Below the pieces are notes generated by a model. It was not told where the DNA came from, searched no databases, and saw only the letters and a program-made list of their open reading frames with translations. A stretch of DNA of 64,000 nt from Epinephelus fuscoguttatus (Eukaryota > Chordata > Actinopteri > Perciformes > Serranidae), in assembly GCF_011397635.1 (NCBI RefSeq), contig NC_064755.1, positions 23,325,559 to 23,389,558 on the forward strand. The letters are read 5' to 3'. The position numbers and the translations under genes were made by a program. This document shows, piece after piece, positions 1 to 64,000 of the stretch (the first letter of the stretch is position 1; every line of letters starts with the position of its first letter).

Positions 1-400
1 ATGTGATTGGCCTGCTCAGGCTCCAAAATATCACTCCATGTATTCAGCCTTCATCAGTCGCAGGCAGGAGAGTCACTCACAGGCGTTTGAGAACGTGATC
101 GTTTATAAATCTGAGTCATTCGTGTGACTTCGTTATCTAATCTCATCTTATTTTTTGCACCATCATTATCAAATTACTGCCACTTTAAAAAAGCTCTCTC
201 ACCAATTACAAGATAAAATACAAGGAAGTACCACATAATGACAAGAGGGAATATTCATTAATCAGTGATGAATATATGGCAAATAATGTTCTGACTGTTT
301 GTCTCTTTGAGGTGTACATTTAAATTGAGTGGGAGGGTTTAGGTGAGGGAGGGAGCACAGAGAGAGAGAGGGAGCATGTCTCTGTGTGTGAGAGTGTGTG
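1..400. other. upstream flank of fam107b
   Basis: AT-rich flank without a recognisable gene, ending in a purine-rich and TG-rich stretch from about 356 to 411 just before the TATA box. The small open frames here come from the simple repeat and show no protein family resemblance. Confidence 0.5.
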
Positions 401-418
401 TGTGTGTGTGAGCGTAGC

Positions 419-425
419 TATAAAA
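419..425 (+). promoter_or_regulatory. TATA box of fam107b promoter
   Basis: TATAAAA lies about 150 bases upstream of a good-context ATG (576). Transcription would be expected to start near 450. The exon that follows ends in a strong donor after 618, and its frame continues into the conserved fam107b exon, which supports a real promoter. It may be one of several alternative promoters, since FAM107 genes commonly have more than one first exon. Confidence 0.5.
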
Positions 426-575
426 CAGACTTTGAACTCCAACCAGCTCAGTAGCAGACAGCTGTGCAGGACAAAGCGCATCTCCCGCATGCAGCTCGGC
501 AACACACTGACAAACAGGACAGCGAGCTTTATTAGCCTTTTCTGGAAAATACGTTGCGGATCAAAAATAGCAGAG

Positions 576-3500
576 ATGGCGACAATGTTCAGATACCCCG
601 TGTTCCCTCATCTGCAGGGTGAGTCAAGCAGAGATTTAAATTTGCAGGAGATAAAAGTGAAGTACGATGCTGTTTTAGTCTTGTATGTGCAGAATATGTT
701 TTTAAACATGAGTTTAGTCAGATATCAGTCTGTTCTCATTTCAGCTGGTCAGATTGTGACTTTTATCTGTTAAAAAAAAATCTTCATCACTTATTATTTT
801 AAATAGAGCATGTTGTGAGCTATCAGTCTGATACAAGAGGCGATGTTTTTAATGAGCAATAAAAGTTACTCTGATTTTGTACGAACAAGGAGGTATACAA
901 GGAGATCATGCAAAAGCCGTTTCAAGCTGCACATTTTTCATCAGTCTGATGAAGAGTGTGAAGCTCGTAACATCATCTCAGTGGTAGTTAAACTAAATAT
1001 ATGTTCATGGGAGCAAAGTCTGTATTTCTGCGACATTTTGTGTACACTGTGATTAACATGCGGCACTCATCAAACTTGCTGCATTCCAGTTATCTCTCAG
1101 CTTTGTTGCAGCGTGATAGGTGACACTTTTTTCAGGAGATATACTGGTTTAGCACAAGCTGTTTTGATTTCTATAAACAGTTCAGTTTAGGACTAGATGG
1201 TACAATCCTCGATGCACATACTTCAGACTATGAGTGGGAGTACTAGTGCCGTCTGGGGGTCCAAGTGGGAGCCAAAGGGTAGATGAATAGAAGAGTAGGA
1301 AAGGGCAAAGGTAGATACAAAAGTAAGAAGGAGCATATGGCTGTACACTCTGCCTCCCCCTACTCCCTCATTTTGATGAAGGAAGAGGGGGGAGAAAATA
1401 CACTATCTTCGGTTTTTAGCTTATTAAGGCAGCGTGCCCACTTTTAGTCCTAAATCCTTTGATTACTGAGGTCATGGATTGAAGCTTTGGGCTACTATTG
1501 TTTCAGCAACTTCTGCAATGTTTACATAACTATGTGCCTGTACTGTTCTGATTCATCTCTTCGTTATATTGAATATGGCTTCAGGCGGTGGGATGAGATG
1601 TTCCTCCACTCAGTGTGAACAATTATGTAATTCCAGCCTGAGTCCTATCACTATAGAGACGATTCAGAAACTGAGCGTGAGCCAGAGGATCAGGCAGATG
1701 CTCGTGTCACGATTTGAAAGGAGAAAAAAAATAGATCCCTGAAGAATGTGTCCTTGCAGGAGAGATTTAAGAGATTTCTGTCACCACTGCCTCGTCACAT
1801 CCAAACCCATGTTACTGAGAGAAAGTGGTTAAATGGAAGTTTGTTTTATTTGTTTCTGTCGATTCAGATCCGTGTGACCCTGGTCTGTCGCTGTCAGCAG
1901 GGAGGAGCGTCATGGCGGAGCCCGACTACCTGGAGGGGGACTGTGATGAGCTCATCAAACCCAAGAAGCTGATCAACCCGGTCAAGAACTCCCGAAACCA
2001 CCAGGACCTGCATCGAGAGCTGCTCATGAATCAGAAGAGGTCAGGAGACAGAATAATACACCCTCAGCACCTCTCTCTCCTTGTCCCCTCTTTATGTCTT
2101 TTTATCACAGTTTAAAGCACATAAACAAAATCAAAACAACAAAGATGGGCGAATTCCAAGCCTATGAATAGAGATAGTAGTTTATTCGTTTACTGGGGTG
2201 ATAAACCTCTGTTGGTGTCCAACAGTTTCCTGGATCATCATCATTTTCTTGTTTGCTTATGGCAACAATCTCAAGCTTACCCCCATCCAAAACAGATTAG
2301 TCAGGGGAAAGCAATACAGTGTCCAGATCCAGGCTAATTTAGTTAACTAATGGAGGATGAGTTAACACAGTCGCCCTGCTGCTTTGTTGTAATTGGCTTG
2401 ATCGCATCCAAGCACACTGTTCTGATGCTCCTGCAGTGTGTCACTGGAGGTGACTTCACTGGACCACCCCACCCAACCTCCAGCAGCAGTATTATGTAAA
2501 GCTGTGGATATAAAACTTTCATAGGAAGCTATTATATAAAACCCCAAGTGCATCCAAGTGTCAAAAATTGGTTATGTAAAGGTCACGCAGATGTGCCGTA
2601 CGTGAGGAACCTGTTGTGGCTACTGATATTAGTGCAGACTGTGTGAGCATCCGTCACATGCATACTGGGGCCCGCCATCACCCTTCTGACACTTAATGTT
2701 TGCATTTTCTCTCACCAAACAGCGGCGGCAGCTTTGTGCCCGAGCTATTAATAGCTACGCAAACGCACATGCTGTTGACAGCTGTTACATCACAGCAGCG
2801 ATGCTCTGCTCCTAAACAGGTCAAAGAGTAAGGTGCTGCTGCAGAGATGGAGGCAGGGCAATAATGAATGATGGGAAAACAGGCCAGGGTGGGCAGGATC
2901 AGGAAGCCTAGGAGGAAATGTCATAAAAATATTAGAAATTCCAAACGCGGCGAGGTATTGTTTCTCGTCGTCTAGACGGAGAGAGTCCCGGGGCATCAGG
3001 AGAAGTCTGCGAGATAAATCTAGTGGGCTTTTTGGGGGATATACTTGTTATGATAGGGCTCTCTGTCGTGCACTGAAAGTATAGAAAGCTTGCCTGCGTA
3101 GTGGATTAGTCACGCCGATGAGAGTGGGGAGGGGTGGGGGTGGGTGGATGGATGCATGGATGGATGGATTGGCTGCATGAAGAAAGAAAAAATGTGTTAT
3201 GTAATCAAGATTACAAAACAGTCTCTCGCCGAGGGCCTTTCTCTGCCGTCGCTACCTTAGCTGCGATGACCCTTCCTACACACACATACAGAGGAATTTC
3301 AGAACCTCAGCCACCAAAACTGGCGAAGCATTTGAGCAGATGGAGGTATTGATGTGTGAGCACACATTCTTCCCAGTCTGCTAGAGGGTGTGCACTCATA
3401 GGAAGTCACGGAGAGGAGGGTCAGTGATTATGTAAACGTTACCAACGGTGAAAGGAGAGTGGGGTAAGCATCTTAATAGCCTGTTTTACTGCTCTCCGTG

Positions 3501-5145
3501 ACCTTGACCCTCGCGTGGTGCTTGAACACAGCCTGAACAGATCACGTCTTCTACCCTCTGCTCTGCTTCACACTGTTAAATGCTGTCACAAGACCCACTC
3601 TCAGGCAAACCGGGACATTATCTGCAGCAGTGACTTGAGATAAAGTGGTGGCTTGTTGTAAATTAACTCCCACTCCCCGGAACACTGTGAGCTCGGTTAT
3701 GCAATCTTCAGGATTTAATAATGCATTTAATTAAGACACTGTTGTTGGCGAACTGCAGTCAGGTGTTTTCTTTGAAGAACAGAGGCAGGCTTTCATGACG
3801 AAAGGGAAATCAGCACCCAGGAGGAGAGGTGGAGGTGGACAGTATGGTTTTAAAATTGAATTAACGATGTAATCAGGGACATGGAGGATGGATTTTCTGA
3901 CCAACAGATAGCCTCTGCCCTTTTACTACACTTGATTCTTTTATTCTTGTGTTGCACTTTGTTGTGCCTCCCTAATCCTTTGTGGGCTTTGCTATTTATT
4001 GCCTTCTGCCTCGACTCCAGCCCATCTCTGTTCCCCTCTGTCTTAAGTACCCCTCCTCCCAAGCCTCATCCTCAGCCCCCACCCTCCTCCCTCGTAATTT
4101 GGAGGAGTTTGGAGCATTACGTAACATTTGGTATTTTTGTTCTTCGCAAGACACGCTCACACTTTGGTAAAATGTCCCGTCCTGAAATTTGCTGAACAGC
4201 CCGGGCTGTTGTGTAACAGTCTCGCAAGTTTACCAGAGACTTGTAACTTCGAGATAGTTTCCTTGTAAGGAGTGTGTGTTAGATAGTTTAAGATATGGGC
4301 TGTTGTTTTTGGGACTAAGAAAAGGGAAAGAAAAGGGGGAAATATGCCCTCAGTTTCAACTCTCTTTTCCAAAGTCAGTTTCAACACTGGCAGACTTCAC
4401 ATTCACCGACTGGTGTATGTGGAACAATCTGTGATTGGGCTCCTAATCAAAACTTTCCTGAAACACGACTGACATTTTTAATCCACAACATCTAATACAG
4501 ATCTGCACGTCAAACTAGAATGAGGTCACGGTCATCATCTGTTACGCATGAACGCAAAGACTAATCTCCCGCTGAGTGGGGCTCTGTGGTGTCATCGGAT
4601 GTTGCTCATTAAGCTTTGTTTTAGTAACATGCTGTCTCACTGATTGTGCGCAGGGGTCTGGCTCCTCAGAACAAACCTGAGCTCCAGAAGGTTCTGGAGA
4701 AGAGAAAGAGGGAGCAAGTGCTCAAGGCTCAGAAGGAGGAGCAGGAGGCCCACAAGAAGAGGAGCGACCTGGAAATAGAGCTCATGAAAAGACAACAGAA
4801 ACTAGAGCAGGTAAATGATTGAAAGCATTAAAGTAAACTGTCACTTTTGCACTTAGATGGACCTAGTTTCTTGTTTCTGATGACTAGAGCAAACACAGAT
4901 TAAAGTTGCTGACTGGACTTTGCAACATGAAACAACATGCATCTGTCTAACTAGTGCATGAAAAACTGCTTTCACATGCAGTGTCTCCCCTTAGTCTGAC
5001 TTTGTTGTCGTCTGTCTTGTTGCAGCTGGAGCTGGAGCAGCAGAAAATCGAGGAGGAACAGGAGAACACTCCTGAGTTTGTGAAGATGAAGAGCAACCTG
5101 CGCCGGACCAAGCAGGAGACCGACGGGGAGGAACGGACCACCTAA
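576..5145 (+). CDS. fam107b: FAM107B (DUF1151 family coiled-coil protein)
   Basis: Coding exons: 576-618, 1868-2039, 4654-4810 and 5026-5145. The conserved short form starts at 1912 ([10 protein letters not shown]) and has 134 residues. It carries the family signature with [25 protein letters not shown] and [18 protein letters not shown], then a Glu/Lys/Gln-rich helix from about residue 58 to 105 that should form a coiled coil, and a tail with [13 protein letters not shown]. These match vertebrate FAM107B closely. The paralogue FAM107A (DRR1) binds actin and responds to stress, and a related cytoskeletal role is inferred here. An upstream exon (576-618) joins in frame through G|AT and would add 29 residues ([14 protein letters not shown] and onward). 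Intron 1 (619-1867) and intron 2 (2040-4653) show no recognised repeat. Family assignment is certain; use of the long N-terminus is inferred. Confidence 0.95.
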
Positions 5146-6040
5146 AACAACCAGCAGGGGTGTCTGGGTCCGGCTGATTGTGCGTGTGTTTGTGGGCACC
5201 AAGACGTCAGGAGTGTGTGTACAAAAGAGAGAGAGTGTGTCGTCTGCGGCGCACGGCGGTGACCTTACCGTGGTCCGAGACGAACTTCCTGGCTTTCCCA
5301 ACCTAGCTGTTCCTTTCCCCGCAGTGAGGAGAGAGACTTTACAGACTAAAGACCCCCCCTCTGTCTGCCTGCCACGGACCGCCAGCACTCACCTCTGCTC
5401 CTCACACCCATCCAGCAGTACACAGCACCCCCCGCAGGAGGGACCTAACACAGACATGTTACATGTTCAACGCCTTTTAAACGAAGGCGAGCAAGCTTCC
5501 AATGAGCTCTGATGGAGAAAACAACCAAACACACACACGCAGGAGTTTTCATCCCCTCTGTTTTCACTCCTCTCTCCACAGCAAGCTGTCGTTTCTCTTT
5601 ACTGTTATCGATGTTGTTATCGTGGTTGTTTTCTTTCTTTTCTTTTTTTTTCTTTTTGTTTGTTCCTCAGAATCAAATAAGGAAAAGTGGACACTGGATG
5701 GACTCTTGAAGCTGTGTAATGTAAAAGCCAAACAAATGTGCTTTTGTTATTTATGTTTGTAGCTTTTAGCCCAGGTATAGGGGAGGACACTTTTTAGTCG
5801 TTCTGTATTTTTAGTTTTGTTTTACAGCATAGTTTATGAAGCCAGAACAGGACAAAGGGAGTGTACGGTTGTGTGAAACACTCACATTTGCTTTATTATT
5901 TTTTTTTTTTTAAATTCCGAACATGCCATTTCCTCAGCTAATGCAATTTTGAGCAATAGTAGAACTCCCAGGCATGAGAGTGACCTTTTCTTTATATATT
6001 CTGTTGTTTTGTATGAATAAAAATGTTACTTAATAAATAA
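5146..6040 (+). terminator. fam107b 3' UTR and poly(A) signal
   Basis: Non-coding tail of about 0.9 kb after the stop codon, with a T-rich patch at 5625-5660. AATAAA at 6016-6021, with a second overlapping signal about 15 bases later, marks the likely cleavage region near 6040. Confidence 0.7.
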
Positions 6041-7078
6041 TTTAAGTTTTTGTTAGGGTGGTCAATAAGAGCTCTGAGACCTGTCTGATCAGTCTTTGTG
6101 TGAATTTATGATCAAAGGATTAGTAGTTCTGGGGATATCTGTGCGGCTCCTTCATCACTGCAGTATTTTATGGAGCCATGGATGTGCAGACAGATAAATT
6201 ACATCCTTAAATCTGATTTAAAGCAGTCATCATCTGCAAAACTATTTCACTCACGTATGTTACACAAATTCCAAACCGGTTACACAATATGGGAAACTGT
6301 GATAACTTTGGATGTCAAAGCGCACATGTAGTGGTTTTTTAAAGATCACACACAGTAACAATATGGGTCTAAAATTCTGGTGTGTGGGTCTCCGGGAAGA
6401 AGCAAATTTCTAACAACATAACCCTGTGTTCTTCTCCAGAATCCTCTTTTAAATAAACTTAATTTTAACACACACGTTCCATTTATTTTTTCTTTATTTG
6501 GTGTGCTGCTGGCGTGGATTTGTTTTCAAAATAAAGGCAGTCTTTTTTTTTTTTTCCTTTTTTTTTTTTTTTAATGGAACGTGATGCTAAAAATAACAGC
6601 ACAGCAGTACGTGTGTCAATCAGAGCTTATCGCTTTGATTAACTCCAGTTTATTTGGTCTGACGCTGATGCTGATTTTGCTCACAGACTACAACAATCAA
6701 ATGTCAAGACAAGGAACAGACACAGGGTGAAGGCAGTCAGGCTGCTTATAAGGCAAAGTAGAGCAGGCAGTGTGTGATGTGGGGACTAAGACGCACATAA
6801 CACATTGTGGGGGGAAGTGGGGAAACTAAAGACAATGATCAGGTTATAGGAGATTTGTTAGATGACAGGAATTTAGTGTGCTTAAATGACTAGTTAAACA
6901 AGGATAGATGTTAATACAGCTAAGAAGTCTACTTACAGTGGTTTAAATAATATTGTTTCAGACTGTTACAGGTAAGGAAGTGTATGTAGTTATCATCATC
7001 CAGTCTCATGTTCACATTCAGTGACTGAAGTGGACAGGGTTGGAAAATGGATGATCAGGAAAGGTAACTTGGAGAAGT
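6041..7078. other. intergenic spacer fam107b-gcsh, left part
   Basis: AT-rich spacer with no convincing exon. It contains an interrupted poly-T tract at 6541-6573. No tRNA, snoRNA or protein fragment was recognised. Confidence 0.5.
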
Positions 7079-7189
7079 TTAAAGGTCCAGTGTGTAAAGT
7101 TTAAGGGGCTTTAGTGGCATCTAGTGGTGAAGAATGCATATTGCAACCAACTGAAACTTGTCCTGGTTACAAGTCTCTCAGTGTTCAAT

Positions 7190-7217
7190 CAATCAGTCAA
7201 TCAATCAATCAATCCCC

Positions 7218-7249
<32 letters not shown>

Positions 7250-8560
7250 CAAAACAGTCAATAACATGAGGAACCAGGTGAGGAAAGAACCACCTATAGG
7301 GAGCTCATCCTCACTAAGAGGTGTCGCAGCCTACGGCCACAGGGAGCACCACCACAGAGACCACCCCGACCCAGATAGACTGGGATGGACTCCACACATG
7401 GTGCAGAGCCCCCCAGTCCTCCGGACCTGAGTGATCTCCAGGACGACGTCCCCGCGGGCAGACCGGGCACACCTCTCAGTGTGGAGGCCCCCCATGAGGA
7501 AACACTGGAGCTAAAAACTAAGAGACTAAAAGGCAATATGATAAGATAAAACAAGTATGAGATAAAATAATGATAAATAAATAAATGAAGATTTAGAAAC
7601 TTAATAATAATGAAATGCATAAAGATTAAAAATAAATCATTTAAAAGCATCAGAAATTAAAATAACATATAATATAAGAATTAAAAGAATAAAAGAAATC
7701 AGTTAAAAGCTAAATTTAAAAAGGTGAGTCTTGAGCCTCCTTTTAAAAACAACAGTCTCTGCAGTCCTGATGTTCTCCGGCAGGCTGTTCCATAAGTGAG
7801 GGCCATAATGGCTGAATGCAGCCTCCCCGTGGGTTTTTGTTCTCACTTTTGGAACAATTAAAAGGCTGGTGCTGGAGGACCTCAGGATCTGCGAGGGTTG
7901 ATATGATAAAAGCAGGTCAGATAAATAAGATGGCCCAAGGCCGTTAAGACATTTAAAAACTAATAAAAGAACCTTAAAATCTATCCTGAAACACCCGGGG
8001 AGCCAATGCAGCGACTTTAAAACTGGTGTAATGTGCGCCCGCCCTCTGGTCCTTGTCAGCACTCTTGCGACTGAGTTTTGAAGTAACTGCAGGTTAGAGA
8101 TGGTCTTTTTGGGAAGACCAGAGAGCAGGGCATTACAGTAATCTAAACGACAAGAGATAAAAGCATGCATCAGCACCTCCGTGTTAGCCTGAGAGAGGAC
8201 TCTGGCTATATTCTTAAGATGATAAAAACCTATCTTTGTTACATTTTTTTACGTGTGGAATAAAACTAAGCTCAGAGTCAAAAATGACGCCCAGGTTCTA
8301 TACACATTGTGAAGGTTTAAAATCTTGTAGTTTTGGTAAAAGTTTCTCTCTCTGGCCTTCAGGACCAATAATTAAAACCTCTGTTTTGTCCTGGTTGAGC
8401 TGTAGGAAATCCACTGCCATCCATGACTTGATATCTAAAATACAGTTTAAAAGGGTATCAATTGGCCCTGTGTCATCAGGAGACACGGCGATGTATGGCT
8501 GTGTGTTCATTGTTGAGGAGGTTTATACCAGGAGCTGAAATATCTGCAGAGGTCTTTTCC
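7190..8560 (-). pseudogene. truncated L2/CR1-type LINE reverse transcriptase
   Basis: Read on the minus strand, 8510-8298 gives a late reverse-transcriptase segment (NCILDIKSWMAVDFLQLNQDKTEVLIIGP). After frame breaks near 8240-8180, 8176-7703 gives the C-terminal part (SRLDYCNALLSGLP, then LQNSVARVLTRTR, SLHWLPGCFRIDFKVLLLVFK, and LWNSLPENIR). This is the typical end of fish L2/Rex1-like non-LTR elements. The endonuclease and the catalytic YADD part of the RT are missing, so the copy is 5'-truncated and dead. A (TTGA)n-like tail plus a CA tract near 7190-7245 marks its 3' end. Confidence 0.85.
7218..7245. repeat. (CA)n microsatellite
   Basis: About 14 uninterrupted CA units directly after an (ATCA)n run, at the 3' end of the inserted LINE. 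Confidence 0.9.
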
Positions 8561-8943
8561 TCAAAACAAATGGGCGAAGTGATTATAACTGGTCAAAACA
8601 CTGAATAAATAAATTTCAAGTATAAAAAAAAAGTGTTTTTCCAACCCTCTTGTCGTGGAGGGGTTGCTATATACGGTGGCTGATGAGACAGCACAAATGG
8701 CCCTATCTGGAGCCAGTGTTTGGTTTGTCTGTTTTAGACTAAAGTAGAAACATGGCAGTGCAACATGGGGGACTATGTGAACAAGGAACTGCATCCTGTT
8801 TAGATATAAAAGACTCATTCTAAGGTAACGAAAACATAACAATACTTATTTTCAGGTGATTATACACTAAAGAAAACATTCTTATTATATTACTCTCCAT
8901 TTCTTCCAATACATCCGCCCAAAGCCTACACACTGAACCTTAA

Positions 8944-9486
8944 AGGAAGACCGTGATGAACGTTTGAATCAGATTAATAGTGATATGACCATAGAAACCC
9001 TTGATAATCCATTCTAATATCCATCCCTAGGAGAAAAGGTACACAGCTCTAATAGGCTAAATTGTCTGAGAAGGGAAGAAGAGGCAGAGAGAAGTGGGAG
9101 AGTTAAAAAGGGTGTTTACCAAAGCTGGCAAGACATCAGGAAATGAAGAAATACCAGTATGCCATATTTTATTAAACATTTAAGTGCAGAGTAAAGGTGG
9201 ACAAGTTGGCATAGGAAGCTCTTATTATGTAAATCTGAGGGGAAAAAATGAATAAAAAAAATAAATAAAAGATAAACCTGGGATGGCTAAAGTACTGGGA
9301 GCAGGAGACAAAAGGGAGAGAGGCCTACCTTTACTCATTACAATGAACAAGTAAGAGATCTTAAATTAAGATGGCGCAGTAATGTAATACCTCCGGAAGG
9401 TGGCAGCAGTGTAACGTTGCGGCTGCCGGCTGCCGTAAAACATCACAGAAGAAGAAGCCCCTCGCTCTCATCAGTAAGCGACAAAC
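8944..9486 (+). promoter_or_regulatory. spacer and gcsh promoter region
   Basis: The first 400 bases are unremarkable AT-rich spacer. From about 9369 the sequence becomes richer in GC and contains AAGATGGCG (YY1-like, 9370-9378) and a GGAAGGTGGCAGCAG block with a CCGGAAG ETS-like core (9393-9399). No TATA box is evident. This fits a housekeeping promoter for gcsh, whose ATG is at 9487. The motif calls are by eye. Confidence 0.5.
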
Positions 9487-12400
9487 ATGGCCGCCTGTGG
9501 GCTATTCCGCTCCGTCTCTTCCAACTTTTTCACAGTTTTGCCTTTACTTACCCGCTCGGCAACACTTCTACCCTTACGGCTGGCATCTAAACCTTATTTT
9601 GGAAGAACACTAGCCACGTCTAGTCGATTAACAGCAGGTATTCCTCCGTGAATGTGTCTTAATGTAGCATGTTAGCTAACATTTTCGGTAGCTAGAGGGT
9701 AACGGTAGCTAGAGAAAAGGACACGAGAGCTGACGGCGCTGCTGCATGTTTGTCCGTTTTTCTTCTGGTTGTGATTCACGCACAATACTTCAAACTCTTC
9801 TGCTGGGAGGCGTTTTGTGTTCTGAGTTTGTTGTGTTATTTTGCAGCGCTTAAGTTCACAGACAAGCACGAATGGATTCGAGTAGAAGAGGACGGAATTG
9901 GGACTGTCGGTATCAGCAAGTTTGCGCAAGTAAGTTTCCTGCGGTCCCTGCGGTGCGCACACTCACAGACACACGCATGATCATGCAACACAAAGTAAAC
10001 AGTTATGCTACTACCTTTGACCTTGGTTTCTGCTCCTTGCAGGAGGCTCTGGGAGATGTAGTTTACTGTGGACTGCCAGAGGTGGGAACACAGCTGGCTC
10101 AACAAGGTATGAAGATCAGAGGAGTGTAGCTCAGGCTTACATTACATTACACACCTGTAAAGTACTAATATGAAATTAATAAAGCCTGTTGCATGCGTCT
10201 GTTATAATGCGTTTCCTTCTTTTTTAATCAAATGCACATGATTAATTATCTGATGTTGTCAGTATCACTACTGCCAGTGAGTCTACAGGTCCTAAAAAAG
10301 TCTTAAATGCCTTAAACTCAGTATTACAACAATAAGGCCTTAAAGGTCATTAAATAGTCTCAATGGTCTTAACTACTACAAACATTTTATCTAATTTCAT
10401 TTTTCAATTTCATCTTGTGAAAATGAGTAAAGCTTTCTGTATAAAAGTCCACCTTTGTAATGTTATAAATCTTTAAAAACTATAATACTGTCATTTTGCT
10501 TCATACTTGCACTTACCTGTTGGCTTAACTCACTCCAATAACCATATTCCTACATAACACTTACCTCTGCACAAGACCACATATATACTACTTCCCTGCA
10601 ATGCTTCCCTGTGTTGTTTAAATAAGTAAAACATGATTTGTCCCAAAAATCTGTCCTAAATTTGCTTAAAAGGTGTCTTGAACGGGTCTTAGAAAGCATT
10701 ACATTTTACTATCTGATACCTGTACACACCCTGACTGTTATTACTCAATAGATGGCAGCAAGGTCACTACTCTTAACTTGCTTTTAATGTACAGATTTAA
10801 AATGTTCAATTTCCTGTATGAATAGTAGTTTAAAATAAAATCTTGTTTTAGTTCAACTTGAGGGCATCAGAAATGACGTGCAGGATAAATTGGTATTATT
10901 TTTGCCTATTGGTTCAAGAGATTGTGTGCAGTTTTGAAATGTTATAGATGTATTAAGTTTTTCCAACACAACATACCTTACAACACATGGATACTTAAAT
11001 AGTAATAATCCTAATTAATGTTGTCACAAATATTGATGCATCAATACATATAGATTCTGAATATTTAAAACACAATTTGCAGACTAATATTCTAAATTAT
11101 CAGTACCAGCTGTGCTTTCTCGCTTTGTTTTACTGTTATATTCACTACAGTCATTCTGCTACTAACTTTGAAAAAAGTCATCATTGTTATGTTAGCCTTA
11201 TTGTATTTAATTTTTAATTAATAATGTAAATTGTGTACCCACAATGTCCATTTTCCCTGTGGTTTCAAAAGTGATATTGAATATGAATACTTTCCAAAGT
11301 ATTGAATCAAAGTTTTAAATTCCAATATTGTGACAACACGACTCAAAATAAATGATTCTGCATTTTAAAGCAAGAGCTACATAATTTTCCCCTCAGACAA
11401 AGTATGTTGGGAAACAATCATTTGCATGGCAACTTGCCATAAATGCATTTGGTTGTAAAATGCTTGTAACACCTGTGTTTGGGCAAATAAATGTAGACAA
11501 ACCACAAACACGTAACCTAGGTCAACATAACCTAGCTATATTTGCATGTGTCCTCTGTGTCATTGCCACACTTCTGAAATGCTCTAACTTTGATGTGAAT
11601 GCACTTCTTTCTAACATCTCCTGTGACAGATGAGTTTGGAGCTCTGGAAAGTGTGAAGGCTGCAAGTGAACTCTATTCCCCTTTGACCGGAGAAGTTGTA
11701 GAGGTCAATACACTACTGGCAGATAACCCTGGTCTGGTCAACAAATCCTGCTACAAAGATGGTAAGGACACTCAAAACATATTTAGTCCAGGGGCGACCT
11801 CTAGCTCACCTGGTTGGTGTGTGCCCCATGTAGGCTGAGGTAGCAGCTTGGGTTCCATTCCAACCTGCAGCTCTTTGCTGCGGGTTATTCCCCCCCCCTT
11901 CTCTCTCTCCCCTCTTTCCTGTCTCTTTCCAGCTGAACTATAATAAAGGCAAAAAGCCCTAAATCTGATCTCTAAAAGGTACATAGTCCATGTAGGTCAT
12001 TCTGTTATTCGAGTAAGGTATTGGAAAGTGAAAGAAGCCAAAATTACTTTGGGCTAATGTGAAGGAAACGGAAGCAAAGTTGTAGGATGATTTTTGACTG
12101 TATTGACAACCCTCTGCACTGGAGTCTAAGGTCATATATACAGTTTGTACATTGACGCTAGTCTTTGTTTACCCTCTAAATACTGTTACTGCCACTGTCG
12201 TTTGACCGGTGTATATCTTGCAATATAAATTTGGTCAGTGTTTGGAGTTAATACACTGGGGAGCTTCTTGTGTTGAAACAACAAACAAGTTTTATACCCA
12301 AACCTAATGTTTATAGATAAATGCTTTGCATGTACTCGTTCAAAAATATAATAATTTAATATGCTGTGGATTGAAAAATGAATACATATGCACTGATAAA

Positions 12401-13273
12401 ATATTTGTACAGTGTTTTTACTTTTTTTTAACCAATCATCATAATTCACATCAATGGGCTGTTAGATTTCAGGGATCTAGCTTCTCTATTTTTTCGCCAG
12501 TAGATGGCAGTAATGCAACATGACACAGAAGGTAGCCACATTAGGATAGGAGATGAGGCCTGTTGTGAAGATTGAGAGCTTGTACCTTATCCAATCTGAT
12601 GTCATTATTTTTTCTGTTAAAATGAACCTTTAGGCATATTTTGTGTCTTTTAAGTGTGACCCATCTTCTGTCTTCATCTGATCCATACCAGTAACTTTGC
12701 ATGTTGTAGCCCTAGGTCACAAGTTCTTTTAAATTACTGCTAACCATTCTTCATGGCATACCTGTGCTTTACATTGATTTATGTGCTTTTCCTACTCCCC
12801 CAAAGTGCAACTAAGTTTCCTTTTAATTTACAAATATGAAACTGTATTTACAGACTTGACGTAACTTGGTTTATACAGTAATCCATGAGACTGAATATTG
12901 TCTGCTTTTTCTGTTGTCAGAATGATTTTATTACTGCATGAATGCATTGCGCTGAAGAATTTTTAGGTGTACATATTGTTGATGGTAATGGACTACCTAT
13001 CTCAAACAGGCTCAATGTATCAATAAGTAGGTTATCACCTGGAAAATAGTGCTTTGGAAAATAATGGCAGTGATGTCAAAAATATGTGACTTATGCAAAA
13101 TGGGCTAAAGTATTCAGAAACACTGATATGGTCATTAACTCATAGCTTAACCTGATTTTAACCTTTTCAATATAGGTTGGCTGATGAAGATGACCATTGG
13201 CAACCCTGCAGAACTTGATGCTCTAATGGACGAAGCAGCCTATGAGAGATACATCCGCTCCATTGAGGACTAA
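9487..13273 (+). CDS. gcsh: glycine cleavage system H protein, mitochondrial
   Basis: Exons 9487-9637, 9847-9929, 10043-10106, 11630-11761 and 13176-13273 give 175 codons (human protein 173). The protein carries lipoic acid and shuttles the aminomethyl group between the P, T and L proteins of the mitochondrial glycine cleavage complex. The first 50 or so residues are rich in Arg, Ser and Leu and lack acids, as in a mitochondrial targeting peptide. Mature H protein begins near [16 protein letters not shown]. The lipoyl-attachment lysine is K109 in [16 protein letters not shown], and the end is [16 protein letters not shown]. All exon joins keep frame and use GT-AG sites. Intron 3 (10107-11629) holds a TIR repeat and intron 4 (11762-13175) a SINE. 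No defect is visible, so the gene should be functional. Confidence 0.97.
10275..10733. mobile_element. non-autonomous DNA element with CAGGG-type ends
   Basis: The left end CAGTGAGTCTACAGG mirrors the right end CCTGTACACACCCTG. The 459-base body lies in gcsh intron 3, has no reading frame, and is clearly related to the copies at 57640-58470. CAGGG-like ends are common in hAT-type MITEs, but the superfamily is inferred only. Confidence 0.7.
11791..11960 (+). mobile_element. tRNA-derived SINE
   Basis: A tRNA-like head carries a Pol III box A (TAGCTCACCTGG, 11802-11813) and box B (GGTTCCATTCCAACC, 11851-11865). A CT-rich body and the tail AATAAAGGCAAAAAGCCCT follow. This structure is typical of SINEs widespread in percomorph fish. 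It lies in sense orientation in gcsh intron 4. Confidence 0.8.
12497..12510 (+). promoter_or_regulatory. candidate CTCF site
   Basis: CCAGTAGATGGCAG fits the CTCF core consensus (CC, A/G, C/G, C/T, AG, A/G, G/T, GGC) at every position read. It is in gcsh intron 4. A motif of this length can occur by chance or inside a repeat, so binding is unproven. Confidence 0.35.
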
Positions 13274-13722
13274 CCTAACACCTCCTGATAAGTGCTATGC
13301 TTCCTCTCTCCTTTTCAAACACCACTGGCAGGGAGATCCACAAGTTGTGCCTGTGTCAGCTACAACGCATCCAACAGTGGCGCCCAAGAGCTCCAGAGTG
13401 CTGACCTGCCAGTGTTGTAGAGCTGTGAACTTTAGGATTCCTTTATCTACTGTTAAAGACTGACTTTAGGGGACCTGTCAGTCTGCACTGACTAAACATC
13501 TATTGTTGAGTTGTTGCAGCCTCAAATCCCCAAACTGAAGAGACTGAGATTCAGTCAGTAGAACAGATTACACACGTTCCAGTCGAAGGAAAACTTGAAT
13601 ATCTGTTGTAGGACTTTGTTAGACTTTAAAAAGCACTTTGATCTTCATGGTATTAATAATAATGCTGGTCTACACTGCATGTACGACGGCTAAACTGTAG
13701 ACATGGGACCTGTGAATTAGAA

Positions 13723-13728
13723 AATAAA
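13723..13728 (+). terminator. gcsh poly(A) signal
   Basis: AATAAA about 450 bases after the gcsh stop, followed by a T-rich stretch around 13747-13765. The implied 3' UTR is 13274 to about 13745. Confidence 0.75.
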
Positions 13729-13758
13729 CATTTCCTGAGACACTGTGTTTTGCCATTT

Positions 13759-13764
13759 TTTATT
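13759..13764 (-). terminator. candidate poly(A) signal of the cryptochrome gene
   Basis: This is the first canonical AATAAA on the minus strand below the cryptochrome stop (15333). If used, that 3' UTR would be about 1.57 kb, would include the Tc1 palindrome, and would end almost on top of the gcsh poly(A) site. ATTAAA variants near 14160 and 14087 are alternatives. Confidence 0.35.
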
Positions 13765-14734
13765 TCCAAAACTTAGACTCACTCATGATTACACAAGATC
13801 TTTGGTATAACACGGGTAGTGAACAGGTAATATGCCTGAGGTTATGTCAGAGCATCACATAGTTTAAATGTTTTTTGCATATTTAGACATTTGCATAAAA
13901 CAGTTTCAGTTAAAACACACACACACACACTCACTTTACATATGTAAGACACTTGCATCACTCCAAAACAGTTTCAGTAACCAGTTATATTCACATAACC
14001 CATTACACAAATGTAAACCAAAGGTAGCCCCTACACCAAAATTCAAAATGTATTGGAGCCTGATACCACCTCCAAGTTGACTTAATTTAATACAAACACT
14101 GTCAACTTATTAAAATGTTCCTGATGCTGTTTACATCAGTTTGTAAACAAAAAAAGGCCTTTAATTTGTAAAAGATCTGCTGAGAAACACCGACCACCTT
14201 TCCCCCCATTTATGACCAAAACTGTAATATCTGTGTATATTTATGTGAAACATGCCTCAGATTTGTGTGTTCAAAAATACAGACTGGGCCCTGAAAAGGA
14301 AGCTGCACTGATGTCAAGTACATTGGCTGAGCTGACCCAGTGTTTTTCATCTAGGCTGGTAAAATACCTGAGATTATACTGAATACCAGATGTACAAAAT
14401 GTTAGGAGCATTTCCTTAACAATAATGAAACTACTGACGGGTGAAGTGAATAACACTGATCAAAGTGTTACATGCTGTGTTCTGCTAGGAAACCATTCAG
14501 TTTTGGTTGGGTGTTTGAGCGGGAAACTTGATACCGCAGAGATCGCTCCTGCGCAGACTCTGGGTCCAAATTATGTCACCAGAGGAAGATGGCAGCGGCT
14601 GTATCTGGGATATTTTAGCTTGACTCCTGTACTATGGGGGTAGGTGGAGATGTGTCGTCTATCTTTGTATACAGTCTATGGTCCTGACGTTCATGAGGAT
14701 GCCACTTGACACCATTGCGTCAACAAAGAGCTCA
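13765..14734. other. gcsh-cryptochrome convergent spacer
   Basis: Apart from a short (AC)n run at 13914-13930, no exon, RNA gene or repeat was recognised. It probably includes 3' UTR of the minus-strand cryptochrome gene. Confidence 0.4.
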
Positions 14735-14855
14735 AGCTGTCAACCTGGCCTCCAAATTCCCAAAATTCAAAATCCAATCAACCACTGGTGGGAAATACCA
14801 GTACTCCAGAGGTCCTGATTCCATGCCTCTACAGGTCAGAGCCAAGTCCAATCCG
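14735..14855 (+). mobile_element. Tc1-like transposase fragment, plus orientation
   Basis: The DNA resembles the 3' part of Tc1-like fish transposases: CAACCTGGCCTCCAAATTCC is the coding stretch ahead of the SPDLNP-type motif, followed by CCAGAGGTCC and CTACAGGTCAGAGCC from near the gene end. It is internally deleted and not translatable. Confidence 0.55.
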
Positions 14856-14865
14856 CAGTGGGGCC

Positions 14866-15175
14866 TCTGACCTGTAGAAGTATGGACATAGGACCTCTGG
14901 GTGTGTCATTTGGTGTCTGGCACCCTGCGTTAGCGGCGGATCCATTGAGTCCGGAGGGTTGGGTACTGGTACACCCCACAGATGTTTGATTAGATTGGGG
15001 TCTAGGAAATAAAGAGACCAGGTCGAAAACTTGAGACATGTCATGATCCTTAGCCATTCCTCAACAGTTTTTGTGGTGTCGCCTTGTCCTGCACTGCGCT
15101 GCCCTGAGGGGGTGTACTTGGCTTTGGAAAGGTGGTGCATGTCCAGTGGCATCTACGCTACCCAAGGATTCCCAG
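14866..15175 (-). pseudogene. Tc1-like transposase fragment, minus orientation
   Basis: Minus-strand reading gives EEWLR, then FLDPNLIKHLWGV, which corresponds to the (S)PDLNPIEHLWD segment around the last catalytic acid of DD34E/D Tc1-like transposases. The catalytic Glu is replaced by Lys, and the flanking frame has drifted. Its end abuts the end of the plus-oriented fragment and forms a palindrome. Confidence 0.6.
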
Positions 15176-15332
15176 CAGAACATTACTGATGGGTGATTGT
15201 GGGTCCAGTGTAGATTTTGTTCTTGCCTTGGCTTTGCACTTCAAGACTTTTGTTCTGTAACATTTTGTACTTGTGCATTTTACGGCTAGTAACTGTTTGG
15301 TCACGTAGATCCTGTAAACGTTAATCTCTGGG

Positions 15333-18300
15333 TCACCTGAGTGAAGCAACCGCCCCACCAGGTATGATAGAAAACCTGTCCTTGGCTGTTGGAGTTCGTC
15401 TGGCCCTGCCCCGGGGTGCAGGAGGTCGAGGAAGTCCCTCCATTCTGCGATAATCGCTCTCCAGCCTCTCTTTTCTCTGAACTCCCTCGTTCATCACACT
15501 GGCAGTAAAGTCTCTCTCGTTAAGGAAGGCAATGGTCTCATCCCTCTTACGGCTCACGTATCCTTTCAGAACAGCATTGTAGGGATTTGAGGCGGCATCT
15601 GCGTCTGGATCTTCTAGCTGGTGTTTAAATTCCATGCGGGTGATAACGGGCAACAGGAACTGTTTCCTCTCTCTCACGACACCGCCATCCCTGTGTGATA
15701 AGCCCAGAGTCTCAGAGAGTAGGCGTGGGGGCAGGGGCACCAAGTCAGAGCCTGTGCGCTTGTCCACGTACTGTCCAAACTCTACCCGTGCCCGAGCTAC
15801 ATCTTGCAGAGAATGACTCCTCCTCTCCTCCAGGTCTGTGACTATTCTCTCTGGGTATGTCTGGCCTAAGACCACACCTAAACAGTGAGGACAGCAAGGA
15901 GATTTGTTTGACAAGGTGTGGAACTGCATACTTCAGGTAACGTTTCAATACAAAAAAGACCCACAGCCTTACAATGAGAACTTCCTTACCAGCACGTCGA
16001 AGCATGGACGCAGGACATTTCCAGGGTTTGTGAATGAGCTCATCAGGCAGAGCTGCAAGTTCGGGACACCACTTCCTCACGTAGCTGCCATAGGGGTCGC
16101 AGGTCATTGCTGCATCGACGGGGTGCATGACAAAATTCCAGTGATCCAGACCACACATGCCTCCATTCTGCCACATCATAGCATCTATGGCAACATCTGC
16201 ATCCACCAGGGTGTCCTAAACACGCATATTGGATACAGGTAGTAGGTAGAACTTATTATCAGGTGTGTCGCTGCTATTCGATATCTGTGAGTTTTGTGGC
16301 TGTGTGCCTGCACATCTCACCTGGAACCAGCGGTAACCTTCTTGCCAGGGCAGATAGAGATATGCTATGAGAAACGATGCCACCACATGTCTCATGTAGT
16401 TGTTCATCCAGCCTGTAAGCCACAGCTGCCTCATGGCTGCGTCCACCAGAGGGTAGCCTGTTTGCCCTTTCTGCCAGGCCTTCAGGTGGCCACGATCATT
16501 GCTCCACCGTAGAGCCTGCAAGTATCAGTATATAAATAATGCTATGTTAGTTCTTCATAGTGTGATAAAGGCTTTTAATTACTGATGGAGAGAGTTATAT
16601 GTGTCATCAAGGCATTTGTAGCCAATGTCTACCTTGTATGGAGGTCTGAGGGATTCCCAGGGGAGGTCAGGAAACAGTGTCAGCTGCCAGTAAGCCAAAT
16701 CTCTCCAGGCAAGTTTGCGTTGGAACTTTGGGGATCGACAGCGTGCCCCTTTGGCATCCCACAACAGCCAGCGTGGGCTGAGCTGACCAAAGTGAAGGTA
16801 GGGAGACAGACTGCTGGTATTTGGTGCATCTGCTCTACCTGACTCTTTTTCGTATCTATACACACCTAGATGACATGGGACAATCATAAAATACTGTTAG
16901 ATCAATGCCACACTTCTTAACATTCCTCCAAACTCAGTGTATATTAACGTTTACTATGTGTACGCAAGGTGTCTCACCATCATTCAGAAAGGCCTCCAGC
17001 CGGGCACATGCTCCTTCTTCACTGAAATCCCAGGATTTACGAATGTTTGCTGCCCAGTCAATCTGAAAGCCAAAATGAACACACGAATATATAGAGGGTT
17101 TCATGATGTTATTTTAAGTGAATGTTGGGATATAGCTCTGCTGTGGTTACTGACCACTGTGCCATCCTTCCTGCGGGGCATGCGTGCCAGGCCTAGTGTG
17201 TCCAAAGAGACACCCTGAGGCCAGTGGGCAGGTGTGGGGAGAGATGCAGGAGGGTCCAGGGGGGCTCCTAACCCAGACCCTGGGTTTTCTTTGCAGCAGG
17301 TCATGAAGTGAGACACTGAACCTATTCCTATACCAAGAGAAAAAGACCACAGGAGTTGTATTACCACATGTTTTAAGCTTTAATGTTTACCACAAATATT
17401 TAAGGAATCTCAGTACAGCAAATTAATTTTGTTGTGACTAACCTCTGAGTCCCACACCCTCCGTGCTGACAGAGTAAGGGTCTCTGAGACAGTACGAGTG
17501 AAGCATCCTGCATTCAACACCATCTTTATGGAGGGCTGACACCACTGCATCATCCCTCTCCTTCAGCCAGGGTTCATAAAGGCTGTTAGCCAAGACTGTT
17601 CTCGCCCCCGTCTCTTTTACTAGCTCCCTCAGGGTACGCAGAGAAGATCCATTTGCATTGAGGAAGACAAGGTGGCTGCCAATGTGCTCCAGAGATGAAG
17701 AAAAACAGGATAATGCTTGATGAAGCCAGTATTTACCTGTTAGAAAAGAGAAGATGTGATTGGACAACAATCTTGAGCAGTGATGCAATATCCTTTGATT
17801 AAGACTAACAGTAATCAACTTACAAGCTCCTCCCATGGCCACTGTGATCCCAGGTCCCTCCTCTTCTTCAGCGCTCCAGATGAAGACAGGAATGACAGGT
17901 GCACCAACCTCCAATGAGCCAATGAGAGCAGGGTTGTCCCCGAGTCTCAGGTCCCTCCTGAACCACAGCAGTACTGGTGGCGTTGCTGATGGAGAATGGG
18001 GCAAACCTACGACCTGCTGGCCAGCGCCCTTACGGCGCTGTCGCCTGTTCTTTGAGCGTTTTGGTCTTTCTGGTGGATCCATATCTCCATCATCCATCAT
18101 TTGATCACCTTCTTCAACCGTGTCGTGCTTGGAAAGTGAGCCAGACAGTCTGGAGACACACACAGTCTGATTTGTTCCTGTTGTCTCAACGCGTGTGCTT
18201 TTTTGAAGGTCAGTTTCTTGGGTTGTCTGTGGTGTGCTCGTCTTGACCCAGGCTCCAGTTTGTGGCGGTTTGGTGTTTTCTCTTCTGCCAAGTACACCTG

Positions 18301-21300
18301 TTAGTTGGGTCTGATTTAATCTGTCTCCAGGTTGCTGTGATCGGGACTCTTGACCAGGGGTTGACAGCTGGTGATCCTTCGTTTCCAGTAAAGAGAGAGC
18401 CAGTGCAAGTTCCAGTTCATCATCTTCTGTCTAGAATTGAATTAAGACAATCCATTATGATTATTTCTGGTAAAATAACTACAACAGAGCAATTATGTAT
18501 GCACTGTACCTTCTATGATACCTTCTAAACACCAAGGGTGACGTTGTGCAAAATCTATGCAGAAATGTTTCTCTTTGGTAGCTGCTAGGCACAAAAGAAT
18601 TTCACTACATGTTGTCCTGTGTAAGATTACAAATGTGACAAATACATGTTTTTTGATTTGATATTCTTTGTTATGAACTATAAAGGTTGCTGTCAACAGT
18701 GTCAACTTGAAATTTCTTATTGTATTTTTGACATCAAAAAGACCCACACACTCCTAAGACAGCCACACTTATTCAAACTGATTAGACCTCTTCTCTGGAC
18801 TGTGTCGGATATTTCTCTGACTCCTCCGATAGCTTACACCTTTGCCATTTTTGTTAGTACTAGGGTGATGATGATAATTATCGTATTTACATAAATGTAT
18901 TTATTTTGTTTGTTTTACTAGTACTTAGTATTTATGGAAAAAAAATTCTCATCAGAACTCTGGTGAGCAGGGGTCTAATCCACTGGTTCCATATCTGGCA
19001 GTCCCAGCTCAAATTATGGGTCACCTAAGCTTCACAGGGTGGTTGTGAGGCCTTCTTGGCTTTAAGCAGTGTAAGAAACTTTTTTTAAAAATCATACAGT
19101 AAGCCTATATCTCAGCATTGTATTCATTTCTTTGAAGAAAACTGAATGGAATTGTTATTATTAAAGTTTACATTATTGTTCAAGATATAAACTTATAAAT
19201 AATCTGACAGTATAAGGGCACGGTGAAGACCTGAACACAAACCATATTCACAAAGCATTTATTTTGTTCACTATGTTAGTAAATTGTGCTGTTTATCAGT
19301 TGTTCTGTTCTGTTATTGTTATGCATTGAATATAGTATTAAATATCCATAAAATGTGTCACATAGTCAGGGGTCATCAGTTTATTCAATGATAGAAAAAG
19401 CGATCACTTAAAGGGTTGGGAACTACTCTTCTTACTGACTAGAATACCATGAAACTTCAGTTAAAAGCCTAGTCCCAATTAAACGCCCAGTCCCTTTTAC
19501 TAGCCCATTGTGGCTATACATCTTGACAAATAAACCCCTGTCTCAATTAGATGCCTGGTCTGGTTGCCAAGCAGTTCTTTTTCTAAGAGGTTCTTTGAAA
19601 GTACAAATCCGGGTCGTTGGCTACCTCAAGTTATGTCTCCATTCCTCGATTACCCTGTAATTTATCAATGTTCCTTTAGTCTGTAAGGGTCTTTGGATCT
19701 AAGGAATCAAAAGGGTTTTTCATAAAAATTTAATCAAGTTTTGAGTATTGTTTTAACAGGATAAAGTGGTGTTGTTTCAGTATGCTGGATGCCGTAACCT
19801 ACAAGTGCATCATTCACTCTCTTTCTGATGCGCTGTCTGTCGGAGCTAGATCAAATGAATGATTCATAATTAATATATTATCTGAGGCTTAATTTTTAAA
19901 CAAGTAATATTCATACTGGTTTTATAAACAATTTGATTGTATTTCCTGATCTTTGCTGATTTACAGTTTTGTGTGAAAGGAATTAACGTCCTGTCTCAAA
20001 TCCTCCTGAGACCCTGTGTCCTCACATGAGGACATCACATTTTGGGTTTACTTGACCTTATACTTCATTCTACTTAACTTAGACCTGTTGTCCTCATTTG
20101 TGGACACTTTTTGTGCAACCTTGTGGTAGTAAGAGCACAATACACTAATTCCTTGTAAAAACAAGATGGCTATCATCTCAGCCAAGTCAGTCTGCACCCG
20201 ATCCCGACACGAAAGTGAACAAGGTCCACAACCTGATCAGATTTTATGTTTGAAATTTGACTAGTTTTAGCAACAATAATAAGCTAAGACACTATTAATT
20301 AGGAAGTACTTATTTGAAGGACTTTATTATGGTTGACAATGTTAATTTTTTTTATACTTATTGAATCCTACTGATCCCAAATAACAAAGAGAAATTAAAA
20401 ATGCATACCAGGAAGATAAAGACACCTGTCCCAAATATAGGCATGTTGCTTTCCATGATCTAAGCAAATAGTAGCCCGGGCAATTATTTTTAAGTTTTAC
20501 AATAAGTGAAAACACCTGAGTGATAAGGTGATTAGATTCGTGATTAATGGCTTCAATCATTGTTTTTTTTTTTTTTTTTTTCTTCATGACATACAAGAAT
20601 GGTGGTAATCTTACCATGTTTTATTATTAATACTAGTGGTTTTCAGACCTGAGGTGGTGGCTTAATTATAATTTTTGCAAACTCAGGTAATGGAATTAGT
20701 ATTGTTGATACATTAATTTTCAATAAATTACACTTTAATGTATTTCTAACTACAACTTCTAAACTTTCAACTCAAAGTATGGCGTCCGAGGAAGGTAAAA
20801 ATAATGCCACTACTGGGGCTCCTGCTACTAGCAGAAGCTAACACAAGCTAGCTTTACCTGATATACCTACACAGCAGGGAGTCAGGTAGCTTAGTTAGCG
20901 TTTTCGTAAAGAGGAGACGGGTAAAGGTAAAAAAAAAACAAAAACAAAAAAAAAAAACAAAAAAACTTTCGCATAATTAGCACGCTACGAGTTAAAAAAC
21001 AGTTAAAAGACCAATTAAAGTGGCTTTTTAATTTGCCCATTGTGCTCTATTTTTGCTAACGTCAACTTACGCTAACTTTGTTACCTAGCTAGTTGTTTGC
21101 TAACTAGTTAGCCGCTGACAACTTCGCCCAAGGGTTGGGCTAATTTGGGGTCTTTTGCCTCTTGTTGTGGCCCAAAATCCATAAATGCAGTTTAAATAGG
21201 TAAGTAAAACACAAAACACCAACTTTATATACATAAAAACAATTTTACTCTCTTGCTATTTTGTCAAAGTAATTTCAAACATACTTGGTTACCACCAAAA

Positions 21301-21688
21301 TTAAAATATAACGTTAGCTAATTCTTGAATTGAGCATTACTCTTTAAGTTTGTTTTCTTTTCACGTAGTTAATTCATTTGTAACTTTGAACCACTTTGAA
21401 GCCCAGGATTTGAAATGTGCTACGGCGTTATATTCATATTGAACAAACACTTACCTTATTGAAATATTCCGTGTAGATGGAGGTGAGGATGGAGTGCAGG
21501 GAACTGTTGGCCGTGGACAGGGGCTGGATGAGGGACAGAAACTGTGACCGGGTCTCCTGGTGCCCCAGAGCGGACACACACATCACGAAAAACCCCTCTG
21601 GATCCTCTCGACCCACCAGCACTTCCCTCAACATCTTCCTCACCAAGACTTTACCATCTTCGGCTCCAGACGCTGCTGAAGGAGGCAT
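15333..21688 (-). CDS. plant-like cryptochrome/photolyase with UIM-like N-terminus
   Basis: Nine exons: 21688-21455, 18430-17824, 17736-17443, 17327-17155, 17062-16978, 16865-16633, 16515-16321, 16215-15990 and 15877-15333. They sum to 2,592 bases (863 residues) with consistent phases. Residues 1-78 form an unrecognised, probably helical segment. Residues 80-93, DDELELALALSLLE, match a ubiquitin-interacting motif. Residues 94-228 are low complexity with a basic patch (RPKRSKNRRQRRK, about 200-212). The photolyase domain starts at about 229 (PVLLWFRRDLRLGDN). FAD-domain marks are TGYPLVDAAMRQLW, WMNNYMRHVVASF and DTLVDADVAIDAMMWQ. By alignment with Arabidopsis CRY1 the Trp triad is W546/W599/W622, and D618 takes the N5-proximal position (Asp in plant cryptochromes, Asn in CPD photolyases). 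A C-terminal extension follows the domain. Role: a flavin blue-light receptor or repair enzyme; the exact subfamily is not settled. Intron 1 is about 3 kb, and joining exon 1 rests on phase and splice sites. Confidence 0.88.
18500..18672 (+). mobile_element. retroposon 3' tail in cryptochrome intron 1
   Basis: The stretch with GAATTTCACTACATGTTGT, then TGTGTAAGATTACAAATGTG, ending in a TTTGATTTGAT run, resembles the 3' end of fish non-LTR retroposons that finish in (TTTGA)n. Only the tail is clear; the 5' boundary is uncertain. Confidence 0.5.
18673..21454. other. cryptochrome intron 1, remainder
   Basis: This intron sequence probably contains dispersed repeats. One at about 19436-19580 has repeated CCCAATTAAACGCC/TCTCAATTAGATGCC phrases. 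Another at about 19990-20175 is built around a CCTCACATGAGG palindrome. There is a poly-T run at 20562-20581 and A-rich (A)nC runs at 20930-20967. No further exon of the gene was recognised. Confidence 0.4.
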
Positions 21689-21890
21689 CTTAAGGTAAAC
21701 GGTCACGAAGAATTATAGCTCTAAATGCTGCAAAGCTGCTGTGCGTTAATCCAAGTCTTGTGCATAGGTTAGGCTCTGATATTTAACACATAATGCACTC
21801 CACGTCCTGAACCTACCCCTCAGCACCGGTTACCAAACAGCTGATTTTGAGTTACACAAGCCATGTGTTTGTGTTGTGTAACCTGCAAAG
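21689..21890 (-). promoter_or_regulatory. cryptochrome promoter region
   Basis: This is the upstream side of the minus-strand ATG at 21688. No TATA box is seen at a suitable distance. An inverted pair GTTACACAA (21851-21859) and TTGTGTAAC (21874-21882) resembles PAR-bZIP/D-box sites, and CACGTC at 21798-21803 is E-box- or CRE-like. D-boxes are known to drive light induction of teleost cry and photolyase genes. Function here is inferred. Confidence 0.4.
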
Positions 21891-24800
21891 CTAAAGGCTT
21901 GTAATAGGTTGGTATCACCAGTAGGGGATGTACAAGTCTAATAAATCAGAGCTATGTAGGGAGGCTAGTGAAACCCATGGGTGCCTGGATGTTGACTGAG
22001 TAACAGTTGGGATTCCCTGTTTACATTTCATTAATTTGATATTAGGTTAGAGGGATATAGATGTGATTCACATGCTCCAGGAATATCTATTTTTGCCATG
22101 AGTATCTCCCTCTTCCCTCTCCCTCTATCGCTTTCATCGTCTCATCAACAGTGTAATCACTCCTCTGCCAAATGTTACATCTCAACAAAAATATGTCATG
22201 ACAAGGGCCCACACACGCTAAATCCAATCAAATAGAGATCTTTGGTTCAATTTGAATTGATGTAAAAAATGGGGGGGGCATCTACCGTAAGATAATCGTT
22301 CTTTAATTTTTGCATAGCCTTCATCTTGACAGGAATGTGGTCCTTTTCAAGTGCACCCTGTGATGTGAGACTGAAAAACAAAGCCAGGAGACAATGTACC
22401 CAGCAGTGAATTTTTAATCATGCTCTGTATTCAAGCTGTAGAAGGGTTGCTAAGTAATTGATTTTTTTAATGAGACCATGCATAAGCTTTTGAACGTACG
22501 CAGCAGGGGACAATAATATGTGACACTTGTGGACCAAACTCTAAAATGCTTTGTGCTGTTGATGAGGTCCATTTATAACACTGTATTACTTATTTTGTTC
22601 ATGCTAAAATGCTCTCAAGTGTTCATCTAAAATGGGACTCAGGGGGTGGGCTTCATGTACAAGGACATACAGTCTCAATTATTCAGGCTTTTATCTGAGA
22701 AGAAGTCAGAGTGTGTGAGGAGAAGATGTGTTGAGAGCTGTGGTATGTGGCGAGAGCAAGCCAGAAAGAGAGGGAGAGAGAGAAAGAGATTGAGAGAGAG
22801 AGAGAATCAATAGTGTTTAGACAGAGAAGTGGAGTCTAAGTGTGTGATCAATAGAGAGCAGAGAGGAGAGATTAGCTGCTTTTCTCTCTCAAACTAACAC
22901 TGACAAATTGGTGAATTGGTGTATCGGCCCTTGGGCTAAACGGATTGACCTGCTGTTTCCATGTTCTACCGTGTACTGTCAATAAAGATCTGTGTTCGTT
23001 GTGGCTCTCAATGAAGAGGGTGAATGAAGCACCGGAAAAGAGAAAAAGGGAAAGGAAGGAAGGGAAATGGAGAACTCTTACAAGGGAGAAGCAAAGCACA
23101 GCTCAGGTGCGCAGGTAGCCTCGATCCTCACGAAATGTCCACACCTTTGTCTCATTAACACATACGTGCGCTCACATGTGCATCCTCGTGCATACTGTTA
23201 TAAAACCATAATAACGTCTCCAGGAAAATTAATGGAAAGACAGATTAAAAACTAAGTGAGGAGAAACGGGCCACTGGTGTAGCTATTTGCAACTCATAAA
23301 TCATTCTGACACACCCACGCGCATGTAGACACATGCATAGACACACACACACATACACGCACACACGTACTGTAATTAACCACAGGCTATTTACTCTCTC
23401 CTGCTGTAAATTAGACATGCAGACACAGTTATTACATTAGGGGGATCTGCCATGCAGAATACTAACAGGAGGAGGAGGGGACACGGGTACACACAACAAA
23501 CCGCTCCTACAAACATAAACACACACACATACACGCACACAAGAAAGAGGGTATGGAAGAATCATAGACTGACGGGAGTGAAAATGAAGCTGCAGCACAG
23601 AGAATAGGGGCCCCCAGCTCTTTGTTCCCTGCTGCATTTCATTATCTGAAACGCCAGCCAACACACACGACACACACACACAACGCACCTCCCCCTTCCC
23701 TAAAGCTGTCTGCCTCCACTTCATGCACACAGCACAAAAAGAGAGGAAAATAGAGATACTGCGTCAGTGCCATTCACTGGCATCTGGACTCGGTCATGAC
23801 AAGCATGTCTGCATGGTCATCCTGAGCAGATCAGCCCGTCCAGAAGCCGCTCTGAGTCTAACACTTCCCTTCAGCCTGTGCTGGCAGAAAGCACCTTCCC
23901 TTATATTCTTTTTTAAGCAAAACAATAGGAGATAAGGACTTGATTAAAACAAGTATTGATACCCTGTCTCGGGTAGCTTGTCTCCATTTAGTTCATTTGA
24001 AGTTTTTTTTTCTTCTGGCAGTCCACCTCCTTCTGTTTGTGTGTGTGTCCTCTGGTTCCCCCTACCTCCCTCACCCCTCTCTGTCCCTCTGTTTTCCCAC
24101 GGTGATCGATAGCTCATTACAATCATTGACTGCGGCTCATCAGCACCTGTTAAGGTCTGGAGAGACAGAGAGAAGGTGCATGAGCATCTGAGAGTGTGTG
24201 TTGTGTGATGCAATCTGATTGATAAACAGAAAAGATTGGTCTGGAATGAGTCAGGGGTGAAGTTTGACATTTGAAGGGTTATTTTCTGATTCACATTCAT
24301 TGCTGCGGGTGTCTAGTTTGTCGCCGCTTTATGGTCCTTGGTCTTGGAGAACATCTTATTATGCAACTCACGTGGGTACCATGGTTTGTTGCTATGGTGA
24401 TTGCCAAGGGAGCCAGAGTATTATAGGTGTTTATCCTAGACAGGAGCAAGGCTACTCACCATCTATCAGGACACGCTTCAATTTACCACACAGTTTGGAC
24501 CACACATTAAGATCAACACAGTCACGGAGGGACAAAGAGAAAACACAGTGTACAACACAGCCTAGTGTGGATGTGATTTAGTGGATAGATTATTCAATAT
24601 TCATATTCCTGGAAGAAAGACCTTGTTCAAACACTCAGTTGTTGGTTTAATGCGTCACTGCAGGGTTTGTTTTTGGAGAGGACAGGCTGTGAGCAGAAAG
24701 AAGCAAACACAGAGAAGAACAGAGAGACTCTGAGAGACTATTAGAAACTACAAACCATGGTTAAAGGCAAGGGGAGATGTGTAAAAAAAAAAAAACACTA

Positions 24801-25640
24801 AATAAAAGAGACAATAGTGGGTCCCAGAGAAGTCCCCCATGGATTCATTCACAGGATGTGGTCTAAGAAAGGAGGAAAATTGGCGTAAGAGTGTGAAGTT
24901 TTAAGGAAAGGGGATATAAATAGAGTGAATACAATGGAGGACTGAAAAGAGAACAAGTCTCTCAGCCCATGCATAAATTACACACATCATTTACATATTC
25001 ATTATGTTTTGTGTACTAATGAGAGTATTTGCTTAATAGCTCCACCACCACTGGCAGCTTTTGTCTGACACGAGAGATTTTAAAGAGGAGTGGAAAAATA
25101 ACAAAAACAAGGGACCAAGGGTCATCGTAGTAAAGTGGGTGAGGTCAATGGTATATAATCGATTTTTTTGCGCCAATCCGATCAATGGTATTGCTGTATA
25201 GAACGTGTGTGAACAAGCACAACCTGCACAAGTCGCTTAGAGATGTGAAACGAAGCACACATGATGGGGGGTTGGTAAAAGTTAATTAAAACAACACAAG
25301 CTTTATCCAAACTCTCTTCGTCTTTCTCCTCTTGTCTCGGTGGAATAAGTAACTGCTGCGGTAATTACCTACAGGGCAGTCACTCAGAGCATTCCTTCAG
25401 GTGCCAAAAAAAGTCTCCCAAATGACAGCAAAGACCAGCGATTTGCGGCGCGCATTTAAGAAATGAAAAGTTGTACACGTGTCAATTAACTAATGTTGTG
25501 TAAATACACAAACGTAGCATTTCATACACACAGAGAGGGTAAATGATTCAGAAAGTGGATGAATGAAATGAGGGGAAGAGAGAGGGATGGAAATGTAGAG
25601 ACAGGGGGAAGGGCAACGGAGGGATGAGCTACAAATGAGA
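21891..25640. other. gene-free interval between cryptochrome and ZFHX genes, left part
   Basis: No exon with family resemblance, RNA gene or full-length transposon was recognised. Visible features are GA-rich runs (22768-22805), CA-rich stretches (23336-23370, 23516-23540, 23660-23685), and an AT-rich block at 24960-25050 with TTTACATATTCAT and ACTAATGAG motifs. The small open frames are not supported. Confidence 0.4.
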
Positions 25641-26630
25641 GCGATGGCGGTGGCAGGTTGGCACAGTGCCATCCAGTCAGGACTTGAGCGGGGGCGGGCA
25701 TGGGCATGGGCGAAGGGGCGAGGAGAATAAGAATGGAAGAGGAAGAGAAACAGACCTCCATACTGCTAGCATGGTGCCACCTTGGCACAGGCACAATGGG
25801 GCGAAACGAACAGCAGAGCGGGCAGAGGAAAGAAGATATAGAAAATATCAGAGAACAGCAGAGCATAGGAGTGAGCAAGATGCCAGCAGACACGGGATGA
25901 CTCAGATGTAGATGGATGAAGGGAAGCATAGAAGGATGTTGGGGAGAAAAATGGATGAAACTATGAAATTGTAAGGTCTAAGTCGGTGATGACCATTGAT
26001 CTTACGGAGAAAAATGTCGGTGGAAAATCCTGCATTTCATTCACATTTCGACTCTTCTTTCTCTCCATGCCAGCCACTGCGTGCCAGCCAGCGGGCACCA
26101 TGCCAGCTTGCAGTCGTGGCATACCCGAAGCTATCAAAGCGGTCGGCAGGGGACTGTCTTAGTCAAAGACAAGGGGGACTCACCTCTGAGGATTTGCTGC
26201 TAATCGCCGTTTGTTTGCTTGGACAAAGCCAAGACGAGGTGCCCAGGCAACGGTTGCCAGCGAATCTGTGATGGCATCTTTTCAGGGGCGGCAAGGGCAC
26301 AGGGAGAAAGATGGCACGCTGCCAAGCCAACATAACACACACATTTGCAAACAGAAACCTCCATACGGTGAGCAGAACATTTCGGATGCCTTAAATGTTT
26401 TGGCGATGGCATCCCCTCAAGGGAGAGACCAGGAACAGAGATGGCACCATGCCAAACGCAAACAGGGAGGCATTCACAGGCGCCACCAGAAGCTGTACAA
26501 AAGCGTAGTAAATGCGGACACAAAATAGTAGCAGAAGGTCTGAACCAGAGCCAAATGCAACTGTGGTGGGAGTATGGGACAAAAACCATTTCCTCGATGC
26601 CAACCCAGCTCAGTGCCAACTGCTGCACTA
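25640..26630. promoter_or_regulatory. cluster of palindromic TGGC-N5-GCCA (NFI-like) sites
   Basis: Full palindromes of the NFI type occur at 25658-25671 (TTGGCACAGTGCCA), 26312-26325 (TGGCACGCTGCCAA) and 26442-26455 (TGGCACCATGCCAA). There is a near match at 26094-26105 and an inverted pair GGCAAC/GTTGCC at 26246-26258. Several half sites (TGCCA, TTGGC) lie between. Part of the cluster sits on an imperfect duplication about 134 bases apart (26271 and 26405). It could be an enhancer or a decayed tandem repeat. Confidence 0.4.
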
Positions 26631-26979
26631 GAAGGAAGCTGCTGCCCATTACAAAGAACTACAAGGGATCGTACCATTCCATGATGAAGAGGAAGAGAGT
26701 GTGGAAGAGGAGGAATAATGAGCAAAATGAATAAAGGATATAGAAGAAGAAAAAATGGGGATTTTTGTGCTTAACGAAGAACAGTGGGAGTGGGTGGACA
26801 AGGATGATGAAGAGCCTCTTTCCTGCACATGCACACCTGGGACGTTCTTAAAGGGATATCCCCTCAGACTGCTGTGTGTGCTAAAGGGAGGGATGTGTTG
26901 GCATCATCTCCAGGGTGTCAAGCTGTGTTTCTCTATTGCCAGTCAGGGAGGGTGCTGCAGTCGTCAGGGGCGGGCAACT

Positions 26980-27900
26980 GTCTGGGCATCTCATCTGCAG
27001 CTAATTAACAGCCACACACTAATTCTAACAGCCGATCATAATTAGCGATTTAATCGCTCGTCAACGCTTTACTCCCCCCTTAAATTGTGCCTCCTATTTG
27101 GACACGTGCGGATAAGCTAAGGAACGCCGGATCCCCCCTCCCCTCCTCCTCGTCCTTCTTTCCTTCATCCTTGGCTCCAGACTCCAGTGGGATCTTAATT
27201 AAGCCTGGGCTTCATTATGCAAATGGAGTACAATAAACGACAGCAGAGGTGGAGCTGGATCCAGACTAAAAACGGAACGGTGGGAGGGGAGCACTGGAAG
27301 TGGAAAATGAAGAGATGTGGAAGGTTACCAAAATCGTCTATATGATGTTAACGCGTTACGATAATTGTACATTGCTGTAATATGAATGTCTTTGGTGTAC
27401 CACCACCTCCACATGTGATGTGGGGACCAGCTCTGATGCTCCATCACTGTTGTCACTGGAAAAACTTATCTGAAATAACACTGGATTCGCAGAATGTCGT
27501 CTCTCACAAAGCAAATTCATAAGGGAATGGTGACAATGAACCCCTTAATATCACCAGTTGGCCGTTGTCGTGGATACGAAGAAAGATGGTAGAGATAGGA
27601 AGAGAGAAAGGAGGCAGACAGAAACACTGACAGTGGCAGCAGCATGGCAGCTAATGTCATCTCAGTTTAATCATCGCATGGGATCATGGGGTTCATGAAA
27701 ATTCATTTGCATATCATTAAATGGAGAGAGGTTATTTGGTGCAGGCAGCCAAAATGGGATTGGATGAAGGAAGAAAAAAAAAAGGCAAATGGAGGGGCTC
27801 GTTATTAAACAGCAATGTTTTATAGTCCGCCAGCCGATTCATTTAATTTGGGCGTAATTAAAATGTGTCAGACTCAATCAATCATTCCAACAGGGATACT
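26980..27900. promoter_or_regulatory. homeodomain/octamer-rich block, candidate enhancer
   Basis: The block is dense in developmental-type motifs: CTAATTAACAG at 27000, CATAATTAGCG at 27038, CTTAATTAAGC at 27194, ATGCAAAT at 27218, CATTTGCATATCATTAAAT at 27702-27720, and ATTTAATTTGGGCGTAATTA at 27840-27859. Such blocks are typical of conserved non-coding elements around vertebrate homeobox genes, and the ZFHX gene is the next one. This is inference from motif content only; conservation was not tested. Confidence 0.35.
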
Positions 27901-30401
27901 ATCAATGTTTCAGTCTGAAAAAAGACTAATCAGTGGATATGCGGTCGGACATTTTCCAATAACAGTTTAAGTGCTTTAGTCTACTGTGAGCTTGACCCAT
28001 CCGCTCTTTTTTCTAATTTATCTAAAGGAGTGTATGAAAACATCCTCTGTGACTTCTCTGTATTGTGTCAAGACATGTCTATCTCTGACAGGTGGTGATG
28101 CCACCCCGTGTTAGTCAATACGAGGATGGCTCACACAGTCTTTTTGACCTTAGTAGTAAGCTGTCAGTGGTGTGTATGTATGTGCATGCATATGTGCATT
28201 TCTCATTTCCATAAGTGATGTAATTAGACCGCCCTTTCACATGCAGATCAGTTTGACAACATGGCAATCACTCTAACACACACATACAGCCATACACACA
28301 TACACACCCAAACACACGCGACAGCACACGCTTACTGCCGTGACCACCCCCATATCATGGGGAGTCTGTTGTCTGTGAGCAGAGAGTGTAAAGATTAACA
28401 TAATCCAGCTAATAAGTGTGAGTAATATTCACACAGTGACGCGTGGCGTAGACACTGTCCTGCTGATGCGTATTTGTATCTCATTATAGATGTAAAGTAC
28501 TGAAGGGGGGCTGATGTGGGGGTACCAGTGTGGATGGGGGGATGGTGAGGGGTCACAAAAAAAAAGTGTGGGCCTGAATGTAGAGACACCAAAGAATGAC
28601 AATAAACAGCAGTATTTTTATGAAGCTATTTCTACAGAGGTCTAGAGAGTGCAGATAAAGTATAAAGACAGATAACACAGGGTAACTCATAACTGGGATG
28701 CTGGAGGTCGGTATAAGAAGTCTCTCTAATGTTTCTACAAAATAAGGAAGACAATGTCACTCATTTTTCTGCTAGTTTACAGTACTAAGAAGGCACAGAG
28801 AGTCCGTTTTTGCAGCAGAATGTAGGAATTATAAATAGAGTGTATTTGCGCTTGCAGGCTAGCTCTGCCACATGATTGATTAGGATGGTGTGACGACCAT
28901 TAAAAAGTCATTTAAAAGATGGATAGGGACCACATTTCCAAATAAAAACCACTTTATACCTGATGAAGTGCTGAACAAACTCTCCTTCAAAGACATTTAC
29001 TGATTACTCTCGGTGTGTGTGAGTGAGTGTAATGTGGGAAGCACCCATGTACTGTGTGTAGCTCTGCATCAGCTGTAGAAGATACCAAAGCAATCTTCAG
29101 GACGCAGTCGGGCAGTGGGTGGTGTTGTTCGCATTTTAAAAACTAGAATTAGATCTCAATTTTTCTGATTAAAAGGGGGAGTGTGATATTCATGTGGACA
29201 CAGATGTAATCTGTTTGCATGCACATGTCACAAACAAGCCTACACACACATACACACACACACATGCACACACACTGATTGAAATGTATCTGATAGCACA
29301 GCGTCGCTTCATCTGAAGCCTTATCCCAAGAAGCAGAGCTGTGTCTAAATGTGCGAATGTATTTCAGCTCTGTCTCTTTAACTTGGGGCTCCACCACAGC
29401 AGCATGCTTTGGGATTCATGCATAAACATGAGCTGGCCTTTCAGCTCTCTCCTCACATAACCAATCTAAATCTAAATGAGCCCCCACTACAGATACACCA
29501 GCAGGCAATGACATTACACCCCCCCCAGCCCAACCCCCTACTCTACCCTACTACCCCCAGCGACACATATACACCAGCAGGCAATAATTTCACGCCATCC
29601 CTCAAAGCCCCCACCTCCTCTGCACACACACTCGTACCCCTTTTTGCCGCAACCCCACCAGCTGCACAGTACTCATTTGATTAAGAGGGGGAGGACAGGG
29701 AGAAGGAGAAATGGTGGGGGATCACTTTATCAGGATGACTTTCTAAGACGGCTATCATCAGCTACGAAGCTATCTCAAGCCCTTTTCTGTGTTTACTTTG
29801 CTATTGTTCTCCCCATGTATCTGTTTGTCTGTTCCCTGCAACCCCAATCAGAAGTGTTTCACAGAAATGTTTCCTCTGTTGTCGCACTCATGTGTAATGG
29901 CTAAATGAATGGCTTGCTGCTGGAGAACAAGGAGCAGATACCAGTTTGTGTTTGAGAAGCTGAACACATTCTTGTACTGTAGTTTTTTTCGTCTCTGGCA
30001 AGTTGTCTCATCAACCACTGGAAAGTTTTACACACACAAAAAAGAACAAAATAATAAAATCTGCTCTACCAAGCTATGCTGTGGTCTTTGAAATGTTGCA
30101 TATGAAAATCTGCATGTCCTAAATGTGCTGTAGTGTGCAATTTTACTCCCCTCTCTCCCAGAGTCGTAAAACACATTATCATCAGCAGCAGCAGCAGAAG
30201 CAGCAGTGTAATTCATCCGAGGTCGTTAATATTCATCATATCATTTAGTCACAAAGGAAACTCATCTGGCTGAATGTCACAGATGTAATTAATGAAGTGA
30301 CCCTAGAGGTCATGGCTCCATTCACCAAACGCCTTCCACACACTGCTGTGTTGCACACACACACACAGTTGCACATCAAAAGCGTTCCAGCCAGCCAGCC
30401 A

Positions 30402-30402
<1 letters not shown>
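27901..30402. other. gene-free interval, right part
   Basis: Contains CA-rich stretches (28275-28320, 29240-29275), a C-rich stretch at 29515-29560, and a short (GCA)n run at 30183-30208. No exon, RNA gene or transposon was recognised. Confidence 0.4.

Positions 30403-30450
<48 letters not shown>
30403..30450. repeat. (AC)n microsatellite
   Basis: About 24 uninterrupted AC units, preceded by a short CCAG repeat. It lies just beyond the inferred end of the ZFHX transcript. Confidence 0.95.
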
Positions 30451-30453
<3 letters not shown>

Positions 30454-30564
30454 CACCGAGCATACAACCTGGAATATGAAACGCATATAACAGGCAGACG
30501 CATTCACATACCACAACATTCACAAAATGGCTTCTCTTGGTTAGACCAAAGGGATGAGACCAGA

Positions 30565-33525
30565 GCATGCACCAAAGCAGACTTTATTTAGCTCAGTGGA
30601 GTATGGGAAGGGAAAGGAAGAGAAACACACACCAGTAGGGGAGAACTTGGGGAGGGAGAGTATAGAGACACACTAAACCACTGGAGCAGGACATAAGGAC
30701 AGGTGCACATCACAGGTATCTTTTTGGTCATCACTATGGCAACAACATATCCAGAAAAAAATGAAAAGAATAGTTTTACCTAGAGTAAGGATAACAGAGT
30801 CCCTTCACCATAGAGGACCCCAATATGTACATCTTACAGTCACTAAGATCAAGAGAATACGACAGAAATGAAATTGAAAATAATCTGTATACAAAAAAAC
30901 TGCCTTTGTGGTATTTGGAATGCACATTTCTGTACAGAAGAAAGCTCATTGGTATTGTCGTAAACATTGGTTAGTTTAAGAACAAAAAAAAAATGACAGA
31001 GTTAGTCAGTCCACATCCTTTGGAAAGTTGACTGTGTGTCAGTCTGAGTTCAGCAAAGCTGTTGTAGCTGGACAAATGGACTAGAGACATTGCAACACAG
31101 AAAGACTGACACCATACCGCTGGAAGGTTTGGGGCTGAACTCCTTCAAATAGCTATGCAGTATCTCCATAAGTATTGAGAAGTTAATGCCCCAAGCAGGT
31201 TTCTCTAAAACTGGAAGCTTGAAAAAATATTTCTGGTATTACGAAAGCCATTTTTTTTTTATCTTCTGAGTATCGGGGTAATTAATAGGATACTGAAAAA
31301 CAAACCTGATGGAATTGAGCCCCACATATCCATTTGTTTTCAACAGAATCAACAGAGGAGCAGTTTATCAACAGCATCACAGGTATCATTACAGTTTGTA
31401 GTCATTAAAGCCTAGTGGTAAAGCGATCAGAGCATGCATCTTTCTACAGTATCGTTAGAAACTACAGTACATTAGCAGCAAACTGGACATCCTTAAGGGC
31501 TGAAGTTCAACACTATGGTAGAAAAGAAAGAAAAATAAACTGCAACATTTCTCAAGAGAAGTAAAACTCTTTAACCGCTATATTACAGACTGCCATGGCT
31601 CTAGTTTGGGGTTTTGGTTACAGTCTCCAGTGTGCTTATGAGAGGCAGAAAACAGTAGCTTAGATATAGGGACTCCTTCCTTCTTTAAAAACAGCAATAC
31701 ATCGTCAAGTAAACAGTAGCGCTTTTTTTTTTTTTGTAGGTCATATGGTTAAAGTATTATCACGTCTTTGGATTTTTGTCTTAAAGCATTAATTATTGTT
31801 TAGCTATTATTGTTATATTATCATTATTACAGTTAGAATAAGGACTGGTTGCAAATGAACACAGGAAGAAAGGTAGAGAGCAAAACAGGAAAGTAGGTAG
31901 GGAGGGAGGAAGAGGGAAAATAAATTAAGTGTACAAAAATAACATCAATAACATCCGAAGTTTTTCTCAGCTTTGCGCAGTAGCTCCCCATCTGTAAGTG
32001 GAAAAGGGAGCTATATCTCAATCATCCAATGAAGTCTTGAGTCAACCATACAAAAGCTAAATACTGTACATTTACCCCTCACACTATTAAACACTTTAGT
32101 TTCAATAAGGTTTTTGTAACAATCTATTACTCAAAGGTGAAAAGCTCAGATCTTTGAAATACAGGTGTTTTTTGTAGATATCTTTTTAATACTTAGTCCA
32201 AGGTTAAACCATGCCTCTTCTGTTTTAAAAACAGAAAAGTACAGTATTAAGATCACATTTGAAGCAGAGCCATGTTGAGCTGTTGACCTGAGCATAGAAA
32301 GCTTTACATTAATCACATAACATTGGTCAGCCATTGGTATATTCAAATAGAATGGAAAGGCAGTAAGTCACCTTGCCGGAACATATCAAAGCTGTCATAA
32401 TCTTTTCATAATCATGACACTATATCGAAGCAAGACAGTTTATCTCAATCCATAAGATTTATATTAAGAAACTATTACTAAACACACACAATGTAAATTT
32501 GAGTTTGGTTAAAGTTTTCATATACAGTATAATGGTTGAGTGCTATAAAAAATAGTTTGCCCCGTTCAGGACAAACTGGCCTTTACGTTCTGTGCTATTT
32601 GGGCTGTTATCCACTAAAGGAACATAGAAGGTGTACATGTACAACAGAAGACTCATCATTGGCTTGTGGAGGGTGAAGCTGCATCCTGGCACCGTATCAG
32701 TCTATTAGTACTCGGCTTACTTTTGCCAGCTGCAGATCTCACCCCTTCACCGTACAGACGTCAGCTCTGCAGTTTGTTATTGAAAACAAACGTGTTGAAA
32801 CTAAATCCACAGACATGTAAAATTTTGGTTACGAGCTTTGGAATCTGAGTCAGTCTTTACAAAAGCTCTATGCGAATACCTCCGTCTATTTCAAGGATAT
32901 TTTTCCGTTTTTTTTTTTTTTTTTCCCCCATCTTCTTCTTCATCATCCACTGTTAACTGCTTTGTTTTTCTTCAAGTTTATCTTTTGGAGCTCTCTATTT
33001 ACACTAAAATCTCTTTGACAATTTCTTTTCCAGCCTCTTACAGACTGGCACTACTTGCTACACAGCTAGTCATCTAGCACTGTCTGGTGGAGGGCCCACT
33101 GTGAGTCTGTCGTGCAGACTGAGAGGTAGACTGCAGGTCTAGCTGGGCAGTGAGGTCACATACTTGGAGAATGCTCTTTGGCCTCTGTGGCATCTGGTTG
33201 GTTTTTATCAAGGTGGTGTTTGGTTGTAGTAAGGTGTCTGACGGAATAGGGAGAGGAGCTCTTTTCAACAAGAAAGAACAGACCAGGAAAGAGTTTAAGA
33301 ACGATATGAAAAGAGGAAAGCTGTGGTAGAGAGGACTTGGTTTGGGCTCTCTCCTACTTTCAGTTGAGAGAGTTTCTCTTTGGGCCACTGTGGCTCGGCA
33401 TCTTTGGGGTGTTTCGGTTACAGGTTTGGCAGCAAAGTGAACAGGGTGTGGTGGTCGACAGCAGGTGCAGGAGGGGTTTGGGGTGGATGAAGTAGAAAGA
33501 AGCAAAGGAACTGTAGTCTGCCTCT
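30565..33525 (-). terminator. ZFHX 3' UTR with poly(A) signal
   Basis: About 3 kb of AT-rich, non-repetitive sequence follows the stop codon at 33526. A minus-strand AATAAA (30588-30583) lies just before the microsatellite and is the likely poly(A) signal. The length and composition suggest a long regulatory 3' UTR, but other poly(A) sites inside it are possible. Confidence 0.5.
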
Positions 33526-36500
33526 CTAAGCTCTGTCTCTCTCCCCTGCCCCTGCGGACAACTCGGCCTGCTCCCTCTCTGCAGAGTCAGAACTCAGGCT
33601 CCTGGCCCTCTTCTCCTTGGCTCTGGCATTCTGGAACCACACCTGCAAAAAAAGAATTATATGAATACATTAGCCATTACCTTTAAATAATTGTTCTGAA
33701 ACACATTGTTAATCTTTAATAAACGCAGTTCAAACTGCATTTTCTCATTTATGAATATTTGAAACATTTACCTGCACCACTCGGTGAGGCAGTCCCAGCT
33801 CCTGGCCCAGTGTCTCACACTCATGTCGGTTAGGGGTACGGTGGCTCCTGTAGAAGTCTCTGAGCTGGAGTACCTGGAAGTGGCTCATCTGTGTCCTTTG
33901 GCGCTGCTGCTGTTGTTGCTGCTGTTGCAGACTTTGTGTCTCACCCCAATCTGAGCTTGGACCCCCAGATCCCTCAGGACTAGGAGACCCTTGGTCAGCC
34001 ATACTGGAACCCTCCTCACATGGGTACTCCTCGTCCTCCTCCTCATAGTCCTCATCCTCCTCTGGGTTGTTCAGATCAGTGTGTGACGATAAAGAAGTTT
34101 CAGGCAGCTTCACAGTTGACTCTTTGTTAATGATGACATAGCCATGGTTTGGGATGAGGTTGGAGGAGACAGATGGGCCCGGTCTGTCCATGACAGATGA
34201 CAGAGCCATCCCAGTCTGCCCGTTGGATCCATTACTCATCGATAAGTTGAAGCCCGCTCTTTCAGCCTCTGCCCAGTGGCGTGACCTCATATGGGCATCC
34301 AGAGCGCTCTTTACCTTGAAGAGAGCCCTGCAGAATGGGCAACGCAGGTGGTTCAAACCCATGCTGAAACTGGATCCTGGCCCCATTGATCGGAACTGTC
34401 CTTTTCTCTCTCTGGCCCGTGTATTTTGAAACCAGACCTGTGAGGGAAAGACCAGCATTTTTTTAAATTCCACATACACAAAACAACAAGTCATTTTCTG
34501 TACATGGCTTTCTATTTCTCTCTTTCAAAAACATTGACATATTCAAACACAGCAAACATCCATAAAATACCTGAACCACACGTCTTGTGAGGCCTACATC
34601 CCGTGCAATGCCTTCCAGGACTCCTCTGGTGGGGTTAGAGTCCATACTGTAGCGCTGATACAACACTTCAAGCTGTTCTGGAGTGATGGTGGTTCTCTGA
34701 CGCTTATCCCTTCGATGCTCTTCCTCAATCTCTCTATTGCCCCTTTGGCCTTCAAAGCTGGTTTCTGACATTAGCTTTGAACTCTGCTTCATCTGTGTCA
34801 GGGAACTTTGAGAGAGGCTGGTGAGGGTGTTGCTTGGGTGATCAGAGAGTGTGTTCTTAATTTGTATGCTGTTTAAATGTGAAATCATAGGATGTGTGGG
34901 ATTAGGGTGCATCTGGGACATAGCTCCTGAAAGCATTTGACTGGCCATTAGGGTGTGGTTGGGGTGGAGCATCATATAAGGCATGGTTCGGTCTGTAAAG
35001 CCAGAGTGGAGAAATTGGACCTGGGATTGAGCTGCCAGAAGGTGCCTGGTCTGATGCTCCTGCCACAGCTGGAATGAAGGCAAGGACATTGGGCACAGGC
35101 TGCACTGGAACTGAGCCTGGGTTTGGGGTTGGAGCTGTTTTTTTGGCTGGGTTTCAGTGGATAGGCCAGAGGTGGCATCAGGCATCCGACTGTGGCTCGT
35201 TTCAGACTCTGGAGCAGCAGGGAGACTGGGTGAACTATCACCAGGCTTTTCAACAGCTTGATCAGCAGGAGGGCTGTGGGTATGCCCCTGGCTGGAATGA
35301 GCTGTGGACACGATGGTGGTAACTGTTTTTTGTGAAGAGGAGGAAGAGTGAGTCTGGGGTCTTTCTGAAGTACTTTCTGGCTGCACATAGGGCTGAGGTT
35401 GTGGAGAGGACCCTGTTATTATGGCCTGAACAACTTCCTTACGCTGGATGTCTGCATCTGAAATTCCATTTTGAGTTTCAACAAGACCTGGGCTCTTGTT
35501 AGCCTGAGGAGGAATTGTTTTATCTTCTTGTTTCCCAATAACAGGTGTTGGTTCACCTTTGACTGTTGGATGCTCAGTTTCTGTGCACTGAGAGGAAGAA
35601 TCAAGGACTGGTGAGTCAGGGGTGCTGTAATACTCATAAGTCAGATCCATGGAGTTTTCATTCTGAGATTCACCTTGTCTTTCATCCACACAGCTGTTAT
35701 CCCCAATATCACCATCATCATCATTCTTGTAGCAGTCATTTCTCTGTTTGTGAATGTTGTCAAGCTGGTTCTTCCCCTCTAATCCATCATCTGTGCCCCG
35801 GTCTTGATTTTTGCGGGCTCTCTGCCTAGCATTTTGAAACCATACAACAATGACTCTGTTAGGGAGAGACAGCAGAGCAGACAACCTGTCATATTCTTCC
35901 TCTCTAGGATAAGGAGTAGCCTCAAACACTCCCTGCAGGGTCTCCAGCTGTTGCTCCGTGAAGCGGGTTCGGGAGGAGCGCCGGCCCCTATGGAGCTCTC
36001 CTCTCTGGAGCTCTGTTGTCTGGGGCTGTGAGGAGGTGTTGGCTGTAAGGCCCGGTGACAGTGAACATGGAGACATTGTCAGAGGCTGGTTTTGTGCTAC
36101 TTCCTCTCTGGACTCCTCCAGGGCTGTGGTTGGGGGGTTATTAAAATTGTAAGGGGAATCCTTGTCTCGCTGGCGCTCTTTAAATAAGGTGTTGCGAAAC
36201 CAGTGTTTGATGACTTTATGAGGCAGACCAGAAAGAGCAGACATCTTGTTAATCTCTTCATCACTGGGGAGGCTGTTAATATCAAAGTGTTTCCTCAGAA
36301 CAGTCAGTTGCTCCTCAGAGATTCGGGTTCGGGTTCTCTTACTCTGTTGGTCAAGTATTGTTGGGCTGACTTGAGGTTGCTGTCCTGTTTGAACGGGGCT
36401 GGGCTGAGATGGTTGAGCCAGCAGCGCAGGATTGAGCTGTGGAGGCTGACCTTGCAAAGCTGGGCTGAGCTGGGGTGGCGGGACTAGCAAAGCTGGGCTG

Positions 36501-39500
36501 AGCTGCGGCTGTTGCCCTAGCAGTGTCGGGTTGAGTTGAGATTGGTACAGCTTGGCCAACTCAGGGTTCACACTTGAGTCTAACCAAGGTTGGGGCTGGA
36601 GACTCACAGACTGCATCATAACTGGAGGGAGAAGAGGAAGGTCCATGGGAAAAGGAATGGGAGGTAGGGGGAGCTTAGGTAAAGGTAGTGGGGCTATAGG
36701 AAGTTGGGGCAAGGAAAGAGGAAGCATAGGTATTTTAGGTAAGGTAAGAGGTATGGAGTTAGCTGGGGGTGTGGTATGAGAAGAAGCTGTAGCAGATGTG
36801 CTTGAGATGGCTGCTTCTTGTTGTGGGTTTTCTTGAGGTTGAGAAGGAAATTGAGGAGAAGAAGGTGCGGGGGCAGTTGGTGTCGGTTCAGCTGGAGTAC
36901 ATGTTTTGGTTATGGGATCTGAAAATGAGGGTGCAGGTGATGGTGCAAGAGCTTTAACTTGAGGCATAACTGGTTCTGATGCTGGTTCTGATTCTGGGGA
37001 AGGGGCTGGGGCAGCAGCTGAAGCAGTTGAATTCTCCGCAGATTTCGGCTGTGTGAGAGGGTACATCTGGTCATACTGAAGCCTGTATTCTCTGGAAAAC
37101 CTCTCCAGTGCAGGAGTGGGAAACAGCATCCTATGAATGTACTCCCGGTGGCTTTTTAAAATCAAGGCATCTGAAAAAAACTTGCCACAGTCTCTACATT
37201 TTTCTCCTCTACCACAACATCCTTTCTCTTTGTTTGTGGATTCCTCCTCTTTCTGCCTTTTCTCTTGTGGAAAGTTTTCTCTCTCCCTGTTGGCCTCTAC
37301 TTCTTTGTTATCCTCATTACAGCCCTCCATCTTTTCCTCCTGTAGTCCACTAAACTCAGCTCTTTGTTCATCTGAGCATACCTCCATCTTGTTGATATGA
37401 GAGCATTCATGTTTCTCCAGTATCATATGAGTTGATATCTGCTGCTGGTGTCTGTGTCTACTTTGTATGTATTGCAGTGCCAGCTCATAGCCATAACTCT
37501 GCAGCAGGGCTCGAAGAGGCTCCCCATTCACAGCAGCATAGGGCACTCTGGGAGGAGGACACTGCAATCCCAGAAGATTATATGAGGATGAATCTGTTTC
37601 TTCCCTCTGACTCTCATTTTTAACAGCAGGAGCAGGCATTTCTTCTTTTTCTTCCTCAAGACTAGAACTGCTTTGTTCTCTTTCTGACCTGTTGATGGAG
37701 GATCCACTGCAGCCAGCTTCAACCTTGGCTTCACACTCAACAAGATCTTTTGGTTGGCTAACAGCTGGGTTTAAACTTTGTCTCTGGATTTCTTTCTCAT
37801 CTATGCAAGGTTGGTACTCCTTTTTATCTTCTGCCTTAACCTGTTCTTTTAGGATGGAATTGACAGACACTAACTGACTAAGTTCTAGACTCTTAACAGC
37901 TAACTCTGGGTTAAGATTCATGTCTCCTGACAAGTAAAAGGGCAGAAGAAGTTGCTGCTGCAGAGAGAGCAAGTTCTCTGGTGCCAGAGGGAAGTGTTGT
38001 TTAAGAAGATTCTCTGTCCCTATGGGAAGGTGCTGCATCAATTGGGACTGGAATAGAGCTGTGTGTTGTTGTAACTGAGCTTGGGCCTGCGCCTGAGCCT
38101 GGGCTAACTGCTGCTGCTGTATTAACATTAGCTGGTTTCTTGATGCTATAATTTCCGCCACTCTCTTTTTAGCCTGCTGGCTGTCAGTTGGGTTAGAGAG
38201 GGCTGGCTGGGCCTCGGCTGCTAAGCCAGCGCCTAATAGTAAAGAGGTTGAAGAGCTTACTACGTCTGGCCTCTTGGTGAAAGGCAAACTCTTGGATGTT
38301 TCTTCTCTGGTGGTAGCAGCCTGAGTAGCAGTGGTGGGGACTGATACTGGAGCAGCTACGCTTGTTGCTGGGGTCTGTGGTGCTGAGTTCTGGGCAGCAC
38401 GAGCTCTAGTCTGATGAAGGACAGAGCGAAGATGTATGTCCAGTGTGGAGCTCTGGCTATAGCCCACTCCACACAATCGGCAGCGGTAGGGTCTAGGATC
38501 TGGGCCACGGGGAGCCTCAGGGGCAGCAACACCTGTGCCAGAGTCCTGCAGGGCTCGTCTGGCCCGATGGAGATGGCTCACAGAGTTATAGTGGACCAGA
38601 AGAATTGTTTTCTGAGTAAAAGATTCAGAGCATATTGTGCATTTGTAGGGCCTGGTTGGATCCAGATATCGGTCCATTGTGGGGTTCGAACTCTTTTTGA
38701 CAAGAGAGCTGGAAGTAGGTTCTGATATGATCTCCTCATGTGGCCCTTTCTCTGGCTCAGTTAAATCCTCCTCACCTCCATCAGCTTCACCAATCATGTC
38801 TTTCTCTTTTAATTTTACTTCCTCTTTTTGTTCCTCCTTTCCCTCCATGCCTAGTGCTTCTTCCTCTATCTCTTCATCCTCATCCTCTCCTGCTTCTTGA
38901 CCCACTTGAGGTGATAAACTAAAATCTTGTTGAACTGAATTTTTATTATGCTCCATGTACTGAGCAGTGTGAGGCGGCAAGAGTGTATTCTGCCCGTGTG
39001 TGTTGTCCAGCTGCGAGTGTGTGTTCTGCATGTGTCTCTGCAGGGCCTCCTGACTGCGGCATTGTCTAGAACAGAGGGGGCACTCTGTCGCCGCCCTCAT
39101 GGCGTGGTACTGCCAGTGCAGCTGGAGCTTCTCCTGAGTGGGGAACGCCAGGCTGCACCTGCTGCAACGGAACCGGTAACCATGGCGATCAGAGAGGGGA
39201 GGGAGGTCGCCGGGCGGAGAGGTGGGCGGGGAGGAGGGGGGTGTCTGAGTTGGGGACTGAGGAGCCAGTCTGCCATTGGAAGGGTGAGTGGTGTTGTCTT
39301 CTAGGGGTGGGGTGAGAAGAGCTGTGACATCTTTGGGTGCGGCTACATCTCCCTCAGTGTTCTCCACTGAAATGCCTGCAAAATGCATACAAACAGTAAA
39401 CAGTAAATTTTAAATAACATTAGATCAAGGAGACAATGTGTTCTCAATCAACTGCTATGACACCTAAGTTTTACGATGCGTTTCATACCAACCTTTGTTT

Positions 39501-42500
39501 TTCTGTGAATCAACTGAGGCACTGGTTTCAGCAGTGTCGGAACAATTTGCATTGTTATCCTTGGTGTTTTTATTTTTCTGAGTATCATCTGTCTGTGGTT
39601 CCGTCTGCAGCTCAGGCTGCGGTTGTCCCATGGGTGGTGTGACCTGGAAGAGAAAGAAATTTAATGATCTGTCAATTTTGTTTTCCTTTTGGTTTTTATT
39701 GCCACTTATACTCTGTTGTTTTACCAATTCAGACCAAAAGAAATATGGGATATTACCATATTTCCTTAGTCCAATGTTATGAATAAAACATTTAATTGTA
39801 CAGCATAATAGCAAGCAAATATCAAGATGTATAAACATGAGTGCCTGCACACCCTGTCCTAATATCATAAAACATTAAAGTGTGAATCTGTAAGTGTATC
39901 GTTACATCTTGCACCTGCCTGCACAGCATTATCGACAGCAAGGCACATCAATTTGGTAATAAGTGTATATGGTTGAGATATGTGGCTATGCCCTTCAGCT
40001 CCCTACGACACCCTCCAACATGCCCCAAGGGTTTAATAAAACTTTACTGAGCTGAATAATGAATTTATTTAAAATCATTCTTCATATAGAAAACCTCCAT
40101 CTCCACAGCTTCAAGCACTGAGAGCAAATACTATATCTATGCGAACAGCTAGCTACCCTTAGGAAAGAACGGGCAGCTAAAGATGAGATTTACATGACAA
40201 GAGTTTTCTCTGCGTAACAGCTTCATAAGAGAGAAAGAGAAGAACCACACACACACACATACACACTGCAGAGAAAACTGAAGGTCAGGCTTAATCTAGA
40301 GAGCGTAATTGGAAAGCAAGGTACATAATGGCCATCATCACCTCAGTCTGAATTAATGAACCTCAATTACTATCAGAGAGAGTGAGGGAGGGGTAGGAGG
40401 GGAAGGAGGGAGGACGACGGTGGGGGGGTAAGGGGTGTAGAATATGAAAAAGAGAGAGAGCAGGGAGAGGGAGGGAGAAAGTATGGGGCAATGAACAAAA
40501 AAAACTGCTTCGGAGAGGAAGAGAGTGAGTAAGGGAGGGGTAACGCATAAGAAATTGAGAGAGAGCTTGGGAGAGACAGAAAGGGAGGGGCAGGGACAGA
40601 GATTGCTGAATAGGAATGATAGGAGTAGCTGGAGGGGGGAGGGAGGGACAGCAGAGGGGAGAAAGGGTGAAAAGCAGTCAGTCAAGTGGAGGCGAAGAGC
40701 GCAAGAGACAAAGGCCACTTAGCATACGGGCCAGGGAGATGGAGGATGGTGATGTGGATAGATGACCAGTCTTTGTTAGTTGGAGAGACACAGTAAAAAG
40801 CATGGGGGCCCCTTTTTAGCTTGACTGCACTTCTGGTAATAGAGGGCTACTTAAACATGCATTATAGAAAGACTGGCTTTTCCCTCACTCACTCAGTCAA
40901 ACCCTCTCTCTTCCACTCTAAAAGACGCGCATACACATACACACCGAATGCACGGCTGCATCAAAGATGATAGCGGGGAGCTACTTAAACATGCATTAAA
41001 AAAAGCGCTGCCTTTCTCTCTGGTGCCTTCTTAATGGAATTGTCTCCCTACATTTCACTCTCCCCCATCCCCCATCGCTTTGCCTTCTCGTTTTCTTTTG
41101 CTTCCCGACAAACGCAAATACAACAAATACACACTTGCATACACTTACTGTGCTGATGAGCTTGTCTACACAGTCCTGCGCCACACTGTGCACATGTGTG
41201 AGATGCTGTCGAAGGTGTGTGTGTGGGAGTTTAACCTGGCACAAAGGGCACTGGACAGTCTGAGAGAGGCAAGAGAGGACAGAAGTGAGAAAAAAGGTTA
41301 AAAAGTGTTGAATTAGAAGGCTGAAAGAGAGCACAGATGTGCATGTCTGTTTGTTTGTGGGGTTACACGAGAACTGCATTTATTGTGACAGTTTTATATT
41401 CACGTGGACACACTTAAATGATTAAAATGTGTGTCCACTGCTCACCTGCTGGTTCTCATTTTGCTGGTGTATTCTGGGGCGTTTGGTTGAGTTTTCCATT
41501 TCCTCGCTTCCAGAGGATGGACGCTTGACTGAGGGCAATGACTCCCTCTTTTCTTGTTCCTCCTCCCTCGTCTCATCTTCAAATAAACATTCATAACATG
41601 TAAACATATTGATATTTACTGTGTATGTAAAATATTATCATGCTATCATTTGAGTTAATTGTAGGTTGTAGAATGTTGAAGCAGCCGTACCCATCTCCTC
41701 AGACATCTGTTTCGACCCCATGTTACATGTGTCTTTGGTTGTGTCCAAAGGACCAGTGGTGGTCTCACTGAAAGTTTCCATGTCCTCACTGAGCTCTCCT
41801 GGGGACATGACAAATAATCATGTTACACAAACACTGTGCTTCATACAATATGTTCTCACAAACTATCAGGCTAATTGTAGTTTATATTATCCTCTAGATA
41901 GCATCCTTCAAAAAGACCAATGTCTTTGGGCCACACTTCATTCTTCTTGCTTGCCTCCATACACTATTGATCAAGTATTGATTCTCCATTAGATTCTCCT
42001 CAGAGGTGGAGTAGAGGTAATATGGACTTACAACACATCAGTTCACCTCGATAAGTCTTAATCCGCATATGGACAAATCGCAGGATACACTTAATTTACA
42101 AGTGAAGTGCTGAACTACTAATTTTAGATGTTTTGCCAGCAGTTCAGACAGACTCTCCAGACGATGCAAATCCAGTGTTTTATCTTGAGCAGACTGCAGA
42201 CTGGTGACGAGCCTCCACCTCCCCCATTCTTATCCAGGGGATTTGTATTGGCCCATTGATTAGCAGGTGCTAGTTAGCTGTTGTCAGGGGTTATTGGGGA
42301 TATAACAAGGATGTGTATCGACAAATCAATTTTCTTGATCAATATCTCACCAACGGCCATTACTCATTTTCTCTCTTTTCATCTTAATCCCCGGCCTGCT
42401 CTCTGACGTCAGCAAGCACATGCAACATGAAATCAAATACGGCCACAAGGTTCATGTTCTCACCTGTGACACCATCAGGGCTTTTCCTGATGGTAAAAAT

Positions 42501-45109
42501 GGCTGCCAGCTCCTCTCCACCCATTGGTTGCAGCTGTAGTAGCCCTTCCCTCTGCTGATGGGTTGGGGTTTGACTGTGTTTCAGTACTTGGAGTTTAGAA
42601 GAGGAGGAGTGGTTGCATAATAGACAATGGAACAGCCACGAACCTCCATCAACCTCACCATCATACTGCTGCAGGAACTAAAAACAATGAGGTAGAAAGG
42701 AGTGAATTAAAGTTATTATGGTTGGTTTACATCTAGTCTGATTATCATATACTGTATGTTGCTTCAAATGCTGCTTGCATGTCCAAAGACAAAAAGGTTA
42801 TTAATGAGAGTGTACTGACTCTGTAAACCCGGACGCTGGCCTCGTGGTGTGAACTGAGGGAATGTCCTCGTAACTTGTCCAAACTGCTGGTCACGTAGTC
42901 ACACAGGTTGCACCTCAGCTGAACGGGGTTGCCCTTGGCAATAAGGGCAGCCCCCTCCTGACCCCTGTCCCCACCTTCCTGGAGGTGAGCAGCGAGCTGG
43001 TACCGGGTGCGGTGTCTGTCAGTCTGGCAGTGCAAGGAGAAGTTAGCCCTCAACGGGGTGGTGTAGCCGCACAGCCTGCAGTGGCAGCCACCAGCAACCA
43101 GGGAGCACCACTCAGACTGGGGCAGAGAGCGAGGGGCGTTCAGGTGCTGCTCCACAGACTCTATGCTGTCGGACGAAAAGCAGGAGCAGACAAGGCATTG
43201 AAACACACCCTGGGAGAGGGGTTCAGTGGGGGACAGAGACGAGGCTGGAGGGGGAGAGGGAGAAGGGGAAGGAGAAGGAGTCAGTGTAGACCCAAGGGTG
43301 ACTGGCTGTTCTGTGACTTGTTGACTGGTCAGCCGCATGTTCAAGGAGATCTCGGCACCTGAAACACAGAAAGAAACTCAGTAAGAATGTGCAAATCTTT
43401 AAAATTTTTATGTTGGATAACAGCAAGATGCATTACTCACCTGTGTTTTGTAGGTGTTTCAGCTGCGGGGCAAGACTCCTGCAGTGAGACAGATAGTAAC
43501 CTCTCTGGAGCCGTAGCATGTTATGTGTATGTTTCTCGCTGGTGGTGTGTATGCGCAGGTTGCGGGCAATGCTGGTCTCATAGTCACACACATCACACCG
43601 CCACCGCTTACCATGAGAGTGAGAGTGTGCAGGTGGTGTGAGCTTGGTGGGTTGGGTAGTAGGCGTGGGGATAGAGAGTGGAGGCTTGTACACGGGCTCA
43701 TCCACTGCGTGACCGTTGGAGGAGCCGCTATTGTTGGTAATGTGAGAGGTGTGCATGTGACCATTCGAGTGTCCCCCATTTTGAACGTTATTAAGGTGTT
43801 TATCCGACTGCATGTGTATGCTGAGGTTGCCTTTCGATGAGGTAGCATAGTCACACACCTCACAGCGGTAGGGTTTGTAGCCACAGGCGTAGGTTTCACC
43901 ACGGGCCAAGCGAGGATGGGGTTTCCCCGAACTGCAATATCCACACACACCTCGTGTTGCGCCACCACACACACACTTTCCCCCGGAGGCGCCACACACA
44001 CACTGGCCTCCAGTCTCTGGATGTTTCTCTTTCATGTGGACTTGCAGTGTATGCTGAGACTTGTAGTGCCAGTTACATTTGGGGCATTTCAGCGTCTTGC
44101 AGGAGTTGCGTGAGTGCATTATGGTCATGTGACTGGTCAGTGAATTAGGAGAGAGGTCTTGGTTGAGGTTTTTAAGGACAGCTTCTTTCTGTTCTTCTTC
44201 TTTGTCTCTCTCGTCATCCACCTCTGTGTCTAGCTGGCTGTCATTTGGTTCTGGAGCTTTGGCACCATCTCCATTGGAAATGGAAGAGTGAGGAACCCCT
44301 GCCGGCCCATCATCCTCAGCAGGTGTACTGGCAGGTTCCATACCTGCCAGTGGAAAAGCCAGAGTAGACTGCTGGGACTTAAAGCTCTGAGGAAACCCAG
44401 AAATACAGCCCTGATCTCCCTTAATGTCTTTTACCTCTGTCTCGCTCAGCAGGGCAGAAGAGGAGGACGGACAAGTGAAGTGCTTTGGAGAGGTGGAAAG
44501 AAAAGGGGAGGGCTTTGGAGAGGTGGAAGGAGTGGGGGAGGGCTTTGGAGAGGCGGCTGTTTTGCTGTCGAGTGTGCCACTGGCCTTTGCAGTGCTGGAA
44601 GAAGAGCTGTGCTGGCTCTGTTGAGGTAATAAAGAACATTTGGATTTGGTTTGGCTTTGGTTTGAGATGGCCTCCTCCTCTTCCTTCTCCTCCTCTCCGC
44701 CTCTGCTGCTAAGGGCTGCTGGGAGGCCCCCTGTAACTGACGCCTCTCCCACACCTACACGCACCTCCCCTTCTTCCTTCCTTTGCCCTGACAAATATCC
44801 CTCCCCGAAGTCTTCCTTCATCCCCTGCTTTTGACACACTCCATTCTCCTGTGAACGTCGGCCTCCTTCTTCCTGCTCACCTCCCTGGGTCTCTTCTCGA
44901 GCCTGGGACCCCTCTGCGCCCTCCTCCTCCTGCTGTGGCAGGGTCAGGGGCTCTTTGGCAGGGGCCATGGCTGAGGTATGAGAGGATGACCCCTGCTCCG
45001 GAATGACCGCTAGGGTCAGGAGAGGAAGAGATAAAGCCTGGGGACTGAGGTCAGCATCTCTTTCCTCTCCTCCCCCTCCATCCCCTCCTCCTCCCTCACC
45101 GCTGTCCAT
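33526..45109 (-). CDS. zinc-finger homeobox protein (ZFHX2/3/4 family)
   Basis: Ten coding exons: 45109-43441, 43358-42820, 42677-42464, 41798-41691, 41576-41446, 41259-41149, 39643-39493, 39375-34571, 34437-33772 and 33642-33526. They total 8,511 bases, 2,836 residues. This is a nuclear DNA-binding regulator, in vertebrates tied to neuronal differentiation. Fifteen C2H2 fingers are visible, starting with [23 protein letters not shown]. Four homeodomains lie at about 1985-2044 ([15 protein letters not shown]), 2105-2164 ([15 protein letters not shown]), 2529-2588 ([19 protein letters not shown], followed by a C2H2 finger) and 2757-2816 ([15 protein letters not shown]). The protein stops 23 residues after that last signature. 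Mammalian ZFHX2 lacks the first homeodomain; ZFHX3 and ZFHX4 have four plus a long C-terminus. The paralogue is therefore left open (a teleost zfhx2, or a divergent zfhx3/4 duplicate). The ATG at 45109 is the first in frame after an in-frame stop. Confidence 0.93.
36345..36545 (-). repeat. coding minisatellite, Gln/Pro/Leu repeats
   Basis: In the large ZFHX exon, just before homeodomain 1, the protein repeats units such as [19 protein letters not shown] and [10 protein letters not shown] about six times with periods of 12-13 residues. A Leu/Pro-rich low-complexity stretch ([14 protein letters not shown]) lies a little upstream in the protein, at about 36620-36730. Confidence 0.7.
40371..40700. 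repeat. purine-rich tract in ZFHX intron
   Basis: Over 300 bases dominated by GGGAGG and GAGAGA on the plus strand, inside the intron between coding exons 6 and 7. The open frames here are low-complexity artefacts. Confidence 0.6.
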
Positions 45110-45145
45110 ACCAGAGGCTACAGCTGCCACGCATTACTACCCCAC
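45110..45145 (-). other. ZFHX 5' UTR part of first coding exon
   Basis: A minus-strand acceptor (CTGAAACACAG before 45145, preceded by a CT-rich tract) opens the exon 36 bases before the ATG. An in-frame TAA lies upstream of the ATG. This implies at least one upstream non-coding exon. Confidence 0.6.
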
Positions 45146-46068
45146 CTGTGTTTCAGATACAGAGAATGAGGAGAAGAGAGGAGAGTCAGAGACAGAAGGA
45201 AAGTGAAGGGAGAAAAGAGGAGAAAATGAAATACATGAGTCATGTAAATAATATTGCATAACAGTGGAAGCCATTGATTACAGTCCCTGGATAGCATCTG
45301 TTCGATACTGCCTTCACAGTGCGCAATACAGAGGCTGGTTACTCAGGGGTTAGCGTTAGCCCTTAATGGGAAAATCAATAGCATGAGCGCTAAACTAGGT
45401 AGAGGAATGCGGGTAAAGGCTACACAGGAGGTCTATAATATTCCTCAGGGGATAGGATTAAATAAAGAACTGAATGCTTCTGAGCTAAAGGGCTTCCACT
45501 AAATTGCCACACTTAGATAAAAGCGGATAAAAGAACAGTTTTTAAAGCCAGTGTATCAGTCTCTGTGCATGGGTACAGACATATTATGAGAGGGAACAGG
45601 ATCTGTTTGGCACGAGCCATTTTATAGCACGCAGTGCAAACACAGGGGGTGGTCACAATGTAATAAACACCTGTATAATCTAATTTACTCCAAAATACAA
45701 CAAATACTTTTAAGATTATACAATTTTTGTTATGATTTCAGACAGATGTTGAAAAGCTGGTAACATTTGAAGCAGTACTTAGTGGCCTTGCAGTGCAGTG
45801 TATTATATTCCTCTTATTGAATATGTATAGGCTTATGGACACTTCCTGTAAGTTGCATTGCTTGCACATGATAAATATATCCTATATAAACACTGAAGCA
45901 ATGATGTCTACATTAAAATAATCTCTTCTTGATATATTGTTATATGTATTAAGTGATATGTATGTATTATTGAGGTTTTTAACTGTATATTGTGTTTTGT
46001 TTTTCTTGTATGGCTGATAGTATTTTGAGTCTGATGTAGAGGATTTATATCCTCTATCAGATGTATTT

Positions 46069-46101
46069 TCATTAAATTTCATTAAATTTCATTAAATTAA
46101 A
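46069..46101. repeat. short 11-mer tandem repeat
   Basis: About three copies of TTCATTAAATT in ZFHX intron 1, next to an inserted MITE. Confidence 0.7.
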
Positions 46102-46136
46102 TTGAAACTTTATGTATCATGCACTTAGAGTCAAAA

Positions 46137-46485
46137 GAGCTGCAAAGATTAATCGATTAGTTGTCAACTATTAAATTAATTGCCAAAAATTTTGATTGCA
46201 AGTAATTGGTTGCAGTAATTTTTTAAGAAAAAAAGTCTACATTCTCTGATTCCAGCTTCTAAAATGTGATTATTTTCTGGTTTCTTCCCCCCTCTATGAC
46301 AATAAAAATGTCTTTAAGCTGTGGACAAAACAAGACATTTGAGGATGCCATTTTGGGCTTTAAGGAGGACTGATCAACATTTTCACCATTTTCTGACTTT
46401 GTACAGACCGAACAACTTATCGATTAATCAGGAAGATAATCGACATATCAGTCAACAATGTAAATAAACCTTAGTTGCAGCTCTA
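46137..46485. mobile_element. MITE with GAGCTGCAA ends (copy 1)
   Basis: The left end GAGCTGCAAAGATTAATCGA and right end TTAGTTGCAGCTC are inverted. The body is AT-rich with repeated ATCGATTA motifs and the landmarks CTCTGATTCCAGCTTCT and TTTTCTGGTTTCTT. A second copy in the same orientation lies at 55592-55936. It is non-coding and probably hAT-like; superfamily not proven. Confidence 0.75.
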
Positions 46486-46803
46486 ATAGTTAATGATGGT
46501 GGAGTGTTTATAAGACAATTTAAAGCAGTGTTTAGATTAATCTCTATTTCAAGACTGAAATTTTAATTTAATTAAACTAGGAGGAATGAGCTATGGTATT
46601 TTGACATACAATAATGACCATAAACATTAAGGTTCATCATTAAAATCACCAAAAATTAATCAGTGAGGTTTCACAAATAATCTTCATCACCAGCATAATC
46701 ATGCATCACTAGAGAGATTTCCTAAAAAATGACTCGGGCCTCTCCTCCTCTTCAGTTTCTTACTGACAGATGGATGCCAGATGAGGCAGATACATCTCTC
46801 TTA

Positions 46804-46806
<3 letters not shown>

Positions 46807-46853
<47 letters not shown>
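46807..46853. repeat. (TG)n microsatellite
   Basis: About 23 uninterrupted TG units in ZFHX intron 1. A (CTC)n run follows at 46939-46960. Confidence 0.95.
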
Positions 46854-46855
<2 letters not shown>

Positions 46856-48130
46856 CCCACAATCTCATTACTGACCTTTTTTAATCAAAGAGAGACCTTA
46901 ATGTACCCTTTCACCTTCTCCTTCAACCAACCAACCCCCTCCTCCTCCTCCTCCTCCTCCTGCTTAAACACTCTCCCTCTCCCCCTGTAGCCACCCCCCT
47001 CTCCCTTCTCTGCACCTTAAAGATATATGGCTCATATCGGCACACTGATAGTGCTTTAATGTACTGTGTTTATGTCACAGGCCACAGACCCTTGCCCACT
47101 GCAGCTGTCCACTGTCCCGCCGGAGAGCGCTGAGGGCCTGAGCCTGCCTGCCAGCAGCTGAGAACAGTCTCTAATCTGATAAAGATTTTCATTTACACTG
47201 CAATCAATAACCCGGGTCTATCGGCAATGTAACTATTTATACAAACATTCCTGGCTCTCTATCGATCACAAGTGCGGGAAACCATCATTTAACAACGTGT
47301 GTGTACATCTATGTGTGTGTGTGTTAATGGGAGTGAATCCTGTTGGGCACTGCAAACTGATTCTGATCATGTCAATTAGGCACACACACACAAAACACCT
47401 AAAATATTACATTTAATAAATGAAAATATAAGTGTATATGGCATTTTTGTTATCAGGTGTGCATGGTACAGATTTGGCAACATATAACAATGGCCAAATC
47501 AACTAAAAGTGTGTCCTCTTGAATCTCTTAGGCTGGTGTGTGTGCGTGTATGTGCGTGTGCGTGTGTATGTGTGCGTGTATGAGGGAGAAAGGAGAGACA
47601 GGGGTGTGAAGGGGAGAGAGAAAGACACAGAGAAGAGTTGTGTGTGGCTATACTTTAGGAAAATGCATTTTGTTTGTCTTTGTAGGACCTGGATAAATAC
47701 AGCTGGACATGGACAAACACTGTTTTGCGTGAGGACCCCGCACACAGCCTACACCAAGGTAATGGCACTGAGCTGTATTATGCATTATTCTGGGAAGCAT
47801 ACTGTTGAGAATACCGGACGGGCAGCGACTTGAAGTTCACTCCCCGTCTCTGTCTGTGTTGTCAAGCCACTGACCAACACTCCAGCCTGCAGACTACTTC
47901 AGCCTTTGTTTACAGTGGACCGCACCGTACCACACTCCGATTCAGCCCAACCAAAGAGTGATCGCGTTCAGTCTCCAGTAACAGGTGACTCAATGCACAA
48001 GCAGATCAACAAAAGCTCGATTTGTGCGGGTTTTACAGGCTGCACTAACCAAACACCCCCGTCCCTCCCCACCGCCGGGAGCTTTGCTTCCTCCCGTCCC
48101 TTTAATATCGTAAACAAATGGCAGACTTAC

Positions 48131-48500
48131 ATTTCTGCAGCGGCTCTGGTACAAAGCTCCGTACGCTGAATGTGTAGTAGTCCAGAAAACAATCGTATAG
48201 AGAGCCCACTCATTCCTTATGAATGATCCTCTGCGTTTTTACGGAGCCAAGGAGGAAAAGGAAAAAAACGGGGAGAGGGAGAGAGAGCAGCGGGGTCCAA
48301 GTTGTTACCAAACAACAGTGTAATTAAAGCTACATATAGGCTGTAGTAAACAGAAGATGGGGGACGGAGGGGTTTGTGCGAGCTCCAGAGGTAGAATGAG
48401 TTCTGATCACTGTGGGGGAAAAACACTTGGCTCTTTATTCCTGCTAATTAGTTTCCTTCAAAAAATGGCTGAGATTACGGCCAGTGCGCATGTGCGTAAT
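48131..48500 (-). promoter_or_regulatory. candidate first non-coding exon and promoter of the ZFHX gene
   Basis: On the minus strand a consensus donor GTAAGT begins at 48130, after CCGCTGCAGAAAT. Upstream of it (48131 to about 48480) lies GC-richer sequence, and TGCGCATGTGCG at 48485-48496 is a good NRF1-type site. It sits 3 kb upstream of the acceptor at 45145 and has no competing gene, so it is the best candidate for the ZFHX first exon. The transcription start is not determined. Confidence 0.4.
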
Positions 48501-50193
48501 TGCGCAGACACCGCTAATTAGCCCGTTTGGATCAATAGGATTCCGCGAGAGAGAGAGAAAAGGAGAGAAGGAGAGGGAGGGGGAGAGGCTACAGGGGACG
48601 CATAGAGAGGACAAGGGGAGAGGAAAATATTAAAAAGTGCGAGAAATTACAGCTGAAACGTTGAATTTTAACACAAATAGAAACATTATCGCTGAAAAAT
48701 CCATGAATACATTTTACATGTACGTGAAACCAAATCCTAACTGATTTAAAACATGTATAGAGATATTAATATCGCAGAAAAAATCAAAATTTAGACATGA
48801 CAAAATATCACGAATTACAATAAAGTCAAAATAAAGTCAATATTGACCAAAAACAGACACAATTGGCTTTTTACAGGGTTATAATGATGCCAGAAAATAT
48901 GCCACAAAATGCGACACTATCACCGTGATTCACTGTTGAGGAATACAAGCACACTGCCAGGCCCTGGAGGATTATTTTACCAATATTATATTGGCATTTT
49001 GTTTGAGATAAAACAAACATCACACGCTCAAATGTATGCATTATGTCCCAAACTTAAATCGCATTATTTTATTGAAATATTTAAATTCCTGTGGGATACT
49101 CTACCTGCTTTGAAAAGTTATATCTTATGATAAACGCAAGGCTTTGACAGACTCATAGGGTGTTCGTGTGTAACAAAGAGATTTAAAAATAAATGCTTAA
49201 AACAAAAGGCAAAATAAGACTCGCCTGAATATGCGTGAATATGAAATGAGACATTGCACCTTTTGGACAGAGGCTGCAGGTCTGGGTTTCGGGCTTTGCT
49301 GGGTAATTTTCTCATTTTACAAGACAAAAAATATATACATGAGCGTTAATTGATGTGTCCACTTCTGTGTTTGTCATCACAGAAGACCTTTAGGGTTTTT
49401 TTCTACTTAGGCCGTCCCATCCTCGCCACTCGGGTCTATTGTTATGATAATACTATTGTGAATTTCACGCTGGATGTGCAATCTGTCGATCGTCCATATT
49501 TTAGAAGGTGAAACTGCATTTATTTGTAAGATCAAATCGTATCCTTTTACTTTATTAGGCTTTGATTGTCAAATCTCACCTTGTCCTAATTGTATGGATA
49601 TAAATTTTAGAAAGGTGTGAAATGTTACAGCTGAAGTCCCTATGGAGAAAAATATAGGAATATTGCAGTTCTATCACAGAATATAAAAAAGGCTATAGCA
49701 TTAACTACAGTACTATCAGCTCACTGTTGCGTGAAACAACCGCACATACAAGGCCATATCGCAATCGTAGGCTACATGAATATTAATAATGATATTTCGC
49801 TGTGTTGGTTTTGAGAGTACTGACGTTTTGATTTTTGGTTTATCTTAGTTTGGTTTGATTATTTGCTTGCAATTGTGCAACTATAAATATGTAAAGAGTC
49901 GATTGGGCAATTAGTAAAGAGCCAAATGATTTCCCCTGCGTTTGTAGAGCATCCAATAATTATTTTACGATTTGAAAACGTTTAAAGTGATTGTCTGTCT
50001 GGCACATGCCAGCAAGCAAAGATTGCAGGTTATCACAAACATAAATCAGAGACTGTTGTGTTGTCTTTATGCCTACATGGAGATTTTCTGTTGTTGTTAT
50101 GGCTGCAGTTAGAACGGTGACAATTTTATGTCGTTTTATGAGCAAAAGACAATGACAGTGAATGGTGATATAATTTTAAGGCTGGTCCATATC

Positions 50194-50260
<67 letters not shown>

Positions 50261-53200
50261 CAGAGATAACCATTTATCTGCAACGTGCATCATTGTCTTA
50301 TGGGGTTTGAATAACAAGAAAAATGTTAAAATCATAATTGAAGCAAAAGCAATATGGGGATCAGCTGTTTATTTATTCATCCTTATATGTGCATTTATCA
50401 AGTGCATATATTTTAATGCTGTAGTGTATTTAAAACACATCAAATTCAAATTTGTGCTTCGAGAATAACCTGCAAACAGATGTGATGTCAGGGAAAAATG
50501 TTTTTAAAAAAAGATTCTGATATATATATGGAGCTTATTTGAATTTCATCATAACCAAATTACCTCACCATAGTGCTGCGATACGATAATAAAATGCTTT
50601 CAAATCATCCCTCATATTATTTGCACCACTGCTCCTTGATGTAAATTTCTATTCGTGTTTGCAATTACATTTTTTGGCCCCATTTAAAACAATAAAAAGG
50701 GCACACATTTGATTTCTACCTTCACGTGCGAGGGATGAGTCACACACTGTGTTTGCGGTTCACAATTAATGTACACAGAAACACACAGTCCTCCCCAAAG
50801 CAGTCCTCACACAAAGTCACATTTTTACAGACTAGAATAAGATACAGTGGAATAATTCTCCTGATGTACGCCTTGAGAAAGTCCAGCACAGATATGAGAG
50901 GAGACGCTCCCCCTAACTGACACTGCGACTTCATTTCCGTAGTGATAAATATAGAATTCTAATATTTTACCCATATTAAAGCTCTCATGTGAGTGTACAT
51001 TTACATCTGCAATTTACACACGCACCCACACACCGTACTTTGCATACACACTCAAACATGCACCGGCTGTACTGTAAAACGCACCATGCCCTCAGGTGTA
51101 TGCCAGAGGTTGTTGTTTTCACTGTAATATATAGTTAGCCCTTCCACCAATTTACCCTGTCAGTGCTAATGGGGCAATTAACCACCATGATACCCCCCAG
51201 GCAGGAGGAGAGCCAAAAGCTCCCCAACTCCAAACTTGTCTTTATGACATTTATATGACAAAATGTGGGGGAAGCTGGGGACCCATCTGACACCTTGGAG
51301 GGTCCTTAATGTCACTACCCCCCCTGGCCCCCGCCCCTTTCTGCCCCAGGGTATGGCGCTGAGCAGGAAGTGTAATACATCATGTACAGGAGAGGCCTCG
51401 TCCAGGAGGGAGAAAACTTTGCACTCTGCGTCCGAGGCTTCAATGGGGCAACTCTGATTTACACAGTGTCCACTTTGATTCTGAATGTAAACTGGCCTTT
51501 ACAGCAACACACACACACACACACTCAGCAAACACACTCCAACTTGACCTCTCCCTTTATTTAAGCCTTTTTGGTGTCTATAAGTCCCTCTATCTTTGTC
51601 TCTGCTCACATTCCCCCTGTCCTTCTTGCATCCCCAAGGAGGCAATAACCTCCCTAGCAAGTGCTTCCCCTTGAGCCGTTGTCATAGTAACTTGTGGACT
51701 GGTCGACATGACAACCCCACCATGGTCCAGAGATAGATGATAGGCCAGAAATGGGGAGGGAGAAGGCACATGGGGGATTTGCACCCCCTTTAATTTGGTT
51801 TGCCTGATTCTGATTCAAAATATTTTTTCTCGCTCTCTGTGAGGGTGAGGTTCGCTCAGCGTCAACCTGCTTTACATTTATACAGGTATTTACAATTACT
51901 GTCGGCGTCGGAGTAACACCGCTTAACTGTTAGGCTACCTGCCTTGGTCTACAGCACCTGGATGGACGTGTAAAAAATTGTAATAGTAAAAATATGAATC
52001 TATTTAATGTTGTGCTGTTTTCCTCTCCAAAATTACTAAAACAGAGCTGAAAAAAAATCCAAGCAAATTAATATAAATGTCGAATGCAGAATACCTATAT
52101 GTTTTTACACTCTGCCCTTTTTAGACATTAAACCGTCTGCTATTTACTGTTATCAACAATGTCCGTAGGAGGAAATGCAGATATCTGACAGACCAGGACC
52201 ATAAAATTGAACCCCCATCCTCTCAAGACTCCATTTCCCAACCCAGCATAAATTTATTGTCATACCACGATTTAAACAGGTTCAGTATTACCACAGTTCA
52301 GTCCGTCATTCATGGCTCCTTCTCAAACAAAATGCAAACATTTGCCAGAACATTTACTGAGTAACATACATGCAAAAGTGTAGGTTTTGGACGGAGACGG
52401 GGAGTAAAAATTTGCCCATCTGACATTTAATTTCCTACATTCTTGTGAATTTTTATGCACAAATTTGCACCTTTTCTGCATCAATATATGGTGTAAATAT
52501 ATTTAATTTTTGTCTAAATAAAAGGACTCTGTTACTGTCATGTTTTAGTTGAAGTGGACAAATGCACACGTCCTAAATATTCAGGGCAATGTTTCCCCTG
52601 TGTTCCTCCTGAAATTTGCTTACATGTGTAAAAGGCACTACAGTAGCTAATAGTTGACCTCGTAGCGTCACACAAATACATTTCACTTCATTTGTAACAT
52701 CTTCTATTTATTACAACCATCCTGTTTTTTCTAATTAACCAGTGGGATTGTCCTTTAAGTGGAGGGTTCCGTGAGAAAAACTGTCCTTGCGACAGAAATC
52801 CCGAGTGGAATGATGAATTTCAACCAGCATCAGGGGTGTTGCCCCTCAGCTGACCCTGATCTCTGACCCCCGTGTACAGGGTAGCACACTAAAAGAGATA
52901 TGACCCGTAAGGATCGATACGTAGCTTTATTAATCAGGGCTATTAAATAGATATTATATTCCAAATGTATCAAATATCTTTTATATATCAAATAAGAGCA
53001 GTTAAGCATTTTGAGGCCAAAAATATAAAAAACTAAATGAAGACTAGTGATTGATAAATGAACAAATATTGAACGTGTCATCTTAGAGGCTTCATTATTC
53101 TGTTGGTGAAGAATTCCCCGGCTTTAAACATTGTTCACCAAAAACATCAATATAATTGTAAAAAAAAATTGAAATGGATATATGTTGTTTGCCAAAATTC

Positions 53201-53640
53201 GATAGCGTAAACAATTTAAATACTGGAGAATTCCCCAGCCCTTAATAAAACTGATAAAAATCTGTGTGAATCACAAAACATCTTTAGCTTAGAAATTATT
53301 TTATGTCCATACCTGTTATCATAATGATAGAATTAAATTTATAATTCCATAATTACATGGGATTTCAGCCTTTGATGTGTGTGTATCAGGAATAGGTTTT
53401 CTCAGGGACTGGCCTACCCCATTACTTGTTACAAAGATCCCGAATTCTGTACAGTCACTGCTGTCCTGCTAAAACAAAACTGGAAAAACTCAGGTGACCT
53501 CACACACATGTTCATTATCACCAAGCTAAATGGTTTGATTTTGTGCTTAATTGTTTGTTTCTTTATTGTGCACTTTGATGACGATTCATTCATACCCCCT
53601 GTTTCTGTTTAGTTTTGGATATGTGTGATGTGTGTGCTTG
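48501..53640. other. ZFHX-gtf3c6 divergent spacer
   Basis: AT-rich spacer between two genes pointing away from each other. Apart from microsatellites, nothing with protein or RNA family resemblance was recognised. GA-rich sequence at 48545-48600 and AT-rich homeobox-like motifs occur throughout. CA-rich stretches lie at 51019-51060 and 51505-51525. Confidence 0.4.
50199..50258. repeat. (TG)n microsatellite
   Basis: Sixty bases of uninterrupted TG, the longest dinucleotide tract in the window. Confidence 0.95.
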
Positions 53641-53735
53641 TTGTGGTTTTTGTTGCCTCTGCCTTTTGACGGATGAATTTCTCCTCGGGGATCAATAAAG
53701 TGTATCGTCTCATTTCATCTCATCTCATCTCATCA
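53640..53735 (+). mobile_element. retroposon 3' tail with (TCATC)n
   Basis: GAATTTCTCCTCGGGGATCAATAAAGT followed by repeated TCTCA/TCATC units matches the usual 3' end of fish non-LTR retroposons, which end in a short simple repeat. The body is missing or unrecognisable. Confidence 0.55.
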
Positions 53736-53857
53736 CCTCCGCTATGGCCTCCTGCAGGAGGACATTAATAACATTAATGTTAGATGTGGATGAGTGTGCC
53801 TACAGGTAGCCAATATTTAGATCCAATCATACTCAACCATAAGTAGAATGAAGAAAT

Positions 53858-53920
53858 AGATGGATAGATAGATAGACAGAGAGAAAGCCAGACAGACAGA
53901 CAGAGAGATGGATAGGTGGG
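53858..53920. repeat. GATA/GACA tetranucleotide repeat
   Basis: Imperfect GATA then CAGA runs (AGATAGATAGACAGAGAG and onward), about 300 bases upstream of the gtf3c6 start. Confidence 0.8.
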
Positions 53921-54229
53921 TGCAGGGGGCGGACGGAGGAGGGAGGAGGATTTCATTGTTATTCATTCCATTTCCAGTTCACATTAAATGGCTTTGCAAC
54001 AAAACATGCAACAAAAAAACTGAGCAACAGCGCCCCTCGTTGTTCGGAGCCCGGAACTGAAAATATGCGAAGCAGAAAAAAATATAATGGCCTTCTCGGG
54101 CACCGTACATTCGCGGAAGTTGTCAAAACACTATTTAGCAAGAAAGAACTGGCGATTTATGTGGATAAAACTGCATGAAAGAGTATTACACTAATTTCTA
54201 TAATTCCTTTTTATTCCAGGACTATCAGC

Positions 54230-56976
54230 ATGGACGATGAATGGGAGGAGGAGGTAAGAAAAACCGTTAGCGGACAAACGTTTACAGCAGAGCGGTACCA
54301 ACATTAGCTTCATGTGGCTAGCATGCTAGCTGACTCATGTTAGACGGTCCTGATAGGCTTAGAATAACGACTGCTTTAATTTTAGCGTTCGTTATGGTGT
54401 TAACTTTAACCTTATAACAGAGAGTTTAGAGGACAAACCTCCAACTAAATATTGGTTTTGGTTGTAGGGTGTGTTAATATTGGCTTCTTTACGTGAACGT
54501 GTTTGAGAATCTCAGTGAGAAGTCATTCATTTCCATACGTGCCATATTTCAACAATATGTTGTCTCTATTCCAAATGTAGTGGCATATTGGAATCAGTTT
54601 GTAAATGATACATATTAGATGAAGGTATAGATGTCTACTTACCATTACCTAATTGTGAATAAGGTTAAGGAGGCGTCCTCAAGAATTATTAATAAATATT
54701 GCCAATCCCTACATGCAGAAATACAAAAAAGACTTCAACACAAACTGCTCTTTCTGTAATGAACATCCTGAAACTACTGAACACCTTTTCTGGCATTGTT
54801 CTCACACCAAGATATTCTGAAAGGACTTTTGCAGATTTATCATGGGACATATCTCTAAAGACTTAACATTATTATCAGAAAATGTGTTTAGTTTCCTCAA
54901 ATACTCAAAAAATGAAGACAAAACTTTTTTTATAATTAATTTGGTATTGTATACATAAATGTACGTTTAGCAATAATAAACCTCATATTGGTGTTTTTCT
55001 GAAGGATGTTAAATACTATATGAAACTGCTCTTTAATTCAACCAACAATGATGCTATTAAGACGCTTGACATCTGTATGTCTTATAATATCTTTGTGTAG
55101 TATGGTATCCCCCTGACTGCCTGTTATTGTTTTTTAAGTGTTTGTATACTCTCAGCTGTAGACACCCTGGCAATTGAAATAGTTAACTTTATTTTAATGA
55201 CTTTATTTTTTATCTTTTAAAATATTAAAATCGTCCTTTATTTGCAGCAAGTGCAGTCGCTGTGTACGTTTCTAACTTAAAACCCTCTCGTCTATTTGCA
55301 TGTTTAGGAGCAGCTTGTTGTAGTGGAGCTCTCTGGTATAATCAGCAACGACTTCCTATCCAAGTGTCGGGGAACATGCAAGATATTGGTGAGTGTCGGA
55401 TGTTAATGCATTATGTTTCAGGAAGAGAAAAGGCACCATGCATGACAGAAACATTGACAGTCTACAGTATGTCTTTCACTGCAGCAGTCACTGAGTAAGA
55501 TTTTTGTCCTTGTGCGCCAGGATATCGACAGCGAGAAGCCCATGATGCAGGTTGGACATTATGTGTTCGCAGGGGAATATGAAGGTAAGAATTAAAGCTG
55601 CAACAATTAATTGATTTATCAGTTAGTTGTCAACTATTATATTTATTGACAACTGATTTGAGAATCTGTTTAAGTGATTTTTTTTAAATATAAAACAAGT
55701 CAAAACTCTCTGATTCCAGCTTCTTAAATGTAAATATGTTCTGGTTTCTTTATTCTATGACAGTAAACTGAATGTCTTTGAATTGTTGACAAAACATCAT
55801 CTTCTTCTCTGGGAAAAACTGAATGACATTTGTCATCATTTTCTGACATTTTATGGACTAAACAACTAAGTGATTAATCAAAAAAATAATCAAGAGATTA
55901 ATCAACAATGAAAGTAATGGTTTGGTTGCAGCCCTAGTAAAAATGAACTTCAAAAAAGCATACAGTCCACTTGTAGAGCTTAACTGACTTGTGTCTGCTG
56001 TAAAAATAAATTTCACTCTCCTCCTCTCCCTCTTTTGAAAGCAAGTTGTCATGTTTCATGTTATAATCATGACTCTTTACAACACTTCAGAGGGTCATAT
56101 TCTATCCTGAAACTCAGTCACTACTGCTAGTGATTGAATTTTGTGGTTTCAGTAATGAATAGTCCAAACTGCACCATTAAAAGTCTCATAATTATAGTCA
56201 ACAACATTATTACTCTATTGTTTGCAATAGATGGTATGGAAACAGAGGCACATAGAGACTATTTTTCCAGCACAAAGGAGCCTCCGTGAACTCCTAATAG
56301 ATTTTATCATCAAAAAATATATTTTAAACAGAATTTTTACTTATTATCCTTCGATCTTCAAAGATGCGTTGGGAACTTGTGTGCTGTTCGAGGAGGGACC
56401 ACCAAAAGGTAAGGTTCTACATATTTTGTTTTAATGTTTATTGCTGTGTTTTATGTTGTTTTTCCTATTGTCCTATTCCTGTTTTTCTTTTGTTAATTTT
56501 CCATTTTGACGCATGTCTGCAGGTAAAGCTGACAGTGTTCCAGATCTCAAGTACAAGTGTCACACCACGAGGAAACTGATGATGCAAAGAATCTTTCTCG
56601 TTGAGAAAAAAGAAGGCGAAACCGGCACAGGTAAGACAGAAAAGCTAAACTCTCATGTTGCAAAATCTGTTGTGATCTCTGTTTTTCTAATACAGATAAT
56701 ATAAGTTCTTTTTGTGACAGATTTTCTACAATGTTGCTTTCCAGGCGTAGATTGACCCAACTCATTTTTAATATTATGCAGCTTTACAAAGAACCAACTT
56801 TTTGCACAACATCGTGTAAAACCCTGAATGTGACCTTTTGTGTTGTCCCAGCAGGGAGTGGTGATAGTCGTGAACAGATGGACACACCTGGTCAGTCCAG
56901 TCAAGACAAAGACAAAGATGACAAGTCAGGAGACGATATGGACAACATAGATTTGGAAGACTCGGCAGTGGGCTGA
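54230..56976 (+). CDS. gtf3c6: general transcription factor IIIC subunit 6 (TFIIIC35)
   Basis: Exons 54230-54253, 55308-55388, 55521-55584, 56364-56408, 56523-56630 and 56855-56976 give 147 residues in frame. The subunit belongs to TFIIIC, which recognises box A and B and recruits Pol III. Diagnostic stretches are EEEQLVVVELSGIISNDFLSKC, VGHYVFAGEYEDALGTCVLFEE and LKYKCHTTRKLMMQRIFLVEKKEG, the conserved triple-barrel-type domain of human GTF3C6. The C-terminal tail is acidic (QDKDKDDKSGDDMDNIDLED) and much shorter than in human (213 residues in all). The last acceptor is a CAGCAG tandem. Intron 1 carries an L1/Tx1 fragment and intron 3 a MITE. An upstream acceptor-like CCAG at 54217-54220 leaves a non-coding exon 1 possible. 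Confidence 0.95.
54579..55117 (+). pseudogene. L1/Tx1-type LINE ORF2 C-terminal relic
   Basis: The plus strand reads NCSFCNEHPETTEHLFWHC, the RT-associated zinc-knuckle (zf-RVT) of L1/Tx1 elements, then KDFCRFIMGHISKDL, KTFFIINLVLY and NDAIKTLDICMSYNIFV. A TGA replaces the usual Trp after KIF, and other stops and frame breaks are present. It is a 5'-truncated dead copy in gtf3c6 intron 1. Confidence 0.85.
55592..55936. mobile_element. MITE with GCTGCAAC ends (copy 2)
   Basis: The left end AAAGCTGCAACAATTAAT and right end GGTTGCAGCCCTAG are inverted. The internal landmarks CTCTGATTCCAGCTTCT and CTGGTTTCTT are shared with the copy at 46137-46485. It lies in gtf3c6 intron 3. Confidence 0.75.
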
Positions 56977-57587
56977 GAAATGGAGGCTTTGCTATATTAC
57001 GACCCGGTGTAGAGACACCAGCATCTGTGAGGCTGTGAGGGACTCCATGTCTGAAACAGACAATTCAGAGACAGTTGGATTTCAGCAATAACAAGGAGAG
57101 GACTACATTTTATTGTGATGTCTTGTGTGACAGTCCTTTCCCAGAATCGTGTACTGCCTCTTCTTCACTGTACCTCAAAATAAGTGAATTTAATATTTGA
57201 TGTGAAACATAAATACAGTGAAATGACACCTAAAGAGAAAACATGCTTTTACAACTCATCATGTAAATCCATTACTTTCCTTCCACATATTGGGGGAGGG
57301 GGTCTTGGGAAAGGCTGTTACAGAAATGTGGCCAGTGACCTCAGCTTAGCAGCAGGAAGTCCTGTCATTGTGCCTCTGTGATATAAACCAGCAGAGGGAG
57401 AGAAATCTGCTTTTGCTGCAAAGTTATAGTAGAGATGTGCTCATTGTAGAATGAGTCACTTACACATTTATAGAAATGAGAACAGTACTTAACGTAAAAA
57501 GATGAAGTCATTATGTTTCTGATTTGTGATAAATTGGTTTTATCAGTGGCACTTTGACTAGTGATTTACAGTGTTAAAGCCAACATC

Positions 57588-57593
57588 AATAAA
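57588..57593 (+). terminator. gtf3c6 poly(A) signal
   Basis: AATAAA 612 bases after the stop codon, followed by a T-rich stretch. The implied 3' UTR is 56977 to about 57610. Confidence 0.75.
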
Positions 57594-57639
57594 GGCTTTT
57601 TATTTTTACATTAAAAACTTGCATTCTCCATTTCTATCT

Positions 57640-58590
57640 CAGGGTGTCTGTAGGTCTGTAAAACATCTTAAAATATTAAATTAAATTTCATAAATATTAG
57701 GCCTTCAAAGTCATGAAATTAGTCCTAAATTTTATAAAAACATTTTATCTGATTTATCAATCTTTCAATTTCTTTGTCAAAATGAGTCATGATTTTTGTG
57801 TGACTGAAAGTCCACATTTCTGATGTTAAAAATCTGTAAACATACCACAGAACCAACTTTATACTTGTGCTTACCTGTTGGCAAAATGTAGATAAACCTA
57901 ACTCACCTACCTCTTCACAGGACCACATATATAGGCCACTACTTAGTTTTATACCATATTTTTTTTCAGTGCTTCAGTAAGAAAAAAGAATCTTTGTATA
58001 AAAATATGTCTTTAATTTTGTTAAAAATCATCTTTAAAGGGTCTTAAATAGCATGTAATTTAAGTGTCTAATACCTGTACACCCTGTGTCTTAAATGTAT
58101 TTATTAAATGACTTATTGTGTTGGGTTTCTTTGTCATTGTGGGATTTTAGCCACAGAACATATATGTGAATTTTGCTTTTTTCATTTACATAATAAGCGA
58201 CAAAGTACTCTCTAAACATACCACTGAACCACCTTAATACGTGTCTTACCTGTAGGCAAAATGTAGATTAACCTAACGTGCCTGCTCTTGCATGGGACCA
58301 CATTTATAGACTACAGCTTTTCTTTATATTGTATATTTTTATTCGTATTCAGTGCTTCAATGAGAAAGGGGGATTATTTGTCCAAAATCTGTCATAAATT
58401 TAGTGAAAAATCATCCAGAAAAAGTCTTGAAATGCATTAAATTGATGTGTCTGATACCTGTAGACACCCTATGTCTTATATGTATTTATTTATTGATTGA
58501 TTTAGTGTGTTGTGGTTTTTTGTTTTGTCATTGTTGGATATCAGCCACATAACGTGTGTGAATTTTTGCTTTCTTCATTTAAATAATAAG
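57640..58590. mobile_element. CAGGGTGT-type element with tandem duplication
   Basis: A complete copy at 57640-58086 (ends CAGGGTGTCTGTAGG and CCTGTACACCCTG) is related to the one at 10275-10733. About 380 bases, comprising the right half of the element plus 110 bases of flank, are then repeated at 58199-58590. The phrase TAAACATACCAC recurs at 57837 and 58213, and the end-plus-flank phrase ACCCT(G/A)TGTCTTA at 58081 and 58466. Confidence 0.75.
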
Positions 58591-58682
58591 TACTGGTTTG
58601 ATGCAGCTGTTGAGCTGTTAACCTGCACCACACACACTGTTGAGTTCGTTTTATGAATGAACCAAGTTTTGTTGACTTTGAG

Positions 58683-58867
58683 GACGTGGCGGTTCTCGGC
58701 CAATCCAATCACCGATGCCCCCATAAAGTGGACCAATGAGCAAGCGACATCGCACTCGGCTTCTCGGCGCCTGATTGGTCGGCTGGCGTTTTAGCACAGG
58801 AAGTGCATGGGTGTGTTTCCGAGGGGAGGGTCTTAAGCTACATCGACGAACTTCCCTGAAGACACCG
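58683..58867 (+). promoter_or_regulatory. calumenin promoter and non-coding exon 1
   Basis: There are four CCAAT boxes in 80 bases: 58700-58704, 58705-58709, 58733-58737 and inverted at 58774-58778. GACGTGG at 58683-58689 resembles an unfolded-protein-response element core. Exon 1 ends at 58867 before a consensus donor (GTGAGT). The clustered NF-Y-type sites suit a TATA-less ER-chaperone-like promoter. The transcription start is probably near 58800-58850. Confidence 0.55.
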
Positions 58868-59760
58868 GTGAGTTGTCTTGGTAAATTATGGTTTAAAATA
58901 CAAAAAAATTATTAAAATGTTGGTCTCTTTCAGCTAGTGTTTATAAAGAGGCAACACGGACTATTGCGTAGTTGCTTTTTCACCTTCATTTAACGAGCGA
59001 CATTACAGGTCAGCAGGTAAAACTAACGGTACGCTAGGTTAGCCAGTCTGTTAGTCACTAACCTTTGATTTTGGATGGTAACGACAACAAACTGTTGCTA
59101 CTGACTCGGTATACAAAGACGGCGGCAAGATTTAAGATGGCGAGACGGTTAATTTGACATTACATATGTACTGTGCTGTGTTACACGAAAGCAACCCAGA
59201 TATCGGTGAACGTCTTTTAGTTAGAGGAAAGTGAGATACTCAAAAACAAGCTTTTTTTCCCTCAGAATGCTGCGTTCAAGGACCTGATAGCATAATGACA
59301 ATAACGTTACAGTCTGTCTTTACAAACTTGGGTAGCAAGCAGGTGATTTCTGAATATTTTCCTGTGAATAAATATCTCTTCAGAATATCTCTAACATAGA
59401 TTTACCATAGCACAACTTTAATGTAGGTAGGATTTCATTGCAGGGCTTTGGTTTTATCTGTGCTGCATGTACTTAAATTCAGGATGTCAGTTCATAAATT
59501 GTTGCGCTGGAATCGTAATGTTAGTATTTTGAGCATTATGGAGCTGGTTGTAATACATTAAGTGAGATGCCAACTTCTGCATCATACCAGGAGTGGAGCA
59601 AACACGGGATTGCGTCAGCTAAAACAGATTAGCCACGCAGTCCACCTCTCATAGCCCAAGTATTTACTGGCACTGAGTCAAACACCTCTAAACTGGCACA
59701 GACTTGAGCTGTCCTGAAGTAAAACCTGTGATCAGTACTTACAGAAAAGTACAACATAAA
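58868..59760. other. calumenin intron 1, 5' part
   Basis: Contains GGCGGCAAGATTTAAGATGGCG at about 59119-59140, in which YY1-like AAGATGGCG recurs. No exon or RNA gene was recognised. Confidence 0.4.
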
Positions 59761-60740
59761 CTTAAAGGGGAACTATGCACGTTTTTTAAATTCATACATA
59801 TTATTCCTATGGTCTAAAACAGTCCAAAAAATATTAATATGTGAGCAACTCTTTCCCGAATCCAAAACTAGAGTGCTAATATTCCAGTTTATGATTACTG
59901 ATATGAAATCTGATTACAGATTTATGATGATCAGGCATGTCCAAAGTCTGGCAATTGATTTAAAATGGCCTGCAGCTTGTCTTTCAAAATATACTAGGCC
60001 TATATGTTGGCTGTCACACAATAGTAATTGAACAAGCAAGTTGATTTTACATTTTTCCGTTCGCCTCTTCATGGCAGGACTATCACACAGCTTGTAGACA
60101 TGTACCAAGCAGGCACTAAGCAGACTGAGCTATTGCATTTTCATGAACAGATGTTAAACAAGCTTACGAACAGTTACCTAGCAGCAGATATTACCTGCTA
60201 GGTAGCAGAAATAGCCATAGCAATGAAGCATTTAAGGAGCTGTGCAAAAATTAGTATTTTTCAGTGAAATATAAGACTGTTGCATATGTATTAGATGTTT
60301 TTTTTAATCAGCCCATATGATGCAAGAAGCAGTTTGCTCCAGGCATTTTCACATGATTTAATCTGGCCCCTATTTAAAAAAAAGAAAAAAAGAAAAGTTG
60401 GACACCCCTGTTCTAGATGTCACCGAGAGCACACAGATGAACGTTCTGAGTATACATGAACAATTTCTGTTTCAGCACCTAGAACACTACAACAAAATAA
60501 AGCTTGTTAGGGTATTAAAAAGAAAGCAAACATCTTGTGGGTCCACAACACCAGGCTGCCATTAATTTTCAGTTGGGCAGCTGCTGATTTATACCCTATG
60601 ACATCACAAGTTTGAGACTTACCGCTCAGGTTTCTGGCTTTCAGAGAGAGTAGCTCATGTTCATAAATATTGATTAAACTGCGTTAGGCCAGGGAAATAA
60701 CATAATAGAATACACAAATTAGGTGGTGTTCCCCTTTAAG
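59761..60740. mobile_element. TTAA-flanked MITE, outer element
   Basis: The ends are CTTAAAGGGGAAC (59761-59773) and its exact inverse GTTCCCCTTTAAG (60728-60740), with TTAA inside each end. This suggests a piggyBac-type TTAA insertion with termini AGGGGAAC. It lies in calumenin intron 1, is non-coding, and carries a second element inside it. Confidence 0.75.
59932..60410. mobile_element. hAT-like element nested in the MITE
   Basis: The left end CAGGCATGTCCAAAGTCTGG and right end GTTGGACACCCCTG are inverted. The phrases GGCCTGCAGC and CTGGCCCC next to the ends are typical of hAT non-autonomous elements whose ends read CAGGGGTGTCCAA. No clear 8-base target duplication is preserved. An A-rich stretch lies at 60375-60396. 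Confidence 0.6.
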
Positions 60741-60838
60741 ATAGGCATGCAACACAAAGGATGCAATGCTTGAGCAGCAATAACAGCTTTCTGGTGTCTG
60801 TTATGTTTTTTATCAGACAGCATAGGCACGTACGCAGG

Positions 60839-62355
<1,517 letters not shown>

Positions 62356-62656
62356 GTACGTACTGTAGAATTTCTAAATGATTTCAGATTTCATCAGAAA
62401 TGCGTTGTTCTTAGGAAATTTACTTCCTCTCTAATTCACTGAATACTCGGGGGGAAGCGGAACTGCATGTGTGGCAGCCAATACAGTACGCAGAATTGAG
62501 TCTGTTTGAATGAACAAGCTAAAAAGGTGGTGAAAATTTGTGGTGTGTGGTAGATTTGTTTGATATTGCAATGACAGTATAAGACTGAACGAAACAAGGA
62601 AGTTTTAGTTTGTCAGGCAGTCAGTTTCAGACATCGCAAAGGAGATTCTGACGTAA

Positions 62657-62971
62657 AGGTCCAGAGTGTGTCCAGGTTTTAGGGGCATCTATAGGCAGAA
62701 ATGAAATATAATATTCACAGTTGTGTTTTCATAAGTTTATAATCACCTGAAAATAAGAATCATTGTCTTTTGTTATCTTAAAATGAGCCGTTATATCTAC
62801 ATACGTAGCGGGTCCTCTTCCACAGAGTCCACCATGTTGTTCTACAGTAGCCCAGAATGGACAAATCAAACACTGGCTCTAGATAGGGCCATTTGTGTTT
62901 TCACATCGGCCACCAAGTTTCAATTCTGCAACCTCACCGCTGGATGCCACTAAATCCTACACACTGGACCT
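62657..62971. mobile_element. TTAA-type MITE, intact copy
   Basis: It starts AGGTCCAGAGTGTG and ends CCTACACACTGGACCT next to TTAA. The body contains AATAAGAATCATTGTC, GCGGGTCCTCTTCCACAGAG and CAAACACTGGCTCTAGA. It is the same family as the split copy at 7079-8943, in the opposite orientation. It lies in the last calumenin intron visible. Confidence 0.8.
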
Positions 62972-62987
62972 TTAATTACATCTGTAA

Positions 62988-64000
62988 TAGGGCCGTAACG
63001 GTACATGTATTTGGGTCAAACTGTTCGGTATGCGACTTTCGGTTCGGCATGACCCTGTACTGAATTATTGGGCGCAGGATATTATTTTATTTTATTTTGT
63101 TTTATTTTAATTCCGTTTTTGCGAGCCGAACCATTGAAAATATCTAGTTCCCAACAGACATAATTGAGTGACGGACCGAGTCCGACCGTAAATCTTTCAC
63201 TTTGTGCAGCGCATTCTCGCATTTTGACAACATGGCAAGTGAGCCCGATGAACCTGAAGACCCACCCGCAAACCTTAAGTCTTCCGTTCGGGAACACTTT
63301 GGTTTCAGGGTAAAATACGAAGATGGAAATAAACAAGTTGACAAGACAAAAGCAGTGTGCCGGCACTGCAGAACAGTGGTCGGGTATGTACTTGGAAACA
63401 CGTCTAACATGCTAATGCATCTAAAGCGACACCACCCGAGTTTGAACGTTAACCAGCACGACTAGAAAAAGCAATCTGGGGCAAACTACGATATCGTCGT
63501 CGTTTAAAAAGAAAGAGCGTTTCCCTGACCATCGCGCTACAGAAATAACCAACGCCATTGGAGCTGAGTAAAATTGTTTAAGCTGCACTTTAGATATAAG
63601 CATGTTGTGTTTACTGCACTTTAACAAAGTGGGAAAGCTAAGTAAGTTCCTAGTAAAACTGAATCTGAGCAGGCTTTAAAGCTGACCAGCTGCACTATAC
63701 TTTTTATTTTAATTGAGTAAAACTGTTAAAGCAGAAATGTATATTTATATTTTTCATTCAAAAAATGTGTTAAAAAAACAGCAGGATTTTATTTTTCACT
63801 TTTATATTTCTATTTTCATTCAAACAATATGAACAAGCAGGATTTTATATATATTTGTTTCATTCAAAAATTGTGTAAAAAGAGTTAACTGCTGTGGTGG
63901 TATGTTTCAATAAGGTTACCAATAAGTAAAAGATACTTAATAGTTGTCTATTTTTTTTCATTACTGTACCAAAAAAAAACGAACCGTGACTTGTGTACCG
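62988..64000. mobile_element. internally deleted hAT element, cut by the window edge
   Basis: The left end reads AGGGCCGTAACGGTACATGT. The last bases of the window are the inverse (ACGAACCGTGACTTGTGTACCG), so the right terminus lies only a few bases outside. Between them are a BED-finger reading frame, a short linker and AT-rich non-coding sequence. The catalytic RNase-H-like and dimerisation parts are missing, making this a non-autonomous derivative. Confidence 0.8.
63232..63465 (+). CDS. BED-type zinc finger remnant of hAT transposase
   Basis: A 77-codon frame, MASEPDEPEDPPANLKSS and onward, with FGFRVKYEDG, then CRHCRTVVGYV and NTSNMLMHLKRHHP. This is the Cys-X2-Cys and His-X4/5-His spacing of a BED finger as found in ZBED1-like hAT transposases. 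After the stop at 63463, a one-base-shifted stretch still reads TTISSSFKKK and ATEITNAIGAE, the usual linker after the BED domain, and then homology ends. The frame is intact but short; whether it is translated is unknown. Confidence 0.75.
   Translation: MASEPDEPEDPPANLKSSVREHFGFRVKYEDGNKQVDKTKAVCRHCRTVVGYVLGNTSNMLMHLKRHHPSLNVNQHD

Follow-up and report, generated by a model that had tools for sequence, protein, structure and literature searches.

Structure of the gene

The window, a 64-kb stretch of Epinephelus fuscoguttatus DNA, carries on its minus strand a cryptochrome gene whose nine exons (21688..15333) join in the spliced model into an open frame of 863 residues. All eight introns begin with a GT donor and end with an AG acceptor, the frame holds no internal stop codons, and the terminal stop codon ends at 15333. 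The exons and the main features within them are as follows.

21455..21688, minus strand: exon 1; residues 1-78, with the start Met and the N-terminal segment (four helices in the model)
17824..18430, minus strand: exon 2; UIM helix, linker, basic patch and start of the DNA_photolyase domain
18383..18430, minus strand: candidate ubiquitin-interacting motif (UIM), residues 79-94, TEDDELELALALSLLE; indicated by the consensus pattern, Pfam (sub-threshold), the frog peptide and solved UIM structures
18029..18067, minus strand: basic patch, residues 200-212 (RPKRSKNRRQRRK); close to the position of the frog NLS/NoLS (residues 212-221)
17443..17736, minus strand: exon 3; ends in VGLR, a PCRY-like motif (residues 375-378, 17444-17455)
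17155..17327, minus strand: exon 4; the exon 4/5 junction is crossed by a Takifugu qPCR primer with 3 mismatches
16978..17062, minus strand: exon 5; the exon 5/6 junction is crossed by a Takifugu qPCR primer with 5 mismatches
16633..16865, minus strand: exon 6; PCRY-like motif WRDLAY (residues 518-523, 16690-16707)
16321..16515, minus strand: exon 7; two tryptophans of the electron-transfer triad, W546 and W599
15990..16215, minus strand: exon 8; D618 and W622, together with MWQNGG, a PCRY-like motif (MWQN at 16165-16176)
15333..15877, minus strand: exon 9; last part of the FAD domain, the C-terminal extension and the stop codon

Exon 1 consists of 78 codons and ends in phase 0 at the donor AATAAG/GTAAGTGT, where the slash marks the exon boundary. 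Intron 1, of about 3 kb, showed nothing notable when inspected for repeats. Exon 2 starts at 18430, again in phase 0 and preceded by AATTCTAG, and its first residues are TEDDELELALALSLLE (79-94). The phase 0 end of exon 1 (21688-21455) and the phase 0 start of exon 2, both proposed in a sequence-only reading of this DNA, are confirmed in the nine-exon model. The same reading placed the helix and the start of the photolyase domain in one exon, and the exon 2 frame indeed runs unbroken from TEDDELELALALSLLE to PPVLLWFRRDLRLGDN. Its joining of exon 1 to the cryptochrome gene also fits, as the phase 0/0 junction and the splice consensus are those expected of a single gene.

The codon immediately 5′ of exon 2 is, in frame, TAG, and the earliest in-frame Met of the exon is residue 189. 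The UIM helix therefore could not be produced from an ATG start within exon 2. On the basis of this TAG, of Met 189 and of the reported coding cDNAs of frog CRY6 (PMC11520951) and pufferfish CRY6 (PMC5394683), transcripts that start within exon 2, or an exon 1 that belongs to another gene, appear unlikely.

Assignment to teleost CRY6

Family placement was made by ranking HMM and phmmer scores. The Pfam profiles FAD_binding_7 and DNA_photolyase match the protein with 227.6 and 103.8 bits, respectively, and the DNA_photolyase match begins only at residue 231, after a long N-terminal extension that carries the UIM motif at residues 79-94. Five NCBIfam models matched, led by the plant cryptochrome model TIGR02766 (284.6 bits) and the 8-HDF photolyase model (203.7 bits), and none of the five reached its cut-off.

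Members of the PCRY-like subfamily are distinguished by the motifs VGLR, WRDLAY and MWQNxG (Deppisch et al. 2022, PMC9498864), the last of which is reported in 100 of 103 PCRY-like sequences and in none of the 2144 from other subfamilies (PMC9498864). All three motifs (pl1 VGLR, pl2 WRDLAY and pl3 MWQNxG) are present in the fish protein, at residues 375, 518 and 621. They are thus common to this protein and to a subfamily that includes the oyster protein CgPCRY, for which an extended N-terminus was noted in 2017 (PMC5224872), and the zebrafish ‘plant-like Cry’ (PMC4564169).

The entire coding sequence of TrCRY6, the teleost orthologue of the fish gene, has been isolated from Takifugu rubripes (Okano et al. 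2017, PMC5394683); its likeness to the present gene is known here from four primers. These four Takifugu Cry6 primers were compared with the locus alongside 48 control primers of 12 other genes from the same table (PMC5394683). For all four Cry6 primers the best-matching site lies within the spliced coding sequence, in the correct order and orientation, with 2, 2, 3 and 5 mismatches, and two of them, both qPCR primers, cross predicted junctions (exons 4/5 and 5/6). Among the controls, none of the 48 matches the coding sequence with three or fewer mismatches, two match with five or fewer (4 and 5), and the median is 8. Against the whole window, a single control primer (for Neil1, at an unrelated place) reaches 3 mismatches. 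The Cry6 primer with 5 mismatches is unremarkable alone, given the two controls that reach 4 and 5 in the coding sequence. Xenopus Cry6 qPCR primers transfer less well: one of four matches with 4 mismatches, in the VGLR region, and the other three fail (6-9 mismatches).

Because all three PCRY-like motifs are present and all four Takifugu Cry6 primers fit when measured against the controls, we assign the gene to teleost CRY6. With regard to both identity and architecture, it is almost certainly a PCRY-like CRY6 with a UIM-bearing N-terminal arm. The name ‘Cry6’ is also used in PMC4350181 and PMC7553075, where it denotes a Drosophila-type group different from the present gene.

A predicted ubiquitin-interacting helix ahead of the photolyase domain

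Residues 79-94 match the UIM consensus pattern, an acidic run followed by Leu-x-x-Ala-x-x-x-Ser, and this is the single matching site across all six frames of the window. Residue shuffles of the protein match the pattern in 46 of 10,000 cases, and a variant of the pattern with a trailing acidic residue in 36 of 10,000. The Pfam UIM profile (PF02809, curated cut-off 21 bits) aligns exactly at the motif, at residues 79-92, but remains sub-threshold in all three lengths tried, with 12.8 bits for the whole protein, 15.7 for the first 123 residues and 18.8 for a 30-residue piece. A 30-residue piece with the corresponding helix of frog CRY6 scores 22.4 and passes. Thus, the standard Pfam UIM profile overlooks the motif in Epinephelus fuscoguttatus.

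The frog protein provides the closest published parallel. Xenopus tropicalis CRY6 is extended at its N-terminus by about 200 residues (Okano et al. 2023, PMC11520951), with a modelled four-helix segment likened to KaiA/RbsU, a UIM described as overlapping, double-sided and inverted, and an NLS/NoLS. In GST pull-down experiments with shuffled and competition controls, the frog helix bound K48-linked polyubiquitin, and the UIM was reported to be conserved in Takifugu and zebrafish CRY6 (PMC11520951). Like the fish protein, Xenopus tropicalis CRY6 has a modelled four-helix segment, a UIM helix and a basic patch, followed by the photolyase-homology region; the spacing between its four-helix segment and the UIM is close to that in the fish, and its residue numbers reach 862, compared with 863 residues here. 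The alignment of the fish and frog UIMs has 11 invariant columns out of 32, and 9 of 11 residues are identical over LELALALSLLE.

A profile of the fish and frog helices returned 16 rows when searched against solved structures. The top six are USP25, USP28 (two), ataxin-3, Hrs and ZFAND2B, with weak E-values of 0.043-0.34. The remaining rows comprise UBR4 (four), RAD51AP1, USP25, STAM2 and three others that are taken to be unrelated. We presume that several of the matched structures carry UIMs. For example, the double-sided UIM of Hrs (PDB 2d3g), which we take to be an endosomal sorting protein, aligns as QEEEELQLALALSQSE to the fish TEDDELELALALSLLE. In the fish helix, the first UIM face is intact (L84, A87 and S91, the core L-x-x-A-x-x-x-S). 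A second overlapping L-x-x-A-x-x-x-S, shifted by two residues, retains L86 and A89, but its Ser position is occupied by L93; this position is Gln in frog CRY6 and Ser in Hrs. Because the second-face Ser is replaced by Leu, double-sided binding is less certain for the fish helix than for Hrs.

Taken alone, the fish helix would be classed as a sub-threshold UIM; taken with its orthology, the case for a UIM is convincing, and the helix most likely binds ubiquitin chains, by analogy with the frog helix. The sequence-only reading had proposed a UIM, to be abandoned should profile scores lie at background and orthologues lack the motif. The motif and the orthology uphold the proposal and the Pfam score, below the 21-bit cut-off, does not; the sub-threshold score is accompanied by a motif conserved in frog. 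What has not survived is the claim that an animal cryptochrome with its own UIM would be novel, which was overtaken by the description of frog CRY6 and its K48 pull-down (PMC11520951). Since that report describes the same architecture, the arrangement of UIM and cryptochrome is already known: it is real but not new. In a search of mostly open-access literature, preprints excluded, no further papers on the CRY6 UIM were found, and the available parts of four accounts of the PCRY-like subfamily yielded no mention of a UIM (PMC9498864, PMC4564169, PMC10733189, PMC5224872).

The N-terminal segment encoded by exon 1

Residues 1-101, modelled with AlphaFold2 from the single sequence, have helices at 4-24, 30-41, 47-58 and 62-76, followed by one at 80-98. 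Confidence is low (mean pLDDT 56.2, pTM 0.39), with pLDDT below 50 at residues 1-7, 78-85, 91-93 and 96-101, so that a large part of the UIM helix falls in this range. The order of the helices is that described for the frog N-terminus, at a confidence too low to judge the likeness to the KaiA/RbsU-like fold, a right-handed superhelix of four helices. A search of exon 1 against PDB sequences gave no match at E values up to 10, its only Pfam match is DUF4454 (E 0.12), and a search for a second copy in the genome returned the self-match only at E values up to 10 (2 candidates scored). The sequence-only reading recognized no domain in exon 1; a counterpart has been described in the four-helix ‘KaiA/RbsU-like’ segment modelled for frog CRY6 (PMC11520951).

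Photochemical and repair residues

The photolyase-homology region matches 51 solved sequences, the best of which is the DNA photolyase 4u63 (313.6 bits), which we take to be the Agrobacterium class III CPD photolyase. That match spans fish residues 215-703 only and leaves the UIM arm outside. Six cryptochrome entries follow at 243.5-249.1 bits, the best being 6x24 (249.1), and scores then drop to 162.7 or less. We take 6x24 to be plant CRY2 and all six entries to be from plants.

Alignments to solved structures indicate that the electron-transfer Trp triad (W546, W599 and W622) is kept, and that D618 is Asp also in 6x24 and Asn at the same position in 4u63. We presume that the three tryptophans form the photoreduction chain and that D618 is the plant-type Asp near FAD N5. 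The five CPD-contact positions (Glu, Trp, Asn, Met and Trp), which we assume from E. coli photolyase, are occupied by K515, W518, N581, H585 and N624 in the fish protein and by E, W, N, M and W in 4u63. Thus two of five are kept (the equivalents of W277 and N341), whereas those of E274, M345 and W384 are replaced by K515, H585 and N624. Because the Trp triad and D618 are kept and three of five CPD residues are replaced, a photoactive protein that does not repair CPDs is favoured. Judged from these residues, CPD repair has probably been lost, and FAD binding with blue-light photoreduction through the Trp triad is most likely. The available parts of published CRY6 accounts gave no discussion of the residues near the flavin, and flavin binding and photoactivity were named as future work for CRY6 (PMC11520951). 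The fish gene adds one more open teleost CRY6 and, from its residues, a case for a protein that is photoactive but does not repair.

Alternative explanations

The similarity to 4u63 raises an alternative, namely a protein that works chiefly as a class III-like CPD photolyase and uses its N-terminal arm for localisation. This would agree with the ranking of solved relatives, in which 4u63 leads the best cryptochrome, 6x24, by 313.6 to 249.1 bits, and with the light induction of Cry6 in Takifugu cells, where it falls into one group with repair genes (PMC5394683). However, K515, H585 and N624 stand where 4u63 keeps the E, M and W of the repair site, D618 is the Asp of 6x24 rather than the Asn of 4u63, and MWQNxG occurs in none of the 2144 sequences outside the PCRY-like subfamily (PMC9498864), so that we consider a repair enzyme very improbable. 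A related doubt concerns the arm itself, which could consist of an acidic amphipathic helix that does not bind ubiquitin in this fish, with exon 1 as a structural cap. The intact first-face core L-x-x-A-x-x-x-S, the binding of K48 chains by the orthologous frog helix (PMC11520951) and the top six of the 16 profile rows (USP25, USP28, ataxin-3, Hrs and ZFAND2B, at weak E-values) weigh against such a helix more than the sub-threshold Pfam score and the second-face substitution (Leu in fish, Gln in frog, Ser in Hrs) weigh for it, and we regard it as improbable.

The length of intron 1, about 3 kb, would be compatible with an exon 1 that derives from another gene, CRY6 starting elsewhere. Such an arrangement is hardly credible in view of the phase 0/0 join between consensus splice sites, the in-frame TAG directly upstream of an exon 2 whose first Met is residue 189, and the four-helix segment that precedes the UIM of frog CRY6 at near-equal distance, in a protein of about the same length. 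The reading we prefer to these alternatives is a CRY6 whose UIM-bearing arm and photolyase-homology region belong to one protein, most likely photoactive.

Genome context and origin

A genome search with residues 78-863 recovered exons 2-9 at this locus and seven matches elsewhere. Because these seven have only 32-42% identity, there is no second CRY6 copy among the candidates scored. The genome probably also holds a CRY-DASH gene, as 7 of 13 DASH profile matches cluster at C21:19980296-19983945, with a best score of 100.3 bits in one exon; all lie below the whole-protein cut-off because exons were scored singly. Co-occurrence with CRY-DASH in the same genome is usual for the PCRY-like subfamily (PMC9498864).

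Neil1 was considered as a neighbour and rejected as a chance match. The Takifugu Neil1 primer that matches at 37345-37366 with 3 mismatches lies in a zinc-finger homeobox gene, the other three Neil1 primers have 5-6 mismatches in the window, and the single Neil1-DNA_bind match of the genome lies some 3.3 Mb from this locus. A light-responsive D-box promoter is likewise unsupported: the exact element TTAYGTAA is absent between 21689 and 22500, and the one exact copy noted lies inside intron 1, at 18887-18894.

Horizontal transfer among aquatic organisms has been argued for PCRY-like genes (PMC9498864), as has their loss from a metazoan ancestor, in a paper that asks for microbes to be surveyed more broadly (PMC10733189). 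Searches with short peptide patterns from the photolyase-homology region gave three pattern matches in prokaryote genomes, none of which was confirmed, and none in viral contigs. A DNA pattern encoding WRDLAY and MWQN with 97 residues between them had no matches in either collection; it matches the spliced coding sequence and, as expected from the introns, not the unspliced window. Diverged members would be missed by this pattern because it is exact and of fixed spacing. These scans, which took in prokaryotes and viruses, not algae, argue against a recent prokaryotic donor.

A possible light-responsive ubiquitin adaptor

CRY6, known from invertebrates, fishes and amphibians only and described as plant-like (PMC11520951), is a little-understood animal cryptochrome with a ubiquitin-binding helix of its own. 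In the explanation we favour, the full photolyase-homology region would bind FAD, to be photoreduced by blue light through the Trp triad, and the N-terminal arm would combine the modelled four-helix segment with a UIM helix that binds ubiquitin chains. The most likely role of CRY6 would then be that of a cytoplasmic adaptor that responds to light and brings the flavoprotein and ubiquitinated proteins together. We give about even chances to a role as a photoactive ubiquitin-binding protein.

A more specific and rather doubtful proposal is that of a light-gated ubiquitin reader, in which FAD photoreduction stabilized by D618 alters the access of the UIM to ubiquitin chains, such that blue light might directly determine what becomes of ubiquitinated proteins in the cells of fishes and amphibians. 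Light-dependent protein degradation has been suggested for CRY6 in general terms (PMC11520951), and the flavin-to-UIM switch with its residue basis is an extension of that idea. If light does control the CRY6 helix, the protein would represent a natural light switch on the vertebrate ubiquitin system.

Takifugu Cry6 mRNA is itself induced by blue light, with an LL/DD ratio of 4.17 (PMC5394683). The basic patch of the fish protein is a putative counterpart of the frog NLS/NoLS; GFP-tagged full-length frog CRY6 was cytoplasmic in human cells (PMC11520951), so that in the whole protein the patch is at most a putative localisation signal.

Neighbourhood of CRY6 and a candidate CRY-DASH gene

Outside the window, the same E. 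fuscoguttatus genome probably carries a CRY-DASH gene at G000 C21:19980296-19983945, a locus predicted from the clustering there of DASH profile matches (7 of 13 rows). This candidate agrees with the co-occurrence of CRY-DASH genes with those of the animal ‘plant-CRY-like’ subfamily, which includes CRY6, as reported in PMC9498864.

Within the window, CRY6 lies between glycine cleavage H-protein exons and a gene that is probably of ZFHX type, as listed here with two further open regions.

~1867-2040, plus strand: open stretch inside the TTAYGTAA region
7703-8522, minus strand: open frames
within 9696-11838, plus strand: glycine cleavage H-protein exons
35501-39391, minus strand: ZFHX-type candidate, whose long open stretch holds C2H2 zinc fingers as well as two homeodomain stretches

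TTAYGTAA, which we take to be a PAR-bZIP/D-box type site, yields 11 matches (one palindromic site being entered twice, once per strand) versus 3.46 expected from shuffles for the whole window, and 8 of these 11 fall in 1522-4124. No direct repeats of at least 20 bases that would account for the sites in this region were found. The open stretch inside it presumably resembles FAM107, and the frames at 7703-8522 presumably resemble a LINE-type element at its reverse-transcriptase end.
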